This document shows positions 1 to 64,000 of a DNA stretch of 64,000 nt, piece after piece. Location of the stretch: NCBI RefSeq assembly GCF_023168405.1, contig NZ_AP025285.1, positions 310,001 through 374,000 of the forward strand. The letters run 5' to 3'. Source of the DNA: Leptogranulimonas caecicola (GTDB lineage Bacteria; Actinomycetota; Coriobacteriia; Coriobacteriales; Atopobiaceae). Position 1 is the stretch's first letter. Every line of letters starts with the position of its first letter. The notes beneath the pieces are model-generated. The model was not told the DNA's origin, ran no database searches, and saw nothing but the letters and a program-made list of their open reading frames with translations. A program made the position numbers and the translations under genes.

Positions 1-200
1 CGTCCCAAGCGCCTACAGAGAGCCCGTGCAGCTGAGATGCGGGCGGTAGCAGGACGGCATAATGGACCCGCTGAGGGCGCGGAGAAGCCTTTAAGGTGGA
101 AGCCGCGACGGGAGCTCCCGTGACAGAGCAGGGCGTGTAAGCGCCTCAAAGGGGGCAGGGAGACCTGCCAATCAAGGTGGCACCGCAGGTGTTTCGAGAT
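1..200 (+). promoter_or_regulatory. T-box riboswitch leader, tryptophan type
   Basis: The leader carries the antiterminator signature of a T-box: an ACCTGC / GCAGGT helix (about 154-192) enclosing the conserved GGTGGCACC bulge at 176-184. The UGGC of that bulge would pair with a tRNA ending GCCA, which fits tRNA-Trp with discriminator G. A candidate specifier codon TGG followed by A lies at 63-66 in the Stem I region; the GAGAG segment near 18-22 and the loop at 31-40 look like Stem I elements. A perfect palindrome at 107-120 could be Stem II or III. Another hairpin (228-256) and GCCTC/GAGGC pairing (266-283) precede the start codon without a U tract, so the switch may act on translation. The 5' end may lie outside the window. 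Confidence 0.88.
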
Positions 201-300
201 GAGACGCTTGTCCTTGAGTCCAAATAGACTGGGGGGCGAGCGCTTTTTGTGTCGCTCCCCAAAGCCTCAACGGCGCGAGGCTTCTCGAAAGGAGCGCAGG

Positions 301-1338
301 ATGAACTTCACTTCTCAGGTACACAAGCACGTTTTGGGCAAGCTGGGCGCACTTATGGCGTGCCTTCTGGCGGTAGTGGTGCTGGTGGGCTGCTCGGGCG
401 GCGGGGGCACAGATGCCTCCCAGGCTTCCGGCTCGCTGGACAAGAACACCGAAGTCAGGGTGTGCTTTGTGGAGGTAGTGGAAAACGACGCCTTCGTCAC
501 CATGATGAACGGCTTCAAAGACGAGATGGCAGACCAGGGCTTCACCAACGTGGTTTACGACGTGAAGAACGCCCAAGGCGACGTGGCCACCTTGAACTCC
601 ATCGCAGCGCAGCTCAAGAGCGCCGACTACGACGTCATCGTGCCCATTGCCACCCCGGCTGCCCAGGCCTGCGCCAATGCGGGCATCGACAAGCCCATGA
701 TCTTCATAAGCGTCACCGATCCTGTGGCTGCCGGCATCACCTCCTCGCTGGAGAAGCCTGACAAGGGCATCACCGGCACCTCCAACGTGTCCGACGTCAA
801 GGCCATCTTCGAGTTCGCCGAGGAGCTGGACCCGGCGGCGCTCTCGGGCAAGGTGGGTATCCTTTACTGCTCCGGTGAGAAGAACGCCGAGGTCACCGCT
901 AAGGCTGCCCAGGAGTACCTGGAGGGCCGCCAGATCGAGGTGGACGTGCGCACCGTCACCAACAGCTCCGAGGTGCAGCAGACCGCAGCTACTTTGGCCT
1001 CGGGCGTCTCTTGCATCTACGTGCCGGTAGACTCGGTGGTTCAGAGCGCCATGTCCCAGCTCACCCAGACCGCTACCAAGGCCAACATCCCTGTGCTTGG
1101 CACCGATCCCGTGATGGTGCAGGACGGAGCCCTGGAATCTGTCTCTTGCTCCAACACCACCCTGGGCGCCAAGTCCGCCGACATGGCCATCAAGGCCCTG
1201 GAGGGCACCAAGATCTCCGATCTGCCCGTGGAGGTGCTGGCTTCTGATGACTACGCCGTCAACGGCGCCACTGCCAAGGCGCTGGGCATCGACCTGGACA
1301 GCCTCTCCATCTCCCAGGACTACCGCGTGATCGATTAG
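301..1338 (+). CDS. trpX: ABC transporter substrate-binding lipoprotein, TrpX-like
   Basis: This is a 345-residue lipoprotein of the ABC_sub_bind (PF04392) type, predicted to capture substrate outside the membrane for the permease and ATPase downstream. Residues 1-31 form a lipoprotein signal ending in the lipobox LVGC (Cys31), followed by a Gly/Ser linker. The ATG at 301 is chosen because it follows AAAGGAG and begins the signal peptide; the frame is open further upstream but that part lies in the leader. The Trp T-box in front, together with the gene order, points to tryptophan as substrate (inference from the known T-box-regulated trpXYZ family). A 7-bp hairpin after the stop may let this gene be expressed above the rest of the operon. 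Confidence 0.85.
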   Translation: MNFTSQVHKHVLGKLGALMACLLAVVVLVGCSGGGGTDASQASGSLDKNTEVRVCFVEVVENDAFVTMMNGFKDEMADQGFTNVVYDVKNAQGDVATLNSIAAQLKSADYDVIVPIATPAAQACANAGIDKPMIFISVTDPVAAGITSSLEKPDKGITGTSNVSDVKAIFEFAEELDPAALSGKVGILYCSGEKNAEVTAKAAQEYLEGRQIEVDVRTVTNSSEVQQTAATLASGVSCIYVPVDSVVQSAMSQLTQTATKANIPVLGTDPVMVQDGALESVSCSNTTLGAKSADMAIKALEGTKISDLPVEVLASDDYAVNGATAKALGIDLDSLSISQDYRVID

Positions 1339-1363
1339 TCTGCGAAGGGATCTTGGGCGAGGT

Positions 1364-1381
1364 GGCGGCATCTCTGCCGCC
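1364..1381 (+). other. Intra-operon hairpin between trpX and trpY
   Basis: GGCGGCA, a TCTC loop and TGCCGCC form a perfect 7-bp stem in the 113-base gap. No T tract follows. Such a hairpin could protect the upstream message or reduce readthrough, as is common behind binding-protein genes. Confidence 0.4.
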
Positions 1382-1451
1382 GGTTCCCTGGGAGCCTTTG
1401 GACTGGTCTTTATGTCGCATTGCCCCCCTGTGAACTTATAAGAAGGAATCC

Positions 1452-2459
1452 ATGACGTTCTCCGTCTTTTACGACGCCTTGATGCTGGGCTTTGAGTACT
1501 CTCTTTTGGCCGTGGGCGTCTACATCACCTTTCGCATCCTCGACATGGCCGACCTTACCGTCGACGGTTCTTTTGGCTTTGGCATGGCCTGCTCGGCGGT
1601 GGCCGCGGTAGCCGGTCATCCCTACCTGGGCCTGGTGTTGGGTGCAGTGGCTGGCGCCGTTGCTGGCTGCGTGAGCGGCTTGCTCATCACCAAGGCTCGC
1701 ATCAACCCGCTTTTGGCTGGCATCATCACCATGACAGGGCTCTACTCGGTGAATATCTATGTGTTGGGCGCTCCCAATGTGAGCTTGCTCAATGCCACCC
1801 GCGTCTTCGACCCCCTCTACACCGCCCTAGGCGGCGCCGACGGCCCCCTTACTCTGGATGGCGTCAAGATGGCCTTTGTGGTGGTGTTGGTGTGTGCGGT
1901 GGTGGCGCTTTTGTCGGCCTACTTCAAGACCGAAGCCGGGCTGGCTGTGCGCGCCGTAGGCGACAACGAGGCCATGAGCCGGGCCAGTTCCATCAACACC
2001 AACCTGGTGAAGGTGGGCGGCCTGGCTCTGGGCAACGCCCTGGTGGGCCTCACGGGCGCTCTGTTGGCTCAGTATCAGGGCTTTGCCGACCTCGCCAGCG
2101 GCACCGGCATGGTGATGGTGGGCCTGGCTTCCGTCATCATCGGCGAGGTCTTTGGCGGCCACCGCTCAGTGACCTGGGGCTTGTCCTGCGCGGTGGTGGG
2201 CTCGGTGGTCTACCGGCTCATCATCCAGCTGGCCCTGGCCGTGAACCTGCTGGACTCCAACGCTCTGAAGCTGGTCTCCGCCGTCATCGTGGCCGTGTTC
2301 ATGGCCCTGCCCGCGGTGCGCTCTGCAATGGTCAACGGCGCCTCCAAGCGCACCGCCAAGTCGGCCATGGAGCGCCTGCTGGCCCAAGACGCCCGAGCGC
2401 TCACCGGAAACGCCGCGAGCCCCGCGCCGAGCAGCGCTGATTCCAGGAAGGGGGAGTAG
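1452..2459 (+). CDS. trpY: ABC transporter permease, TrpY-like
   Basis: The 335-residue product is a polytopic membrane protein of the branched-chain-type permease superfamily that pairs with PF04392 binding proteins. Hydrophobic segments run from residue 5 to about residue 300, with the typical Gly-rich loops (for example DGSFGFGMACSAV near residues 37-49). The C-terminal 40 residues are hydrophilic and cytoplasmic. The ATG follows AGAAGGA. The stop codon is two bases before the ATPase start, so the two are translationally coupled. Tryptophan as substrate is inferred from the T-box and from TrpX. Confidence 0.82.
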   Translation: MTFSVFYDALMLGFEYSLLAVGVYITFRILDMADLTVDGSFGFGMACSAVAAVAGHPYLGLVLGAVAGAVAGCVSGLLITKARINPLLAGIITMTGLYSVNIYVLGAPNVSLLNATRVFDPLYTALGGADGPLTLDGVKMAFVVVLVCAVVALLSAYFKTEAGLAVRAVGDNEAMSRASSINTNLVKVGGLALGNALVGLTGALLAQYQGFADLASGTGMVMVGLASVIIGEVFGGHRSVTWGLSCAVVGSVVYRLIIQLALAVNLLDSNALKLVSAVIVAVFMALPAVRSAMVNGASKRTAKSAMERLLAQDARALTGNAASPAPSSADSRKGE

Positions 2460-2461
2460 CC

Positions 2462-3334
2462 ATGGCAACCCAAACGCAAGAGCCCCAGGTGCAGGCGCCA
2501 ACTCAAGGGGCGCGGGTTTCTCGGCAAGCCCCCATGCTTGAAGTGCGGGCTTTAGAGAAGACCTTCAACCCTGGAACGCCCACGGCTCACAAAGCGCTGG
2601 ATGGGGTGGATTTGCAGTTGGCTCCCGGCGAGTTCGCCTGCATCGTGGGGTCTAACGGCGCGGGCAAGTCCACGCTGTTCAACGCCATTGCGGGCGCCAT
2701 CTTCCCCGACGCGGGCCTCATCAAGCTGGGCGGCCGCAACGTGACCTTCGACCCCGACTACCAGCGCAGCCGCACCCTGTCCCGCGTCTTTCAGGACCCG
2801 CTCATGGGCACTGCACCTCACCTCACCGTGGCCGAGAACGTTTCCCTCGCTCTAGGCCGCTCCACGCGGGGAGCCAGCCTCAGGCGCGCCATGCGCAAGG
2901 AGAAGCGCGACCTCATCGCCAGCCGCCTGGAAACTCTGGGCTTTGGCCTGGAGGACCGCATGGACGTGCCGGTGGGCACCCTCTCTGGCGGGCAGCGTCA
3001 GGCGGTGACGCTGCTTATGGCTACCATCGGCAACCCGGAGCTGCTACTTCTGGACGAGCACACCGCTGCGCTGGACCCGGCCGCCACCGAGCGCATTCTC
3101 GAGCTCACGGACCGTATTGTTGCCGAGCAGAACGTGGCTACGTTGATGATCACCCATGATCTCAAGGACGCTCTGGCCCATGGTGACCGTACGCTCGTGA
3201 TGCACGACGGCCGCATTGTGGCAGACGTCTTGGGTTCTGAGCGCGATGCCATGGATGTGGACGGGCTGCTGGAGCTCTTCCGCACCAGCGCCGGCTCCGA
3301 GCTGGCCGATGACAAGGTGCTCCTCAAGGCCTGA
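2462..3334 (+). CDS. trpZ: ABC transporter ATP-binding protein, TrpZ-like
   Basis: The 290-residue ATPase of the import system has Walker A GSNGAGKST (about residues 63-71), the signature LSGGQRQAV and Walker B LLLLDEHTAAL with a following switch His (THD). An N-terminal extension of about 25 residues precedes the ABC domain. It is the third gene of trpXYZ. The transcript runs into a 46-bp perfect palindrome just after the stop. The motif TTCTCGGCA occurs at 2518-2526, inside the part encoding the N-terminal extension. Confidence 0.85.
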   Translation: MATQTQEPQVQAPTQGARVSRQAPMLEVRALEKTFNPGTPTAHKALDGVDLQLAPGEFACIVGSNGAGKSTLFNAIAGAIFPDAGLIKLGGRNVTFDPDYQRSRTLSRVFQDPLMGTAPHLTVAENVSLALGRSTRGASLRRAMRKEKRDLIASRLETLGFGLEDRMDVPVGTLSGGQRQAVTLLMATIGNPELLLLDEHTAALDPAATERILELTDRIVAEQNVATLMITHDLKDALAHGDRTLVMHDGRIVADVLGSERDAMDVDGLLELFRTSAGSELADDKVLLKA

Positions 3335-3353
3335 GGGCACACATGCGATGTAG

Positions 3354-3399
3354 TGCCTCGTCGCACTGGGGTTTTATAAAACCCCAGTGCGACGAGGCA
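3354..3399. repeat. 46-bp perfect palindrome with an AT-rich centre
   Basis: The two 23-base halves, 3354-3376 and 3377-3399, are exact reverse complements, centred on TTTTATAAAA. The inner 28 bases recur exactly at 16695-16722. It sits directly after trpZ and lacks a following T tract, so it is not a typical terminator. Confidence 0.85.
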
Positions 3400-3445
3400 G
3401 CGAAAACACAAATGCCGCCTCCTTAAACGCTGCTCCCTTAAAAGA

Positions 3446-3482
3446 GGGGGCTTGCTGCGAACATGTCTCGCAGCAAGCCCCC
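3446..3482 (-). terminator. Terminator of ade (possibly bidirectional)
   Basis: A perfect 15-bp stem (3446-3460 with 3468-3482) encloses the loop ACATGTC. Read on the minus strand it is followed by TCTTTTAAGG, as expected for a rho-independent terminator of the adenine deaminase gene ending at 3511. It may also stop trpXYZ transcription from the other side. Confidence 0.75.
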
Positions 3483-3510
3483 GCATTGGCGCAGTGTTTT
3501 CGCAGCGCCC

Positions 3511-5328
3511 TTACTCTTCCACTACCAGCGGCACCTGGCAGAAGCGCACGCAGTCCACGTAGCCGCGGTCGGTAAGGCGCAGCTCGGGGATGCAGGCCAG
3601 CGAAAGGCCCGAGAGCGTTATGAACGGCGAGGGCATGGTGCAGCCCATAGCCTTCCAGACTTCCTCCATATGGGCTACCTGGTTGGCCACCTTCTCCACG
3701 TGCTGGTCGCTCATGAGACCGCACACCGGCAGCTCCACCAGCCCAAGCACCTTACCATCTTGCACGGCTACCTCGCCGCCACCACAACGTACCAGCGTCT
3801 GGGCGGCCAAGGCCATATCCTCGTCGTTGTCGCCCAACACCAGCAGATTGTGGGCGTCGTGGGCCACCGTCTGGGCCAGGGCGCCGTGGATGCCAAAGCC
3901 CTTGGCAAAGCCCGCGGCGAAGGTGCCGGTGGCGTGATGGCGCTCGAACACAAAGACTTTAAGCAGGTCCTGGTCCGGTTGAGCTTCTAGCAAGCCTGCT
4001 GCCACGTGCATCTCTTCATGCACCTCGTGGGTGATGGTGTTGCCCGGCGTCACTTCCATGACGCGGACGAGGCACTTGTCGGCAGCAATGGGTTCCCCAG
4101 ACTGGGTGACCGCCGGGATGCAGAAGGTCTCCGGCTCGATGTCGAAGCCCACGTTCATGGTGGAGGTCATCCAGTCGGGCCAAATGAACTCGTCCAGCTC
4201 GAAGGTGGGGACGCCGGCCTCGGCTGCCAGCTCGCCATCGATCCACACCTGCTGGGCGTTGAAGTCGCGCAGGTTGTCCCAAAGCACGATGTCGGCGCAC
4301 TTGCCCGGCGCGATGGCGCCCAGGTCCTGCTGCTGGCCAAAGCAGGTGGCGGTGTTGATGGTGCACATCTGCACGGCCACCGCGGGCTCGATGCCCAGCT
4401 CGACGGCCTTGCGCAAGATGCGGTCCATGTGGCCCTCGCGGACCATGGTGGAGGGGTGGTTGTCGTCGCTCACCAAGCAGCAGAAGCGCGTGTCGATGTC
4501 CTTGTTAAGAATTGCCTCCACCAGATCTGGCAGGTTGTGCCATCCCGATCCATAACGCAGCTGGGCGTACATGCCGCAGCGGATCTTGGCCAGCGCGTCT
4601 TCGGGGCGCACCGACTCATGGCAGCAAGACACGCCGGAGGCGATATAGGCCTGAAGACCACGGTCGGTCTCGGGGGTGGAGTAGTGGCCGGTGACCGTCT
4701 TGCCGGCGCGCAGGGTGGCGTTGATCTCGTCCAAAGGCAGGTCGTCGTCCGCCAGCACGCCGGGGAAGTTCATCATCTCTCCCAAGCCCACGCAGCTGTC
4801 CCACTTCATGGTCTCCTCGACGTCGTCGGCGTCGATGGAGGCGCCGGTGTCCTCGAAGCCCGTGATGGCTGGCACGCAGGAGGGGGTGGTGAGCATGGCT
4901 TTAAGGGGCGTGCGAGCCGCATCCTCCATCATCACGGCCACGCCGCGCAGTCCGCGCACGTTGGCCACCTCGTGGGGGTCCATATAGATGCCGGTAGTTC
5001 CGTGGGGCACCGCCGCCCGAGCGTATTCCGCCACGCCCACCATGGAGCTCTCCACATGCATGTGGCCGTCCATGAGGCCGGGGGTGGCTACCAGACCGGT
5101 GCCGTCGATAACTTCGGTGAGCTCGCCTATGCAATGGCTGGCATCGCCCACATAAGCAATGCGCCCCGAAGCCAGCGCAATGTCTTGCCCATCCAGCACC
5201 TCGGCTGTGCAGGTATTCACCAGCTGCACGTTTTTGATCACTGTGTCCGCCGGCTCCAGACCCTGGGCCACGCGCACCAGCCTTCGATTGCACTCCCACA
5301 ACGGCGTCTTGCAAAACTTATTTATCAT
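3511..5328 (-). CDS. ade: Adenine deaminase
   Basis: The 605-residue cytoplasmic metalloenzyme of the amidohydrolase family converts adenine to hypoxanthine and ammonia for purine salvage. The N-terminal composite domain (ADTVIKNVQLVNT) is followed by the metal-binding signature GHMHVESSM, then GHYSTPE and CLVSDDNHPSTM with further metal ligands, and the C-terminal adenine deaminase domain. The ATG at 5328 is preferred over one 13 codons upstream because GGGAGG lies six bases before it, giving the usual family length. It is transcribed alone, convergent with trpXYZ and divergent from the SRP RNA. Confidence 0.93.
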   Translation of the reverse strand: MINKFCKTPLWECNRRLVRVAQGLEPADTVIKNVQLVNTCTAEVLDGQDIALASGRIAYVGDASHCIGELTEVIDGTGLVATPGLMDGHMHVESSMVGVAEYARAAVPHGTTGIYMDPHEVANVRGLRGVAVMMEDAARTPLKAMLTTPSCVPAITGFEDTGASIDADDVEETMKWDSCVGLGEMMNFPGVLADDDLPLDEINATLRAGKTVTGHYSTPETDRGLQAYIASGVSCCHESVRPEDALAKIRCGMYAQLRYGSGWHNLPDLVEAILNKDIDTRFCCLVSDDNHPSTMVREGHMDRILRKAVELGIEPAVAVQMCTINTATCFGQQQDLGAIAPGKCADIVLWDNLRDFNAQQVWIDGELAAEAGVPTFELDEFIWPDWMTSTMNVGFDIEPETFCIPAVTQSGEPIAADKCLVRVMEVTPGNTITHEVHEEMHVAAGLLEAQPDQDLLKVFVFERHHATGTFAAGFAKGFGIHGALAQTVAHDAHNLLVLGDNDEDMALAAQTLVRCGGGEVAVQDGKVLGLVELPVCGLMSDQHVEKVANQVAHMEEVWKAMGCTMPSPFITLSGLSLACIPELRLTDRGYVDCVRFCQVPLVVEE

Positions 5329-5450
5329 TCTGCCTCCCGCGAGTTTTCCAGGCATCCAGGCGTTCATTTATGCTCTTGGCTCCTCAGTCTAAGCTATTAA
5401 AGGAACCCCTTTTGGCATGGTCTGGCGAAAATAGGAATCTAGCAGCGCAA

Positions 5451-5479
5451 TGGTTGACTGGGCCCATAACCGCTATACT
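5451..5479 (+). promoter_or_regulatory. Probable promoter of the SRP RNA
   Basis: A -10 box TATACT lies at 5474-5479. Upstream, TGGTTG (5451-5456) gives a 17-base spacer, or TTGACT (5454-5459) gives a short 14-base one. The start would fall near 5486, where the SRP RNA helix begins. Confidence 0.6.
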
Positions 5480-5485
5480 CATCTG

Positions 5486-5600
5486 CGAGCCTTTTCCACT
5501 GGGTCGGGTGACGTCACGTCCCGAACCTGGTCAGGACCGGGAGGTAGCAGCCATAAGGGGCCTCTGGCGGGCACCCGGCTCAGTGGAGAAGACTTGGGAG
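5486..5600 (+). ncRNA. ffs: Signal recognition particle RNA, small bacterial type
   Basis: The conserved SRP domain IV is present at about 5522-5560 (GGTCAGGACCGG, then AGGTAGCAGCC). The flanking strands pair into the long SRP hairpin: CCACTGGGTCGGGTG (5496-5510) with CACCCGGCTCAGTGG (5571-5585), allowing two G-U pairs. The RNA binds Ffh and targets nascent membrane proteins. Placement upstream of dnaX-ybaB-recR matches the arrangement in many Gram-positive genomes. The exact ends are estimated from the helix, the promoter and the terminator. Confidence 0.88.
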
Positions 5601-5602
5601 CC

Positions 5603-5638
5603 GCCCTCGTTGCCTCATTGCAGCGAGGGCCTCTTGCT
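5603..5638 (+). terminator. Terminator of the SRP RNA
   Basis: GCCCTCGTTGC (5603-5613) pairs with GCAGCGAGGGC (5620-5630), an 11-bp stem with one G-U pair and a six-base loop, followed by CTCTTGCT. It stands immediately after the closing strand of the SRP RNA. Confidence 0.7.
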
Positions 5639-5650
5639 ATGGGGGCGCGT

Positions 5651-5725
5651 TTCTCGGCAGCTCTAGGCGGGGCAAAAGCCTGGGCCCGGTGTCTATGGGG
5701 CTTGCATCGCCCTCCTTGCCGAGAA
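5651..5725. repeat. Inverted pair of TTCTCGGCA motifs
   Basis: TTCTCGGCA lies at 5651-5659 and its reverse complement TGCCGAGAA at 5717-5725, both extended by a T/A. They lie between the SRP RNA terminator and the DedA gene and belong to the window-wide motif family described in the findings. Confidence 0.8.
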
Positions 5726-5799
5726 ACCCGTACCACCTCTCCCTGGGCTTTTACCGGCGGATGCACGGCCACAGATGCGCGGACTTCGAGGAGTCATCT

Positions 5800-6489
5800 A
5801 TGGATTTCGTCTCACTTATCGTTGGCCTTCTTCAAGATCCTATGGGTGCGATTCAGGGCTGGATCGCGCAGGGTCCCTGGGTGGCGATGGGCCTCATCTT
5901 TTTGGTGATCTTCATCGAGACCGGTGTGGTGGTCATGCCGTTTTTGCCGGGCGATTCCCTGCTCTTTGCAGCGGGCATCCTGTGTCACGGGGCTGCTGGA
6001 GAGGCGCTGCCTTTGTGGGAGCTTTTGCTCTGCGTGTGGGCGGCCGCCATTCTGGGCGATCAGTGCAACTTCTTCATCGGTCACTTTTTGGGCACACGCA
6101 TCATCAAATCCGGGCGCATCAAGGCGCTGACGCCTGAGCGTGTGGCCCAATCCGAGGCCTTCATGGCCAAATGGGGCGGCCTCTCCATCTTCTTGGGTCG
6201 CTTCTTTCCCTTCATCCGTACCTTCGTGCCGTTTTTGGCCGGCGTGGGCGGCATGAAGTGGCACCACTTCTTTGGCTTTAATATTTTGGGCGGCGTGGTG
6301 TGGTCGTCCCTCTTTACGCTGCTGGGCTACTTCTTTGGCACCATTCCTGCGGTCCAAGAGCACTTTGAGCTGGTAGTGGTAGGCATCATCGTCATCAGCC
6401 TCATTCCTGCGGTGGGCGGCGCCATCCGCGCCAAGATTAAGAGCCGCCGCGAAGAGGACGAGATCGAGCAGGACATGCAGCAGCAGTAG
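5800..6489 (+). CDS. DedA family membrane protein
   Basis: The 229-residue integral membrane protein is of the DedA/SNARE-associated family, whose members transport undecaprenyl phosphate or related lipid carriers or maintain membrane potential. Family motifs are visible: the early segment with FIETGVVVMPFLPGDSLLF (about residues 39-57) and the FLGRFFPFIRTFVPFLAGV region with its conserved Arg (about residues 132-150). Several hydrophobic helices surround these, and the tail is charged. The ATG at 5800 follows GAGGAG and is chosen over upstream in-frame starts that overlap repeat DNA. A second, shorter DedA protein is encoded at 57893. Confidence 0.88.
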   Translation: MDFVSLIVGLLQDPMGAIQGWIAQGPWVAMGLIFLVIFIETGVVVMPFLPGDSLLFAAGILCHGAAGEALPLWELLLCVWAAAILGDQCNFFIGHFLGTRIIKSGRIKALTPERVAQSEAFMAKWGGLSIFLGRFFPFIRTFVPFLAGVGGMKWHHFFGFNILGGVVWSSLFTLLGYFFGTIPAVQEHFELVVVGIIVISLIPAVGGAIRAKIKSRREEDEIEQDMQQQ

Positions 6490-6819
6490 GGATCTGCGCG
6501 CGGCAGTTGTTTGAGCTACTAAGTTGTCTCAGTCGGCTCCTAGGTCGTCCCAACTCTTTCAGGAAGGCCGTAAGTATTCAGGTTGACTCCCAGGTCGTGG
6601 CTAAAAAGTGAAGAATCAACGGACTCCTTTATGAGAAGTTAGGGAGCCTTCAATGAGGGGACATTTCAATCAGCAGCGCGCGCCTGTTCCCTTCCTTCTC
6701 CTTGGCTCTCCCTAGAGGATCGCGGCGCACAGTCTCCTGTCCCATCCTCAAGCTCTTGCAGGCGCGCGCATAACCTCCTCATTGGGTTGCCGCGCTCCCC
6801 TCTCTCTCGCGACACCCAA
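6490..6819. other. 330-base non-coding stretch, unassigned
   Basis: No credible protein gene or tRNA is seen between the DedA gene and the strong terminator at 6820. The stretch contains many CTC/CCT-rich segments and a GGCGCGCG-type repeat (around 6679 and 6762 in opposite sense, GCGCGCGCCTG with CAGGCGCGCGC) that could pair at long range. It may be an untranslated 3' region or an independent small RNA. Confidence 0.4.
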
Positions 6820-6848
6820 AAGGCGCCCTCCGTAAGGGCGCCTTTTTT
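6820..6848 (+). terminator. Rho-independent terminator upstream of dnaX
   Basis: AAGGCGCCCT and AGGGCGCCTT form a perfect 10-bp stem with loop CCGTA, followed by a run of T. It ends 40 bases before the dnaX start, so dnaX must have its own promoter beyond it or rely on readthrough. Confidence 0.85.
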
Positions 6849-6888
6849 ATTAGAATGAACCATCACCTAAGCTTTGGAAGGATGGTCC

Positions 6889-9246
6889 ATGGAGTCGCTG
6901 TATAGAGCCTATCGCCCGCAAACATTTTCGCAGGTAGTTGGCCAAAAACCGGTGGTGGAGACCCTGGAGCGCGGTATTCAGGAGAACCGCCTGGGCCACG
7001 CCTACCTGTTCTGCGGCCCTCGCGGCACCGGCAAAACCACCATGGCGCGCATTCTCTCCAAAGCGCTGCTGTGCGAGCAGGGTGAAGGGCAGTTGCCTGA
7101 TGGCACCTGCGAGACCTGCCAGGCCATTGCCGAGGGCAACCATCCCGACGTCCATGAGCTCGATGCTGCCAGCCGCACCGGCGTCGACGCGGTGCGCGAC
7201 GAGATCATCAACCGCGTGGACTTCGCCCCCACCAAGGGCAAATACAAGGTCTATATCATCGACGAGGTCCACATGCTCACCAAGGCGGCTTTCAACGCGC
7301 TGCTCAAAACCTTGGAAGAGCCGCCGTCGCACGTGGTCTTCATCCTCTGTACCACCGATCCTCAGATGATTCCTGCAACCATCCTCTCCCGTGTGCAGCG
7401 CTTCGACTTCCACTCCATCACCAATGCAGAGATCCAAGATCACCTGGCCTTCGTCAGCGAGCAGGAGGGATTTACCGCAGAACCCGAGGCCCTCGCCATG
7501 ATTGCCCGCCATGCTCGCGGAGGCATGCGCGATGCCCTCTCGAGCTTGGAGCAGCTCTCGGTCTTTGGCAACGGGTCGATCACCGTAGACGCCGCCCGCT
7601 CCCTCTTTGGCATGGCCGACGAATCCCGCCTCAACCTCGTGTGCGCCGCCTTACAATCCGGTGACGTGCCTGCGCTTTTCAAGCTCGTGGCTCAGGCCGC
7701 AGCCGACGGCGAGGAGATGCTTCAGTTCGCCTCCGGCCTCGAGTCCCACATGCGCGACCTCTACGTCACTGCCATTGCAGGCGACGTCCCTGAGCTGGTC
7801 TCCGCCACCGGCGACGAGTATTCCCAGCTGGCCTCCCAAGCGGCTGCCTTTGGCTCGCCCCAGCGCATCTTAAATCTGCTTATGGCCCTAGGCGACCTGG
7901 TGCTTGACCTGCGCCGAGCCCCCGACCCCCGGCTCACCTGCGAAGTGGCCCTCATCCGCATGGCGCGCCCCCAGGACGACGCCACGCTTTCTGCCTTGGC
8001 CGCCCGCGTCGAGGCCCTCGAGCAGGCTCTCGCTTCCGGCGTCCCTGCACCTGCCTCGTCCACCTCTTCTGCGGCGCCGGTCTCGCCCGCGATGCCCCAG
8101 ACTTTGCCTGCTTCTGGCGCCCCCCGTGCCGAGAAGCTCACGCCCTCCCTACACGCATCCCCTACGGCGCCTGCACCGCAGCCCCAGCCCGCACCGCAAC
8201 CTGCAATCCAGCCGAGGTCCGCTGTCCAGCCGAAGCCCGCTGCCCAGCCGCAGGCCACGGCACCTAGCCAGCCTGTGCAGCCTGCGTCCGGGCCGCAGCC
8301 TGCGCCGTCCCCGCAGTCAGCGCCCACAGCAGAGCCCCAGCCTGCATCCGCAGCGCAAACGGCGCCACAGCCTACGGCTGCCACACAGTCCGCCGCCGCA
8401 CCGACCCCCGCGTCTGCCGCCAATGCCGACCTTGAGGCCGCCTGGCAAAAGGTGCTGATAGAGCTCAAAAAGGCCATCCCCGCAGCCCATGCGCTTATCG
8501 CAGCGTCGCATCCTTTGAGCGACGACGGCCAGACGCTTGAGATTCTGCTGCCTGCAACCTCGGGGTTTGCGCTGGGCATTCTCTCTCGTGCCGATATCAA
8601 GCCCACCATCGACGCCCAGGTCCAGTCGGTCCTCGGACGCCGCAGCGTGCGCTTTGGCACCGAGGGCCAAGCCGCATCGGTACCCGCCGCAAAACCCGCA
8701 CCGGCCGCTGCGAAGCCCGCGCCAGCTTCCGCGCCCCCGACAGCTCCCTCGCTGACCCCGGCTCCCAGCGGTTCGCCTGCGGCTTCAGCAGCGTCTATGA
8801 CCCCGCCTTGGGAGGAGGCTCCTTCTCGGCAGCCGGAACCCGCTCCTGCTCCTGAGTCCTATCCCGACGACATGCCGCCCTACGACGATTGCGTCCCGGC
8901 AGAAAGCTACGAGGACTTTGGCTCTTTTGAGCCGACCCAGGAGCCTCAGGCGCCTTCGACGCCTGCGCCCGGCCCTGTGTCCGCACCCGCTGCTCCGGTG
9001 GCCCAACCCGCTATGACGCCTCCCGCACCTGCAGAAATCGCGCCTATAGAGGCTGTCCAGGGAGCTTCTGTGGCCCCAGAGCCTTCAGCGGCGTCGGCTT
9101 CGCCAATAGAGCCTGATGCCCCGGCCGCGGTGATGCCGGAGGGCTTGTCTGCCGAGGAGCAACGAGTCTTCCAGGTTGTGGAGGCAGCCTTTGGCTCTGA
9201 GGTACGGGTGCTTCCGGCAGATCCCACAAATCCCCTATCTCAGTAG
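6889..9246 (+). CDS. dnaX: DNA polymerase III subunit gamma/tau
   Basis: The 785-residue clamp-loader ATPase begins with the family start MESLYRAYRPQTF. Walker A GPRGTGKTT is near residues 43-51, a Cys-rich zinc module follows (CEQ...CETC), then IIDEVHMLTKAAFNALLKTLEEPP (sensor and SRC regions) and LSRVQRFDF. From about residue 390 to 530 and again from 600 to 760 the protein is Pro/Ala/Gln-rich and of low complexity, flanking a small folded segment near 535-600. ATG at 6889 follows GGAAGG; a TTG five codons upstream is less likely. It is the first gene of dnaX-ybaB-recR. Confidence 0.94.
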   Translation: MESLYRAYRPQTFSQVVGQKPVVETLERGIQENRLGHAYLFCGPRGTGKTTMARILSKALLCEQGEGQLPDGTCETCQAIAEGNHPDVHELDAASRTGVDAVRDEIINRVDFAPTKGKYKVYIIDEVHMLTKAAFNALLKTLEEPPSHVVFILCTTDPQMIPATILSRVQRFDFHSITNAEIQDHLAFVSEQEGFTAEPEALAMIARHARGGMRDALSSLEQLSVFGNGSITVDAARSLFGMADESRLNLVCAALQSGDVPALFKLVAQAAADGEEMLQFASGLESHMRDLYVTAIAGDVPELVSATGDEYSQLASQAAAFGSPQRILNLLMALGDLVLDLRRAPDPRLTCEVALIRMARPQDDATLSALAARVEALEQALASGVPAPASSTSSAAPVSPAMPQTLPASGAPRAEKLTPSLHASPTAPAPQPQPAPQPAIQPRSAVQPKPAAQPQATAPSQPVQPASGPQPAPSPQSAPTAEPQPASAAQTAPQPTAATQSAAAPTPASAANADLEAAWQKVLIELKKAIPAAHALIAASHPLSDDGQTLEILLPATSGFALGILSRADIKPTIDAQVQSVLGRRSVRFGTEGQAASVPAAKPAPAAAKPAPASAPPTAPSLTPAPSGSPAASAASMTPPWEEAPSRQPEPAPAPESYPDDMPPYDDCVPAESYEDFGSFEPTQEPQAPSTPAPGPVSAPAAPVAQPAMTPPAPAEIAPIEAVQGASVAPEPSAASASPIEPDAPAAVMPEGLSAEEQRVFQVVEAAFGSEVRVLPADPTNPLSQ

Positions 9247-9342
9247 GGTAGAGTGGCTAGGTTGGTGTGCGGGCGGATGCTGGCTGCATCGACGGCTAAG
9301 AATGCAACTGCGCGTCTTTGAACGCTTACAGAAAGGTGAGTT

Positions 9343-9711
9343 ATGGCTAAGAATCGTATGCCTCGTGGCGGTATGCCCCGTGGTGGTATGGGCGGCATGA
9401 ACATGAACCAGATCATGCAGCAGGCTAAAAAGATGCAGGAGAGCCTGGCTGAGGCGCAGGACAAGGCCAAGGATCTGGAGGTCTCGGCCAGCGCGGGCGG
9501 CGGCATGGTGAAGGTCACCGCTTCGGGCGACATGCAGCTCAAGGCCATCGAGATCGATCCTGAGGCCCTGGATCCCGAGGACGTCGAGCTTTTGCAGGAC
9601 ATGATCCTGGCGGCGGTCAATGACGCACTGACCTCGGCTTCTGAAGCTGCTAACAACGAGGTGGCCGCAGCCACCGGCCTTGGCGGCATGAATATCCCGG
9701 GCCTGTTCTAA
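9343..9711 (+). CDS. ybaB: YbaB/EbfC nucleoid-associated protein
   Basis: A 122-residue DNA-binding protein of the YbaB/EbfC family, which form dimers that bind DNA and are often encoded with recR. An N-terminal Met/Gly/Arg-rich tract (residues 1-20) leads into the typical NQIMQQAKKMQESLAEAQ helix and the core with GGGMVKVTASGD and DPEDVELLQDMILAAVNDA. The ATG follows AGAAAGGTGAG. The start of recR lies three bases after the stop. Confidence 0.93.
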   Translation: MAKNRMPRGGMPRGGMGGMNMNQIMQQAKKMQESLAEAQDKAKDLEVSASAGGGMVKVTASGDMQLKAIEIDPEALDPEDVELLQDMILAAVNDALTSASEAANNEVAAATGLGGMNIPGLF

Positions 9712-9714
9712 ATC

Positions 9715-10413
9715 GTGGCTAGTTACTTTAATGATTTCCAAACAACTGCGGATACCGGTGCTTCTTGGGATGGCACGTCCTTCTCGGCAGCTACGGGCGA
9801 GGGGGATGTGGATGGTCGCAACGATCGCCACGCCTTGCAGAGGTTGTTAGACGAATTGTCGCGGCTTCCAGGTATTGGGCCAAAATCGGCGCAGCGTATT
9901 GCCTACCATCTGCTCTCTGCAGACGCGGAGGAAGCGCGCAGGTTGGCGCAGGCTATTTTGGACGTCAAGTGCAGCGTGCATTTTTGCCCGGTGTGCTTTT
10001 CCTACGCTACCGGCGATCTGTGCGAGGTGTGCGCGGATCCTCGTCGCGACCGCACGTCTATCTGCGTGGTCTCTGAGCCGCGCGATGTTTCGGCAATCGA
10101 ACGTACCGGAGCCTATCACGGCCTTTACCACGTGTTGGGCGGCGTCATCTCTCCTATGGACAAGATTGGTCCCGAGCAGCTGCACGTGCGCGAGCTTTTG
10201 AGCCGTCTGGCATCTGGCGAGGTCTCCGAGGTCATCCTTGCTACCAACCCCGATGTGGAAGGGGAGACTACGGCCACCTATCTGGCGCGCACTCTGCGCC
10301 CGTTGGAGGTCAAAGTCACTCGGCTTGCCCTGGGGCTTCCTGTGGGCGGCGAGCTGGAATATGCTGACGAGGTCACTCTTGCACGCGCCATCGAGGCCCG
10401 TCGGGACGCCTAG
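9715..10413 (+). CDS. recR: Recombination protein RecR
   Basis: RecR binds DNA with RecO/RecF in gap repair. The protein has the helix-hairpin-helix LSRLPGIGPKSAQRIAYHLL, the zinc-binding Cys set (CSVHFCPVC ... CEVC) and the Toprim domain (ICVVSEPRDV, ATNPDVEGETTA). As given, it starts at a GTG right after ybaB and has 232 residues, about 30 more than usual. A GTG at 9808 preceded by GGGCGAGGGG would give 201 residues, closer to the family. The extra N-terminal stretch has no family counterpart and contains TTCTCGGCA (9781-9789), so the shorter form may be the real one. Confidence 0.92.
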   Translation: MASYFNDFQTTADTGASWDGTSFSAATGEGDVDGRNDRHALQRLLDELSRLPGIGPKSAQRIAYHLLSADAEEARRLAQAILDVKCSVHFCPVCFSYATGDLCEVCADPRRDRTSICVVSEPRDVSAIERTGAYHGLYHVLGGVISPMDKIGPEQLHVRELLSRLASGEVSEVILATNPDVEGETTATYLARTLRPLEVKVTRLALGLPVGGELEYADEVTLARAIEARRDA

Positions 10414-10774
10414 CTGAGGTGTTCTAGAGGCGTTGGACCATTTGAATCCTGTAGTCGTGTCAGGTTGGAGGGGCTGTCTTAGGATGACATGCCTTCTGTA
10501 CCTGGCACGACTTGCTATTTGCCCCTGAGCCCTTCGTCTCTGAGGCAGTTTTTTGGATTGGGGCAGTTCTCATATCGAGGCATGTCTCATTTTGAAAGTA
10601 CTTTTTGGGCCAAATAGCGGCCATCTTGAAAGTGGATCTACCGCCAAGAGGGAAAACCCAGGTTGATGGCGGAAGGTTGGATAAGCTTATTACTAATAAA
10701 ATAAGCAAGAATATACTGTACGGTCTAACTCTTCTGGGGTAGAGGTTCAAGAAAGCAGTGACGGATCCTTGGAC
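10414..10774. other. AT-richer intergenic region, no gene seen
   Basis: This spacer after recR has lower GC than its surroundings and no credible coding frame. It holds segments such as TTTGAAAGTACTTTTTGG near 10591 that resemble parts of the palindromes in the elements around the glycogen cluster, plus poly-T and AT-rich stretches near 10680-10700 that could hold a promoter. Confidence 0.35.
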
Positions 10775-10775
10775 A

Positions 10776-10890
10776 TTAGCTACGTGAATTTTGAAGCCAA
10801 AATGACCTCATTCACTCCGTGGATTCACGGAGTGAATGAGGAAACTCCAGGTCACAAAAAATATTAGCTACGTGAATTCACGTAGCTAAT
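10776..10890. repeat. Palindrome cluster with repeated half-site
   Basis: Three related parts occur in order. A half-site ATTAGCTACGTGAATT lies at 10776-10791. A 16-bp perfect stem (10806-10821 with 10826-10841) with loop GATT follows. Last comes a perfect 28-bp palindrome at 10863-10890 made of two copies of the half-site core (TAGCTACGTGAA and its complement). No T tract follows either hairpin. Confidence 0.85.
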
Positions 10891-10943
10891 GCTGATTGCT
10901 GTCCCTAGCACCCAAAATATCTTGGAATCTAAAATGTGCCGCA

Positions 10944-11606
10944 TTATTCCCGCTGCGGATACCACGCTACCGGGGGTTGCACTTCTAGATGGGGGCCAAT
11001 GGTTTTTCCCATCCAGATCATGTCGTACCAGCGGCCAAACTTGTAGCCGCACTTATCAAAATGCCCCACCTCGCGAAATCCCAGGTGCTCATGGAAGCGG
11101 GGGCTGTCCCAGGACAGATGGGGGTCGTCTAAGGCGTGTGAGCCGGTGGGGTTTAGCTTGATGCGCCCCTCCACGTGGGGCACTCCAATGCAGGCATAAA
11201 GGTCCAAGATTCCCATGGCGCGCAAGCGCTGCTCAAGTGCTTCGTAGAGCAGGCGCCCCAGACCGCGGCGGCGCACCTGAGGATCCAGGTAAATGGTGAG
11301 CTCACAGGTCCAGTCGTAGGCCGTGCGTTCCACAAAGGGCTGGGCATAGGCATAGCCTGCAACAGCGCCTCGATCAACCGCCACCAGGTAGGGGTAGCGC
11401 TCCCTGATGTGCTTCATGCGGCCAACGAACTCCTCCAGCGAGGGTGTCTCCCATTCAAAAGAGACTGCCGTCTCGCGCACATAGTAATCATAAATATTGA
11501 GAAGATGAACTGCATCCTCCAGACGCACATCCCGCACGTAAGCTGCATCCTCCAGACGCACATCCCGCACGTAAGCGCCGGCACCTTCTTTCCGCATATC
11601 TCGCAT
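10944..11606 (-). CDS. GNAT family N-acetyltransferase, phosphinothricin-acetyltransferase-like
   Basis: The 220-residue cytoplasmic acetyltransferase belongs to the Pat-like branch. It shows the YYVRETAVSFEWETPSLEEF region near the start, the acetyl-CoA loop QVRRRGLGRLLYEAL and the C-terminal FHEHLGFREVGHFDKCGYKFGRWYDM. The ATG at 11606 is preferred because GAGGAGAAGG precedes it; an ATG ten codons upstream has a weaker site. An exact tandem duplication of 11 codons occurs near the N terminus, doubling AYVRDVRLEDA, the first strand of the fold. The natural substrate is unknown. Confidence 0.82.
   Translation of the reverse strand: MRDMRKEGAGAYVRDVRLEDAAYVRDVRLEDAVHLLNIYDYYVRETAVSFEWETPSLEEFVGRMKHIRERYPYLVAVDRGAVAGYAYAQPFVERTAYDWTCELTIYLDPQVRRRGLGRLLYEALEQRLRAMGILDLYACIGVPHVEGRIKLNPTGSHALDDPHLSWDSPRFHEHLGFREVGHFDKCGYKFGRWYDMIWMGKTIGPHLEVQPPVAWYPQRE
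11510..11575. repeat. Exact tandem duplication, 2 x 33 bp, inside the GNAT gene
   Basis: Copies at 11510-11542 and 11543-11575 are identical and in frame (11 codons), so both copies are translated. Perfect identity suggests a recent slippage event or sampling of a repeat-length variant. Confidence 0.95.
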
Positions 11607-11666
11607 GTCAGCCTTCTCCTCACGCGCATCCGGCATAAACCGTCTTCCATGACGGAATAGCAGGGT

Positions 11667-11675
11667 TTCTCGGCA
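11667..11675 (+). repeat. TTCTCGGCA motif, intergenic
   Basis: A copy with the extended form GGGTTTCTCGGCAG lies just upstream of the GNAT gene, in the divergent gap before the 49-aa gene. Confidence 0.8.
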
Positions 11676-11843
11676 GCCTGATCTTTGGTAGCTGGAGCTA
11701 AGGATACGCCCGCAATCTTACAGAGCTGTCACGACACTGTAAGCGGGATCGATGGCAGGAGGACGGCCGGCCGGCGAAGATAAAGTCACACGGTAGCCAA
11801 GCGACGGGTGCCCCGCATCCGGGGTAGTGCAAAGGAGGACGTT

Positions 11844-11993
11844 ATGTTTCGTCATGCAGTATCCACGTATTTTGACCGCAACCAGGCAGTGCTCGACGGC
11901 ACTATGTCTACTTTGCAGCTGGCCCTCTGGACGCTGGGCATGAACATTCTGGGCTATGCCATGATGGCAGCGCTCTGGATCTTCTCGCGCTAA
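11844..11993 (+). CDS. Small membrane protein, 49 aa, unknown
   Basis: This short gene has a perfect AAAGGAGG site seven bases before its ATG. The product has a hydrophilic first 20 residues and a hydrophobic second half (about residues 23-47) that would span the membrane once, ending in FSR. It lies 139 bases before a BceA-type ATPase with a GC-rich hairpin between. The family is not recognised. The position suggests a partner or regulator of the ABC transporter, which is inference. Confidence 0.6.
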   Translation: MFRHAVSTYFDRNQAVLDGTMSTLQLALWTLGMNILGYAMMAALWIFSR

Positions 11994-12045
11994 GGCCCCT
12001 CCGGGAGCCTCGTCGGGTTTGGCAGCCTGACGTTCCGTGACATGT

Positions 12046-12095
12046 GGGCGGCAGGCACACCCTCGTAACCCGCCGTGCATCCGCGCCTGCCGCCC
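12046..12095 (+). other. Hairpin between small membrane protein and ABC ATPase genes
   Basis: GGGCGGCAGGC (12046-12056) and GCCTGCCGCCC (12085-12095) form a perfect 11-bp stem with a 28-base loop. There is no T tract. It may tune expression of the ABC genes relative to the small gene. Confidence 0.5.
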
Positions 12096-12132
12096 GCGCC
12101 TTGAAGCTTTGCATCCTCAAGAAAGGATTGTT

Positions 12133-12897
12133 ATGCCAAACGTGCTCGAAGTGCGCGACCTCACCAAGGTCTACGGAGGTGGTCTGGCCGCCACTACCAC
12201 CGCGCTGGATAAGGTGTCCTTCTCGGTGGCCAAGGGCGAGCTGGTGGCCATCATGGGCCCTTCGGGATCCGGCAAGTCCACGCTGCTCAACTGCGTCGCC
12301 ACCATCGACAGGCCCACCTCCGGCGAGGTGGAGGTCGACGGCCATTCCATCTCCACCATGCGCCAGCGCGCCCTGGCCGACTTCCGACGTACCCAGTTAG
12401 GATTCATCTTCCAGGACTCCAACCTGCTGGACACCCTCACTTGTCGAGAGAACATCGAGCTTCCCCTCACCATCGACCATGTGAAGCCCGCGCAGGTGAT
12501 AGAACGTGCCGAGAAGGTCGCGCGCTCCCTGGGCGTGGCCGATGTGTTGGACAAATACCCTTATCAGGTGTCGGGAGGTCAGGCCCAGCGAATCGCTGCC
12601 TGTCGCGCCATTGTCACCGACCCGGCGCTGGTGCTAGCCGACGAGCCAACCGGCGCGTTGGACTCAAAAGCGGCCCGCGTGCTGCTGGAGGCCTTCCAGG
12701 GGCTCAACAGCGCCTATGACACCACCCTGCTCATGGTGACTCACGACGCCTATGCCGCCAGCTTCTGCCAGCGGGTACTTTTCATTCGCGACGGGCGCCT
12801 GTTCACCGAGGTGCGCCGCGGCGCTCGCTCCCGCAAGGAATTCTTTGATGAGATTGGCCGCGTAGTCTCGGTGATCGGAGGGGCCGATGCTGACTAA
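12133..12897 (+). CDS. ABC transporter ATP-binding protein, BceA/MacB type
   Basis: The 254-residue ATPase belongs to the family working with FtsX-type permeases in peptide-antibiotic sensing and resistance or lipid-related functions. Walker A GPSGSGKST is near residues 43-51. The signature reads VSGGQAQRIA rather than LSGGQQQR, and Walker B plus D-loop are LVLADEPTGALDS. ATG at 12133 follows GAAAGGA; upstream codons in the same frame lie in the hairpin. The last 11 bases overlap the permease gene, so the pair is coupled. No two-component genes are adjacent, unlike classical Bce modules. Confidence 0.88.
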   Translation: MPNVLEVRDLTKVYGGGLAATTTALDKVSFSVAKGELVAIMGPSGSGKSTLLNCVATIDRPTSGEVEVDGHSISTMRQRALADFRRTQLGFIFQDSNLLDTLTCRENIELPLTIDHVKPAQVIERAEKVARSLGVADVLDKYPYQVSGGQAQRIAACRAIVTDPALVLADEPTGALDSKAARVLLEAFQGLNSAYDTTLLMVTHDAYAASFCQRVLFIRDGRLFTEVRRGARSRKEFFDEIGRVVSVIGGADAD

Positions 12898-15052
12898 GAT
12901 CGCCCTAGGCAACATGAAGCGGTCCTATCGCGACTATGCCATTTATTTTCTTACCATTGCGCTGGGTGTGGCGGTGTTCTATGCCTTCAACACCATTCGG
13001 TGCCAGGCAGACTTCCTCTCGGCCAGCATCTCCAGCGTCATCCTCATGGTGGCAGACCTGCTCACTGGCGTCACCGTGGTGCTGGCCTTCTTTTTGGCTT
13101 TCTTGATGGTCTACGCCAACAATTTCATTGTGCGTCGCCGCAAGAAGGAGTTTGGCCTCTATCGCGTCTTGGGCATGCGCACCGGCCAAGTGGTCACCAT
13201 CATGGCCATTGAAACCCTGCTTACCTCGCTGGTGGCCTTTGTGGCTGGCATCGTGCTGGGTGTGGGCATCTCTCAGCTGCTGGTCTTTGTGACCGCAGCG
13301 CTCTTCCATGACACGGTAAAGAACTTCACCTTCATCTTCTCTCCCGAGGCGCTTCTGGCTGTGGCGGTGTGCTTTGCTGTCACCTTCTGCGTCATGCTCC
13401 TGCTCAACCTGCGCTCCATCTCCAAGGTGCGTCTGGTAGACCTTATGAGCTCTGGCCGCAAGAACGAGAGCGTGCGTCTGCGCAACCTGCCTTTGTGCTC
13501 GGTGATGCTGGTGGCCTCTGTGGCCCTTATCGTCTGGGCCTACTATCGCTTGCTCATCCTGGGCTATCCCGTAGAAGTCTTTGGTGGCTCGTTGGACGGC
13601 GGCAAGTCCAACCTCGACTTCCTCATCACCACCTGCATGATGCTGGTGGGCACCTTCGCCTTCTTCTGGTCGCTGCCCACGGTGCTTGCCACCCTTTGCC
13701 AAAAGACCCGCGCCCTCTACCTGCGCGGCCTCAACATGTTCACCATCCGCCAGCTGGTAAGCCGCATCAACTCCAGCTCCTTTGCCATGGCAGTCACTGC
13801 AGTAGTGCTCTTCCTGGCGCTCACCTCGGTGTCTACGGGCATGGCCTTGGCTGGCGGCCTCACTACGTACTGGGGCACATCGGCTCCCTATACGGCAGCT
13901 CTGAGCGCCACCTACCTGCGCGATCTCTACGATGAGGGCTCCGAGCGCCAGGTAGACAAATCCACGCCTATCCAACCCGTCGACCTTGCCCAGGTATGGG
14001 AGTCCAACAACCCGGATGTTGCCAGCCACTCCCGCTACACCCAGATAAACACCTATGTGGTGCCCAAGGGCGAGATCGAGGGCGACCGCTATACCGTGGG
14101 CGACCTCTTTGATGACTCCCCAGACACCCATGCTCGCGAGGCTTATGCAGAGTTCAGCACCTACAGCAAAGACCTGGAAGAGTCTTTGCGAAGCGTGCCC
14201 ATCTTTGCAATCCCGGTCTCTCAGTACAACAAGCTACTGGCCTTGCAGGGCGAGCCCCCGGTAGAGGTGCCCGAAGGCGGCTATCTCATGTATACCTGCG
14301 GAAGCCTGGACCGCCTCAAAGCCGGCATCGACCGCGTGCTTGTGGCTGACACCCCCATCACCCTTAACGGCCATACACTCAGGCCGGCCAACGATCAGAT
14401 GCAACAGGGCCTCATGCTTTCCAACGGCGAAGGCGCAGACCCCTACCTGGTGGTGCCCGACGTAGTGGTGGCCAACATGAGTCCTTCGATGAGCTATCTG
14501 GAGATCCAGGCCAACGAGGGTTACGAGAGCCAGGTGGAGGAAGCCACCGACAACCTGGACTTTCAAGCCGCAGTCTCTCAAAGCGAGGATGTGCTGTTCC
14601 GCGACAACACCCGCACAGAGATTGTGGAGTCCATGAACCAGATGACCGCCATCATTGGCTATATGGCTGTCTATATTGGCTTTGTGCTGGTCATGAGCGT
14701 GGCTGCGGTGCTGGCGATCCAGCTTCTCTCCGGCGTAGCCGATTCCACCTCCCGCTATCGCCTCCTCTATGACCTGGGCTGCCCCCAGCGCCTGCTCTCA
14801 GGCTCGCTGCTCTCCCAGACGCTCTTCTTCTTCCTGTTGCCGCTGCTTATGGGCATCGCCCACTCGCTGGTGGCCCTGTTCTCCCTCATGGACCTCTTTG
14901 CGCTTGTGTTGCCCTTCGACATGGTCTCCGGCCTGCTCTTTGCTGGCGTCGTCTTCCTAGTGGTCTATGGAGGCTACTTCGCCGTGAGCTATGGGGCCGC
15001 TCGAGGCGCTGTCTCCCATGCGCTCCTAGGAGCCCGCCGTTCTCAGGGCTGA
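12887..15052 (+). CDS. FtsX-like ABC transporter permease, BceB type
   Basis: The 721-residue permease has helices at about residues 17-37, 55-80, 107-135 and 150-180, then two central helices, a large extracellular domain (about 320-570) and the final helices with the FtsX domain. The N-terminal LTKIALGNMKRSYRDYAIYF and the MVYANNFIVRRRKKEFGLYRVLGM segment are characteristic of BceB. It partners with the ATPase directly upstream. The substrate is probably a cell-envelope-active peptide by family analogy, but nothing here fixes it. Confidence 0.88.
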   Translation: MLTKIALGNMKRSYRDYAIYFLTIALGVAVFYAFNTIRCQADFLSASISSVILMVADLLTGVTVVLAFFLAFLMVYANNFIVRRRKKEFGLYRVLGMRTGQVVTIMAIETLLTSLVAFVAGIVLGVGISQLLVFVTAALFHDTVKNFTFIFSPEALLAVAVCFAVTFCVMLLLNLRSISKVRLVDLMSSGRKNESVRLRNLPLCSVMLVASVALIVWAYYRLLILGYPVEVFGGSLDGGKSNLDFLITTCMMLVGTFAFFWSLPTVLATLCQKTRALYLRGLNMFTIRQLVSRINSSSFAMAVTAVVLFLALTSVSTGMALAGGLTTYWGTSAPYTAALSATYLRDLYDEGSERQVDKSTPIQPVDLAQVWESNNPDVASHSRYTQINTYVVPKGEIEGDRYTVGDLFDDSPDTHAREAYAEFSTYSKDLEESLRSVPIFAIPVSQYNKLLALQGEPPVEVPEGGYLMYTCGSLDRLKAGIDRVLVADTPITLNGHTLRPANDQMQQGLMLSNGEGADPYLVVPDVVVANMSPSMSYLEIQANEGYESQVEEATDNLDFQAAVSQSEDVLFRDNTRTEIVESMNQMTAIIGYMAVYIGFVLVMSVAAVLAIQLLSGVADSTSRYRLLYDLGCPQRLLSGSLLSQTLFFFLLPLLMGIAHSLVALFSLMDLFALVLPFDMVSGLLFAGVVFLVVYGGYFAVSYGAARGAVSHALLGARRSQG

Positions 15053-15126
15053 TGCTCAGGGTTGTCGTGAGGTAGGGCCTTGGCCTGCCTGCTTCTCCTC
15101 CTGGTCTTGTTCCCTTCCAATTCCGC

Positions 15127-15135
15127 TGCCGAGAA
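15127..15135 (-). repeat. TTCTCGGCA motif, intergenic
   Basis: TGCCGAGAA on the plus strand, just before the terminator of the ABC transporter operon. Confidence 0.8.
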
Positions 15136-15162
15136 GCCCTCGCCCCCGCAACCTGCCTGCTG

Positions 15163-15203
15163 CCCGCCGTTGGCCTTTTTCAAGGCCAACGGCGGGCGTT
15201 TTT
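15163..15203 (+). terminator. Terminator of the BceAB-type operon
   Basis: CCCGCCGTTGGCCTT (15163-15177) pairs perfectly with 15182-15196 around a TTTC loop, followed by CGTTTTTGT. A 15-bp stem with T tract makes this a strong rho-independent terminator. Confidence 0.9.
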
Positions 15204-15359
15204 GTGTACGGGTGATGTGCGAAGGCTGCATCAGGGCCGTTTGGAGGTGGCAGTCTTTTGTCGGTGGCCGTTGCCCTTAGAGAATGGGAGCCAAAGGGGC
15301 TAAGATGGCCAGGTAGGCTATTCCGGTGCCCTTCAGGCACTCAATCATTTGAGGAGATC

Positions 15360-16298
15360 ATGGTTCCCACTCCCAACGGCTCGGATTACGCGCCCAAGCA
15401 TGGGCGTCATGCGGCGCATCCCGGACAAGCGCCCAGCTACAGCGCGCGTCGAGGTGCTTCTCACGGAATCTCGCAGGATGTCGCTCCAGCGCAGGGCGCC
15501 ACGCGCCTGTCGCAGGGTGCCGCACGTCCGCCAGCTTCGCTGGGGGCGCAGGATGCGCTGGAGGCGATCTCGGGAGATGCCCCGCGTCCCATCGGGGTGG
15601 ATCCGTCGCGCACGGGAAGCTTCTCCACCTTGGCGTCTGGCCAGGGGGCGGTGTTACATGATCGCGACTCGGCGTCTGAGGCGGCCTCGGCGGCGCGCCA
15701 TAATTTTCGCAAGGGTGGTCCGGTGCGCATGAATTCCAAGGCGCGCCCCCAGGTAAGCCAGCGCCCGCGCTCCAGCGGCTCGTTGAGCCGCCCAGCGGTC
15801 ATCGGCATCGTGGTGGTGGCCGCTGCAGTCATCGTTGGCCTGGTGCTCTTTGTACTCAACGCGCTCAATACCGTGCCTACCTCGCTGGACACCAGCTCGG
15901 TGCCCCTGGCAGACCAGCGGGTGGAGCAAACCCAAGACGACGAGAACCAAGGCATCTCCTATGGCGGCTACACCTATTCTGTGCAGCCCAAAGCTGACGG
16001 CGTAGGTTACGCCTTCGTGCGCCAGCAGGGATCCGAGGAGCCCACCGTCCTCTTTGACCTCACTGGCACGCCGGTCACGGTGGTGCTCTATAACGGCGCC
16101 TTCCTCATCCCCGAGAACCTGGGCTCCAGCTGGGACGTGGTCTCCTGGGTCATGGGCGACGGCTCGGTGCCCCAACAGCTCACCGCCAACGGCAATCCTG
16201 TGATGGGGGACGGCACCATTTCCTCGGCCAAGCTCGAGGGCTCCACGCTCACGCTCTCCTTCGACAACGACACCACCAACGCCGTCAACCTGGAGTAG
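15360..16298 (+). CDS. Membrane-anchored protein of unknown function
   Basis: The 312-residue product has a long hydrophilic low-complexity N terminus (about residues 1-140, rich in Ala, Gly, Ser, Arg). A single transmembrane helix near residues 146-170 (GIVVVAAAVIVGLVLFVLNA) is followed by an extracellular domain of about 140 residues with several beta-type segments (YGGYTYSVQPKADGVGYAFV). The ATG follows GAGGAG at the right distance; earlier in-frame codons are unlikely. The layout is that of a type II membrane protein. It is not assigned to a known family and stands alone before tRNA-Asp. Confidence 0.75.
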   Translation: MVPTPNGSDYAPKHGRHAAHPGQAPSYSARRGASHGISQDVAPAQGATRLSQGAARPPASLGAQDALEAISGDAPRPIGVDPSRTGSFSTLASGQGAVLHDRDSASEAASAARHNFRKGGPVRMNSKARPQVSQRPRSSGSLSRPAVIGIVVVAAAVIVGLVLFVLNALNTVPTSLDTSSVPLADQRVEQTQDDENQGISYGGYTYSVQPKADGVGYAFVRQQGSEEPTVLFDLTGTPVTVVLYNGAFLIPENLGSSWDVVSWVMGDGSVPQQLTANGNPVMGDGTISSAKLEGSTLTLSFDNDTTNAVNLE

Positions 16299-16412
16299 CT
16301 GCGGCCTCATGCAGTGATATGCAGAGCCTATGAAACGAGGGGCCATATTGGGAAATTGCCCCTTGCACCGGCGGCGCGGCCATGCAATACTATCCCTCGC
16401 GTTGAAACGCAC

Positions 16413-16489
16413 GGGGTGTTAGCTCAGCTGGTTAGAGCGCTGGCCTGTCAAGCCAGAGGTCGTGGGTTCAAGTCCCATACATCCCGCCA
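16413..16489 (+). tRNA. tRNA-Asp (GTC)
   Basis: A full cloverleaf is seen. The acceptor GGGGTGT pairs with ACATCCC with one G-U; the D arm is AGCTCAGCTGGTTAGAGC; the anticodon stem-loop CTGGCCTGTCAAGCCAG carries GTC; the T arm is GTGGGTTCAAGTCCCAT. Discriminator G is at 16486 and CCA (16487-16489) is encoded. Confidence 0.97.
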
Positions 16490-16502
16490 TTGAATTTTAT
16501 GA

Positions 16503-16533
16503 GGCTAACCACAAAGAGTGGTTGGCCTTTTTT
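16503..16533 (+). terminator. Terminator of tRNA-Asp
   Basis: GGCTAACCAC (16503-16512) pairs with GTGGTTGGCC (16518-16527) with one G-U pair, followed by six T residues. Confidence 0.88.
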
Positions 16534-16694
16534 CATGCGGCAATAGGCAGAATGGTGTCTGGTCGGCAAATGAGCTGCAGCTTGAGATTTTGGCTGCCAT
16601 ACGGGCGCACCATTCGCAATTCGAGCCTTCCTGGCACGGATTCGAGCGCCTCAGGCATAGATTTGGCGCTTGGCGCGTTATGAGGGCAATGTGG

Positions 16695-16722
16695 GCACTG
16701 GGGTTTTATAAAACCCCAGTGC
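16695..16722. repeat. 28-bp perfect palindrome, copy of the core at 3363-3390
   Basis: The sequence from 16695 to 16722 is its own reverse complement and equals the inner 28 bases of the 46-bp palindrome at 3354-3399. The outer arms differ. It lies in the 290-base spacer between the tRNA-Asp terminator and the cupin remnant; the rest of that spacer shows no gene. Confidence 0.85.
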
Positions 16723-16820
16723 AGTTACCCCCACTAATAACGAGAATCGGGCTCAAAAGGCTCTCCAAGCCGCAAAATCCATGCAGTGAAGGCTCTCATA
16801 ACGAGAATGGTTACGACCGG

Positions 16821-17174
16821 CTATAAGGCTACGAAGCGTTTTTCAACAACCTCGTGAACTACCGTCCAAAGCATCAGATCCTCCTGGCCGTCGTTAAAGA
16901 TGGAATGACTCGAACCTTGTGGACACACGTGGCATATACCAGGGGTGGGTTCTTCTCGGCTGCCGTCGCAGATTGCATGACCATGGCCCGAGACTACAAA
17001 GTTAATATCAGCTCCGGTGAGCTGCTCATGTTCGCCAATGGAGGATCCCGGCGTCAGACGGCTTTCGATGAAACGTCCCACTTTGTTTATTTCCATGCGG
17101 GCGATCACTGAGCCGCCACCCTATTCATGGCGCGAACGGTCAGCTCATCGAGTTGAGAGAAGTCTTATGCGCAT
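16821..17174 (-). pseudogene. Frameshifted small cupin gene
   Basis: The main open part (up to 17108, from a GTG) encodes a cupin core: RLTPGSSIGEHEQLTG, then FVVSGHGHAICDG and the end WTVVHEV. The expected N terminus is found upstream in another frame: after AAGGA and an ATG at 17174, one base must be skipped to read DFSQLDELTVRAMN, and a second frame change is needed near 17108 to join the core at ARMEIN. Residues that family members usually carry at this junction also seem missing. Two frame breaks make this a probable pseudogene; a shortened product from 17108 or 17096 cannot be excluded. Confidence 0.72.
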
Positions 17175-17340
17175 GTTGGATGTTCCTTAGCAGGTTTCCT
17201 GGCGATCACTGCCAGGCATAGGTCTTCTTCCGCCCTGCAACGTAAAAAGTAGTATTCCCTGCCGAGAAAAACTTCCGTGGCAGGATGGGAGGGTTGCTCG
17301 GCAAGGAATAGGCAAGGCTTCTAGTTCCCACCGCTAGGGG
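17175..17340. repeat. Intergenic stretch with a TTCTCGGCA motif and a near-copy in opposite sense
   Basis: TGCCGAGAA lies at 17260-17268 and TTGCTCGGCA, one base off the motif, at 17294-17303 in the other orientation. No gene is seen from 17175 to 17492. Confidence 0.65.
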
Positions 17341-17357
17341 CCAAAGGTACCTCTTTC

Positions 17358-17391
17358 GGGGTGATCTGCCTGTGTGCGGATCACCCCGTTT
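17358..17391 (+). terminator. Rho-independent terminator upstream of the HAD gene
   Basis: GGGGTGATC (17358-17366) and GATCACCCC (17379-17387) form a perfect 9-bp stem followed by GTTTTC. The transcript it ends is not clear, because the cupin remnant upstream runs the other way. Confidence 0.65.
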
Positions 17392-17492
17392 TCGTGCGGG
17401 TGTGTAGCAGTCGTGGGTAGGGGGTAGGGGAGCAGCTAGAGCACCTATAATGGGTGAACTTACTGGCGGTTAGAAGATAGAAAGGTTGGCAG

Positions 17493-18209
17493 ATGGCACA
17501 AGAGGCCATAGCGGCCCAAGAGGGGCGATCGGGCGAGACGCCCTCCGTCCCCATCGCCGTCTTTGATTTTGATGGCACGGTGATCAATGCTCAAAGCGGT
17601 ACGCAATTTACTAAGTATCTGCTGCTCAAGCACTATATTGGACCCATTATCGCCTTCAAGGTGATCTGGTGGGGCTTGAGGTACACGCTGCATCTGCCTA
17701 TCGATCAAGACCGTGTGCGCTTCTACCTTACAGACAATCTGCGCGCCTACAGCAAAGCCCAGGTCTACGCCATCATGAAGGACTTCCATGACACTGTCCT
17801 CGTGCGCTACTACCGCCAAGACGCGTTCAAGCAGCTTAAGGACTGCCGAGAGGACGGGTGCGTGTGCGTGCTGGTCTCGGCGACGTTTCAGGGCGTGGCC
17901 GACGCCGCCAAGGACTACGCCGGCTTCGATGCCGCACTGGCCACTCGGATGGAGTGGGACGCCCAGGGATATTTGACTGGCAACGTGTCTGGCTCGGTGG
18001 TGGAGGGCGCGGGCAAAGTGACGGCTCTCGAGGATTGGGCCAACGAGCAGTTTGGCCAAGGGGGCTGGCATGTGGAGTATGCCTTTGGCGACCACTATAC
18101 CGATAAGCCCATGCTCTCCTTAGCCGAGCGCCCCTTTGCGGTAGATCCTGGTAAAACGCTCAAGCGCGCTGCTGAGGCGCTCGGTTGGCCGGTGCTTCTG
18201 TGGCGCTAG
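17493..18209 (+). CDS. HAD-superfamily hydrolase, subfamily IB (SerB-like)
   Basis: This 238-residue phosphatase carries HAD motif I VFDFDGTV (about residues 24-31), motif II LVSAT, a Lys-containing segment GAGKVTALEDW and motif IV FGDHYTDKPML. The helical cap between motifs I and II resembles the HAD-IB group that includes phosphoserine phosphatase-like enzymes; substrates of the group vary. The ATG follows AAAGGTTGG. The gene ends shortly before or overlapping the next one depending on that gene's start. Confidence 0.85.
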   Translation: MAQEAIAAQEGRSGETPSVPIAVFDFDGTVINAQSGTQFTKYLLLKHYIGPIIAFKVIWWGLRYTLHLPIDQDRVRFYLTDNLRAYSKAQVYAIMKDFHDTVLVRYYRQDAFKQLKDCREDGCVCVLVSATFQGVADAAKDYAGFDAALATRMEWDAQGYLTGNVSGSVVEGAGKVTALEDWANEQFGQGGWHVEYAFGDHYTDKPMLSLAERPFAVDPGKTLKRAAEALGWPVLLWR

Positions 18210-18301
18210 AGAAGCACGGCGCAGCTGCTGCGGGTATTGGGGCTAAGGACGTGGCAAAGGCTGTGGCAGCCGGCAGGCAAGAGGCTGGGGCATCTGCGGC
18301 T

Positions 18302-19165
18302 ATGGATGAGTCTTGGGGCGGCTTTCGCGCCCGCATGCTGGAGCAGGGCCGTCTCCATTGGCGCGACCTGCCCTGGCGCCACACCCAAGACCCCTATGCC
18401 ATCTGGATCAGCGAGGTCATGCTCCAGCAAACCCAGGTAAGCCGCGTCGACGGCCGCTGGCAGCGCTGGCTCGCAGCATTTCCCACCATCGAAGCGTTGG
18501 CTGTCGCGCAGCCTGCGGATGTGCTTCAAGAGTGGCAGGGCTTAGGCTACAACCGCCGCGCGCTTTCACTGCACAAAGCCGCCCAGCAACTGGTGGAAGA
18601 GTCTCTCAGCACGATGCCCTGCGACTATCAGGCGCTGGTGTCGCTTCCTGGCGTTGGCCCGGCTACGGCAGCAGGCATTCGCGCCTTTGCCTTCGACCTG
18701 CCCGGTGTGTACCTGGAAACCAATGTGCGAACCGTCTTTCTGCACGAGCTCTTTCCGGATGCCCAGAAAGTTCCTGATTCTGTGCTGGCGCCTCTGGTGG
18801 AAGCCGCTTGTCCGCCGGATAATGCGCGGCAGTGGTATTACGCGCTGCTGGACTACGGCGCCTATCTCAAGCGCACGCTGCCTAATCCTTCTAGGAGGTC
18901 TGCGGGACACAGGAAGCAGTCGGCTTTTGAGGGCTCACGCCGACAAAAGCGCGCCATCCTGGTAAGACTGCTTTTGGAAGCCCGCGACTTGGCGGCTTCG
19001 GGGGGCGCAGGTGGCTTGACGCTGGAAGAATCTGCAGCTCAGCTGGGGCAAAAAGAGCTGGAAGCCGGTAGGCCGGAACCTCGTGTAGGATTGGTGGCCG
19101 AGCTTTTGGAAGAGTTGGAACGTGAGGGCTTTTGCCATTCCTGTGGCGGACGCTGGAATGCCTGA
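18302..19165 (+). CDS. HhH-GPD DNA glycosylase, adenine-glycosylase-like, without iron-sulphur cluster
   Basis: The 287-residue protein has the MutY-like N terminus (LPWRHTQDPYAIWISEVMLQ, QTQVSRV) and the helix-hairpin-helix LPGVGPATAAGI. Where MutY has a catalytic Asp (VDGNVxR) this protein reads LETNVRTV, with Glu. The four-Cys iron-sulphur loop of MutY is absent and replaced by YGAYLKRTLPNPSRRS. This is a distinct short branch often labelled adenine glycosylase; substrate uncertain. The ATG at 18302 is chosen as it begins just before the conserved domain; in-frame GTG (18200) or TTG (18185) starts would overlap the HAD gene. Confidence 0.78.
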   Translation: MDESWGGFRARMLEQGRLHWRDLPWRHTQDPYAIWISEVMLQQTQVSRVDGRWQRWLAAFPTIEALAVAQPADVLQEWQGLGYNRRALSLHKAAQQLVEESLSTMPCDYQALVSLPGVGPATAAGIRAFAFDLPGVYLETNVRTVFLHELFPDAQKVPDSVLAPLVEAACPPDNARQWYYALLDYGAYLKRTLPNPSRRSAGHRKQSAFEGSRRQKRAILVRLLLEARDLAASGGAGGLTLEESAAQLGQKELEAGRPEPRVGLVAELLEELEREGFCHSCGGRWNA

Positions 19166-19243
19166 AGCCAAGAAAAAGTTAGACTGTAAACTATGCTCTA
19201 GACATCCGTCGTTCGCGCCCAGCGGCGCAAGGAAGGAAGTACT

Positions 19244-19792
19244 ATGCCCAACGTAGATTTCAACGAGTCCAAGACTAAGAAGAACCTTGAGACCGCCTTT
19301 GCCGGCGAGTCCCAGGCTTCTATCAAGTACGGCTATTACGCCAAGCAGGCCAAGAAGGACGGCTACGTCCAGATCGGCGACATCTTCACTGAGACCTCCG
19401 GCAACGAGGCCGCTCACGCCAAGATCTGGTTCAAGTATCTCCATGGCGGCACCATCCCTGACACCCTCACCAACCTCAAGGACGCCGCCTTTGGCGAGAA
19501 CTACGAGTGGACTCAGATGTACGCCGAGTTCGCCGAGCAGGCCAAGGAGGAGGGCTTCGACGAGATCGCCGCTAAGTTCCAGCTGGTAGGCGCCATCGAG
19601 AAGACCCACGAGGCCCGTTACAACAAGCTCGTGGACCGCATCGACTCCGGTGAGGTCTTCAAGCGCGGCGACGCCACCGTGTGGCAGTGCACCGTCTGCG
19701 GCCACCTGCATGTGGGCCCCGAGGCCCCCAAGGTGTGCCCCGTCTGCGGCCATCCCCAGGCTTACTTCGAGCAGCAGGCCGTCAACTACTAA
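19244..19792 (+). CDS. Rubrerythrin
   Basis: The 182-residue protein protects anaerobes by reducing hydrogen peroxide. It has a ferritin-like four-helix diiron domain with Glu and ExxH ligands (AFAGESQAS, GNEAAHAKIW, AIEKTHEARYN) and a C-terminal rubredoxin-like Cys4 iron site (CTVCGHLH and CPVCGHP). The ATG follows AAGGAAG. It is monocistronic with a strong terminator. Confidence 0.95.
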   Translation: MPNVDFNESKTKKNLETAFAGESQASIKYGYYAKQAKKDGYVQIGDIFTETSGNEAAHAKIWFKYLHGGTIPDTLTNLKDAAFGENYEWTQMYAEFAEQAKEEGFDEIAAKFQLVGAIEKTHEARYNKLVDRIDSGEVFKRGDATVWQCTVCGHLHVGPEAPKVCPVCGHPQAYFEQQAVNY

Positions 19793-19848
19793 TAAGCAGT
19801 GATTTTGCAGCCTAGGCGATCTGGCTGCATAGGCTTGATTGTCTCACA

Positions 19849-19882
19849 GGCCCTCCATGTCGCAGGACATGGAGGGCCTTTT
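19849..19882 (+). terminator. Terminator of rubrerythrin
   Basis: GGCCCTCCATGTC (19849-19861) pairs perfectly with 19866-19878 around a GCAG loop, followed by TTTT. Confidence 0.9.
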
Positions 19883-19948
19883 GCGGAGAGCCGCAGGTCC
19901 ATGGTGTGTCTGTTCTAGGCTTACAGGACAAAAAGCATGCTGTGAATT

Positions 19949-19980
19949 GGGACGTTGGCGCAGGTCAACGTCCCTTTTTT
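19949..19980 (+). terminator. Hairpin with conserved loop GCGCAGGT and T tract (element A)
   Basis: GGGACGTTG (19949-19957) and CAACGTCCC (19966-19974) pair perfectly around GCGCAGGT; six T follow. The counterpart in element B (34343-34368) has a different but still pairing stem and the same loop. Confidence 0.75.
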
Positions 19981-20304
19981 GGTGTTTAAATCTGGAAGGC
20001 TCATTCAAACACAGGGGCCCGAACAGAGGTTGCGCTGTCAAATGCAGTGTTGCCCCAGCTAAAGACAGCAAAAACCGAGTCGTTACATCCAGGATTTGCA
20101 GCACTCGATGAAAAAGGCGATCTGCAGAGCCTGCGGGGCCAAGATGTAGGAGGGCGACAGCGCATGCACCTACTAAGTACATTTCCTCCGTACATCTCCT
20201 CCGGCACGCGCCTACTAAGTACAATTGAATATGAAACCAACTCTGTGAGCTTGGGTGATGTGATGCTTAAATAAAAAGTGGCGCTGATTTTGAGCGAAAT
20301 CGGT

Positions 20305-20322
20305 CTACTAAGTACTTAGTAG
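20305..20322. repeat. Perfect palindrome CTACTAAGTA/CTTAGTAG in element A
   Basis: Two inverted copies of the half-site CTACTAAGTAC meet here. Single half-sites lie at about 20171 and 20211. The same palindrome in a 20-bp form lies at 34004-34023. Confidence 0.85.
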
Positions 20323-20417
20323 GCGTGAGGTGGTGCCCAGCCCAAGCCTCATCTGTCCTGCGCCCTCATCTCGCAGGCAGGCCTGCTTTTTGCCTTCCAT
20401 CATTTACCCGGGAGTTT

Positions 20418-20449
20418 GCAGTTTAAAAGCAGTCCTGCTTTTAAACTGC
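20418..20449. repeat. 15-bp perfect inverted repeat in element A
   Basis: GCAGTTTAAAAGCAG and its complement flank a TC centre. Element B has the same structure with two positions changed on both arms (33857-33888). Confidence 0.85.
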
Positions 20450-20536
20450 CCACCTTCTAGCCGCAAAGAGTGCCTGCAAAAAGAGTACTTATAAATAATG
20501 AATGTATATTTGGTCAACAGATTATGGCCTCCATAT

Positions 20537-20579
20537 TAAGGGGTGTTAGCGCAGGTCTGACGCAGGTCAACACCCCTTA
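20537..20579. repeat. Second GCGCAGGTC hairpin in element A
   Basis: TAAGGGGTGTT (20537-20547) pairs with AACACCCCTTA (20569-20579); the 21-base loop holds GCGCAGGTC and then CGCAGGTC, a duplicated loop motif. Confidence 0.7.
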
Positions 20580-20590
20580 TCGCAGCACGC

Positions 20591-20925
20591 TATCTGTCCT
20601 ATAAGCCCTGTTCTATGAGTTGTGAGCACCTATTTGAAGAGCTGTGGGCGCGTGAGCATTTGAACGCCGGGGCACAATGAGCCTGTTCTGCCCCGAACAC
20701 GGCCTAGAGCCCAGCGTGAAACCCCTTTGATGTCAATGAAAATCTCATATAAACGCTGCAGGCATCTTATATCGAAAGTCAGTAATACATCACTGCCCTT
20801 GTGACTGTAGGATTTTTGCGTGCACGCCCATGAATTATCTCCCAGTGGCTGTTCCTGCGCACCCAATGGAAATTCTTTACAACCGGTAGGAAAAACGTCC
20901 AAATATTATGGTGGGAGCAGCGGAT
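20591..20925. other. Spacer upstream of glgB, no gene seen
   Basis: Lower-GC stretch with no credible coding frame on either strand; a short frame at 20630-20902 on the minus strand has no ribosome binding site or recognisable content. Confidence 0.4.
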
Positions 20926-20955
20926 TTGCCGTTGGCAGGATTGATAAATCATAAT
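20926..20955 (+). promoter_or_regulatory. Candidate promoter of the glycogen operon
   Basis: TTGCCG (20926-20931) and CATAAT (20950-20955) are 18 bases apart in an AT-richer stretch. A hairpin-forming segment (CTAAACC with GGGTTTAG, about 20959-20983) follows in the long leader before glgB. Confidence 0.35.
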
Positions 20956-21237
20956 GGACTAAACCTGCGATAACGTGGGTTTAGGGATAGGGCAAGAAGA
21001 AAAAATGCATTGGGCGAACAAGTTTTGTGTTGCGCAGAGACCCTGTGGTGGGTATTGTGAGTTCGTTCAAAAGCACAAAACACTCTGAAGGTCCATCCGC
21101 AACGTCACTTGCGCGAGCGTCAAGGTTTCTGCCATGGCGGGCTGGCGTACGAGACGAAGGCTCTTATCGGCAAGGGTAATCAGCGACGGTATCGCTGCAT
21201 GGCGATGCCCCTGGTGCCCGGCAAGGAGGAAAGCGCC

Positions 21238-23613
21238 ATGAGCGTGAGCCAGAATTCCATTACCAACGACGACCTGTATCTGTTGGCCAAGGGCGACTGG
21301 AACCGTAGCTGGGAGAAGATGGGTGCTCATAAAGAGACCCGTGACGGCCAGGAAGGCTACGCCTTTGCGGTGTGGGCGCCTGAGGTGAAGTCTGTTTCTG
21401 TCATTGGCGAGTTCAATGAGTGGAACATCTCGGCCAACCCGCTGGAGGAGACCGCTACCGGCGGCGTGTGGTGCGGCTTTGTGCCGGGCGCCCAGGAAGG
21501 TCAGCTTTACAAGTACTACGTGCTCTGCCAGGACGGCACCGAGCTCTACAAGGCAGACCCCTACGCCTTCTGGAGCGAGTACCCTCCGGGAACCGCTTCC
21601 CGTCTGGCAGACCTCTCTCGCCACGTGTGGAAGGACGGCCTGTGGATGGGCCGTCGCGCCCGCACCGACCACTTCAAGCGCCCCCTTAACATCTATGAGG
21701 TGCATCTGGGCTCTTGGAAGCGCCACGACGACGGCCTGGACGGCCTGGGCATGGGCGAGGGCGGCGGCTCCTACCTCACCTATGACGAGCTCTCCGAGCA
21801 GCTAGTGGACTATGTGCGCGACATGGGTTACACCCACATCGAGCTCATGCCCGTCATGGAGCACCCCTTCGACGGCTCCTGGGGCTATCAGACCACCGGT
21901 TACTATGCGCCTACCTCGCGCTATGGCGACCCTTCGGCCTTCATGAACTTCGTGGACAAGTGCCACCAGGCAAACATCGGCGTCATCCTGGACTGGGTGC
22001 CCGGCGGCTTCTGCCGCGACATCCAAGGCCTGGTGCACTTCAACGGCCACAACCTCTATGAGAAGGAAGAGCACCCCAACTGGGGCACCTACAAGTTCGA
22101 TTACTCTCGCGGCGAGGTGCGCACCTTCCTCACCTCCAACGCCCTCTTCTGGCTCGAGGCCTACCACGCAGACGGCATCCGCGTCGACGGCGTGACCTCC
22201 ATGCTCTACCTGAACTTTGGCGTGGACGACCCCAGCCAAAAGAAGTTCAACGACAAGGGCACCGAGGAAGACTTCGAGGCCATCGACTTCATCCGCCACA
22301 TCAACGAGACTGTGGGCAAATACCACCCCGACGCCATGATGATGGCCGAGGAGTCCACCGCCTGGCCCCTGGTAACCCGTCCCGCCGAGGTAGGCGGCCT
22401 GGGCTTCCACTACAAGTGGGATATGGGCTGGATGAACGACACCCTCAATTACTGCAAGACCGACTTCCCCTGGCGTCCGGGCAACCACAAGCTGCTCACC
22501 TTCTCCATGATGTACGCCTTCTCGGAGAACTACGTCATGCCTCTGTCCCATGACGAGGTGGTGCACGGCAAGGCCTCCCTCATCGTGCGCCAGCCGGGCG
22601 ACCAGTGGCGCCAGTTCGCCGGCCTTCGCACCCTGGCCCTCTACCAGATGACCCATCCCGGCGCCAAGCTCAACTTTATGGGCAACGAGATCGGCCAGTA
22701 CATCGAGTGGCGCTACTACGAGGGCATCCAGTGGTTCCTGGCAGACGAGTATGAGCCCCACCGCAAGCACCAGCACTACATTGCCGAGCTCAACCATATG
22801 TTCCGCGACAACAAGGGCCTCTGGCAGCACAACTACGACGAGAGCGGCTTCGAGTGGGTCGACGCCGACAACGCCGAGCAGTCCATCATCGTCTACACCC
22901 GCAAGGGCGACCGCCCGGTGGATGACCGCGTGGTAGTGCTCAACTGGGATCCCGCTGCCTATGAGGAGTTCCGCATCGGCGTGCCTCGCGAGGGCAACTA
23001 CGAGGAGGTCTTCAACTCCGACGCCGTCGAGTTTGGCGGTTCCGGCGTGATCAACGAGGGCAAGCTGGTCTCCACTCCCGAGCCCTACGATCGCTGCGAG
23101 AACTCCATCGTCCTGCGCGTTCCTCCTCTGGGCGGCGTGGTGCTCCGTCGCACCGGCAAGTCCAGCTATGTGGCCCCCAAGCCCGCCAAGAAGGCTGCCG
23201 AGAAGCCCGCGGCTTCCAAGCCGGCAGCTGCTTCCAAGGCAGCCAAGGCTCCCAAGACTGCCGAGAAGCCCGCGCCTAAGAAGGCCGAGGCTCCCAAGGC
23301 TGCCGCTAAGGCCGTAGAGGCTCCCGCAGCCAAGGCTCCCAAGGCTGCCGAGAAGCCCGCGCCTTCCAAGCCGGCAGCCAAGAAGGCTCCTGCCGCGAAG
23401 AAGGCCACTGCGGCAAAGACTGCCCCTACCAAGACGCCCAAGGCTGCGCCCTCTTCCAAGAAGGCCGAGGCTCCCAAGGCTGCCGCTAAGGCCGTAGAGG
23501 CTCCCGCAGCCGAGGCTCCCAAGAAGCCCGCGGCTTCCAGGCCGGCAGCCAAGAAGGCGCCGGCTGCGAAGAAAGCGCCGGCAGCCAAGAAGGCTCCTCG
23601 CAAGCGCAGCTAA
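21238..23613 (+). CDS. glgB: 1,4-alpha-glucan branching enzyme with a Lys/Ala/Pro-rich tail
   Basis: The 791-residue GH13 enzyme introduces alpha-1,6 branches into glycogen. It has a carbohydrate-binding N domain (YAFAVWAPEVKSVSVIGEFN), the catalytic barrel with GSWGYQTTGYYAPTSRYG, nucleophile Asp317 in GIRVDGV, acid/base Glu near 371 in MMAEES and LSHDEVVHGK, then the C-terminal beta domain ending near residue 640. The last 150 residues are repetitive Lys/Ala/Pro sequence ending in KKAPRKRS, resembling histone H1-like tails and unusual for GlgB. A 51-bp unit repeats 180 bases apart in the tail (23281 and 23461). ATG at 21238 follows AAGGAGGA. Confidence 0.93.
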   Translation: MSVSQNSITNDDLYLLAKGDWNRSWEKMGAHKETRDGQEGYAFAVWAPEVKSVSVIGEFNEWNISANPLEETATGGVWCGFVPGAQEGQLYKYYVLCQDGTELYKADPYAFWSEYPPGTASRLADLSRHVWKDGLWMGRRARTDHFKRPLNIYEVHLGSWKRHDDGLDGLGMGEGGGSYLTYDELSEQLVDYVRDMGYTHIELMPVMEHPFDGSWGYQTTGYYAPTSRYGDPSAFMNFVDKCHQANIGVILDWVPGGFCRDIQGLVHFNGHNLYEKEEHPNWGTYKFDYSRGEVRTFLTSNALFWLEAYHADGIRVDGVTSMLYLNFGVDDPSQKKFNDKGTEEDFEAIDFIRHINETVGKYHPDAMMMAEESTAWPLVTRPAEVGGLGFHYKWDMGWMNDTLNYCKTDFPWRPGNHKLLTFSMMYAFSENYVMPLSHDEVVHGKASLIVRQPGDQWRQFAGLRTLALYQMTHPGAKLNFMGNEIGQYIEWRYYEGIQWFLADEYEPHRKHQHYIAELNHMFRDNKGLWQHNYDESGFEWVDADNAEQSIIVYTRKGDRPVDDRVVVLNWDPAAYEEFRIGVPREGNYEEVFNSDAVEFGGSGVINEGKLVSTPEPYDRCENSIVLRVPPLGGVVLRRTGKSSYVAPKPAKKAAEKPAASKPAAASKAAKAPKTAEKPAPKKAEAPKAAAKAVEAPAAKAPKAAEKPAPSKPAAKKAPAAKKATAAKTAPTKTPKAAPSSKKAEAPKAAAKAVEAPAAEAPKKPAASRPAAKKAPAAKKAPAAKKAPRKRS

Positions 23614-23640
23614 GCGAGGCAGATGCTTAATCGCACTCAG

Positions 23641-23672
23641 ATGCGCCCGGGTCCCACGTCACCCGGGCGCAT
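23641..23672 (+). other. Hairpin between glgB and glgP
   Basis: ATGCGCCCGGGT (23641-23652) pairs perfectly with ACCCGGGCGCAT (23661-23672). There is no T tract, so readthrough with partial attenuation is likely. Confidence 0.6.
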
Positions 23673-23714
23673 CCCTTACACGACGCCCTAATCCCTGTAA
23701 ATAAGGAGTATCGA

Positions 23715-26156
23715 GTGAAAAACGACATCTTCGAGAGCACAGGACAATTCAAGAAGGAATACCGCCGCATGGTGGAGTCCGAGGTGGGCAAAGACTTCGA
23801 GGACGCCGACGATTACGAGCGCTTTGCAGCCCTTTGCAACCTGGTAGCCTATCGTGCCCGCGCCATTCACGTGAAAAACGACAACGCCATCGTGGCTCAG
23901 CGCAAGAAGCGCGTCTTCTACTTCTCGTTGGAGTTTCTTATCGGCCCGCTCCTGGAGAACTACCTGCTCAATCTGGGCGCGCTAGAGACCGTGCAGGAGG
24001 CTTTGGAGGAGATGGGCACTTCGCTGGAGCGCCTCTCTGCCTGTGAGGTCGACCCCGGCTTGGGCAACGGCGGCCTGGGGCGCCTGGCTGCCTGTTTCCT
24101 GGATTCCATGGCTCATGAGGGCATTGCCGGCTACGGCAACGGCATGCGCTATCGCTATGGGCTGTTCCGCCAGGTGATCAAGGATGGCCGCCAAGTGGAG
24201 GAGACCGACAACTGGCTGGCCAAGGGCTATCCCTGGGAGGTCCGTCGCCCCGAGTCTGCTGTGGAGGTCACCTTTGGCGGCGAGGTGGTGCGCCACGAGG
24301 AGGACGGCAAGTACTGGTTCACCTTGGAGGGCGGCGAGACCGTCAAGGCAGTGCCCTACGACATCCCTGTGGTGGGCTATGGCGGGCAAACCGTCAACAA
24401 GCTGCGCATTTGGTCTGCCGAGCCCGCTCAGGAGAATTTCGACCTGGATGCCTTCAACGACGGTCAATATGCGAACGCCTCCAAATTCCGCACCGACGTC
24501 GAGGCTATCTCTACCATCCTGTATCCCAACGATGCTGGCGAGCACGGCCGCATCCTGCGCTTGAAGCAGGAGTATTTGTTTGTGGCTGCAGGCATCGGCT
24601 CCATCATGCGCACCTTCAAGCGCGAGAACACCCGCGCCGACGGCACGGTGGATTGGGATATGTTCCCCGAGCTTATCGCCATCCACACCAACGACACTCA
24701 CCCCGCCATGTGCGGCGCCGAGCTGCTGCGCGTCCTTATCGACGAGGAGGGCCTGGACTACGACCGCGCCTGGGACATCGTCACCCGCACCATCAGCTAC
24801 ACCAACCATACGGTGTTGCCTGAGGCTCTGGAGAAGTGGCCCATCGACGTCTTCCATCGCCTGTTGCCTCGCATCTACATGTACATCGAGGAGATCGACC
24901 GCCGTTATCGTGAGGACTTCATCGCCAAGCACGGCGACCGCATGGATCTTCTGTGCGAGACCGCCATCCTCTGGGACGGCCAGGTGCGCATGGCCAACCT
25001 TTCCATCATCTGCTCACACTCGGTGAACGGCGTGGCCAAGATCCACACCGACATCTTGGAGCGCGAGGTCCTCAACGGCTTCTATCAGCTGGATCCCGAG
25101 AAGTTCAACAACAAGACCAACGGCATTTCCTTCCGTCGGTTCCTTGGCAATGCCAATCCTAGCTATTCCCGTCTCATCACCAGTGCCATCGGCGACGGCT
25201 GGCTGGATGACGCCAGCGAGCTCCACAAGCTCTCGGCCTTCTACAAGGACAGCGTCTTCTTGGACGCCATGACCGACTCCAAGCGTCTCAACAAGGAGCG
25301 CCTGGCTGCTTACATCAAGAAGACCACCGGCGTAGAGCTGGATTGCGACTCGGTCTTCGACGTCCAGGTGAAGCGCTTCCACGCCTACAAGCGCCAGCTG
25401 CTCAACATCTTCAAGGTGATGGACGTTTACAACCGCATCGTCAACTGGGGCTACACTCCTCGTCCCACCTCGTTCATCTTCGCCGGCAAGGCCGCCCAGA
25501 GCTACACCTACGCCAAAGAGGTCATCCGCCTCATCAACTCGGTGGCTCACGTGGTCAACAACGATCCTCGCGCCAACCAGATCATCAAGGTGGCCTTCGT
25601 GCCCAACTTCTCGGTAAGCAACGCCGAGCTTATCTATCCTGCTGCCGAGATCTCCGAGCAGATCTCCACTGCCGGCATGGAGGCGTCGGGCACGTCCAAC
25701 ATGAAGCTCATGGCCAACGCTGCCATTACCCTGGGCACTTTGGACGGCGCCAACGTTGAGATCGCCCAGCTGGCCGGCCGCGACAACATCGAGATCTTTG
25801 GCCTCACCGTCGATGAGGTGGAAGCCCTTAAGTCCTCCAATAGCTACTTCGCCTGGGATGAGTACAACCGCGACCGCGACCGCCTGGGACGTGTTGTTGA
25901 TGAACTTATCGATGGGACGTTCGCAGGGCTGTCCGGAAACTTTAATCTTATTTACGACGGCCTCATGCATAAGAATGATGCTGACTTTGTTCTGAAAGAC
26001 TTCCACTCCTATGTGGACGCCTGGGAGCATTTAGGATCGATCTATGGCGACCGGCGCCGCTGGAACGCCATGGCGCTCGCGAATACCGCAAATTCCGGAT
26101 TTTTCTCGTCGGACCGCACCATTCGTGAGTACGCTGAAGACATCTGGCACGTGTAG
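23715..26156 (+). CDS. glgP: Glycogen/maltodextrin phosphorylase
   Basis: The 813-residue GT35 enzyme releases glucose-1-phosphate from alpha-glucan ends. Visible are GLGNGGLGRLAACFLDSMA (about 116-134), THPAMCGAELLR, SHSVNGVAKIH and the pyridoxal-phosphate signature EASGTSNMK with Lys664. Length matches the family. The GTG start follows AAGGAG. It is the second gene of the glycogen cluster, providing breakdown next to the synthesis genes. Confidence 0.95.
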   Translation: MKNDIFESTGQFKKEYRRMVESEVGKDFEDADDYERFAALCNLVAYRARAIHVKNDNAIVAQRKKRVFYFSLEFLIGPLLENYLLNLGALETVQEALEEMGTSLERLSACEVDPGLGNGGLGRLAACFLDSMAHEGIAGYGNGMRYRYGLFRQVIKDGRQVEETDNWLAKGYPWEVRRPESAVEVTFGGEVVRHEEDGKYWFTLEGGETVKAVPYDIPVVGYGGQTVNKLRIWSAEPAQENFDLDAFNDGQYANASKFRTDVEAISTILYPNDAGEHGRILRLKQEYLFVAAGIGSIMRTFKRENTRADGTVDWDMFPELIAIHTNDTHPAMCGAELLRVLIDEEGLDYDRAWDIVTRTISYTNHTVLPEALEKWPIDVFHRLLPRIYMYIEEIDRRYREDFIAKHGDRMDLLCETAILWDGQVRMANLSIICSHSVNGVAKIHTDILEREVLNGFYQLDPEKFNNKTNGISFRRFLGNANPSYSRLITSAIGDGWLDDASELHKLSAFYKDSVFLDAMTDSKRLNKERLAAYIKKTTGVELDCDSVFDVQVKRFHAYKRQLLNIFKVMDVYNRIVNWGYTPRPTSFIFAGKAAQSYTYAKEVIRLINSVAHVVNNDPRANQIIKVAFVPNFSVSNAELIYPAAEISEQISTAGMEASGTSNMKLMANAAITLGTLDGANVEIAQLAGRDNIEIFGLTVDEVEALKSSNSYFAWDEYNRDRDRLGRVVDELIDGTFAGLSGNFNLIYDGLMHKNDADFVLKDFHSYVDAWEHLGSIYGDRRRWNAMALANTANSGFFSSDRTIREYAEDIWHV

Positions 26157-26212
26157 CCCCTTACCCAGAGAGAGGGTCGGGGCCAGAGTAGTTCGTACTG
26201 TTCAGGAGTTTA

Positions 26213-26241
26213 GGGACGCCTCCCAAAAAAAGAGGCGTCCC
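26213..26241 (+). other. Hairpin between glgP and glgC
   Basis: GGGACGCCTC (26213-26222) pairs with GAGGCGTCCC (26232-26241) around an A-rich loop. No T tract follows; it may adjust expression between operon halves. Confidence 0.6.
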
Positions 26242-26287
26242 ACCCAAGGAGCCTCGAGCCGAGGTTTTCTACAGGAAGGGGAGTGTT

Positions 26288-27436
26288 ATGAGCAAGAAGG
26301 AGTGTCTCGCGATGCTTCTTGCCGGCGGGCAGGGTTCCCGTTTAGGCGCCCTCACACGGTCGATCGCCAAACCGGCCGTGTCCTTTGGCGGCAAGTACCG
26401 CATCATTGACTTCGCGCTATCCAACTGCGCGAACTCCGATATCAACACCGTGGGCGTGCTGACCCAGTACCGTCCCTATCTGCTCCACAGCTATATTGGA
26501 ACCGGTGCTGCCTGGAACCTCGACGAGCGCGACGGCGGCGTCTCCGTGCTCCCTCCGTTCGCCACCGAGACCGGCGGCTCGTGGTATGCCGGCACCGCGG
26601 ATGCCATCTATCAAAATATCGGCTACATCGAGACCCAGGATCCCGAGTACGTGCTCATCCTGTCCGGCGACCACCTCTACTCCATGGACTATCGCAAGAT
26701 GCTGGACGTCCATATCAAGAACAACGCCGACCTCACCATCTCCGTCATGCCTGTGCCCTGGGACGAGGCCAGCCGCTTTGGCATCATCACCAAAGACGAC
26801 GACGGCTCGGTAGTGAAGTTCACCGAGAAGCCCGCCCAACCGGATTCCAACCTTGCGTCCATGGGCATCTACATCTTCTCCACCGATGTGCTCATCAACG
26901 CTCTGCGTGAAGATGCCAACGACCCCGATTCCGAGCATGACTTTGGCAACAACATCATCCCCAAGATGCTCGAAGAGGGCCGTCGCATCTATTGCTACGA
27001 GTTCCACGGCTTCTGGCGCGACGTAGGTACCATCGCCTCCTACCACGACACCGCCATGTCGCTTCTGGGCGCCAACCCCGAGTTTAACTTGGATCAGCCC
27101 GACTTCCCCGTCATGAGCAACGCCCCCACTCGCCCGCCCCATCTCATCGGCACCGCCGCCTCTGTGGATGACTCTTTGGTAGCCAACGGCTGCCGCGTCT
27201 TTGGCGAGGTCAAGCACTCCATCCTCTCCACCGACGCCTATGTGGGCCCACGCGCTCACGTGGTGGACTCCATCCTTCTGCCCGGTGCCAAGGTCATGGC
27301 CGGCGCCTACGTGGTGAATGCTATTCTCGGCGAAGGCGCCGTGGTAGAGGAGAATGTCAAGTTTGGTTCCGTCGACAAGCCCAAGGACACCGTGGTTGTT
27401 GGCGACAACGTTGTTGTAGGAAAGGGGGAGGAGTAA
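26288..27436 (+). CDS. glgC: Glucose-1-phosphate adenylyltransferase, catalytic subunit
   Basis: The 382-residue ADP-glucose pyrophosphorylase makes ADP-glucose for glycogen. It has the nucleotide-binding start [13 protein letters not shown], the [19 protein letters not shown] region, the [10 protein letters not shown] catalytic Asp loop, FTEKP and a C-terminal left-handed beta-helix. The ATG follows GGAAGGGGAG. Two bases separate it from glgD, its partner subunit. Confidence 0.95.
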
Positions 27437-27438
27437 TC

Positions 27439-28533
27439 GTGGATCGCTGCATTGGCCTCATTACCACCAATTACTCAGTCAAAAACCCGAGTGCCCTCAC
27501 CGAGTCCCGTCCCCCGGCAGCGCTGCCCATCGCTGGCCGTTACCGCATGGTGGACTTCGCTCTCTCTAACATGGTCAACGCCGGCATGCGTACTGTGGGC
27601 CTGATTTTGCCCTCCAACTACCGCGCGCTCATGGATCATGTGGAGTCCGGCAAGGATTGGTCGCTGGACCGCAAGCATGGCGGCCTGTTCAACCTGCCGG
27701 GCTCCGCCTTTGGCTCCACCCGCTCCGGCGCCCGCTTCCTCATTCGCGACCTCATTGACAACCGCGTTTTCTTGGATCGCGAGAAGCGCCCTTACATCGT
27801 GCTCTCTGCCGCCAACATCATCTACAACATGGACTTCCAGGACCTCATCGACGAGCACTGCAAGTCCGGCGCAGACATCACCGTGGTCACCAAGCGCGCT
27901 GCCGAGGAGAACGTCTCTCTCACCGGCTTCCACGTAGACAACAACCGCGTGGTGGGCGTGCATCAGGGCGTGCAGTTTGGCGACACCTCCTTCCTGGATA
28001 CCTTCGTGGTTTCCATTGACATCTTGAAGCAGCTGCTGGACTGGTATAAGTCTCTGGATTACCTGGACCTCTTCGAGGCCCTCACCGGCGACCTGGACCG
28101 CGTCAACGTGCAGACCTACACCTTCGACGGTCCTGCCATGGCAGTCTTTTCGGCCAAGTGCTTCTACAAGAACTCGATGAAGCTTCTGGATCCCGACATC
28201 GACGACGAGATCTTTGGCGACGAGCGGCCCATCTTCACCAAAGCCCACGACAATCCTCCCGCCAAGTACGAGCCCGGCGCCAAGGTATCCAACTCCCTGG
28301 TGGCTGGCGGCTCTCGCATCGCAGGCTGCGTGGAGAACTCCATCCTGGGCCGCAACGTGGTGGTGGAGCCCGGAGCCACCGTGCGCAATGCCATCGTCAT
28401 GCAGTCCTGCGTGGTGGAGAGCGGCGCTCGCATCGAGAACGCCATTGTGGACCGCGACAACACCATCCCGGCCCGCACCGAGCTACGTGGCACGCTGGAT
28501 GACATCCTTATTCAGGGGAAGGGACGCAGCTAG
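27439..28533 (+). CDS. glgD: Glucose-1-phosphate adenylyltransferase, GlgD subunit
   Basis: The 364-residue paralogue of GlgC belongs to the GlgD group found in Firmicutes and some Actinobacteria. It keeps the fold (IAGRYRMVDFALSNMVNAGM, IYNMDFQDLIDEH) but lacks the GGxGxRL loop at the N terminus and has Asn-Met-Asp where GlgC has the catalytic GDH loop. It is therefore expected to be a regulatory partner of a GlgC/GlgD heterotetramer. GTG start after GGGGGAGGAG; its stop overlaps the glgA start by one base. Confidence 0.92.
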   Translation: MDRCIGLITTNYSVKNPSALTESRPPAALPIAGRYRMVDFALSNMVNAGMRTVGLILPSNYRALMDHVESGKDWSLDRKHGGLFNLPGSAFGSTRSGARFLIRDLIDNRVFLDREKRPYIVLSAANIIYNMDFQDLIDEHCKSGADITVVTKRAAEENVSLTGFHVDNNRVVGVHQGVQFGDTSFLDTFVVSIDILKQLLDWYKSLDYLDLFEALTGDLDRVNVQTYTFDGPAMAVFSAKCFYKNSMKLLDPDIDDEIFGDERPIFTKAHDNPPAKYEPGAKVSNSLVAGGSRIAGCVENSILGRNVVVEPGATVRNAIVMQSCVVESGARIENAIVDRDNTIPARTELRGTLDDILIQGKGRS

Positions 28534-30017
28534 TGTCTGCTAAACAACGCAGGAAGCTACGCGTCGTATTTGCGTCGGCCGAGGCCGCTCCGTTTTCCAA
28601 GACGGGCGGCTTAGGCGACGTGGCCGGCTCGCTGCCTCAGGCGCTTGTGGCAGCCGGCTGCCGCGTCGTGGTGATGCTTCCTAAATACGGCACCATCAAG
28701 CAAGAGTACGTCGACCAGATGGAGCATGTCTGCGACTTCTATCTCAACATGGGGTGGAGAAGCGAGTACTGCGGTCTGGAGCGCATCCAGAAGGATGGCG
28801 TCGACTACTACTTCATCGACAATGAGCATTTCTTTAAGCGCGACGGCCTCTATGGCTACTTCGACGACGGCGAGCGCTTCGCCTTCTTCTCCAAGGCCAT
28901 CACGGAGAGCCTCCAATACCTGCCGGATTTCCGTTGCGACATCTTGCACTGCAATGACTGGCAGACGGCTCTGGCCCCTGTCTTCTTGCGCGAGTATTAC
29001 CAGGGCCTGCCGCTCTACGACAACGTGCGCACGGTCTTCTCGATACATAATGCCAAGTTCCAAGGCATGTACGGCGACTCAGTGCTGGATACCGCAGGCC
29101 TGCTCCCGGCACCCAATGCGGTACGCCAGCTCTACTGCGCACCGGATACCATCAACTATATGCAAGGTGCGCTCATCTACTCCGACCTGCTGTCCACGGT
29201 GAGCCCTACCTATGCCCAGGAGCTCAAGACCCCCTTCTTTGGCGAGGGCCTGGACGGTCTGTTCCGTCAGCGTTCCGAGTCGCTCCATGGCATCTTGAAC
29301 GGCATCGACACCAAGTCCTTCGACCCGGCTACCGATCCCGCCATCGCCGCCAACTTCTCTGTGGGCGACATGGCTGGCAAGGCCGCCTGCAAGGCCGCGC
29401 TTCAGGAGGAGCTGGGCCTCGAGGTGAACCCCGGGCGCCCGCTGGTGGCCATGGTGACCCGTCTCACCAAGCAAAAGGGCCTCGATCTGGTGCAGTACTC
29501 GCTGGAGCGCCTGCTGGGCCGCTCCATTCAGGTGGCAGTGCTGGGCACCGGCGACCGCACCTACGAGGACTCGCTGCGCTACTTCGACTGGAAGTATCAA
29601 GGCTCCATGTGCGCTCGCATCGACTTCGACCTGGGTCTCTCCCAGCGCATGTACGCCGGCGCAGACATGTTCCTGATGCCGTCGCTCTTCGAGCCCTGCG
29701 GCCTGTCTCAGATGATCTCCATGCGCTATGGCACCTTGCCCATCGTGCGTGAGACCGGCGGTCTCAAAGACTCGGTCATCCCTTACAATCAGTTCACAGG
29801 CGAGGGCACGGGCTTCTCCTTTGCCAATTTCAATGGCGAAGAGATGGCAGACTGCGTCCTCAACGCAGCTGAGGTCTTCTGGACCAACAAGAGCGCCTGG
29901 GCGCAGCTCCAGCGCCAGGCCATGGAGGTAGATTTCTCCTGGACGGCTGCAGCAAATCGTTATATTGAGATGTATGGTTGGCTCCACCCCGAGGTTATTC
30001 CTCAGGAGCGCGCCTAA
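28533..30017 (+). CDS. glgA: Glycogen synthase (ADP-glucose)
   Basis: The 494-residue GT5 enzyme elongates alpha-1,4-glucan from ADP-glucose. The N-terminal KTGGLGDVAGSLP binds ADP-glucose (Lys23). HCNDWQTAL, SIHNAKFQG, the C-domain start MVTRLTKQKGLDL and the catalytic EPCGLSQMISMRYGTLPIVR are all present. The GTG start overlaps the glgD stop (TAGTG) and is preceded by AGGGGAAGGGA. Confidence 0.95.
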   Translation: MSAKQRRKLRVVFASAEAAPFSKTGGLGDVAGSLPQALVAAGCRVVVMLPKYGTIKQEYVDQMEHVCDFYLNMGWRSEYCGLERIQKDGVDYYFIDNEHFFKRDGLYGYFDDGERFAFFSKAITESLQYLPDFRCDILHCNDWQTALAPVFLREYYQGLPLYDNVRTVFSIHNAKFQGMYGDSVLDTAGLLPAPNAVRQLYCAPDTINYMQGALIYSDLLSTVSPTYAQELKTPFFGEGLDGLFRQRSESLHGILNGIDTKSFDPATDPAIAANFSVGDMAGKAACKAALQEELGLEVNPGRPLVAMVTRLTKQKGLDLVQYSLERLLGRSIQVAVLGTGDRTYEDSLRYFDWKYQGSMCARIDFDLGLSQRMYAGADMFLMPSLFEPCGLSQMISMRYGTLPIVRETGGLKDSVIPYNQFTGEGTGFSFANFNGEEMADCVLNAAEVFWTNKSAWAQLQRQAMEVDFSWTAAANRYIEMYGWLHPEVIPQERA

Positions 30018-30103
30018 CACCCCCGACCCCCTTGGACGGCCTGGAGGCGGCAGCGTGCCCTTCTTAAGCAGCCATTGAGGTTCAAGGGAGAAGAGAGGAC
30101 ACC

Positions 30104-33100
30104 ATGAGAGCCTTTCACGACAGCAGGGGCTCCCGGTATAGAAATCCCGGCGGCGCCGCCCTTGTGGGCGGCGTCGTCACGTTAAAGATCGACGTGTGGG
30201 ATGATCCGGGAACCCAAGCCACCATTCGCACCTGGGTTGACGGCGAAGGCGAGGCCTTCTGGCCCATGGAGCTTGAAGAGCGAGCAGAGGACGGCCGCCT
30301 CACCTTTGCCGGACAGCTGCCCTGCGAGGCGCTGGGCATCCTGTGGTACGCCTTCTTGCTGGAGGGTTCAGACGGCGTGGTGCGCTATTACGGCGCCCGC
30401 GAGGGCCGTACCGGCGGCGTAGGGCAGATGTATGACTACATGCCGCCCTCCTTCCAGATCACCGTCTACCATCAGCGCGAGGTCACTCCAGATTGGTACA
30501 AGGCCGGCATGGTCTACCAGATCTTTCCCGATCGCTATCGGCGCGATGATCAGTGGCGCCAGCGGGCCGAGGCTGCGCTGGAAACCCCTACGCAGGGTGT
30601 GCCTCGGGCTTTGGTGGAAGACTGGGATACGCCGGTGGCCTACCAGCGCGACGAGCACAACCGCATTACGGTTTGGGAGTTTTACGGAGGCTCTCTAGAG
30701 GGCATTCGCCAAGATCTGGATCGCATCGCTTCCATGGGATTTACGGCTATCTATTTGAATCCCATCTTCAAGGCCCAGTCCAACCACCGCTATGACACCG
30801 GTGACTACCTGGCCATCGATCCCATGCTAGGCACACTAGAGGACTTCCGCCGCCTGGCAGACGACGCATCTGAGCGAGGCATCTCCCTCATTTTGGACGG
30901 CGTCTTCAACCACACGGGCGTGGACTCCCGCTACTTCAATAAATATGGCAACTACGACTCGGTGGGCGCTTGGCAGTCGCCGGACTCTCCCTATCGCCCC
31001 TGGTACCTGATGGAGGAGGACGGCACCTACACCTGCTGGTGGGGTGTAGACGACCTTCCTGATACCGATAAGTCCAACCCTCAGTGGCAGGACTTCGTCT
31101 ATGGTCCCGAGGGCGTGGTGCGCTACTGGCTTCGCCAGGGCGCCCGCGGCTGGCGCCTGGATGTGGCCGACGAGCTCAACGACCCCTTCATCGCTGGCAT
31201 CAAGGCGGCAGAAACCGCCGAGTTGCCCGATGCCCTGTTGCTGGGCGAGGTCTGGGAGGACGCCTCCAACAAGATCGCCTACGGCGAGCTGCGCCATTAC
31301 CTGTGCGGCGATGAGCTGGACAGCGCCATGAACTACCCCTTTAGGGCGGCGCTCCTAAGCTATCTGCTGGGTGAGCAAGGAGCCGAGGAGATCGCTGAGA
31401 CCATGGCCTCCCTCAAGGAGAACTATCCCCCTGAGGCCTTCTATGCCTGCCTCAACCTGCTGGGCAGCCATGACCGCCCACGCTTGTTCACGGTGCTGGG
31501 CGGCGCACCGGACAAAGACTCCATGACCGATGAGCAAATGCGCGAGTACCGCCTCTCTGAGGGCCAGAAGGGCCTGGCCAAAGGTCGCCTTTGGCTGGCG
31601 GTGCTGGTGCAGATGTGCTCTCCTGGCGTGCCCTGCGTCTACTACGGTGACGAGGCCGGAGTCGAGGGCTACACCGACCCATACAACCGCTCCACCTATC
31701 CCTGGGGCCACGAGGACCCCGACACTCAGGCCATCTACCACAACGCCATGGCCCTGCGCCAGCGCTTCCCCATGCTGGTCAACGGCGGGTTCGAGCCCTT
31801 CTCGGCAGGCCCCGATGTCTACGGCTTCTGGCGCACTCCCGGTCCCGGCGACGAGGAGTCTGGCGAGTGCATCTGCGTGCTGGTGAACCGGTCGCTCTCG
31901 GCGGTTCATGAGGTGTCGGTGCCTTTGCGCGCGCCTCAGGTCGACGATCTGGTAAGCGGCGTCTCGCCGGTGGTGGAAAACGGCGAGGCTCGCGTCACCT
32001 TGCGCCAGCTGGGCTCGGCAGTGCTTTACTTCCACGGCACGCCTCCCCTGGTAAAGCCGCTGGAGCACGGTCAAGGCGTGGTGGCTCACATCACCTCGCT
32101 GCCCAACCCCGACGGTCCCGGCACCCTGGGTCCTGAGGCCTTTGCCTTTGTGGACTTCCTCTCACAGGGTCGCCAGCGCTATTGGCAGGTGCTGCCCATC
32201 AATCCCTGCGATGCCTTTGGCAGCCCCTATGCAGGTCCCAGCGCCTTTGCGGGCAACCTGGCGCTGGTGCACCGCGGCGGCCTTACCTTTGAGGAGCTCT
32301 ACCGGGCATGGAATGAAGGGGCTCCTACCCAAAAGTTCCCCGAGTCTTTAGTGGTGGCCGCAACTCCTGTGGCCGAGGTATTCTCGGCAGAAAACTTTGA
32401 AGCCTTCCGCCAAAATGAGGCTTCGTGGTTGGTGCCCTACGCCACCTATCAGGCCATTCGCGATGGCGTGCTGGCAGGGGAGATCCTGGTGGACCCCCAG
32501 TGGCTACGCACCCAAACTCCCGGCGAAGTGGAAAGCGCGGCTGAGGAGGTATCGCCGGAGGTGGTTGACACCTCGGAGATGGGAACGCAGGATACGGCGC
32601 AGGAGGCTCAGGATCGCGAGGAGTCGCTGGAAGATGTGCCCTGGCAGAGCTGGCCGGAGCCCTACCACAGCTACTCGCCAGAGCTGGCCGCCCGCCCCGA
32701 ACTGGCCGAACGCGTGCGGTTTCACGAGTTTTGCCAGTGGCTCTTCTTTGTGCAGTGGCAAGCTTTGAAGGCCTACGCCAACGAACATGGGATTCAGATT
32801 ATTGGCGACATCCCCATGTATGTGAGCGAGGACTCTGCCGATACCTGGTCGCATCCGGAAGTCTTCAATCTGAATGCGCACGGTCACAAGAAGGAGTGCG
32901 CGGGAGTGCCGCCCGATGGCTTTGCTCCCGAGGGCCAGCTTTGGGGTAACCCCACCTACAACTGGAACTATCTGGCAGACACCAATTACCAGTGGTGGCT
33001 GGAGCGTCTGGGCCATCTCTTCAGGCTCTATGATTACCTGCGCTTGGACCACTTTGTGGGCTTTGAGAACTACTATGCAGTGCCCCATGGCAAGACGGCG

Positions 33101-33610
33101 TTGGAGGGTCAATGGAAACCGGGACCGGGTGTGGACCTCTTCCGCACAGCGGCGCAAAAGTTTGGGCCGCTGCCGGTGATCGCCGAGGATCTGGGCATCA
33201 TCACCCCTGCCGTCCGTGGCCTTTTGGCCCAGTGCGGGTTCCCCGGCATGGATGTGCTGGAGTTCTACGACGGCGACCTGCGGGGCGGCTATCTGCCAGC
33301 TCCTGAAAAGATCGCGTACACCAGCACTCACGATACCGATACTCTGCTGGGCTTCGTGCGCAACGCCTACGGCATCACCGACATGAACGAGAGTCGTACG
33401 TTGGCAGAGCGCATCATGGTAGACGCCCTGCGCTCGGGTGCGCCGGTAGTGATGATGCCGCTGCAGGATGTGCTGGGGCTGGGCTCTGAGGCTCGCATGA
33501 ACGTGCCCGGCACAGCTGTCGGCAACTGGAAGTGGCAGGCTACACAGGAGGATCTGGACTCTGCGGTGCCGCTGCTTTCCACCCTCACCCTAGAAGCGCA
33601 GCGCTCCTAG
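30104..33610 (+). CDS. Fusion of GH13 neopullulanase-like hydrolase and GH77 4-alpha-glucanotransferase
   Basis: This 1168-residue protein joins two enzymes. The GH13 half has an N-terminal beta domain, then GMVYQIFPDRY, ILDGVFNHTG, nucleophile Asp353 in WRLDVADE, acid/base Glu382 in LLGEVWE and NLLGSHDRPR. The GH77 half starts near residue 650 (VVAHITSLPNPDGPGTLG) with IIGDIPMYVSEDSADTW, Asp982 in LRLDHF and Glu1028 in IAEDLG. A Glu/Asp-rich insert at about 805-855 interrupts GH77. Together the halves would debranch and rearrange maltodextrins released by glgP. It is the last gene of the cluster; the ATG follows GAAGAGAGGA. Confidence 0.9.
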   Translation: MRAFHDSRGSRYRNPGGAALVGGVVTLKIDVWDDPGTQATIRTWVDGEGEAFWPMELEERAEDGRLTFAGQLPCEALGILWYAFLLEGSDGVVRYYGAREGRTGGVGQMYDYMPPSFQITVYHQREVTPDWYKAGMVYQIFPDRYRRDDQWRQRAEAALETPTQGVPRALVEDWDTPVAYQRDEHNRITVWEFYGGSLEGIRQDLDRIASMGFTAIYLNPIFKAQSNHRYDTGDYLAIDPMLGTLEDFRRLADDASERGISLILDGVFNHTGVDSRYFNKYGNYDSVGAWQSPDSPYRPWYLMEEDGTYTCWWGVDDLPDTDKSNPQWQDFVYGPEGVVRYWLRQGARGWRLDVADELNDPFIAGIKAAETAELPDALLLGEVWEDASNKIAYGELRHYLCGDELDSAMNYPFRAALLSYLLGEQGAEEIAETMASLKENYPPEAFYACLNLLGSHDRPRLFTVLGGAPDKDSMTDEQMREYRLSEGQKGLAKGRLWLAVLVQMCSPGVPCVYYGDEAGVEGYTDPYNRSTYPWGHEDPDTQAIYHNAMALRQRFPMLVNGGFEPFSAGPDVYGFWRTPGPGDEESGECICVLVNRSLSAVHEVSVPLRAPQVDDLVSGVSPVVENGEARVTLRQLGSAVLYFHGTPPLVKPLEHGQGVVAHITSLPNPDGPGTLGPEAFAFVDFLSQGRQRYWQVLPINPCDAFGSPYAGPSAFAGNLALVHRGGLTFEELYRAWNEGAPTQKFPESLVVAATPVAEVFSAENFEAFRQNEASWLVPYATYQAIRDGVLAGEILVDPQWLRTQTPGEVESAAEEVSPEVVDTSEMGTQDTAQEAQDREESLEDVPWQSWPEPYHSYSPELAARPELAERVRFHEFCQWLFFVQWQALKAYANEHGIQIIGDIPMYVSEDSADTWSHPEVFNLNAHGHKKECAGVPPDGFAPEGQLWGNPTYNWNYLADTNYQWWLERLGHLFRLYDYLRLDHFVGFENYYAVPHGKTALEGQWKPGPGVDLFRTAAQKFGPLPVIAEDLGIITPAVRGLLAQCGFPGMDVLEFYDGDLRGGYLPAPEKIAYTSTHDTDTLLGFVRNAYGITDMNESRTLAERIMVDALRSGAPVVMMPLQDVLGLGSEARMNVPGTAVGNWKWQATQEDLDSAVPLLSTLTLEAQRS

Positions 33611-33684
33611 GGAGCGGAGCTGCTCGAAGCTTCATCAGCTTGATGGGCCTCCCGCTGGCCGTGTTGCCTGTGTGGACACAGAAT

Positions 33685-33721
33685 AAGCCTGACCTCGAAA
33701 TTCTCCGGGGTCAGGCTTTTG
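33685..33721 (+). terminator. Terminator of the glycogen operon
   Basis: AAGCCTGACC (33685-33694) pairs perfectly with GGTCAGGCTT (33709-33718), followed by TTTTG. Confidence 0.8.
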
Positions 33722-33750
33722 CGGATTTTTGGACAGACAGCGTGCTGTGA

Positions 33751-33782
33751 TGAGGAGTACTGACCTGCGTCAATACTCCTCA
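33751..33782. repeat. Hairpin of element B equivalent to 20537-20579
   Basis: TGAGGAGTA (33751-33759) pairs with TACTCCTCA (33774-33782); the loop holds GACCTGCG, the reverse complement of the CGCAGGTC loop motif in element A. Confidence 0.7.
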
Positions 33783-33856
33783 TTCTGTAGGCCAAATCTA
33801 CCTTCATTATTTACAAGTACTCTTTATTTACAAGTACTCTTTGCGCTCAGAAGGGG

Positions 33857-33888
33857 GCAGTTTGAAAGTAGAGCTACTTTCAAACTGC
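33857..33888. repeat. 15-bp perfect inverted repeat in element B
   Basis: GCAGTTTGAAAGTAG and its complement flank an AG centre. Relative to element A two bases per arm differ, each with a matching change on the other arm. Confidence 0.85.
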
Positions 33889-34003
33889 AAAGCCCCAGGT
33901 AAAATCTGGAAGGTCAAAAGCAGACCTACCTTTGAAATGGGGATGCAGGGCAGATGAGGTTTGAACTGAGCGGCACTTCACGCCTACTAAGTACCATTTC
34001 ACG

Positions 34004-34044
34004 CCTACTAAGTACTTAGTAGGCCGATTTTGCCCAAAATCGGC
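34004..34044. repeat. Adjacent perfect palindromes in element B
   Basis: A 20-bp perfect palindrome made of two CCTACTAAGTA half-sites (34004-34023) directly abuts GCCGATTTTG-CC-CAAAATCGGC (34023-34044). A further half-site lies at about 33983. Confidence 0.85.
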
Positions 34045-34342
34045 ACCACTTTTTATTTAAGTATTACGTCAACCAAGCTCACAGAGTTGGTTTCATATTA
34101 AATTGTACTTAGTAGGCGCGTGCCGGAGGAAATGCACGGAGGAAATGTGCTTAGTAGGCGCGGGCGCTGTCGCTTTTTTGCGTCTTGGCCCCACAGATCA
34201 CATTTCTCATCGAGCCCTGCAAATCCTGGATGTAGTGACTCGATTTTGCCGTCTTCATCTGGGGTTATAGGGCAGCTGATAGCACACCCTCCATCCGGGT
34301 CCCCATGTTCAAATTTGCCTTCCGGATTTAAACGCCCAAAAA

Positions 34343-34368
34343 GAGATGTTGACCTGCGCCAACATCCC
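34343..34368 (-). terminator. Hairpin with conserved loop GCGCAGGT and T tract (element B)
   Basis: On the minus strand GGGATGTTG pairs with CAACATCTC (one G-U) around GCGCAGGT and is followed by five T. It mirrors 19949-19980. Confidence 0.7.
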
Positions 34369-34472
34369 AATCCACTGCATGCTTTTTGTCCTGTTAGCCC
34401 CCTTTTGCTTTTGCAGGAGAGCTGTGAGTGCGATAGCCAGTTAAGAGTGAGACAGCCAGATGACTAGATCGG

Positions 34473-34976
34473 TTACTGCACCCACCGAATGCGGGACTCG
34501 TCAAAGCGCGAGGGCCCGGTGGGTTGGCGCTTGTCGGCAGGATGGCCCACAGCAACAAGCGCGAAGGGGGCCAACGTGTCCGGGCAGCCCAGTACCTGGG
34601 CGACGGCACGGGAGCGCTCCTGATTGGGGGCGACGCCCAGCCACACGCCGCCCAAGCCAAGCTCGCAAGCTTTGACCAGCAGGTTCTCCGTAGCAGCCGA
34701 GAGGTCTACCAGCGCATATTCCGGCGCTCGCAGGTCTTGGGCGCGCAGGCAAGGCACGATGCACACCGGCGCCTTGGCGGCAGGCCCGGCGTAGGGGCTG
34801 GTGCGGCTCAGGCTTTCGCGCATAGCTGCGTTTTGCACTACGTAGAATTCCCAGGGTTGCTGGTTCACTGCAGAAGGCGCGGCCATGGCGGCGGCTAGAA
34901 GCTGGCGAAGCTCCTCTTGAGTCACAGGCTCTGGGGTGAAGGTACGCACGCTTCTGCGTTCCATGATGGGATCCAT
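34473..34976 (-). CDS. Nitroreductase family protein
   Basis: The 167-residue flavoprotein starts MDPIMERRSVRTF, the usual FMN-binding N terminus, followed by LRQLLAAAMAAPSAVNQQPW and, near the end, LGLGGVWLGVAPN. Members reduce nitro or quinone compounds with NAD(P)H; the physiological substrate is not fixed. The ATG at 34976 follows GAAAGGG at seven bases, so the much longer open frame upstream is not used. Confidence 0.88.
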   Translation of the reverse strand: MDPIMERRSVRTFTPEPVTQEELRQLLAAAMAAPSAVNQQPWEFYVVQNAAMRESLSRTSPYAGPAAKAPVCIVPCLRAQDLRAPEYALVDLSAATENLLVKACELGLGGVWLGVAPNQERSRAVAQVLGCPDTLAPFALVAVGHPADKRQPTGPSRFDESRIRWVQ

Positions 34977-35141
34977 AGATGCCCTTTCATAAAAGGTTGA
35001 CGATTTGGCAGACGCTGGATGGGCTTGCTGCTTGGCGGGTAGTGGAAAGAGCGGGCGGGTACAAGCCCTCTTAGTACACATCCCAGGCCCGGAGGCAAGA
35101 GTCAGCCGCTGGGCTTGCCAGTGCAAAAGAGGTTGATACCC

Positions 35142-35618
35142 ATGAAGAAGCTGCCTCCCATCGAGAAGATCTATGAAGCCTGGTCGGCCATCGAGGACGG
35201 CCGCATCACCCTGTTGGACGACGGCACGCAGGCTGTGGTCACTTCTAGCGACGGCGCCAAGAGCTACCGTGTGGTGCGTCAGATCGAGGACGGCAAAATC
35301 ATCTATCGCTCCAACGACAAGGCCACCTATTGGCAGGGTTATCCCGGCTACCCGGTGATTGCCATGCTTATGATGGAAAAGCAGCTGCCTTTGGACCTCA
35401 CGGTGGCCGGTTGGTTTGCCGGCGTCAACTGGCACGAGGTCAACATGGCTCACAAGAGCGACTATGCGGCTGCTTTGCAGGAGGTCATCGAGGAAAAGGG
35501 GCTCAAAAAGGAGCGCGTGACCCATGCCCGCCAAGATGCCGAGAAGGTCATGGATGCCCTCAAGGCCTTGGATGTCCAGGTAGGGCGTCTGTCTACCCGA
35601 GCAAAGAAGTCGGATTAG
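35142..35618 (+). CDS. Conserved protein of unknown function
   Basis: The 158-residue soluble protein has no recognised domain. It has a beta-rich first half (ITLLDDGTQAVVTSSDGAKSYRVV, interpretable as strands), a central aromatic stretch (TYWQGYPGYPVIAMLMM, WFAGVNWHEVN) and a helical Lys/Glu-rich C-terminal third. The ATG follows AGAGG; an in-frame GTG nine codons earlier is weaker. It is flanked by the divergent nitroreductase and an FtsX-type permease, with no clear functional link. Confidence 0.65.
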   Translation: MKKLPPIEKIYEAWSAIEDGRITLLDDGTQAVVTSSDGAKSYRVVRQIEDGKIIYRSNDKATYWQGYPGYPVIAMLMMEKQLPLDLTVAGWFAGVNWHEVNMAHKSDYAAALQEVIEEKGLKKERVTHARQDAEKVMDALKALDVQVGRLSTRAKKSD

Positions 35619-35736
35619 GCCCCTAGGCAGGCGGCCTAGCCTTACAGCTCTGTGAGCCAGATGTAAGGCAGCTCGATGGTACCTGCGTGCCTGTCGGCCC
35701 ACCATGGATGAGGTCTCAGACAGAAAGGCCTCATCC

Positions 35737-37137
35737 ATGTATCTCAAACTCGCGCTGGGCAACGTGCGCCGAAGCCTCAAGGACTACTCGGTGTTCTTTG
35801 CCACCCTGGCCTTCGCGGCCTGCTTGCTGTATTCCTTCTCGGCATCTGGGGATTACTTGGACGCCATGGTGCTGAACCCGGCGCAGCGGGCGGTGATGGG
35901 TTCCCAGTCGCTGGGCAATCTCATGAGCGCCTTCTCGGTGTTCGTGGTCATCGTGTTCGCGTTTCTGGTGAGCTACGGCTTTAGGTTCATCTGCCGACGC
36001 CGCAAAAAGGAGCTCGCCCTCTATGCTCTTCTGGGCATGGAGTCGGCGCATGTGTCGCGCATCCTTATCTACGAAGGAGCTTGCGTGGGAGCGCTCTCGT
36101 TTGTGGTGGGCATTGGCGCGGGCTTGCTGCTTTCCCCGGCCTTCATGGCTCTCGAAGCCGCAGTCTTTGGTGTGGGCTGGGTGCTGGCGCCGGTCTTTTC
36201 TGCCTCGGCCTTCCAGTGGACGCTGGGCTGCTTTGTGGCGCTGATGGCTGTGGCTTGCATGGCTTCGGGGCGCGTGGTGGCCAAGAGCACTCCTGCCGCG
36301 CTTCTGTCTGCCGAGAAAAAACCGGAACAGTTGGCAGGCGCTTCTCGGCCGGCTCTAAGGCGCCTGCAGCTGGCAGCGGGTGTGCTGCTGGTGGCGCTGG
36401 TGTGGGGCTGCGTGCTTATAGAGCCCGGGTTGTTCTTGGGGATGCTTCTGCCCTTTGGCGTAGCGGCGCTCTTTGGCACCTACCTGCTGTTCAGGTCGCT
36501 GGCTCAAGGGGTGCCGGCCTGGCTGCGCCGCCATCAGGCCCGATATCTGGTGGGGTTGCGCCCCTTCACGCTTAGGCAAATGGAGGCCAAGGCGTCCAGC
36601 TCGGCCATGGCGCTGGCCATGGTGTGCGTGCTTTTGGCCTGCGGGCTCTGCATGATGGTGGGAGGCCTGGCCTTTTCCATTGGCATGCGGCTAGATCCTT
36701 CTGCCGCGGCTCACAGTGGAGCGGCTGGTCCCATGATGTGGGCGCCCATCGGTTTTATTGGGCTGTTCTACGGGATCGCCTTTGTGCTCTCGGCCATGGC
36801 GATCTTGGCGTTGCAGCAGCTTTCCCAGGCTGCCGACAGCTTGAGCCGCTACCGCCTCCTCAAAGACCTAGGAGTAGAGTCCAAGATGATCTGTGGGTCG
36901 CTCAAAGCCCAGCTCGCGGTATATTTTGGAATGCCGCTGGCAGCGGCGCTGGTCCACGATATGGTGGGCATGACCCTGGTGGCCCTTTTGGCCGCAGGCG
37001 CAGGCGCCGCGCATTTTTGGCCTATGGTCGCCGTCACAGTCCTGTGCGAGCTGGGGCTCATGGCCGTCTACTATCTGGTAACCTACGGCGAATGCCGCCG
37101 GATCTTGCTGGGTACCAACGCAGAGGAGCGCGCCTAA
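35737..37137 (+). CDS. FtsX-like permease, short orphan relative of BceB
   Basis: This 466-residue membrane protein is related to the permease at 12887: it begins MYLKLALGNVRRSLKDYSVFF and has a matching FRFICRRRKKELALYALLGM segment. Compared with that 721-residue protein it lacks the extracellular domain of more than 200 residues between the central and last helices. No ATPase gene is adjacent; it could use the ATPase at 12133 or one elsewhere. The ATG at 35737 is preceded by GAAAGG; an ATG 11 codons upstream is an alternative. Confidence 0.75.
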   Translation: MYLKLALGNVRRSLKDYSVFFATLAFAACLLYSFSASGDYLDAMVLNPAQRAVMGSQSLGNLMSAFSVFVVIVFAFLVSYGFRFICRRRKKELALYALLGMESAHVSRILIYEGACVGALSFVVGIGAGLLLSPAFMALEAAVFGVGWVLAPVFSASAFQWTLGCFVALMAVACMASGRVVAKSTPAALLSAEKKPEQLAGASRPALRRLQLAAGVLLVALVWGCVLIEPGLFLGMLLPFGVAALFGTYLLFRSLAQGVPAWLRRHQARYLVGLRPFTLRQMEAKASSSAMALAMVCVLLACGLCMMVGGLAFSIGMRLDPSAAAHSGAAGPMMWAPIGFIGLFYGIAFVLSAMAILALQQLSQAADSLSRYRLLKDLGVESKMICGSLKAQLAVYFGMPLAAALVHDMVGMTLVALLAAGAGAAHFWPMVAVTVLCELGLMAVYYLVTYGECRRILLGTNAEERA

Positions 37138-37171
37138 GCCAAGGCTGGCTGTCCGCAGAACAGCGACCCTG

Positions 37172-37191
37172 CGCAGGACTTCAGTCCTGCG
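37172..37191 (+). other. Perfect short hairpin after the orphan permease
   Basis: CGCAGGACT and AGTCCTGCG surround TC. There is no T tract; it may be part of a terminator or a 3' protective structure. Confidence 0.45.
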
Positions 37192-37288
37192 GCTAGATAG
37201 TTCACAGGTTGAAGCAAAGTTGAAATGAGAGACTGCCTTGGTTAGACTCGGTGCTCCCTGCCTTGTGACTGCGTCGAGAGGAGCCTCC

Positions 37289-39208
37289 ATGCCCTGGTAC
37301 GACGAGGCCGTCTTTTATCACATCTACCCGCTGGGCCTGCTAGGTGCGCCCAAGCAAAACGATTATGGCGAGCCGCAGCACCGCCTGGCGCAGCTGGTGC
37401 CCTGGCTCGATCATCTGCAGCGCCTGGGTGTCACCGCCCTCTACATTGGCCCGCTGTTCCAAAGCGTGGGCCATGGCTACGAAACCACCGATTACCGCTG
37501 TGTAGACAGCCGTCTGGGCACCAATGACGACCTGCGCAATCTAGTGTCCGCTGCTCACGATCGCGGCATCCGTGTGGTCTTCGACGGCGTCTTCAACCAC
37601 GTGGGACGCGACTTTTTTGCCTACCAAGATCTGATTAAACGCCGAGAAGAGAGTCCCTACCGCGACTGGTTTGTGAACGTGAACTTTGGCGGCAACAACT
37701 CCTTTGGCGACGGGGTGTCCTACGAGACATGGGGTGGCTACGACCACCTCATCAAGCTCAACCAGCGCAACGGCCAAGTGGTCCAGTACCTCTGCGACGT
37801 CGTGCGCTTTTGGGTGGCAGAGTTCGACGTCGACGGCATTCGCCTGGACGCTGCCGACGTCTTGGACTTCGACTTCATGCATGCTCTGCGCCAGGTGGCC
37901 AACGAGGTGAAGCCCGACTTTTGGCTCATGGGCGAGGTGATCCACGGCGAGTACAGTCGCTGGGTCAACGGCGACACCCTCCATGCGGTCACCAACTACA
38001 GCCTGCACAAAGCCCTCTATAGCGGCCATAACGACCACAACTACTTCGAGATTGCCCACACCGTCAAGCGCAACTACGACATGGGCGGCGACCGCGTGGA
38101 CGGCCTGCGCCTCTACAACTTTGTGGACAACCACGACGTCAACCGCATTTGGACCAAGCTTGCCGACAAGCGCCACTTCTATCCGGTACACGTCCTTGAG
38201 TACACGCTGCCTGGCACGCCTTCCATCTACTACGGCAGCGAGTTTGCCATCGAGGGCGAGCGCACCAACTGGGCCGACGACATGCTGCGTCCCGCTCTTT
38301 CCCTCGCCGACTTCGCCGATTCTCCCTGGCCTGCCTTCTTTGCACGCTTGGGCCGGGTGCGCCATGAGACTCCCGCGCTTTCTTACGGCGAGTACCGCGA
38401 GCTGGCCCTCACCAACCGCCAATACGCCTTCGCGCGCCTGCTGCCTCAGGGATCTGTGATCGTGACGGTGAACAACGACGACAATCCCGCGACTCTTCAG
38501 GTTGACGCGCTGGGAGCCTCTGCCTATGAAGGGGCCCTCACTGGCCGAGTGGCGACGGCCCAAGACGGCCAGGTGGCCCTTCCCACCGACGGCTGCTCCG
38601 GCGACATCTGGCGCCCTGTGGAGGCTGCCAACAACGCTGACGCTGCAGCCGCTCAGGCTCAGGCAGATGCCGATGCCCAAGCTATCGCCATGGCTGCTGC
38701 CGATGCTCAACGCCAGGCAGACGACCAATGGGTCGCCCAAGCTCAAGCCTTCAGCCAGGCCCAGCGTGCCGCCGACGACCAGCGTGCTCAAGATCAGGCT
38801 CAGGCAGAAGCCCTTAAAGCCGCCCGCGAAGCTGCCGAGAAGGCCGCGGCCCAAGAGGCTGCAGCTCAAGCAGAGAAACGGGCGCTCGAAGAGGACTTGC
38901 TGGCCCGGGTGCGCGATGCGGTGGCTGCTGAGGCTGCAGCAGAGGCCACAGCTGAGGAGTCCGCACCTGATGGGTGCGAGACTCCCGGCGGCGCAGCAGC
39001 TCAGGGACAACCGGAGACTCTGCAGCTCACCATGGACTTCTTTCTCGGTAAGGAAAAGCCTTACGAGGAGATGAGCGTGCAGGAGCTGCAGCTCTCGGTG
39101 CTGGCGCAGATGGCCATGCGCGGCGAGGTCACTCCACAGATGCGCAAGGACGTGGCTGAGAACGTTTATCACGACTCGCTGGTGAATTGGGCCAAGAGCT
39201 TTAACTAG
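37289..39208 (+). CDS. GH13 alpha-amylase/cyclomaltodextrinase-like enzyme with coiled-coil tail
   Basis: Residues 1-430 form a GH13 barrel: DEAVFYHIYPLG, VVFDGVFNHVGRDF, nucleophile Asp187 in IRLDAAD, acid/base Glu216 in LMGEVIHG and FVDNHDVNRI. A short beta domain follows. Residues about 450-560 are Ala/Gln/Asp-rich with heptad character (AAAQAQADADAQ, AAREAAEKAAAQ), predicted coiled coil. The last 55 residues form a separate conserved-looking segment (TMDFFLGKEKPYEEMSVQEL onward). There is no signal peptide, so it probably acts on cytoplasmic maltodextrin. ATG at 37289 follows GAGAGGAG. Confidence 0.88.
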   Translation: MPWYDEAVFYHIYPLGLLGAPKQNDYGEPQHRLAQLVPWLDHLQRLGVTALYIGPLFQSVGHGYETTDYRCVDSRLGTNDDLRNLVSAAHDRGIRVVFDGVFNHVGRDFFAYQDLIKRREESPYRDWFVNVNFGGNNSFGDGVSYETWGGYDHLIKLNQRNGQVVQYLCDVVRFWVAEFDVDGIRLDAADVLDFDFMHALRQVANEVKPDFWLMGEVIHGEYSRWVNGDTLHAVTNYSLHKALYSGHNDHNYFEIAHTVKRNYDMGGDRVDGLRLYNFVDNHDVNRIWTKLADKRHFYPVHVLEYTLPGTPSIYYGSEFAIEGERTNWADDMLRPALSLADFADSPWPAFFARLGRVRHETPALSYGEYRELALTNRQYAFARLLPQGSVIVTVNNDDNPATLQVDALGASAYEGALTGRVATAQDGQVALPTDGCSGDIWRPVEAANNADAAAAQAQADADAQAIAMAAADAQRQADDQWVAQAQAFSQAQRAADDQRAQDQAQAEALKAAREAAEKAAAQEAAAQAEKRALEEDLLARVRDAVAAEAAAEATAEESAPDGCETPGGAAAQGQPETLQLTMDFFLGKEKPYEEMSVQELQLSVLAQMAMRGEVTPQMRKDVAENVYHDSLVNWAKSFN

Positions 39209-39254
39209 CGGTGAGCTGGTAGAGGGCGGCGAGATTTTGGAAGGGAGGTGGCCT

Positions 39255-39971
39255 ATGACCATCTATGTGACCGGCGATCTTCATGGTGGGATGGATATCC
39301 AAAAGCTTTACGACTGGGAGGTAGGCCCTACTCTTTCGCGCCGCGACTACCTTATTGTGGCAGGCGATTTTGGCTACCCTTGGGACTTCTCTGAAGAGGA
39401 ATACTACGACCTCCACTGGCTTGAGCAAGGCCCCTTTACCTTGCTGTTTGTGGACGGCAACCATGAGCGCTATGACTGGTGGGCAGGGCGTCCCTACGAG
39501 CAATGGCATGGGGGAGCGGTACAGCGCCTGCGTCCTCATTCGCCCATCAGGCGCCCGTGTCGAGGCCAGGTCTACGATATCGATGGATGCAGGATCTTCA
39601 CTATGGGTGGCGCTACCAGCGTGGATCAAGCATGGCGCACACCTCAAATCAACTGGTGGCCACAGGAGCTCCCCGACGAGCGCCATTTTGAAACCGCCCG
39701 CACGCAGCTGGATGTCTGCGACTGGCAGGTAGACTATGTGATCACCCATACCTGCGCCAACTCACTGCTTCCAAAGGCGCTCTATCCCAATCCTGGGTGG
39801 GAGTATCCCCAGCGAGATCGGCTCACCGACTTCTTGGATGAGCTAGAAGGCAAGCTGGACTATAAGCGCTGGTACTTTGGCCATATGCACTGCGACCGCG
39901 ATTGCGATGAGCGCCACACCCTTCTTTATCACGAGATCGTCCAACTGGGGGATGGCTTAGGTTGGGCCTGA
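39255..39971 (+). CDS. Metallophosphoesterase
   Basis: The 238-residue calcineurin-type phosphoesterase has a VTGDLHG start (metal ligands), VAGDFGYPW, VDGNHERYDWW and later ITHTCAN and YFGHMHCD, the full set of dimetal motifs. The substrate is unknown. The ATG at 39255 is preceded by GGGAGG. It follows the GH13 gene by 46 bases and could be co-transcribed with it. Confidence 0.85.
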   Translation: MTIYVTGDLHGGMDIQKLYDWEVGPTLSRRDYLIVAGDFGYPWDFSEEEYYDLHWLEQGPFTLLFVDGNHERYDWWAGRPYEQWHGGAVQRLRPHSPIRRPCRGQVYDIDGCRIFTMGGATSVDQAWRTPQINWWPQELPDERHFETARTQLDVCDWQVDYVITHTCANSLLPKALYPNPGWEYPQRDRLTDFLDELEGKLDYKRWYFGHMHCDRDCDERHTLLYHEIVQLGDGLGWA

Positions 39972-40021
39972 AAGGCTGGCCGTAACCCATCTGACGCAGG
40001 CCCCTCAAGAGCAAAAGGCCG

Positions 40022-40047
40022 GCAGACCTCTCTTCTGGGGTCTGTCA
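40022..40047. terminator. Probable terminator between convergent genes
   Basis: CAGACC and GGTCTG form a short stem (about 40024-40044) in the 88-base gap between the phosphoesterase and the DUF6320 gene. The T tract is weak on both strands. Confidence 0.4.
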
Positions 40048-40058
40048 GTCCGTCTTCA

Positions 40059-40715
40059 CTAAGCGTTGAACAGCTTGGAGGTGCCCCCAAAGAGCTCCTG
40101 GCGCAGGAACACAAAGACAAAGAGCCCCAGTATCGCCGAGCAAAAGGCGCAAATAAACGCCAAAGGAGGCCAGTGGGAAAAGCCTAGAAGCACCAGCACC
40201 AGAGGGATGAATCCGCAGATGACGTCGCAGATGAGGTACTTGGCAAACTCGGCGGCGAAATGTTGGCGGCGCACCAAAAGCAGCAGAACGTCGAAGGCCA
40301 GGGCAGACAAACAAATGATGGGAATCACCAGCGAGGTGAAGAAGTCTGCCTGGGTGAGCAGATAGCACAGGAGCGACAGGCCAATGAGCAGCAGCAGATA
40401 GCGGGAGGCGCCCCGCACAAAGCCCGGGTTTTGCACGATGAGGTTGCGCACAAAGAGCCCGTTGGCAACCACCACGCCGCTCACCAACAGCGCGATGTTG
40501 GGCGGAATGACCCCCAGCCCGCAGAGCAGCGCCATGGTAAACACTGCTGCTCCGGAGCCAAAAAAGACAAAGGAGATCATGAGCTTCTGGGGCTTCACGA
40601 TGGCGGCATGGGGAAACACTGCGGGGCTGGGCGAGCCGGTGAGCGGCCGTTGGCACAGCGGGCAAGTGTCGAGGTCGCCAGAGAAATCCACCTTGCAATG
40701 GGAGCAATACTTCAT
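40059..40715 (-). CDS. DUF6320-type membrane protein with N-terminal zinc ribbon
   Basis: The 218-residue product starts with a zinc ribbon (CSHCKVDFSGDLDTCPLC) and continues as six predicted membrane helices with short loops. I recognise it as DUF6320-like. It is the last gene of a three-gene minus-strand operon: its ATG overlaps the end of the acyltransferase-like gene by four bases. The co-occurrence with an esterase and a condensation-like protein suggests a role in making or moving an acylated lipid or metabolite, which is inference. Confidence 0.78.
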   Translation of the reverse strand: MKYCSHCKVDFSGDLDTCPLCQRPLTGSPSPAVFPHAAIVKPQKLMISFVFFGSGAAVFTMALLCGLGVIPPNIALLVSGVVVANGLFVRNLIVQNPGFVRGASRYLLLLIGLSLLCYLLTQADFFTSLVIPIICLSALAFDVLLLLVRRQHFAAEFAKYLICDVICGFIPLVLVLLGFSHWPPLAFICAFCSAILGLFVFVFLRQELFGGTSKLFNA

Positions 40716-41992
40716 GCGCGATCCTCCTCAACCGGCTCCTTCGCCTCAGGAAGCGGCGTGGCGCGGCTGTAGTTGATGTAGCCAAAGATCTGGCGGTCCG
40801 AGAAGAACCTCACAAACTCCTGGATGACATCGAGGTTGGTATAGACCGTGCTCAAGCCCAAGGAAAGGTCGTCTCCAAGTGAGCACGCCAGAAGGTTGAG
40901 CCCCTGGGTAGAAGTAAGGATGTTGATGGACTTCACATGGGTCGCCACCTCGGGCTCGAGGGTGATGCGCCCCAAGTTGGAGAGGGTGGCGGTGACCCCG
41001 CGTTCTGCGTCCAGGTTTGCCGCATAGAGCCCCAAGTCTTTGAGAAACACCGGGGCGACGCGCACCAGCGGGTTTTTCTCCAGCTTCACCATGGCGTTCA
41101 TGCGCAGCTTCAGGGCGTCCAGCTGGGTTTGGGCGCTGATCTGCGTTTGGATGAGGCGGGCCAGCGCAAAAGCCTCGGGCAGCTTTTGGCCGGTGTCGAT
41201 GGTGGTGAAGGTCATACCAAAGAAGTTGCGGGTGGTGTGGGAGCCAAAATGGCTGCGTAAATCCACCGGCAAGCCAATGCGTATGGGGCGGCGCCCAACA
41301 TCCCGGCGCTTGAAGGTGGAATGGATGGCCTCTACCAAAGCAGCCATAAGCACTGAGCTCAAACTCACCTGCCACTCATGGGCCAGCGCCAGCACGGCTG
41401 AACAGGGCAGATGATATTCCAAGAAACTGGGGTCGTCGGTCATCTTGGGAGAAGGGATATGGTAGGCCCTGGAAAGCGCGGCCGTTTTGGAGTTTTGCGG
41501 CTCGAAGTTCTTGTCAAAGGCGTCTTCGATGCTCTCGTTATGAGTGGCGTTATAGCTGGTAGCCGGCAGCGCCTCGCCATAAGCCCGCTCCACATACTGG
41601 CGTAGCAGCTCCTTGAAAAACTCCAGGGAGCCGCGGCCGTCTGAGATGATGTGGCTCACTTCAAAGTTGATGCGTTGCTCGTAGTAGCTCACCCTGAAGA
41701 GGGGCGCCCGCCTGCCCGCATGCAAAGGCGAGCAGATGGGCAGGTTCTCAGGGGTCACCACCACAGGCTCGGTCACCTGTTGGAGGTAGTGCCAGAACAG
41801 GCCTGAGCGAAGGTGCACGTTGAAGTGGCAGAACTTCTCGGTAGTGGCATCCAGCGCTTGCTGCAGCAAAGCAGGGTCCACTAATCTGTCCATTTGTGCA
41901 GCATAACGAAACACCGTTTGGGTGCGACGTCCTGCTTGGGCTGCGTAATACTTGCCTATGTTGTCTAGGCGATACCAAGTATCTCGAGCCAC
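40712..41992 (-). CDS. Condensation/alcohol-acetyltransferase-like acyltransferase
   Basis: The 426-residue protein has the fold signature of the CoA-dependent acyltransferase / NRPS condensation superfamily: the active-site motif SHIISDGRGS (HxxxDG type, about residue 133), a C-terminal half with IRIGLPVDLRSHFGSHTTRN and the NFFGMTF segment. It would transfer an acyl group to an alcohol or amine acceptor; the substrate is unknown. It overlaps the esterase gene upstream by 28 bases and the DUF6320 gene downstream by four. Confidence 0.78.
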   Translation of the reverse strand: MARDTWYRLDNIGKYYAAQAGRRTQTVFRYAAQMDRLVDPALLQQALDATTEKFCHFNVHLRSGLFWHYLQQVTEPVVVTPENLPICSPLHAGRRAPLFRVSYYEQRINFEVSHIISDGRGSLEFFKELLRQYVERAYGEALPATSYNATHNESIEDAFDKNFEPQNSKTAALSRAYHIPSPKMTDDPSFLEYHLPCSAVLALAHEWQVSLSSVLMAALVEAIHSTFKRRDVGRRPIRIGLPVDLRSHFGSHTTRNFFGMTFTTIDTGQKLPEAFALARLIQTQISAQTQLDALKLRMNAMVKLEKNPLVRVAPVFLKDLGLYAANLDAERGVTATLSNLGRITLEPEVATHVKSINILTSTQGLNLLACSLGDDLSLGLSTVYTNLDVIQEFVRFFSDRQIFGYINYSRATPLPEAKEPVEEDRA

Positions 41993-43059
41993 GTGGAATC
42001 AGTCCCTTGGGTGAGGGCTTCGCCGTCCAGGAAGCTGCGGCAAATGCCCAAAGATATTTTGGTGGTCTCGGCCGAGGTGGGGTAGAGCAGGTAGCCGTGC
42101 ATGGCGTCGCGCATGCGGTAGCAGGCGGCGGGGGTGCCGGCATCGCTCAGTCGCTTTGCAAAGGCCTCGTCCTCGTCGCGCAAAGGGCACAGCTCGGCCG
42201 AGAGGATGAGCGTGCGCGGAAGGCCAGTGAGGTCGCCTTCCAGCCAGGGGGCCAGGTAGGGGCACTGCAAGTCGTCCGGATGCTCGGAGTAGAGCATGAG
42301 GTATTCCTGGAGGTCCTCTGCCGTGAGAATGTAATCATGGCCGTTTTCTGCCACCGAGGCGAAGGGAGCCGAGGGCCCGTAGTCATTGTTTAACACCGGA
42401 TAGTAGAAGATGGCGGTCTTGGGACTAAACTCGCCGCGGTCCCGGGCCATAAGGGCCACGGCTGCGGCCAGGTTACCTCCAGCGGAGTCTCCCATGAGCA
42501 CCACGTGGTCTGGCACCACATCCGAGAAGACCTGGCCCTCCATCACGGCTTTGGTGACGGCGTAGCAATCCTCTGCGGGCACGGGAAAGCGGCTCTCGGG
42601 AGCCAAACGGTAGTCCACCGACACGATGCGGCGCTTCAAGGCGAGCGCGGCGTCCTTGCAAAAGTCTGCGTAGAGGTCCACCTGGCCGGTGACCCAGCCG
42701 CCACCGTGGAAGAAGACGACAGTGCCTTCCCAGTCTTCCTCCACCGTGGCGCCCTCTTTGAGCGACAGGCTGATGTCTAAGGGGGTGAAGGTGCGGCAGG
42801 GAATCTCGTAGCCGTCTGTGGCGCGCACGGTGAGCGAGTCCTCACGGATGCGCAGGTTGGGGGCCTCTACCTTGGAGGCGGCATCTTCAAAGGCACGGAT
42901 GGCCTCGTAGCCTTCCACTACGTCGGGTTTATGGCGTGTGTAGGCCTTGATGGCAGCCAGGCGAGCTTTTTCGAGCATAACCACCGCTTTCTCGAGAGGC
43001 GCCCCTGGGGCGCGGATCTTTTGGCAAATCTGGTTTTTACCCAGGGACGCCTCGCTCAA
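41965..43059 (-). CDS. Alpha/beta hydrolase, HSL-family esterase/lipase
   Basis: The 364-residue enzyme carries the oxyanion motif VVFFHGGGWVTG, the nucleophile elbow GDSAGGN, an acid region with LSAELCPLRDEDEAFAKRL and a His in RDAMHGY, as in hormone-sensitive-lipase-type esterases. It probably hydrolyses short acyl esters. It is first in the operon with the condensation-like protein and DUF6320 protein. The N-terminal 25 residues before the helix MLEKARLAAIKAYTR are uncertain and a start at that Met is possible. Confidence 0.86.
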   Translation of the reverse strand: MSEASLGKNQICQKIRAPGAPLEKAVVMLEKARLAAIKAYTRHKPDVVEGYEAIRAFEDAASKVEAPNLRIREDSLTVRATDGYEIPCRTFTPLDISLSLKEGATVEEDWEGTVVFFHGGGWVTGQVDLYADFCKDAALALKRRIVSVDYRLAPESRFPVPAEDCYAVTKAVMEGQVFSDVVPDHVVLMGDSAGGNLAAAVALMARDRGEFSPKTAIFYYPVLNNDYGPSAPFASVAENGHDYILTAEDLQEYLMLYSEHPDDLQCPYLAPWLEGDLTGLPRTLILSAELCPLRDEDEAFAKRLSDAGTPAACYRMRDAMHGYLLYPTSAETTKISLGICRSFLDGEALTQGTDSTWLEILGIA

Positions 43060-43071
43060 AAGCCGTGCATC

Positions 43072-45669
43072 CTAGTCCTCCCAAAAGCCCACTTTGTAAG
43101 CGGCAAAGACCACGCCGTCGGAGGTCTGGGTGGCATCCAGGTCCACCTCGGCAGTGATGCGAAAGTCCCGGTTGCCCTCGGGGTCATCGAAGATCTGAGT
43201 CACATGCCACAGATGGTCGGTTTTCTCGGCAGATTCGTCCAGCTCGAAGTAGGCATCGGAACGGGCGTCGGCGTCCAAGATCACCTCGTCGTAGACGTCG
43301 TAGTAGCGGTCCAGCACTTGGCGCCACACCCGCTCGCCGTAGCCCCAGTCCACATCCAGGGCGCCCAGGGAGGCGGCATCGTCTCTGGCCGCCAAGGTCA
43401 CGCGGCGGATGAGGGCGTTTCGCACCAGCAGCTTGAGGCCGCGGCGGTCTTTGACCACGGCGTCTGCCTCCACAAAGGCGCCGGGGCCCTCCATATCCTG
43501 CTGGCCCACCTGGGCCCAGGCGTCCACCAGGCTGGAGTCCACCGAGCGCACCATGAGCCCCAGCCACGCCACGATGTCGTCCAGGCGCTGGTCGCGTTTG
43601 TCGGGAGGAACCGTGCGGTCGAGCACCTGGTAGGCATCGGAGAGGTAGCGAAGCAAGATGCCTTCCACCCGAGAAATGCCCATGGCCTGAATGTAGCTCT
43701 TGAAGTCGTTGGCGCTCTCGATCATGGCGCGCAGCACGCTCTTGGGCCGCAGCTGGTAGTCGTTGGCCCAGGGCACAGAAGTGCAGTAGAGGGCAAAGGC
43801 TTCTTCCAGCAGGTCTTTCAAGGGCTGCTCGTAGGTGACCTCGCTCAAGAGCTCGTCGCGCTCCTCGAAGGGCACGCCCTCGGCTTTGAGCTCGGCCTTC
43901 TTGGCTTCCACTGCCTTCTTGCGCTGGGCTTTGAGGATCTGCACCGGGTCGTCCAGCGTGGCCTCCACCATGGAGATGACGTCCAGCGCGTAAGTGTCGC
44001 TCTCAGGGTCCAAAAGCTCCAGGGCCTCGATCAGGAAGGGGGAGAGCGGCTGGTCCAGCGCGAAGTCGTCCGGCAGCTCCACGGTGAGGGTATAGGAGGC
44101 GTCGCAGCCGCCGGGGGCGCAAGGATCGGCGTCTGCCGGAGCGCCCTCTGGCAGCTCCACTACCACCACGCCGGAGTCGATGAGGGTGGCAAAGATCTCG
44201 GTGGCCCGGATCTCAAGAGCCGTTTTTTGCTCGGGGGTTTGCAGGGAGTCTGCGATGAGGCGGCTGGCCTCTGCGCGGGCGTCACCGTGGCGGCTCACCA
44301 GCTCCAGCACCATGGAGTGGGTGATGTTCAGGCGGGGCGTGAGCTTTTCTGGGACAGACTCCGCCAGCTTGGTGAAAGTGCTCTCGTCCCAGCTCACAAA
44401 GCCCTCGGGCGGCTGTTTGCGTTTGACGCGGCGGCGCTTCTTGGGATCGTCTCCCGCCTTGGCCAAGGCACGCTCGTTCTCTATGACGTGCTCGGGAGCC
44501 TCGGCGATGACCAAGCCCTCGGTGTCAAAGCCGGCACGGCCGGCACGGCCGGCGATCTGGTGGAACTCGCGAGAGCGCAGCCGGCGCGTCCTGTGGCCGT
44601 CGAACTTGGAGAGCGCGGTGAACACCACCGTATGGATGGGCACGTTGATGCCCACGCCCAGGGTGTCGGTGCCGCAGATCACCGGCAGCAACCCCTGCTG
44701 GGCCAGCTTCTCTACCAGCAGGCGATAGCGAGGCAGCATGCCTGCATGATGCACTCCCACGCCGCTGGCCAACAGGCGCTTGAGCGTCTTGCCAAAAGCG
44801 GTGGAAAAGTGGGTTCCGCGGCAGGCCTCCTGGATGGCCTTGCGCTGCTCTTTGGAGGTGACCCCGTAGCTGGAGAGCGCCTGGGCGGTGTTTAGGGCCG
44901 CCACCTGGGAGAAGTGCACCAGATACAAGGGCCCTTCCCCGTTGCGCAGCGCCAGCTCCACCGTGGTCTCCAGCGGGTTAAGCTCGTAGCGGTAGGAGAG
45001 GGGTACCGGCCGCTCGGCATCGGTGATCTGATCCACCTGCCTGCCCGTTTGCTTCTCCAGCAGCTCGCAGATGTCGTCCATGTTGCCTAGGGTGGCGCTC
45101 ATGAGCAAGAAGCGCGCCTGAGGCAGGCACAGCAGCGGAATCTGCCAGGCCTTGCCGCGATCGGGGTCTGCGAAGAAGTGGAACTCGTCTGCCGCCACCC
45201 AGTCCACGTTGGCGTGGGCGCCGCCGGCCAACGCCTTGTTGGCTAGGATCTCTGCCGTGCAGCAGATGATGGGGGCATCCGGGTTTATCTGCGCGTCGCC
45301 GGTGAGCATGCCCACCAGATCGCGCCCAAAGAGCTCCACCAGGTCGAAGAATTTCTCCGACACCAGCGCTTTGATGGGCGCCGTGTAGTAGGAGGTCTCG
45401 CCCATACAGGCGGCCATGAAGCACATGCCGGCCGCCACCAGGCTCTTTCCCGAGCCGGTGGGCGTTCCCAGCACCACATGGTCTCCCATCAAAAGGGCCA
45501 TGAGCGCGTCTTCCTGATGGGGCCACAGCTCGATGCCCCGCCCCGCGCACCACTCCATGAAGGCATCGAAGGCCTCCTCGCGGGTAAGTGTTTCTCGGCT
45601 ATTGAGCTCGACGGCCAAATCTCCCAGCTCGCCATAGCTGGCCGGGGACAATACGGTGGCACGCTCCAT
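43072..45669 (-). CDS. Ski2-like DEAD/DEAH-box helicase with DUF3516
   Basis: The 865-residue ATP-dependent RNA or DNA helicase has motif I GTPTGSGKS, Ia TAPIKAL, II as DEFHFF (AADEFHFFAD), III SATL, and C-terminal motifs GVGVHHAGMLP, GTDTLGVGIN and QIAGRAGRAG. The region after about 450 matches the DUF3516 arrangement of actinobacterial Ski2/Mtr4-type helicases. ATG at 45669 is preferred since AAGGAC precedes it; an ATG 17 codons upstream lacks a site. A TTCTCGGCA motif lies in the coding part (43223) and another in the upstream gap (45766). Confidence 0.87.
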   Translation of the reverse strand: MERATVLSPASYGELGDLAVELNSRETLTREEAFDAFMEWCAGRGIELWPHQEDALMALLMGDHVVLGTPTGSGKSLVAAGMCFMAACMGETSYYTAPIKALVSEKFFDLVELFGRDLVGMLTGDAQINPDAPIICCTAEILANKALAGGAHANVDWVAADEFHFFADPDRGKAWQIPLLCLPQARFLLMSATLGNMDDICELLEKQTGRQVDQITDAERPVPLSYRYELNPLETTVELALRNGEGPLYLVHFSQVAALNTAQALSSYGVTSKEQRKAIQEACRGTHFSTAFGKTLKRLLASGVGVHHAGMLPRYRLLVEKLAQQGLLPVICGTDTLGVGINVPIHTVVFTALSKFDGHRTRRLRSREFHQIAGRAGRAGFDTEGLVIAEAPEHVIENERALAKAGDDPKKRRRVKRKQPPEGFVSWDESTFTKLAESVPEKLTPRLNITHSMVLELVSRHGDARAEASRLIADSLQTPEQKTALEIRATEIFATLIDSGVVVVELPEGAPADADPCAPGGCDASYTLTVELPDDFALDQPLSPFLIEALELLDPESDTYALDVISMVEATLDDPVQILKAQRKKAVEAKKAELKAEGVPFEERDELLSEVTYEQPLKDLLEEAFALYCTSVPWANDYQLRPKSVLRAMIESANDFKSYIQAMGISRVEGILLRYLSDAYQVLDRTVPPDKRDQRLDDIVAWLGLMVRSVDSSLVDAWAQVGQQDMEGPGAFVEADAVVKDRRGLKLLVRNALIRRVTLAARDDAASLGALDVDWGYGERVWRQVLDRYYDVYDEVILDADARSDAYFELDESAEKTDHLWHVTQIFDDPEGNRDFRITAEVDLDATQTSDGVVFAAYKVGFWED

Positions 45670-45765
45670 GACCACGTCCTTATCGGTAAGAGGGGCACCC
45701 AAAGCGCGCCCCTCGCACATTCATTCTCTGTCTATCCTACCCTCTCGCGCCCGCGCGGCCCTTCC

Positions 45766-45774
45766 TGCCGAGAA
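45766..45774 (-). repeat. TTCTCGGCA motif, intergenic
   Basis: TGCCGAGAA on the plus strand, extended to TGCCGAGAAACCCC, in the divergent gap between the helicase and the ferredoxin-type gene. Confidence 0.8.
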
Positions 45775-45941
45775 ACCCCGCCGACTTTGCTGCTGCCGCC
45801 GGAGTGTCCCCGTGGCAGCTGTTACCCCGAGATGTCAAAAATGGGGGAGGGGCCAGTAACGTACAATGACAGATTCAGGCCCTTATAAGCTTTAGGGATC
45901 GGCGTGCTCTGGTGGCACGCCGCGAGGAATCAGGAGCGTCC

Positions 45942-47231
45942 ATGGCCGAGAAGCGCGATTTTCTCGATGACATCATCGATATGTCCCAGGACTTTAAAGC
46001 CATCAAAAACCCACTGGCAGAGATTGCCAATTCGCTGGCGGCTGAGCCCGGCGAGATCCCCGTGTGGAATCCGGCGGACTACAAAGAGCGACCGCGCCCT
46101 GCGCCCCCTTCATGCACCAGTTGCAAGAGCAAAGATCCTACTACCTGCACCCGCTGCATCGATGTGTGCCCCAAAGGTTCCATCCATATCGAGGGCGGCG
46201 GCATTGAGATTGATGACACCTGCATCAAGTGCGGACTCTGCGTCTCTGCCTGCCCTAGTGAGTCCTATCATGCTCGGGAGATCAATGCCAACAAGCTCTA
46301 CGACCGCATCGCCGGCGCTGCCGCCAGCCACGAGACCGCCTATGTGACCTGCACCCGTGCGCTGGGACGCTTGCCTCGGGAGAATGAAGTGGTGCTTCCC
46401 TGCATAGGCGTGGTGCCCTCGGAAGTCTGGCTGGCCCTGATGGTGCGATTCTCCCATTTGAGCATCTATCTGCCTCTGGGCATTTGCGACCGCTGCCGCA
46501 CCACCACCGGCGAGGAAGTCTACTGTGACCTCATCGCTCGCGCCGAGACTTGGGCAGGCTTTGGCTTGGACCTGGTGGTAGATGAAGCCGATCTCACCTG
46601 CGAGATGCGCCGCAGCTGGCAGCGCAAGGAGTTTGTGGAGACTATCCTCAAGAGCGGCGAGCGCCTGGTGAGCCGCACCAATCCTGTGCTCACGGCCGCC
46701 CGTCGCGTGACCCACATGCTGGACGCCCATAAAAAGCAGATGAGCGCCCTGCAGCGGCAGCTGGACAAGGCGGTGGGCACCACCAGCTCCAAGAACCGCC
46801 GGCGTATTCTTCTAGACCGCCGCAAGATCATGATGGGAGCGCTGCAAAAGCATCCGGAGTTGGCGGCCAACATCGACCTCTACGAACCTCTCTGTGACAT
46901 GGACGCCTGCACCCTTTGCGGCGCCTGCGAGCAGGTATGCCCCACCCACTGCATCGAGATCACCGACGACGGCCGCTGGTCTTGCGAGCCGGAGTTCTGC
47001 GTCCAGTGCGGCGCCTGCGAGCATGTGTGCCCCACCAAGGCCATCGAGTACGAGTTCTGCGATGCCTCAGACATTGTGCTGCCCGACGAGGAGGAGCGCG
47101 ACCGCAAGGAGAAGGAAGCCGAGCAAAAGGCCGAGATGGAAAAGCTCAAGGAGCAGGGCAAAGCCTCCATGCTCAAGGGCTTGGACATGCTGGAGAAGCT
47201 CTCGGACTCCCTGGCAGACAACGACAGGTAA
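45942..47231 (+). CDS. Multi-cluster 4Fe-4S ferredoxin-type protein
   Basis: The 429-residue soluble iron-sulphur protein has an N-terminal pair of Cys-rich motifs (CTSCKSKDPTTCTRCIDVCP and CIKCGLCVSACP, about residues 48-105) and a C-terminal pair (CTLCGACEQVCPTHC and CVQCGACEHVCP, about 325-370). A central domain has conserved Cys (TCTRALGRLP, LPCIGVVPSEVW, GICDRCRTTTGEE) that resembles adaptor regions of electron-transfer proteins. The C terminus is a Glu/Lys-rich helix. The redox partner is not evident from neighbours. ATG at 45942 follows AGGAGC. Confidence 0.82.
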   Translation: MAEKRDFLDDIIDMSQDFKAIKNPLAEIANSLAAEPGEIPVWNPADYKERPRPAPPSCTSCKSKDPTTCTRCIDVCPKGSIHIEGGGIEIDDTCIKCGLCVSACPSESYHAREINANKLYDRIAGAAASHETAYVTCTRALGRLPRENEVVLPCIGVVPSEVWLALMVRFSHLSIYLPLGICDRCRTTTGEEVYCDLIARAETWAGFGLDLVVDEADLTCEMRRSWQRKEFVETILKSGERLVSRTNPVLTAARRVTHMLDAHKKQMSALQRQLDKAVGTTSSKNRRRILLDRRKIMMGALQKHPELAANIDLYEPLCDMDACTLCGACEQVCPTHCIEITDDGRWSCEPEFCVQCGACEHVCPTKAIEYEFCDASDIVLPDEEERDRKEKEAEQKAEMEKLKEQGKASMLKGLDMLEKLSDSLADNDR

Positions 47232-47267
47232 CCTGCAGACACGACCAATTGAAGACCCGTTAATCCA

Positions 47268-47292
47268 GGGGGAGCGCATACTCCCCCTTTTT
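47268..47292 (+). terminator. Terminator of the ferredoxin-type gene
   Basis: GGGGGAG (47268-47274), loop CGCATA, CTCCCCC (47281-47287), then five T. It lies directly against the start of the truncated regulator gene. Confidence 0.88.
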
Positions 47293-47698
47293 GTGGCAGG
47301 GCGGTGGCATACTAGTCAAACCCGCCAGCCCCCGAGTGGTGGTGGCTCAGGTGCATGCATTGCTCCGCAAGCCTGAGTCTTGCGCTCAGCCGCTGTCTTT
47401 TGGCTCTCTTAGGTGGAGCCCAGCCGATGCCTCCTGGATTGCCGGGGCTTCCAGCCTTTCTCTCACGCCCCAAGAGTCTCAGCTCCTCCAGCATCTCGTG
47501 AAGCTTCAGGGAGCCCTTGTCAGCCGAGAAGAGCTGCTCTGTGAGCTGTGGAGCTATCCTTCTGGCTCTTCCTCCCGAGCGGTGGACGAGGCTCTGCGCC
47601 GGCTCAGGATCAAGCTGGACTGCGCTGGTAGCTCGGTTGGCATCGAAACCCTGTGGGGAAGGGGCGTGCGCTTGGTGGTGAGAGAGGGGTCTTCATGA
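47291..47698 (+). pseudogene. 5'-truncated OmpR-type response regulator
   Basis: The first residues, ILVKPASPRVVVAQVHALLR, match the last beta-strand and helix of a receiver domain (usually YLVKPFSPREL-type). The remainder is a complete winged-helix DNA-binding domain (LTPQESQLLQHLVKLQGALV to IETLWGRGVRL). The preceding 90 or so receiver residues with the phosphorylated Asp are missing, and a terminator abuts the 5' end. It overlaps the sensor kinase gene by four bases, the normal arrangement. A small free-standing DNA-binding protein starting at the GTG is possible but no ribosome binding site is seen. Confidence 0.72.
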
Positions 47699-48825
47699 AC
47701 AGTCAATCTGGATTGAGGCGCCTTTCCGGCGTCCAATGGATTACTTGCGCCCTTCTACTCATTGCGGCCTTTGCAGGTCTGCTGATAGTAGTGGACGCCC
47801 AGGCAAAAGAGACACTTTCGTGGTGCTTGGACCAGCGAGCAGACCCAAGCTCTTGGGACATGCAAGTCGTGAGGTATCCCCTGAAAGACTACGACCCTGA
47901 GAATCCTCCTGAGAATCAGTCGCTCCACAGCGTGCTCTCTCAGGTAAGCGATGAGGAGGGACTCGGCAGCCTGCCTGAACAGCGCACCGTCCAGCTTCTC
48001 GATGGATGGCCTCACGTGCGGGCCTATTACTACCTTCAAGAGGGACCTCTAGAGCCGCTTTATGGCCCTGGCCTTTGGGTGGTCATGGTGGATGTGTCCC
48101 AAGCCATCCACGCCATCAACGCTGCCTGGGTGATCGTGGCTGCGAGTGCGTTTTTGGGTCTCTTGGTTCAGCAGTTTCTATTGAGGACCGCCTCAAAAGC
48201 CATTGCCCAAAACTATGAGCAAATAAGAAGCCGTTACGTCTTGGGCTCCCATGAGGTAAAGGGGCCCCTGATGGCTATTCGGGGATTCGTGGAGGCCTGT
48301 GAAGATGGCCTTATGAATCCTCAAGAGTTGGCGGGCTTAGTTGCAGAGGAGGTCGCTAAGATCCAGCAGACCTTGGATGACCTGGCCAAGCTCGCCTGGG
48401 TGGAGGAAGATAAAGAGCTGGTTCAGATGACCCGGATCGACTTGGCTCCCTACCTTTTGGATGAGGCTCAACGGGGCCGGTGGTCTTCAGAAGCCCCGCG
48501 CACCAGCGGGTTCCTGGCAATCTGGGCCGATGCGTTCCTAGTTGACCAGGCACTCTCCACTCTGAGCCACTGGATGGACCGGTGCGACTTGGCACCACAG
48601 TACATCGAGGCCGCTGGGCTTGAGCTACGGCCTTCTCGGCAAAGCCGTGTGGCGCAACTGGATCAGAGGGTTGCTCTCACACTAAGCTTTGCTGAGCCTC
48701 TTTCCAAGAAAGCCGCTGAAGACGTGGCGCTCACGTTGCTTTTGGCAATACAGGATCTGCAAGCCGGAGATCTGGTGGTGGATGCTGACAGGGGTATGGT
48801 GCAGCTTCGATGGCGAACAGTCTAG
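47695..48825 (+). CDS. Degenerate sensor histidine kinase
   Basis: The 376-residue product has a membrane helix at about 15-35, an extracellular part of about 100 residues, a second helix near 140-163 and a dimerisation/phosphoacceptor region with His186 in LGSHEVKGPLMAIRGFVEA. After that the usual ATP-binding boxes (N box, DxGxG, GxGL) cannot be found in the C-terminal 170 residues, so catalytic activity is doubtful. It overlaps the truncated response regulator upstream. The pair looks like a decaying or repurposed two-component system. Confidence 0.68.
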   Translation: MNSQSGLRRLSGVQWITCALLLIAAFAGLLIVVDAQAKETLSWCLDQRADPSSWDMQVVRYPLKDYDPENPPENQSLHSVLSQVSDEEGLGSLPEQRTVQLLDGWPHVRAYYYLQEGPLEPLYGPGLWVVMVDVSQAIHAINAAWVIVAASAFLGLLVQQFLLRTASKAIAQNYEQIRSRYVLGSHEVKGPLMAIRGFVEACEDGLMNPQELAGLVAEEVAKIQQTLDDLAKLAWVEEDKELVQMTRIDLAPYLLDEAQRGRWSSEAPRTSGFLAIWADAFLVDQALSTLSHWMDRCDLAPQYIEAAGLELRPSRQSRVAQLDQRVALTLSFAEPLSKKAAEDVALTLLLAIQDLQAGDLVVDADRGMVQLRWRTV

Positions 48826-48890
48826 GGCACCTGTCTTTCGCGAAGGGGGTACAGTAGAGCCAGCATGAAACTTAAGAAAGGACCTTCGCT

Positions 48891-49955
48891 GTGGCTCTCT
48901 CCATCGGCATCGTAGGTTTGCCCAACGTGGGCAAGTCCACGCTCTTTACCGCCCTCACCAAGCGCGCCGGCTTGGCCGCCAACTATCCCTTCGCCACTAT
49001 CGAGCCCAATGTGGGCATCGTGGACGTGCCAGATGCTCGGCTGGGCGAGCTGGCTGCCATCGTCTCCCCTGAGCGCATCGTGCCGGCCACGGTGGAGTTC
49101 GTAGACATCGCCGGCCTGGTCAAGGGCGCCAATGCCGGCGAAGGCCTGGGCAACCAGTTCTTGGCCAACATCCGCGAGACTGACGCCATCTGCGAGGTGG
49201 TGCGCTACTTCTCCGACCCTGATGTCGTCCATGTGGATGGCCGTGTCGACCCTGCGGCCGACGCCGACACCATCATGACCGAGCTCATCTTGGCAGACAT
49301 CGCCACCCTGGAAAAGCAGCTGCCCAAGCTGGAGAAGGAGGCCCGGCGCGACAAGGAGCTGGCTCCCAAGCTGGCCGTGGCTCAGCGCCTTCAGGCCTGG
49401 CTCAACGACGGCAAGCGTGCCGCCGCCATGGGCATGACGCCCGAGGAGCGCGCCGCCGCCAAGGAGCTCTTCTTGCTCACCATGAAGCCGGTGATCTATG
49501 TGGCCAACGTCGACGAGGACAAGGTGGGCGAGACCCCGGCTCCCATCGACGGCGAGACCCCCATCCCCATCTGCGCCGAGGTAGAGGCCGAGATCGCCGA
49601 GCTGGGCGATGAGGAAGCCAAGGACTTCTTGGAGAGCCTGGGTCTTGAGAAAAGCGGCCTCGAGGTGCTGGCCCAAACCGCCTACCGCACTCTTGGCCTT
49701 CAGAGCTACTTCACCGCAGGTCCCATGGAGGTCAAAGCCTGGACCATTCCCATCGGCGCCAAGGCTCCCCAGGCCGCCGGCGTCATCCACTCCGACTTCG
49801 AGCGTGGCTTCATCAAGGCCGAGGTGGCCAGCTACGACGACTACGTGGAGCTGGGCGGCGAAGCCGGCTGCCGTGCCCAGGGCAAGCTGCGCATGGAGGG
49901 CAAGGATTACGTGGTCCAAGACGGCGACGTCATGCATTTCCGCTTCAACGTCTAA
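48891..49955 (+). CDS. ychF: Ribosome-associated GTPase YchF (OBG family)
   Basis: The 354-residue P-loop NTPase binds ATP or GTP and associates with ribosomes and stress responses. It has [16 protein letters not shown] (P loop), the [12 protein letters not shown]3 region, NVDED in place of the G4 motif (a YchF trait) and the C-terminal TGS domain ([20 protein letters not shown] to [13 protein letters not shown]). The start is GTG, preceded by GAAAGGACC. Length is typical. Confidence 0.95.
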
Positions 49956-50041
49956 CAGCCGGCGCGCGGACGGTGCGCCCCGCGCCCCGCAATCCTCCCT
50001 TAGCATCAAAAAACGAACAACATCCCAGGGGGCGCCCTCCT

Positions 50042-50521
50042 ATGGACCTCATCATCCGCCGAGCCCAACCCATCGACATTCCCGCGCTGCTCGATCTGCT
50101 CGTGCAGGTGAACGCGGTCCATGCCGACGGGCGCCCCGACCTCTTTGCCCGCACCACCAAGTACAGCGCCCAAGAGCTGGAAGCCCTTCTTGCCGATAAA
50201 AACCGCCCTGTGTGGGTTGCCGCTGTGGAGGAGGACCCCGAACGTCTGGTGGGCTCTTGCTACACAGTGATCCGGGACCATCGCCCCGACCGCCTCATGC
50301 AGGATTTCAAGACGCTCTACATCGACGACCTGTGCGTGGACAAGGATGCCCGCGGGATGCATGTGGGCACTGCATTGTATGAGTTTGTGCGCGATTGGGC
50401 CCATGATGAGGGTTTTTACAACCTCACGTTGAACGTGTGGGAGTGCAATCCCGGTGCGCGCGCGTTTTACGAGGCAATGGGCCTGGTGCCCCAGAAGACC
50501 TGCCTCGAGCAGATCCTATAG
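50042..50521 (+). CDS. GNAT family N-acetyltransferase
   Basis: The 159-residue acetyltransferase has IIRRAQPIDIPALLDLLVQV at the start and the acetyl-CoA-binding region LYIDDLCVDKDARGMHVGTA, then YNLTLNVWECNPGARAFYEAMGL typical of the fold's last strands. The substrate is unknown. ATG at 50042 follows AGGGGG. It follows ychF by 86 bases without an obvious terminator. Confidence 0.87.
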   Translation: MDLIIRRAQPIDIPALLDLLVQVNAVHADGRPDLFARTTKYSAQELEALLADKNRPVWVAAVEEDPERLVGSCYTVIRDHRPDRLMQDFKTLYIDDLCVDKDARGMHVGTALYEFVRDWAHDEGFYNLTLNVWECNPGARAFYEAMGLVPQKTCLEQIL

Positions 50522-51057
50522 TCGCGGCACGTAGGCATGGGCACGCAGGAACGTTATGTGCTGGAATGCGGCGCACGAGAATGATGCTGCGGGCACCCTC
50601 TGAGAAGGTACTACGATAGCTACTTATCCGTATATGGACCGGAAATACATCAGGGCAAATAGCTGCTATCAATTGTAGCTAAAGTAGAATATTTTCTGAG
50701 GGCTCTAAGAGGGTTATTCCTTCCTCACCTTTTCCGCGCCCTCTCGCCACCTTTGTGTGCCTCCCTTATCGGGGCAGCGCTTTTATCGGCTTGTCTTATA
50801 CATAAATACAGCAATCACAACAAGCCTCATTTAATATACCAATCAAGCCGCTAGTCCCTCATTTCTCGCTTAAATTAGCCATGCCAAAGATACGTTTAGG
50901 TGTATTCAGCGTAATTTGGCAAACCCGCTCGATTTCTCTGGTAAGTTCAGGCAGACACCTACTGTGGAATCAGTCTGCATGGGGTACGGGCGCGTCGGGG
51001 GACTCGCATTCGCACCCGCGAGCGCGTTCACTCGCACCACCCCAGGCAGGCTATCGC
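50522..51057. other. Intergenic region upstream of the pyruvate formate-lyase genes
   Basis: 536 bases with a marked AT-rich part at about 50600-50880. The region holds GCTAC/GTAGC-type segments (GATAGCTACTTAT near 50616, TTGTAGCTA near 50673) similar to ones near 10776 and 59240, and AT-rich runs such as TTATACATAAATAC near 50795 that could contain the promoter. No gene is seen; an in-frame extension of the lyase into 50881-51057 is unlikely because it has no matching protein sequence. Confidence 0.4.
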
Positions 51058-51075
51058 ATGAAAGAGAGTCATCTC

Positions 51076-53214
51076 ATGGAAGAGACCCTGCAAGAGGCGT
51101 GGGCCGGCTTCGAGGCTGGCCCCTGGGAGCACGAGGTCGACGTTCGCGACTTCATCCAGCGCAACTACACCCCTTACGAGGGCGATGAGAGCTTCCTCGA
51201 GGACGCCACTCCAGACACGGAGCACCTCTGGAAGCAGGTCATGGACCTGTTCGCCGCAGAGCAGGCCATGGGCGGCGTCATCGCCATGGACACCGATATC
51301 ATCTCCACCATCACCAGCCATGGCCCTGGCTACATCGATCAGGCTCACGAGAAGATCGTCGGCCTTCAGACCGATAAACCCTTGAAACGCGCCCTGCAGC
51401 CCAACGGCGGCATCCGCATGGCCGTGTCTGCCTGCCAGTCCCATGGCTGCGAGGTGGACGAGCAGATCGTCGACATCTACACCAACCTGCGCAAGACCCA
51501 CAACGCCGGCGTGTTCGACGTCTACACTCCCGAGATGCGCGCCTGCCGCCACTCCCACATCATCACCGGCCTGCCCGATGCCTACGGCCGCGGCCGCATC
51601 ATCGGCGACTACCGCCGCGTGGCCCTCTATGGTCTGGATTTCCTCATCGAGGACAAGAAGCGTCAAAAAGAGGGCACCGAGTCCACCATGACTGAGCCCG
51701 TCATCCGTCACCGCGAGGAGCTCTCCGAGCAGATCCGCGCCCTCCAAGAGCTCAAGCAGCTGGGCGAGATCTACGGCTTTGACCTGGGTCGCCCCGCGCA
51801 GACCCTCCAAGAGGCCATCCAGTGGCTCTACTTTGGCTACCTGGGCTCTGTGAAGGAGCAAAACGGCGCCGCCATGTCGCTGGGCCGCACCTCTACCTTC
51901 CTGGACATCTACGCAGAGCGCGACCTGGCGCGCGGCACCATCTGTGAGCGCGATGCTCAGGAGCTGGTGGACCACTTCATCATGAAGCTGCGCATGGTCA
52001 AGTTCGCCCGCACCCCCGATTACAACGCCCTGTTCTCCGGCGATCCCCAGTGGGTTACCGAGTCCATCGGCGGCATGGGCATCGACGGCCGTCCTCTGGT
52101 CACCAAGATGAGCTTCCGTTACCTGCACACCCTGGAGACCCTGGGCACCTCTCCCGAGCCCAATCTCACCGTGCTCTGGTCCACTCGCCTGCCCGAGGCC
52201 TTCAAGCGCTACTGCGCCAAGATCTCCATCGTCTCCAGCTCCATCCAGTATGAGAACGACGACCTCATGCGCGTCTACCACGGCGACGACTATGCCATCG
52301 CCTGCTGCGTGTCCTCCATGCGCATCGGCAAGGAGATGCAGTTCTTCGGCGCCCGCGCCAACCTGGCCAAGTGCCTGCTCTACGCCATCAACGGCGGTGT
52401 GGACGAGGTGCTGGGCACCCAGATCGGCCCCAAGTACCGCGCTGTGGTGGGCGACGTGCTCGACTACGACGACGTCAAGGACAAGTTCCACGACATGATG
52501 GACTGGCTGGCCGGCGTCTACGTCAACGCCCTGAACATCATCCACTACATGCACGACAAGTACTGCTACGAGCGCCTGCAGATGGCCCTCCACGACGAGC
52601 ATGTGCACCGCTGGTTCGCCACCGGCATCGCCGGCCTCTCCGTCGTGGCCGACTCCCTGTCTGCCATCAAGTACGCCACCGTGCGCCCCATCCGCAACGA
52701 GGCTGGCATCGTGGTGGACTTCGAGATCGAGGGCGACTTCCCCCGCTACGGCAATGACGACGATCGCGTAGACTCCATCGCTGCCCAGGTCATCGAGGAC
52801 TTCATGCACGACATCCGCGGTTACGAGACCTACCGCAAGTCCGTGCCCACCACCTCGGTGCTCACCATTACCTCCAACGTGGTTTACGGCAAAGCCACCG
52901 GCTCCACCCCCGACGGCCGCAAGGCCGGCGAGGCCTTCGCCCCGGGCGCCAACCCCATGCACCATCGCGACAGCCACGGCGCCGTGGCCAGCCTGGCCTC
53001 CGTCGCCAAGATGCCCTTCAAGGACGCCCAGGACGGCATCTCCAACACCTTCTCCATCGTGCCTGGCGCGCTGGGCAAGGACGGCGACGTCATGTTTGGC
53101 GATTTGGATCTCGACGCCCTGGGTGTGGAGGTCACCTTCGCCAACGAGGTCTGCGCTGCCTGCGAAGCCGACCTCTCCGCTCGCGAGGGCGCCGAGGACG
53201 TCGTCGCCCAGTAA
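51076..53214 (+). CDS. pflB: Pyruvate formate-lyase, large part lacking the glycyl-radical domain
   Basis: The 712-residue protein covers the formate acetyltransferase barrel: [19 protein letters not shown] at the start, active-site Cys410-Cys411 in [10 protein letters not shown] (418-419 in E. coli), then [18 protein letters not shown] and [13 protein letters not shown]. Here normal enzymes continue into the C-terminal domain with RVSGYAV; this one instead ends after about 35 unrelated residues (EDVVAQ). That domain is supplied by the next gene. The catalysed reaction would be pyruvate + CoA to acetyl-CoA + formate. ATG at 51076 follows AAAGAGAG; an ATG six codons earlier is an alternative. 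Confidence 0.92.
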
Positions 53215-53234
53215 GCTCTCTCAAGTGGCAGTGG

Positions 53235-53263
53235 CAGGGTTTCTCGGTTGCCGAGAAACCCTG
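53235..53263. repeat. 13-bp perfect hairpin built from the TTCTCGG motif, between the two lyase genes
   Basis: 53235-53247 and 53251-53263 are exact reverse complements with a TTG loop. The right arm contains TGCCGAGAA (53249-53257) and the left arm TTTCTCGG. No T tract follows. It could stabilise the upstream message or act as partial attenuator, and it is a member of the window-wide motif family. Confidence 0.85.
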
Positions 53264-53357
53264 AACCCCGCCACCTGTGCGGATTTTAAGGCTCAGAGCC
53301 CTTGCCGCTTGTCATATTCCGGACCCTATCTGCACCTTCAAGAAAGGAGATCTCGCT

Positions 53358-53609
53358 ATGAAGACTTCCGAAGTTGCTCCCGATCAGGTGGATAACCTGG
53401 TATCCATGCTCGACGGCTATGCCGAGGAGGGCGGCCACCACCTGAACGTCAACGTGTTCAACCGCGACACCCTGCTGGACGCCCAGGCCCATCCCGAGAA
53501 GTACCCTCAGCTCACCGTGCGCGTGTCTGGCTACGCCGTGAACTTCAACAAGCTCACCCGCGAGCAGCAGGACGAGGTTATCTCCCGAACCTTCCACGAG
53601 AGTCTCTAG
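53358..53609 (+). CDS. Separate glycyl-radical subunit of pyruvate formate-lyase (GrcA-like)
   Basis: The 83-residue protein equals the C-terminal domain of pyruvate formate-lyase: [50 protein letters not shown] with radical Gly58, and EVISRTF. It has its own strong site GAAAGGAGA before the ATG. Unlike E. coli GrcA, which backs up an intact enzyme, this one seems to be the only source of the radical domain in the locus, since the large gene lacks it. It is expected to bind the large subunit and be activated by the activase encoded downstream. Confidence 0.93.
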
Positions 53610-53859
53610 CCCGCTGTCCGCATTGTGCGGAGACGTCGGAGCTGCGTCTGTGGTGGGGCCTCGGGCAACAGGCCTGACCCTCTTGGGACGCGGCATTCCC
53701 AGTTCTTACACTTAGGCTCAGAAGCGGTATAGGTTTGCTGCTCCTGGGCCTGTTTGGTTGCTTTGTCTTGGATCCCTTGGGTACGTTTCCGATAACGTCG
53801 GCACGCATGGAGGCCGACGTGCGCCCAAGCACGGTTGGCAAAAGAAAAGGTGGCTCGCC

Positions 53860-54564
53860 ATGGCTCCTCTCGCACAGCAGGTAACTCTCAAAGGCGACGT
53901 GAACAGCGCCCCCTACATCATGGATCCCTCTCCTTTAGCATCCCTTGAAGAGGGCGAACAGTTCTATTTTGACGCAAAGGCCGTCACGTCGAAGCAGCGG
54001 GCCGACTTCAAGGCCTCAGGAGCCCCCTTCACCGAGCGCCAGCCCTTCTATGGAATCTTTTATCAAGGCGTCTTTGTGGGCATTGCCACGGGTCTTGCGC
54101 ATCCGGTGCGGGCACTTTTGGACCAGGGCCATCCAGTGAGGGTCGCAGCTGTCCGCACTTCTGGCAAAGCCCAGGGCTATCAAGGGGTTGAGCTGGAGCT
54201 TCCTGAGACCGATCCCTTCCAGCGCTGGTATCGTTTCGTCGAGTTGGGAGAGGTCGTTCCTTTGGACGACCCTATTGTGGTGGTGAACCTCAATCTCGAA
54301 GGTGCCCATCGCTTGGCCAATGGGCCGGCCAAGGTGTCTGTGGGCCAAATCGCCGACGATCGCCTGCCTGTCACGGTGTCTGGCAAGGATGCCAAGGGCG
54401 AGCCTGTGGAGGCCGTCTATCATCTCTATCCTCGCCAGCACCATTCCTGGCATACGTTGGCCCCACTGGCCGGCCAAACCCACGAGGCCGTTGTCATGCA
54501 GCACGACAGCTTCACCCATCGCGGCACTCGTTATGCCAAGGTGTTCATCGACACTGCCCGCTAA
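53860..54564 (+). CDS. Unknown protein inside the pyruvate formate-lyase locus
   Basis: The 234-residue soluble protein belongs to no family I recognise. The middle (FYGIFYQGVFVGIATGLAHP, LLDQGHPVRVAAVRTSGK) looks like an alpha/beta fold somewhat reminiscent of HIRAN-type domains, but this is weak. Later part: VVVNLNLEGAHRLANG, then HSWHTLAPLAGQTHEAVV. No Cys is present and there are no membrane segments. ATG at 53860 follows AAAGGTGG. It sits between the glycyl-radical gene and the activase gene, so a role in lyase maturation, protection or repair is possible. Confidence 0.65.
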   Translation: MAPLAQQVTLKGDVNSAPYIMDPSPLASLEEGEQFYFDAKAVTSKQRADFKASGAPFTERQPFYGIFYQGVFVGIATGLAHPVRALLDQGHPVRVAAVRTSGKAQGYQGVELELPETDPFQRWYRFVELGEVVPLDDPIVVVNLNLEGAHRLANGPAKVSVGQIADDRLPVTVSGKDAKGEPVEAVYHLYPRQHHSWHTLAPLAGQTHEAVVMQHDSFTHRGTRYAKVFIDTAR

Positions 54565-54609
54565 ACCGCGGGCCGGTTCTTGCGACCGAGAACTAAGAAA
54601 GGCGGCGCC

Positions 54610-55401
54610 GTGGCGCTTTGCGACACCTCTGACCCGGAGCTTCGCTCGACCAGCGGCCAGGTGCACTCTCTAGAGACCATGGGTACTGTGGATGGCCCGG
54701 GCACCCGACTGGTGGTGTTCACCCAAGGTTGCCCTATGCGCTGCGCCTACTGCCATAATCCCGACAGTTGGAAACCCGGCGCAGGCACTTCTAAAACCGT
54801 TGGCGAGATCCTCGATCTCTTCGAGCGCAACCGACCCTTCTACCGCAAAGGAGGCATCACCGTCTCCGGCGGCGAGCCGTTGTTGCAGCCCCAGTTTGTG
54901 GGGGCGCTCTTCTCGGCAGCCCATAGAGCCGAGAAGGGCCGCATCCACACGGCCCTAGATACCTCGGGCAGTGCCTATGATCCTGCCCATCCCGAGCGTT
55001 TTGACCAGGTACTGCGTGAGAGCGACCTGGTGTTACTTGATATCAAACATGCACAGAATAAGGGCCATAGGGAGCTTACAGGCATGGGGGCCGAGAGACC
55101 CCGGGCTCTGGCCGATGAGCTTTCGCGCCGGAGGATCCCCATGGTCATCAGGCATGTGGTGGTGCCCGGCATCACCGACGATCCAGAGGAGCTTCGCGCC
55201 CTGGGCCGCCTCATCGCCCGTTGGGACAACGTGGTGGGCCTGGATCTGCTGCCCTATCACACTATGGGAGTGCCTAAATACGAGGCACTGGACCTGGATT
55301 ATCCCCTTGAAGGCACTCCGGCGATGGATAAAAATCGCATCCCCCAGTTGCGCCAGATAGTCTTGCAGGCTCGAGCAGACGCCAGGGCGCAAAAGGCTTG
55401 A
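54610..55401 (+). CDS. pflA: Pyruvate formate-lyase activating enzyme (radical SAM)
   Basis: The 263-residue radical SAM enzyme puts the radical on Gly of its target. It has the cluster motif CPMRCAYC (CxxxCxxC), preceded by GTVDGPGTRLVVFTQG, then GGITVSGGEPLLQP for SAM binding and DIKHAQNKGHRELTG, typical of PflA. The GTG start at 54610 follows AGAAAGGCGG. It is fourth in the locus, 45 bases after the unknown protein. Confidence 0.93.
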   Translation: MALCDTSDPELRSTSGQVHSLETMGTVDGPGTRLVVFTQGCPMRCAYCHNPDSWKPGAGTSKTVGEILDLFERNRPFYRKGGITVSGGEPLLQPQFVGALFSAAHRAEKGRIHTALDTSGSAYDPAHPERFDQVLRESDLVLLDIKHAQNKGHRELTGMGAERPRALADELSRRRIPMVIRHVVVPGITDDPEELRALGRLIARWDNVVGLDLLPYHTMGVPKYEALDLDYPLEGTPAMDKNRIPQLRQIVLQARADARAQKA

Positions 55402-55458
55402 GTCGAGGACTTCCAGCACGCTCTCCAAGCGTGCAAGCTCTGTCTTTAGGTTAAAGGC

Positions 55459-55570
55459 TGCCGAGAAGAGCTTCACCAAACGTTCACGACGCCTGAAGGG
55501 AGTACCTCTAACAGTCTCACGAGCCTGTTAACGGCTCTTCTCTGAGGTGGCGTTTCTCGGCAGAGAAACG
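55459..55570. repeat. Opposed TTCTCGGCA motifs and motif hairpin
   Basis: TGCCGAGAA lies at 55459-55467 and TTCTCGGCA at 55554-55562. The latter is embedded in a small perfect hairpin, CGTTTCTC (55551-55558) with GAGAAACG (55563-55570). A further copy lies inside the next gene (55742-55750). Confidence 0.82.
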
Positions 55571-55616
55571 TTAAGGTGTCCTTCTAAGATGCACCTTGCG
55601 ACCTTAAGGAGGGGCC

Positions 55617-56198
55617 ATGGCAGCGCTGCCCCCTCAAGACCCCACCTGTTGGTATGATGCCAACTTTGATGAAGAACTGGTAGAAGTTCGCCATCAGGCC
55701 GAGCACACCTGCTGGCTCATCAATCAGCTGGATCCCCAAGATGCCGAGAAACACCAGCAACTGCTAGGTGAGCTTTTTGGGTCTTTGGGAGTCGGGGTGG
55801 AGGTGCTGGCACCGGTCATGGTCGATTACGGCACCAACGTTTCTTTGGGCGACGGCTGCTTTGTAAACCACAACGCCTATTTTATGGATGGCGCACCCAT
55901 AGTTATCGGGGCTCACGTATTCGTGGGTCCCGATTGCGGTTTTTATACGGCCAATCATCCCTTGCTGGCCTCTGAGCGCAATCAGGGTTGGGAGCAGGCG
56001 CGTCCCATCACCATTCAAGACAACGTGTGGATTGGCGCCAAGGTGAGCATTTTGCCAGGGGTGACCATTGGCGAAGGCGCCGTGGTAGGTGCTGGCTCGG
56101 TGGTGACCAAGGACGTTCCTCCTCACACGCTGGCGGCAGGAAACCCCTGCAGGCCGCTTCGCCTCATCACTGCTCAAGACACTATTGGTAAGGAGTAG
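55617..56198 (+). CDS. Sugar O-acetyltransferase, maltose/galactoside type
   Basis: The 193-residue left-handed beta-helix acetyltransferase has an N-terminal helical part (CWYDANFDEELVEVRHQ), hexapeptide repeats with the catalytic-loop Asn/His in NHNAYFMDGAPIVIG, and the end GAGSVVTKDVPPHTLAAGNP as in Maa/LacA proteins. It acetylates sugars with acetyl-CoA; the substrate is not certain. ATG follows AAGGAGGGG. Confidence 0.9.
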   Translation: MAALPPQDPTCWYDANFDEELVEVRHQAEHTCWLINQLDPQDAEKHQQLLGELFGSLGVGVEVLAPVMVDYGTNVSLGDGCFVNHNAYFMDGAPIVIGAHVFVGPDCGFYTANHPLLASERNQGWEQARPITIQDNVWIGAKVSILPGVTIGEGAVVGAGSVVTKDVPPHTLAAGNPCRPLRLITAQDTIGKE

Positions 56199-56203
56199 CA
56201 ACT

Positions 56204-56674
56204 ATGTCGCTTAGTCGTGCCCGCGAGGCCTTGGAGGCCCAGGATCTGGCCTCGCACATCATGGAATTCGACACCTCTAGCGCCACCGTTGAGCTGGCTG
56301 CTGCCGCAGTGGGATGTGAGCCTGCTCATATCGCCAAAACCCTTTCCTTTGCGGTGGGGGACAGGGTGGCGCTGGTGGTCTGCGCCGGTGATGCGCGCAT
56401 CGACAACCCTAAGTTCAAGGGCTACTTCCACACCAAGGCCAAGATGCTCGATGCGGTCAGCGCCGAGGAGCGCATCGGCCATGGGGTAGGTGGTGTGTGC
56501 CCCTTTGGAGTCAAGGAGGGCTGCGATGTGTACTTGGATGAGAGCCTCAAGCGCTTTGATGTGGTCTATCCTGCCGCAGGTACCGCAAGCAGCGCGGTGA
56601 AACTCACCCTTCCCGAGCTAGAGCGCGCTTGTCCTGAGGCTATCTGGGTTGACGTCTGCAAACTGCCTGCCTAG
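56204..56674 (+). CDS. YbaK/EbsC-type aminoacyl-tRNA deacylase
   Basis: The 156-residue protein has the YbaK fold: an early HIMEFDTSSATVELAAAAVG, EPAHIAKTLSFAVGDRVALVV, the Lys in FKGYFHTKAKML and GGVCPFGVKEGCDVYLDES near the end. Relatives hydrolyse mischarged Cys- or Ala-tRNA-Pro. The ATG follows AAGGAG, six bases after the acetyltransferase stop, so the two are probably co-transcribed. Confidence 0.9.
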   Translation: MSLSRAREALEAQDLASHIMEFDTSSATVELAAAAVGCEPAHIAKTLSFAVGDRVALVVCAGDARIDNPKFKGYFHTKAKMLDAVSAEERIGHGVGGVCPFGVKEGCDVYLDESLKRFDVVYPAAGTASSAVKLTLPELERACPEAIWVDVCKLPA

Positions 56675-56741
56675 CTCGATAACCTACGCCAGCAACAATT
56701 ACCTGCATCATCTGGTTGCAAAAGCTGGTAACAAAAAAGAA

Positions 56742-56805
56742 CCCCTCCGCCGTGAGCTGCATCCTAAGTATTGGAAACAGTTCACTGGTGAAGGGGCCTC
56801 TTTAT
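56742..56805. terminator. Bidirectional terminator between convergent genes
   Basis: CCCCTCCGCCGTGA (56742-56755) pairs with TCACTGGTGAAGGGG (56782-56796) with one bulge. On the plus strand CCTCTTTATT follows; on the minus strand a run of six T (A run at 56733-56738) follows, serving the aldo/keto reductase. Confidence 0.7.
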
Positions 56806-56817
56806 TGGCGGAATTTT

Positions 56818-57678
56818 TTATCGGCCGCTAAAGACGGGGAACGCTGAGTCTTTGCCGTAGTCCACATCGGCAGCGCCGGCCAGATAGTCCATATCCTCGC
56901 CGGAGATCACAAAGTCTACCTGGGCGTTGTCCTTCATGTGCTCAGGGTTTGCGGTCTTGGGCAGCGCCACCGCGCCGCACTGGATGACGTAGCGGATACA
57001 CAGCTGAGGGATGCTCGCGCCGTAGCGCTGGGCCATGGACTGGAGCTGCTCGTCTTTGAGCAGCGCGCCATGGGCCACAGGAGAATAGGCCTCTACCTGG
57101 ATATTGTGGGCCTGACAGTAGGTGATGAGGCCGCGGGGCGTATGGCCCACGTGGAAGAGGATCTGGTTGACCGCCGGCACATCGGAGCTGTTGTCGATAA
57201 TGTTTTTAAGATCGGACTCCAAGAAGTTGGAAACGCCGATCTCGCGCACTTTGCCGGCCTCCTTGGCCTCTTCCAGTGCACGCCACACCTCAAGATTGCC
57301 GTGGTAGTAGTGGTTGGAGCCATTGTGGAAGTGGCCCCAGGGCTCGGGGGAGTGGATGATCATTTGATCCAGATAATCCAGCCCCATCTTCTCCAGCGTC
57401 TCATCGATGGACTTCTTGGCAGAATCGTAGTCTTTGAGCTCGGCCGCGATCTTGGAGCCCACAAAGAGCTGCTCGCGAGGAACCGATGCCGTGCGCACGC
57501 CCTCGCCTACACCTGCCTCGTTGCCATAGGCCTGGGCGGTGTCGATAAGCCGATAACCGCAATCCACCGCATCCCGCACTGCTTGGGCGGCTTTGTCATC
57601 ATCGATAAGCCAGGTACCAAGGCCCAGCTTGGGAATAGCGGTGCCGTCGGCCAGCTTATAGGTTTCTTCGAGAATCAT
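56818..57678 (-). CDS. Aldo/keto reductase
   Basis: The 286-residue NADPH-dependent oxidoreductase has the family start LADGTAIPKLGLGTWLIDD, the catalytic tetrad region GYRLIDTAQAYGNEAGVG with Tyr, YLDQMIIHSP, IGVSNFLESDL and the coenzyme-binding VALPKTANPEHM. Substrates of this group are small aldehydes or diketo acids. The ATG follows AAGGAG at the usual distance. Monocistronic, divergent from the DedA gene. Confidence 0.93.
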   Translation of the reverse strand: MILEETYKLADGTAIPKLGLGTWLIDDDKAAQAVRDAVDCGYRLIDTAQAYGNEAGVGEGVRTASVPREQLFVGSKIAAELKDYDSAKKSIDETLEKMGLDYLDQMIIHSPEPWGHFHNGSNHYYHGNLEVWRALEEAKEAGKVREIGVSNFLESDLKNIIDNSSDVPAVNQILFHVGHTPRGLITYCQAHNIQVEAYSPVAHGALLKDEQLQSMAQRYGASIPQLCIRYVIQCGAVALPKTANPEHMKDNAQVDFVISGEDMDYLAGAADVDYGKDSAFPVFSGR

Positions 57679-57892
57679 AGGTAGGTACTCCTTTATATCT
57701 AGCTCAAAGATTTGGAGAAATCCTGTGCCAAGCTCCCAGTATTGTGTCAGCTAAAGGGAGGGACTCGTCAGGATGCCTTCAGATCTTTAGCATGGTCTGT
57801 CGCAAAGCCAATAGGTTATGTACCCTCATCGATCGATGGAGCACTGGGACTGCAGGTTCCATACATCAGTCGATTTATTAAAGAAGGAGCTC

Positions 57893-58519
57893 ATGGAAGC
57901 TTTTATCAACCAGTTTGGCTACCTGGCAATTGGCGCCCTGGTCTTTTTGGAAAACCTTTTTCCGCCCATTCCCTCAGAGATCATCCTGCCCCTCTCGGGC
58001 GCGCTCACCATTGGAAGCCAGCTCACCCTTCCCGGCGTCATTGTGGCTTCTACCGTGGGTTCTGTGGCAGGCGCCTTCGCCCTTTACGGCATTGGCCGCG
58101 CCATTTCTCGCGCTCGCTTGGTCTCCTTCTTCCAGACGCGCCCCATGCGTCTTTTGGGCTTTAAGGCCAACGACGTGGAGCGCGTTATCGATTGGTTTGA
58201 CGCCAAGGGCCAAAAGACCGTCTTTCTCTGCCGCTTTGTCCCCGGCCTTCGCAGCCTGATCTCTGTGCCTGCGGGCACTGCCCGCATGGGCCTGACTCGC
58301 TTTACGGCCTATACCACGGTGGGTTCTCTGCTGTGGAACGCAGTACTGTGCACCCTGGGTGTAGCCGCAGGCGATGCCTGGCACCTGGTGTCTGAGCAGG
58401 TAGCCTGGGCCTCTGACGTGGTGAAGCTGGTAATCATCGTGGCTCTGGTAGGCGGCAGCCTTTGGTGGATCTTCCGCCGCGCCATCCCTGCCTGGCGCCT
58501 GGAGAATGCTGAGGCCTAA
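57893..58519 (+). CDS. DedA family membrane protein (second copy)
   Basis: The 208-residue protein has DedA motifs: GALVFLENLFPPIPSEIILP near residues 13-32 and FLCRFVPGLRSLISVPAGTA near 110-129 with conserved Arg, Pro and Gly, and several membrane helices. Members are implicated in undecaprenyl phosphate recycling or related membrane transport. ATG at 57893 follows AAGGAG. It is less similar to the protein at 5800 than either is to the family core, so not a recent duplicate. Confidence 0.9.
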   Translation: MEAFINQFGYLAIGALVFLENLFPPIPSEIILPLSGALTIGSQLTLPGVIVASTVGSVAGAFALYGIGRAISRARLVSFFQTRPMRLLGFKANDVERVIDWFDAKGQKTVFLCRFVPGLRSLISVPAGTARMGLTRFTAYTTVGSLLWNAVLCTLGVAAGDAWHLVSEQVAWASDVVKLVIIVALVGGSLWWIFRRAIPAWRLENAEA

Positions 58520-58566
58520 GTTTTCGAAGGCGTGCCTCTGCCGTCTCATCCTATAGCTCTTGTAAT

Positions 58567-58605
58567 AGTGCGTAGTAGAACTGGGTTTCTACTACGCACT
58601 TTTGT
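58567..58605 (+). terminator. Terminator of the second dedA gene
   Basis: AGTGCGTAGTAGAA (58567-58580) pairs perfectly with TTCTACTACGCACT (58587-58600), followed by TTTTG. Confidence 0.85.
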
Positions 58606-58686
58606 GTAAAAAGCGATTAACGCGTAATAGAAAACCCTTTGTAGTAGGCACTTTGCACACAGTGTCTAAAAGAAGCTGCGCAGAGC

Positions 58687-59061
58687 CTAGTGCCTAGGTG
58701 TGTGGTTGGAGTCAGAGGTATCGCTAGGGCTGACGACATCCTTCTGAGCGGTTCCTCCGTGATTGATGGTGTGCGCCAAAGGATGCTTCTGCAAAAAGAG
58801 CATGGACACAAAGCCCAAGATGCACAGGGGCACGAAGTAGCCAAAGGGCGGCACCAGCGCCTCGCTGTAGCCGGTGGCGATGATGGACTGCACCGATGCC
58901 GGGAGCTTCTCCATGTAGGTGGGGGTAAGCGATGCCAGCGAGATGTTGTCTGCTTTGGGCAAGAGGGGAGCGACGTCAGCCACCAAGCGGGAGGTGAACA
59001 GCGATCCCACCAGCGAGGTGCCCAGCGTGGCGCCTAACGAGGTCTCTACCCATGAAGGCAC
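58687..59061 (-). pseudogene. C-terminal remnant of an MFS drug transporter
   Basis: The 124-residue open frame matches only the last quarter of DHA2/EmrB-type transporters: ETSLGATLGTSLVGSLFTSR, then FGYFVPLCILGFVSMLFLQ as the final membrane helix and a hydrophilic tail. In the same frame upstream there is a stop (TAA) three codons before, and no other MFS sequence is found in the next 500 bases. A start MQANLK preceded by AGAGATGAC lies just before that stop, as if a large internal deletion joined gene ends. Confidence 0.7.
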
Positions 59062-59380
59062 TTCCCATTATTTGAGGTTGGCTTGCATGAGTCATCTCTA
59101 GAATGGCGGCGGTCACCCAGAGGCGGCGCTCGCTCAGAGCACAACTCGTCACTGAGGTCGTGGACAGTAGGCGATCTGCGGAAGGGAGCAGTTGAAGGGA
59201 GGTGGCACTAGATTCGCTTGCCCTCTAAAAAGATACTTCAATAGCTACATCGAAATATGGCTATTGAATGTACTAGATAGTAAATACTAAATTATATACA
59301 GCTAGAATGCTGCGGTGGCTTCGTATAAAGATGGGTGTTCCAGCGGCGTATAAATGTAGCTATCGCAGTAATTAATTAGA
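59062..59380. other. AT-rich intergenic region upstream of the pilus-like operon
   Basis: No gene is seen. The part 59220-59380 is distinctly AT-rich and contains imperfect inverted segments (AATAGCTACAT near 59239 with GGCTATT near 59261) and GTAGCTA near 59357, like the TAGCTAC segments at 10776 and 50616. It may hold promoters or regulator sites. Confidence 0.4.
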
Positions 59381-59420
59381 GGGGCCGCAAGACATCTTTA
59401 TATAGCGGCCCCTTCTCTTC
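59381..59420 (+). terminator. Hairpin/terminator upstream of the pilus-like operon
   Basis: GGGGCCGC (59381-59388) pairs with GCGGCCCC (59405-59412) around an AT-rich loop, followed by TTCTCTTC. The gene it serves is unclear; it may end a small transcript from the AT-rich region. Confidence 0.55.
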
Positions 59421-59615
59421 TAGGATCCCTCTTGCTCGCCTGTGGCTCACTTCCATGACCGGTCCAAGGTTGCGCCGTTTCGCTCTGGCTCCCTCTCTTG
59501 CCTATCAGAATCCATTCAGCGTATATTTCTAAAGATGATAACGATGCTTTTGGATACGCTCTTGGATGTGCTTTTAGCGCAGTCTTTATCGCGCCAGTCT
59601 TGATAGGAGGGGATC

Positions 59616-60701
59616 GTGGCCAACGCAGCCAATGCAGCCATCGGCACGCCAGCCGCTGCCTATGTCATAGATGACGGGACCTTAAGCGCCTTCTTTGAGA
59701 CCATGGCCGTCCTTATGGACGCCGGCATTCAAATTGACGAGGCTCTTTCCATGCTGGCGGAAGATGCCGCAGACACCCTCAAAGCCACCTATGGTTCCAT
59801 GTATGAGCAGGTAGCGGCAGGCCATACGCTGGCAAAAGCCATGGAGGCGTCAGGGGCGTTTCCCACCTATGCCACCACATTGGTGATCCAGGGCATCGCC
59901 ATGGGCCGGCTTCATGAAACTTTGATGTCGTTAGCCCGCTATTACGGCGACCAGGATCGCATCCTCACGCGCATCAAAACCAGCCTAGGTTATCCTGCAG
60001 CGCTTTTGTGCGGCATGTCGTTAGTGCTGGCTTTTACGGTCATAGGCGTGCTGCCGGTGTTCATCAACGTCTACGAGAATCTTTCCGGCAGTCTCACCGA
60101 AGGGTCGTTCTCCCAGGTCACACTAGCTCTCACGGTGGGCTGGGTGGTGCTTGTCGTCACGGTGATCGCTGCGGTGGCGGCCCTTTGGGTCGCCTCCCTT
60201 GCCCGCAATTCCAAGGGACATGACAAGCTCATGCACCTTTTGGAGCGCATCCCGCCCACCCAGGAGGCTGCCTATGGCCTGGCGCTGTCGCGCATGGTGG
60301 CGGGGCTCTCCACCAATATCTCCTCAGGCACCAACGTGGACGAGGCGGTGGCGGCCGCCGCAGCCGGGACGTCTCATCCCGTGCTGCATTTGAGGACCAC
60401 GCAGGCTCACAAGCTCATGGTTGCTTCCGACGATCCTCAGGGCCTGGTGCCTGCGCTGGTGGCAGCCCAGGTCATCGACCCGGTCTATGGGCGTCTGCTG
60501 GGTATCACTGTACGCTCAGGCGGCATCGACGAGTCGCTGGAAGCCCTTTCAGAAGACCTGGCCCGCGAGTCTATGGACAGCCTTCTGGCGACTATCGACG
60601 GCGTGGAGCCGCTTTTGTCGGCATTTTTAACCGTGGCCGTAGGCGCCACGCTGCTGGCCATCATGCTGCCGTTGGTGGGCATCATGGCCTCGTTAGCCTG
60701 A
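59616..60701 (+). CDS. GspF/PilC/ComGB-type platform protein
   Basis: The 361-residue inner-membrane protein has two T2SF domains (FFETMAVLMDAGIQIDEALSM at about 26-46 and LALSRMVAGLSTNISSGTNV at about 222-241), with membrane helices near 130-155, 172-195 and at the C terminus. It is the platform on which type IV pili, type II secretion or competence pseudopili assemble. The GTG start follows AGGAGGGG. It begins an operon with four pilin-like proteins and a PilT-like ATPase. Confidence 0.88.
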   Translation: MANAANAAIGTPAAAYVIDDGTLSAFFETMAVLMDAGIQIDEALSMLAEDAADTLKATYGSMYEQVAAGHTLAKAMEASGAFPTYATTLVIQGIAMGRLHETLMSLARYYGDQDRILTRIKTSLGYPAALLCGMSLVLAFTVIGVLPVFINVYENLSGSLTEGSFSQVTLALTVGWVVLVVTVIAAVAALWVASLARNSKGHDKLMHLLERIPPTQEAAYGLALSRMVAGLSTNISSGTNVDEAVAAAAAGTSHPVLHLRTTQAHKLMVASDDPQGLVPALVAAQVIDPVYGRLLGITVRSGGIDESLEALSEDLARESMDSLLATIDGVEPLLSAFLTVAVGATLLAIMLPLVGIMASLA

Positions 60702-60790
60702 TGGCGCAGCCCGCGCGATCGACCAGACCGCTTGGTCGACCCCTGCCCGTGCATGAATCCTGCTGCGGTTAAGAGAGGAGTGAGAATCTA

Positions 60791-61114
60791 ATGGCCCGCC
60801 CTGTAGCTCAGGCTGCCTTCGCCCATCGCCGCCATCCCGGAGTCTACCTGCTGGTGATTCTGGTGGCGGCAGCGTGTGTGGCGCTGGCGGTGGTGCGTGC
60901 CCAGGTGCATGCCGCCGAGCAGGGAACGGCGGCGCTTCGCACCTCGATCCTCAATGCCTCGGCCCAGTGCGCGGCGGTGGAGGGGGCCTATCCCTCCAGC
61001 TTGGACCATCTGGTGGAAGCCTACGGCATCCGTTTCGACCCCGAGGTCTACGACGTGCGCTATGAGGTCTTTGCCGACAACGTGGCCCCCACAGTGCAGG
61101 TGATGCGCCGATGA
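60791..61114 (+). CDS. Pilin-like protein, 107 aa
   Basis: A short basic N terminus is followed by a hydrophobic helix (GVYLLVILVAAACVALAVV, about residues 17-35) and an 70-residue soluble part with Cys55 and the pilin-typical spacing AYPSSLDHLVEAYGI. It resembles a minor pseudopilin, but the usual Glu at position 5 of the mature form is not present. ATG follows AGAGGAG. It overlaps the next gene by four bases. Confidence 0.68.
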   Translation: MARPVAQAAFAHRRHPGVYLLVILVAAACVALAVVRAQVHAAEQGTAALRTSILNASAQCAAVEGAYPSSLDHLVEAYGIRFDPEVYDVRYEVFADNVAPTVQVMRR

Positions 61115-61662
61115 CACCGCCCACGCTGCCTCACGAAAACCTCCTGCGGGCCAAAGGGACGCTGGCGATAGCCCAGGGCCATAGACCCGCTGCCCAAAAG
61201 ATGCACCCTATGAGCACCATCTTGGTCATCCTTCTGCTGCTGGCAAGCGTTGCTGCGCTGGGTGTGGGCGCCCAAGTCTACAGCTCCATCCACCAGGCAT
61301 CCTTGACCGACGACTCCAGTCGCCTGGCCTCGGCTTTGCTTTCCAACACCGTGCGCTCCCAGGATCGCGCTCTCGCAGTGGAGAGCACCCCGGGTCCTGA
61401 GGGCCCTGTGCTCAAGCTGGTCTCTCATCTAGATTCCGGCGACTATGAGACGCGCCTCTATCTCTATCAGGGTCAGGTGGTGCGCGAGTTCGCCTTGGCT
61501 GCAAGCCCGCTCACTCCCCAGAGCGCGGTACCGATAATGCCTTCCAAGAGCTTCTCCTTTGCCCTGGAGGGAGACCTGCTTACCCTTGCTACCGATAAGG
61601 GCGCCACTTCGGTGGCTCTAAGAAGCCCGCAGTCCCCGCAATCTTTGGGGGTGGGGGCATGA
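61111..61662 (+). CDS. Pilin-like protein, 183 aa (DUF4860-like)
   Basis: After a 30-residue basic leader comes a hydrophobic helix (TILVILLLLASVAALGVGAQ, about residues 36-55) and a soluble domain of beta character (ETRLYLYQGQVVREFALAAS). I place it with DUF4860-type pilin-like proteins with modest confidence. It overlaps both neighbours by four bases (ATGA), so it is translated with them. A start at an internal Met near residue 31 would give a more usual leader. Confidence 0.65.
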   Translation: MTPPTLPHENLLRAKGTLAIAQGHRPAAQKMHPMSTILVILLLLASVAALGVGAQVYSSIHQASLTDDSSRLASALLSNTVRSQDRALAVESTPGPEGPVLKLVSHLDSGDYETRLYLYQGQVVREFALAASPLTPQSAVPIMPSKSFSFALEGDLLTLATDKGATSVALRSPQSPQSLGVGA

Positions 61663-62156
61663 AGCAGCTCAAAGCTCCCGGCTTTATGGCCCCTAAAGCC
61701 CCTCGTTGGGCTTCGCGAGCTCTCATCATCGAGGCGTTGGTGCTGATGGCGGTGCTCTCTTGCTGCATCGCCATCGTTGCCCAAGGCCTGTCTGTGGCGG
61801 CAGCCACTGCGCTGGACGCCCAGCAACTCACTCAAGCCTCGGCCTATGCCTCAGAGATGGCCGAGCGTTTTTGTGCAAATCCCGAGCAAGTGCCCGTGGA
61901 AGAGATCTCCGGCGATCTGCAGGTGGTGGTGGCCCGCACCAGCGAGCCTACCTCCACAGGAACCCTTTGGCGTGCCACCATCCTGGTCTATCCGGTAGGT
62001 CCCCAAGGACAAAAGGTCGAAGCATCGGAGGCTTTGGGAGCAGCCCAGGCTGGAGCGGCTGCAGGCGACTCTGAGGCCCAAGAGGTCTCTCGGGTGGTCC
62101 AGGAGCCTCTCTGCTCGCTTGCCACCGCACGCTTCGTGCCCAGGGAGGTGAGCTGA
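61659..62156 (+). CDS. Prepilin-like protein, 165 aa
   Basis: The N terminus is basic, then RALIIEALVLMAVLSCC gives a hydrophobic helix with Glu at position 5 if cleavage precedes ALIIE. This is the best pilin signature in the operon, though the preceding residue is Arg instead of Gly. The soluble part contains one Cys and an Ala/Gln-rich segment. It overlaps the upstream gene by four bases. Confidence 0.68.
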   Translation: MKQLKAPGFMAPKAPRWASRALIIEALVLMAVLSCCIAIVAQGLSVAAATALDAQQLTQASAYASEMAERFCANPEQVPVEEISGDLQVVVARTSEPTSTGTLWRATILVYPVGPQGQKVEASEALGAAQAGAAAGDSEAQEVSRVVQEPLCSLATARFVPREVS

Positions 62157-62159
62157 TCT

Positions 62160-62624
62160 ATGGCTCCACGTACGTCTGAGCCGGGTATTCGCCCGGGTCC
62201 CATGAGCCTGTTGGTGCTCACCCTGGTGGTGTGTTTATCGGTACTTTGCTGCTTGGCATTGGCTACCGCTGCCGCCTCCAACCACAGGGCAGAGATGCAA
62301 ACTTCTATCATGGTGGACTCCTACGCCAACGAGCTGGAGGCTCAAGAGCTTTTGAGCCATGCATCTGAGCTCTGTGCCAGCTCGGGTGCGCAAGGCCTTG
62401 CGGCTTTGGCTCAACAGGCCTCGCAGCTTTGGCCGGATTGCACTGCCAGCTATGAGGAAGGCAGGTTTCAGGCCTATTTTGCGCAGCCTTCAGGGCGCTC
62501 GCTGACCGTCCAGTTAAGCGTGAGTCCAGAAGGTCAGCTAAAAATCGAGAGCTGGTGCGCCGGCATGGAGTGGGAGGAGCCTTCCGGCCAATGGTGGCCT
62601 GGGCCTTCCTCGGCCACGCCCTAA
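62160..62624 (+). CDS. Pilin-like protein, 154 aa
   Basis: A Pro/Arg-rich leader precedes a hydrophobic helix (SLLVLTLVVCLSVLCCLALA, about residues 16-35) that lacks the Glu of typical pilins, then a soluble region with two or three Cys (SELCASS, WPDCTAS, SWCAGM) that may form disulphides. Four bases separate it from the upstream gene. Confidence 0.62.
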   Translation: MAPRTSEPGIRPGPMSLLVLTLVVCLSVLCCLALATAAASNHRAEMQTSIMVDSYANELEAQELLSHASELCASSGAQGLAALAQQASQLWPDCTASYEEGRFQAYFAQPSGRSLTVQLSVSPEGQLKIESWCAGMEWEEPSGQWWPGPSSATP

Positions 62625-62695
62625 AGGGGCGGCGGCGACTTTAGCTGCAACTTTTGTTCTGTTGTGCCCTTTGTTTAGACCTCAAGGAGGATCTG

Positions 62696-63769
62696 GTGGA
62701 TATCTCAGCATTGCTTGCTTCTATGATCGAGAAGAACGCCTCGGACGTGTTCTTTGTGGCGGGCTTGCCTATCACCTGGGCCTCCGCAGGGCAGCAGCAC
62801 AGGCTTGACGGCGGCCCCCTCATGCCCCAGGACACCCAGGAGGTCGTCGAGGCAATCTACGGGTTGGCGGGCCGCTCTATGGCGCCGTTTTTGGAGTCTC
62901 GCAACCACGACGACGACTTCTCCTTTGCCGTGGGCGGCGTGGGGCGCTTCAGGGTGAACGTCTTTAGGCAGCGCGGCAGTTTAGGGGCAGTGATCCGCGT
63001 GATTCCCTTCGCTCTGCCGCGTCCCGAGGAGTTGGGCATCCCAGACCAGGTCATGGACTGCGCTTCTTTCAACAAGGGGTTGGTGCTGGTTACAGGCCCC
63101 GCTGGCGCAGGCAAGTCAACCACTTTGGCCTGCCTTATCGACCGCTTGAACCATAGCCGCTCTGGCCACATTGTGACCATGGAGGACCCCATCGAGTTCG
63201 TGCACAGGCACAACACCTGCATCGTGACGCAGCGCGAGATCCCCACCGATGTGGCTACCTATGGCGAGGCCCTTCGCAGCGCCATGCGCGAGAGCCCCGA
63301 CGTCATCCTGCTGGGCGAGATGCGCGACCGCGAGACGGTGTCTACCGCGGTCACCGCAGCAGAGACCGCTCAGCTGCTTTTCTCCACTCTGCATACCACT
63401 GGCGGCGCCTCTACCATCGATCGCATCGTTGACTTCTTCGATCCGGTCCAACAGCACCAGATCCGCCTGCAGCTGGCCATGGTGCTTCAGGCGGTGGTCT
63501 CCCAGCAACTGGTGCCCACAGTCGATGGGGGAGTGGCGGCAGCTTTCGAAGTCATGGTGGCCAACACCGCCATCCGCAACCTCATTCGCGAGCAAAAGAC
63601 CCACCAGATCGACTCGGTCATTGCTGCGAGCGCCCAGGAAGGCATGATCTCCATGGACGCCAGCCTCTTCGAGCTGGTGAAGTCGGGCCAGGTAAGCTCT
63701 GAGACTGCCCTGCGCTATGCCAACCACACCGAGTCGCTGGCGCGCCGCCTCAAGGCAGCCGGGGTCTAA
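62696..63769 (+). CDS. PilT/VirB11-type secretion ATPase
   Basis: The 357-residue hexameric ATPase of the pilus retraction type has Walker A GPAGAGKSTTLACL (about residues 133-146), Asp box MEDPIEFVH, the Walker B region DVILLGEMRDRETVSTAVTA and the AAETAQLLFSTLHTTGGAS motif. The N domain, starting VDISALLASMIEKNASDVFF, matches PilT-like proteins. GTG at 62696 follows AAGGAGG. No PilB/GspE assembly ATPase or prepilin peptidase is in the window, so it either powers extension too or those are encoded elsewhere. Confidence 0.88.
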   Translation: MDISALLASMIEKNASDVFFVAGLPITWASAGQQHRLDGGPLMPQDTQEVVEAIYGLAGRSMAPFLESRNHDDDFSFAVGGVGRFRVNVFRQRGSLGAVIRVIPFALPRPEELGIPDQVMDCASFNKGLVLVTGPAGAGKSTTLACLIDRLNHSRSGHIVTMEDPIEFVHRHNTCIVTQREIPTDVATYGEALRSAMRESPDVILLGEMRDRETVSTAVTAAETAQLLFSTLHTTGGASTIDRIVDFFDPVQQHQIRLQLAMVLQAVVSQQLVPTVDGGVAAAFEVMVANTAIRNLIREQKTHQIDSVIAASAQEGMISMDASLFELVKSGQVSSETALRYANHTESLARRLKAAGV

Positions 63770-63871
63770 AACGCACAGGTGCGCGCCGGGCCAAAAAGCC
63801 TACAATTGTAAGCATATTTTATAGGGATCCAGGGACGCTCTGGGCATACTTGCGATAGTCAGGGATTAGCT

Positions 63872-64000
63872 ATGACCATCTTTCATGCTCCTGCCATAGG
63901 CTCCAATGGGGACATCGCCTGCCCTGTGGTTGGGGCTGAAGTCTCCCAAGAGTTTCTTGATCGTATTCCTGGCGGCATCTTTCGCTACTGCGCAGACGAC
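63872..64000 (+). CDS. Probable PAS-domain signalling protein, N-terminal fragment
   Basis: The first 43 codons of a gene cut by the window edge. The peptide EFLDRIPGGIFRYCADD resembles the start of PAS domains that precede GGDEF/EAL domains in cyclic-di-GMP enzymes. If so, it could set second-messenger levels near the pilus-like operon, which is inference. ATG follows AGGGAT. Confidence 0.5.
   Translation, partial: MTIFHAPAIGSNGDIACPVVGAEVSQEFLDRIPGGIFRYCADD

Follow-up and report, generated by a model that had tools for sequence, protein, structure and literature searches.

A conserved pilus-like operon in Coriobacteriales with a PilT-clade ATPase and a transglutaminase-like lipoprotein as its most constant partner

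In a 64,000-nucleotide stretch of the genome of Leptogranulimonas caecicola (positions 310,001 to 374,000 of NZ_AP025285.1; we will call the whole stretch the window), we identified a six-gene operon that encodes a GspF/PilC-like platform protein, four small single-helix proteins (P2 to P5), and a PilT-like ATPase (PilT-b). The operon is a conserved module and not a case of local decay. Its most constant partner is a transglutaminase-like enzyme that is predicted to be a lipoprotein. With about even confidence, we propose that the operon's machine, driven by PilT-b, builds a short complex of minor-pilin-like proteins and cycles it, and that this complex serves the lipoprotein. A pilus-like operon of this composition had been described from the DNA sequence alone (the sequence-only reading), and gene calls and profile matches confirmed its gene order and coordinates:

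59616..60701, + strand: GspF/PilC-like platform, 361 amino acids, two T2SSF domains (PF00482, 1.1e-25), conserved in 101 loci
60791..61114, + strand: P2, 107 amino acids, single N-terminal helix without the cleavage Gly or the Glu (from alignments)
61111..61662, + strand: P3, 183 amino acids, DUF4860, predicted GspJ-like minor pseudopilin
61659..62156, + strand: P4, 165 amino acids, PilV/GspI-like, the only one of P2 to P5 with the pilin Glu (SRALIIEALV)
62160..62624, + strand: P5, 154 amino acids, long helix plus four-stranded sheet, GspK/pilin-like, without the Glu
62696..63769, + strand: PilT-clade ATPase (PilT-b), 357 amino acids, AIRNLIRE motif, TIGR01420
63872..64000, + strand: 5' part of a PAS-GGDEF diguanylate cyclase gene (GGDEF, 1.1e-36; L009:7872-8876), which continues beyond the window

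The genes had been described as closely packed with four-base overlaps. This holds for P2/P3 and P3/P4; the other three of the five junctions are gaps of 3 bases (P4/P5), 89 bases (GspF/P2), and 71 bases (P5/PilT). The platform protein has a GTG start, and its orthologues point to a start near there. PilT-b also starts at a GTG, which is preceded by AAGGAGG; a TTG at 62654 is a less likely start because the orthologues start at the position equivalent to the GTG. The diguanylate cyclase is a neighbor that is only loosely associated with the operon, and roughly one in three related loci has GGDEF or HD-GYP genes close by.

Judging from its sequence, the ATPase is a true member of the PilT clade. 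It matches PF00437 (1.7e-36) and TIGR01420 (397 bits, versus a cut-off of 319), and its motor motifs, including AIRNLIRE, are intact. It is not ComGA (115 bits, under the cut-off of 300) or GspE (112 bits, under the cut-off of 630). In a phylogenetic tree, the PilT-b sequences form one clade inside PilT (support 100/99), apart from the type IV pilus PilT of Coriobacteriales. These results support the sequence-only reading's claim that a PilT-type ATPase is the operon's sole motor. Also, the T2SSF platform and a motor ATPase of the secretion superfamily are features of the type IV filament superfamily.

The four pilin-like proteins are atypical, as had been noticed: one has a Glu at the pilin position, and none has the classical Gly-cleavage site. 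The protein with the Glu is P4, and 100 of its 101 homologues share it. Among the Coriobacteriales homologues, just 2 of about 400 have the canonical site G-x4-E (P2 0/100, P3 0/101, P4 2/101, P5 0/99). Thus, a class III signal peptide, as judged by G-x4-E, is not a feature of the Coriobacteriales proteins, whereas P3 and P4 from Acetoanaerobium noterae have one. Outside Coriobacteriales, the operon, with its surface enzyme gene, occurs in at least one relative of Clostridium, A. noterae (Bacillota). Because its P3 and P4 carry canonical sites, the prepilin sites were probably lost secondarily, by erosion, in Coriobacteriales. This agrees with the earlier suggestion that the machine is divergent.

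P2 had no match in a search of protein-family profiles, and its own profile matches the Bacillota homologue (7.5e-26). In alignments, its conserved tail, QC(C/A)A.EG.YP.SL..L...YG, resembles that of a G-type pilin. P3 belongs to DUF4860 (PF16152; 2.6e-14, with 53.4 bits versus a gathering cut-off of 25), for which Pfam gives no function and a literature search found no paper. The ten best structural matches of its AlphaFold2 model (pLDDT 86.7) were all of the GspJ/XcpW/TTHA1219 type (Z 6.6-8.5), so P3 is predicted to have the fold of the GspJ/XcpW minor pseudopilins. P4 has a weak match to PilV (8e-4), and its profile weakly matches the minor pilins of Coriobacteriales type IV pilus loci (1e-4); its Bacillota homologue is a canonical prepilin.

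P5 has an invariant Gly13 where the helix starts, usually followed by Pro. Its AlphaFold2 model (pLDDT 91.8) resembles pilins and GspK, with middling structural matches: the five best rows included PilA (Z 7.6), XcpX, which is a GspK (6.4 and 5.6), and a competence pilin (5.0). Foldseek by itself gave no clear match for P5. One P5 homologue matched FixH barely above the cut-off (1.7e-5), which we rejected because AlphaFold2 shows a pilin-like long helix and sheet. Searching the profiles of P2, P3, and P5 against PDB sequences found no pilin. Overall, the predicted structures suggest that the pilin fold of the type IV filament superfamily is present in P3 (Z up to 8.5) and, more weakly, in P5.

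The sequence-only reading had reported no assembly ATPase or prepilin peptidase nearby, and this extends to the whole genome. PilB is absent from L. caecicola and from 21 other operon-bearing genomes, while genomes with full type IV pili score 520-548 bits. PilM was found in 0 of 11 operon-bearing genomes, versus 5 of 5 with full type IV pili. The search of the L. caecicola genome for an extension ATPase (PilB, ComGA, or GspE) returned only TadA, from a separate Tad locus. The genome has no type IV filament locus besides the operon and this Tad locus; in particular, no separate, complete type IV pilus locus was found. A weak third T2SSE match at 1032 kb is ClpX and was rejected as a pilus motor. 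The sole match in a scan with anti-phage models was to a generic ATPase (mads_8, 1.1e-6). In L. caecicola and the 21 other genomes, we found no peptidase of the operon's own and no extra A24 peptidase: L. caecicola has one small A24 peptidase gene, 0.9 Mb from the operon, and such a gene is also present in Tad-only genomes. All of the operon-bearing genomes that we examined have TadA, and nearly all have both TadA and one A24 peptidase.

To collect related loci, we used the platform protein as the query, as the DUF4860 alignment was too weakly conserved for that use. Of 328 matches, the best 80 were combined with 21 other loci; wherever the taxon was named, these 80 came from Coriobacteriia, so the scan is uninformative about Bacillota. 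Across these 101 Coriobacteriales loci, the platform, the four single-helix proteins, and PilT occur in the same order, except at contig ends and for a few gaps. The gene set is present in 21/21 and 80/80 of the loci, and this recurrence is far above chance. All six genes are under purifying selection (dN/dS of 0.025-0.21). Within Coriobacteriales the operon is patchy, and in a tally of 299 sampled genomes, 57 had PilT without PilB. Its hosts include the common gut genera Gordonibacter, Adlercreutzia, Slackia, Collinsella, and Olsenella. One genome (G039, locus L164) kept PilT-b, and the other operon genes are absent from the surrounding 15 kb.

Among the 80 named loci from the best 80 of 328 matches, 74 have the gene for the transglutaminase-like lipoprotein directly upstream. 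The Cys/His/Asp catalytic triad is intact in all 94 lipoprotein homologues. Counting against the machine proposed below, four loci either have no transglutaminase gene next to the operon or carry it at another place; these include L. caecicola, where it lies 4.6 kb downstream of the operon and outside the window. A search of titles and abstracts found no study of PilT paired with transglutaminase in bacteria.

We suggest that the operon's products form a self-sufficient machine related to those of type IV filaments, with the PilT-clade ATPase as the sole dedicated motor. The four pilin-like membrane proteins would correspond to a minor-pilin tip or priming complex, with I-, J-, and K-like members and a small G/H-like P2. 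PilT-b would dock below the platform, and its ATP-driven turning would power both strokes, so that a short membrane-anchored stub of unprocessed subunits, and no long pilus, is assembled and cycled. At the cell surface, the stub may position, push, or present the lipoprotein itself or the substrate on which it acts, and the enzyme would be the business end. We consider this PilT-powered machine about as probable as its opposite. In its favor are the conservation of the gene set, the upstream transglutaminase with its triad, the Bacillota copy, the single PilT-b clade, the absence of PilB and PilM, the lack of an extra A24 peptidase, the folds of P3 and P5, and the purifying selection. Against it, we know of no demonstration that PilT alone assembles anything. 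The A. noterae genome has PilB, and its P3 and P4 resemble ordinary prepilins. TadA could serve as the extension motor, some of the subunits might be processed by the one A24 peptidase, and the structural matches of P5 are middling. There is a precedent in the MSHA pilus, where PilT aids the start of assembly and MshE powers processive extension (PMC9815625).

The closest known systems share parts of this arrangement. Like type IVa pili, the operon has a platform, a PilT with AIRNLIRE, and minor-pilin-like proteins, but the genomes lack PilB, PilM, and a dedicated PilD. An ordinary pilus, with TadA recruited as the extension motor, the lone A24 peptidase as the processing enzyme, and PilT-b driving retraction, is improbable. 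TadA and the peptidase are both available, and different machines can share a peptidase (PMC6668835). However, TadA is of a different subfamily and is paired with platform proteins of its own (TadB/TadC), there are hardly any canonical sites, and no G-like subunit has the Glu that is required for packing. The minor pseudopilins GspI-J-K of type II secretion resemble P4, P3 (in its predicted fold), and, in part, P5, which lacks Glu5; yet sequence identity is about 10% and the host is a monoderm. We think it unlikely that a T2SS-like pseudopilus exports a protein, perhaps a substrate of the transglutaminase, across the cell wall. The predicted structures of P3 and P5, the compact operon, and the constant enzyme partner would fit, but GspE is absent, the operon encodes no obvious secreted substrate, and the enzyme itself is predicted to be a lipoprotein.

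The Com pilus of monoderms (comG) is also a compact operon with one platform, one ATPase (PMC10191384), a G-like protein and several minor-pilin-like proteins, and no PilM/N/O. The order of platform, G-like protein, and minor pilins recalls comGB-comGC-comGD-E-F, and the genome encodes ComEA and ComEC. The operon differs in its PilT-clade motor, its pilins without canonical sites, its linked lipoprotein, and its lack of a tie to ComEC. ComEA and ComEC are at 913 kb. By our tally, Coriobacteriales genomes nearly always carry ComEC, whether or not they encode a PilT-family protein: about 113 of the 119 that do and about 177 of the 180 that do not. Since ComEC does not track the operon, its co-occurrence is uninformative and we dropped it as evidence; the DNA-uptake role that the sequence-only reading had raised is not supported. 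Also, DNA uptake is not known to involve an enzyme of the transglutaminase type, and the Tad locus offers an alternative uptake pilus. A competence pseudopilus that delivers DNA to ComEA/ComEC, with PilT-b replacing ComGA, thus seems quite improbable. The least credible reading is that of a former type IV pilus operon in decay and without function. Erosion of the prepilin sites relative to the Acetoanaerobium copy, the patchy distribution, and the lone PilT-b of G039 would suit decay, but all six genes are under purifying selection, the gene set is held together in 101 loci, and the motor motifs and the enzyme's triad are intact.

According to a recent review, every type IV filament system has pilins, a prepilin peptidase, an extension ATPase, and a platform (PMC10191384). 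An evolutionary study describes PilT as often lost, for instance from Com and T2SS, and the passages of it that we consulted have no description of the reverse case, PilT retained without PilB (PMC6668835). An operon that has a platform, pilin-like subunits, and PilT, but lacks an extension ATPase and has hardly any canonical prepilins, challenges this view of the minimum parts. It also gives DUF4860 a predicted fold and an operon setting. In archaea, clade 1 type IV pilus loci are linked with transglutaminase-family surface peptidases (PMC4858521). Those loci have archaeal pilins and ATPases and no PilT; the operon shows a comparable link in bacteria. More tentatively, and with some doubt, it may represent a distinct filament-derived class in Actinomycetota and Bacillota: a stand-alone priming complex, with a PilT-clade motor alone and no extension ATPase, dedicated prepilin processing, or long polymer, whose task would be to drive a transglutaminase-fold enzyme at the surface of gut monoderms. 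With this operon, one can test whether PilT is able to build and not just to pull, and what minor pilins in a complex do in the absence of a pilus.

The operon comprises six genes, found in the order and at the positions given by the sequence-only reading:

59616-60701 (+), platform protein (GspF/PilC-like)
60791-61114 (+), P2, small single-helix pilin-like protein
61111-61662 (+), P3, small single-helix pilin-like protein
61659-62156 (+), P4, small single-helix pilin-like protein
62160-62624 (+), P5, small single-helix pilin-like protein
62696-63769 (+), PilT-like ATPase

The four-base overlaps that had been described are present at two of the five junctions but not at the other three. The platform protein has two T2SSF domains, which bears out its description as GspF-like. 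The ATPase is PilT-like, as proposed: it scores 397 bits, above the curated PilT-family cut-off, and its scores with the PilB, GspE, and ComGA models are far too low (profile comparison). It also has intact Walker A and AIRNLIRE motifs. Sequence alone tells little about P2-P5. P3 is DUF4860 (2.6e-14), P4 has a weak match to PilV (8e-4), and comparison to family models gave no credible match for P2 or P5. Just upstream of the operon (58687-59061, minus strand) is a 124-residue frame that resembles the end of a membrane transporter and is possibly a gene remnant.

The classical cleavage site (Gly-x4-Glu) is indeed absent from P2-P5, and from every Coriobacteriales homolog of P2, P3, or P5 examined; it occurs in 2 of 101 homologs of P4. 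As had been noticed, only P4 has Glu at the pilin position, and this residue is kept in 100/101 homologs. GFTLxE pilins were found in three of the ten true type IV pilus (T4P) loci of the order that we scanned, so the loss of the site in the operon is not an order-wide habit. The AlphaFold2 model of P3 (pLDDT 86.7) has a 55-residue helix and eight strands. Its ten best structural matches (Z 6.6-8.5) are GspJ/XcpW/EpsJ chains, an XcpGHIJK model, and TTHA1219; the next row drops to Z 5.7. In the AlphaFold2 model of P5 (pLDDT 91.8), a 62-residue helix accompanies a sheet of four strands. Its top five structural matches, for which Z is middling, include PilA, a competence pilin, and two rows for XcpX (GspK).

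The gene order platform, P2, P3, P4, P5, PilT is common to 21 genome-derived loci and 80 named loci (the best 80 of 328 from a search with the platform protein; the two sets overlap, with several loci from the same genomes). Exceptions arise at contig ends, where an insertion divides a model match, and in two tandem arrays; P2 was not found in two of the examined loci. All six genes have dN/dS of 0.025-0.21 (compared to one genome of the same genus). The operon is present twice, in tandem, in the related loci L118 and L121, and L164 (G039:C8, ~109880) has an operon-type PilT but, in the 15 kb read, none of its usual operon partners.

In 74 of these best 80 of 328 loci, a predicted lipoprotein gene with a transglutaminase core is directly upstream of the platform gene. 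In L. caecicola, this gene (Transglut_core, 6e-20) is 4.6 kb downstream of PilT, beyond a GGDEF gene and a histidine kinase. Cys, His, and Asp of the lipoprotein are invariant in 94/94 homologs. Roughly one locus in three has kinase, Hpt, REC-HD-GYP, or GGDEF genes nearby, either upstream or downstream depending on the genus. The histidine kinase 3' of our operon (L009:9238-12349; genome 375238-378349, outside the window) is in two overlapping frames with the same stretch repeated (VVAVIGSMAFLGYAASRFNRSI), suggestive of a short duplication together with a frameshift.

In a maximum-likelihood tree, the operon ATPases group as a single clade (100/99) within the PilT family, adjoining the order's own T4P PilT (93/88) and apart from PilB. 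This clade extends to an equivalent operon in one genome from the Bacillota, Acetoanaerobium noterae, whose operon PilT falls within it (92/87); its T4P PilT is placed elsewhere. Models from Coriobacteriales find the Acetoanaerobium platform (4e-69), P2 (7.5e-26), P3 (9e-22), P5 (4e-14), PilT (7e-139), and transglutaminase (4e-61); P4 was recognized by gene position and GFTLIE. In this single case, P3 (GVSKVE) and P4 (GFTLIE) have canonical prepilin sites, and the genome additionally encodes PilB and a second PilT. The record (NZ_CP154629.1) is filed as a plasmid; at 2.63 Mb, it looks like a chromosome.

The L. caecicola genome (2.0 Mb, one contig, 99% complete) encodes only two real T2SSE ATPases: the operon's PilT and the TadA of a Tad locus at 1.66 Mb (Tad gene names are our own ORF reading). 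A third, weak match is ClpX. The only other platform-type genes, two of them, are in the Tad locus. As reported, no assembly ATPase is near the operon, and no PilB is encoded elsewhere in the genome. No prepilin peptidase is nearby either: the sole A24 gene (162 aa) is at 1.29 Mb. It adjoins aroK-aroB, not the Tad locus (L012:9374-9862, minus strand).

Across Coriobacteriales, 118 of 299 genomes have a PilT-family protein above the cut-off (these counts, and those of ComEC and A24, were tallied by eye from tables). By our count, 57 genomes have exactly two PilT-model matches, one strong and one weak. In the 22 inspected more closely, including L. caecicola, the weak match is TadA-like, and the PilB model found no PilB; it gave 520-548 bits in six genomes with a T4P locus. 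PilM is absent from 11/11 operon-type genomes tested and present in 5/5 full-T4P genomes. DUF4860 is above the cut-off in 15/396 Actinomycetota genomes, all 15 of which have a PilT-family protein above the cut-off. Nearly all operon-bearing and Tad-only genomes have one A24 peptidase, which indicates that none comes with the operon itself. Full-T4P Eggerthellaceae often have two or more, and full-T4P Atopobiaceae often have one.

One review lists pilins, a prepilin peptidase, an extension ATPase, and a platform as shared by all type IV filaments (PMC10191384). The extension ATPase and canonical prepilin sites are missing from the operon, and we therefore leave it out of the T4aP, Com pilus, and T2SS classes. 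We call it a variant within the type IV filament superfamily that was not previously described in the literature searched: no description of the bacterial operon was found, with most subscription journals outside the search's reach.

A DNA-uptake machine remains a rival explanation. ComEC is encoded at 0.91 Mb, preceded by a ComEA-like gene (our reading). This explanation is weakened because ComEC and PilT-family presence are not associated across Coriobacteriales genomes. ComEC is found in 290/299 genomes. Since PilT and PilB are both missing from most of these, many of them may have no pilus other than Tad with which to take up DNA. A secretion machine is another rival. The parts match a platform and a PilT-driven priming or tip complex of I-, J-, and K-like minor pilins with a small G/H-like P2. 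In the MSHA pili of Vibrio cholerae, PilT contributes to the initiation of assembly, and processive extension is powered by MshE (PMC9815625); by analogy, a PilT-only machine would build and cycle a short complex, not a long fiber. Archaeal T4P are linked with transglutaminase-family surface peptidases (PMC4858521), and the operon's partner is a transglutaminase-fold lipoprotein. The constancy of this partner suggests that the minor-pilin-like complex would serve the lipoprotein.
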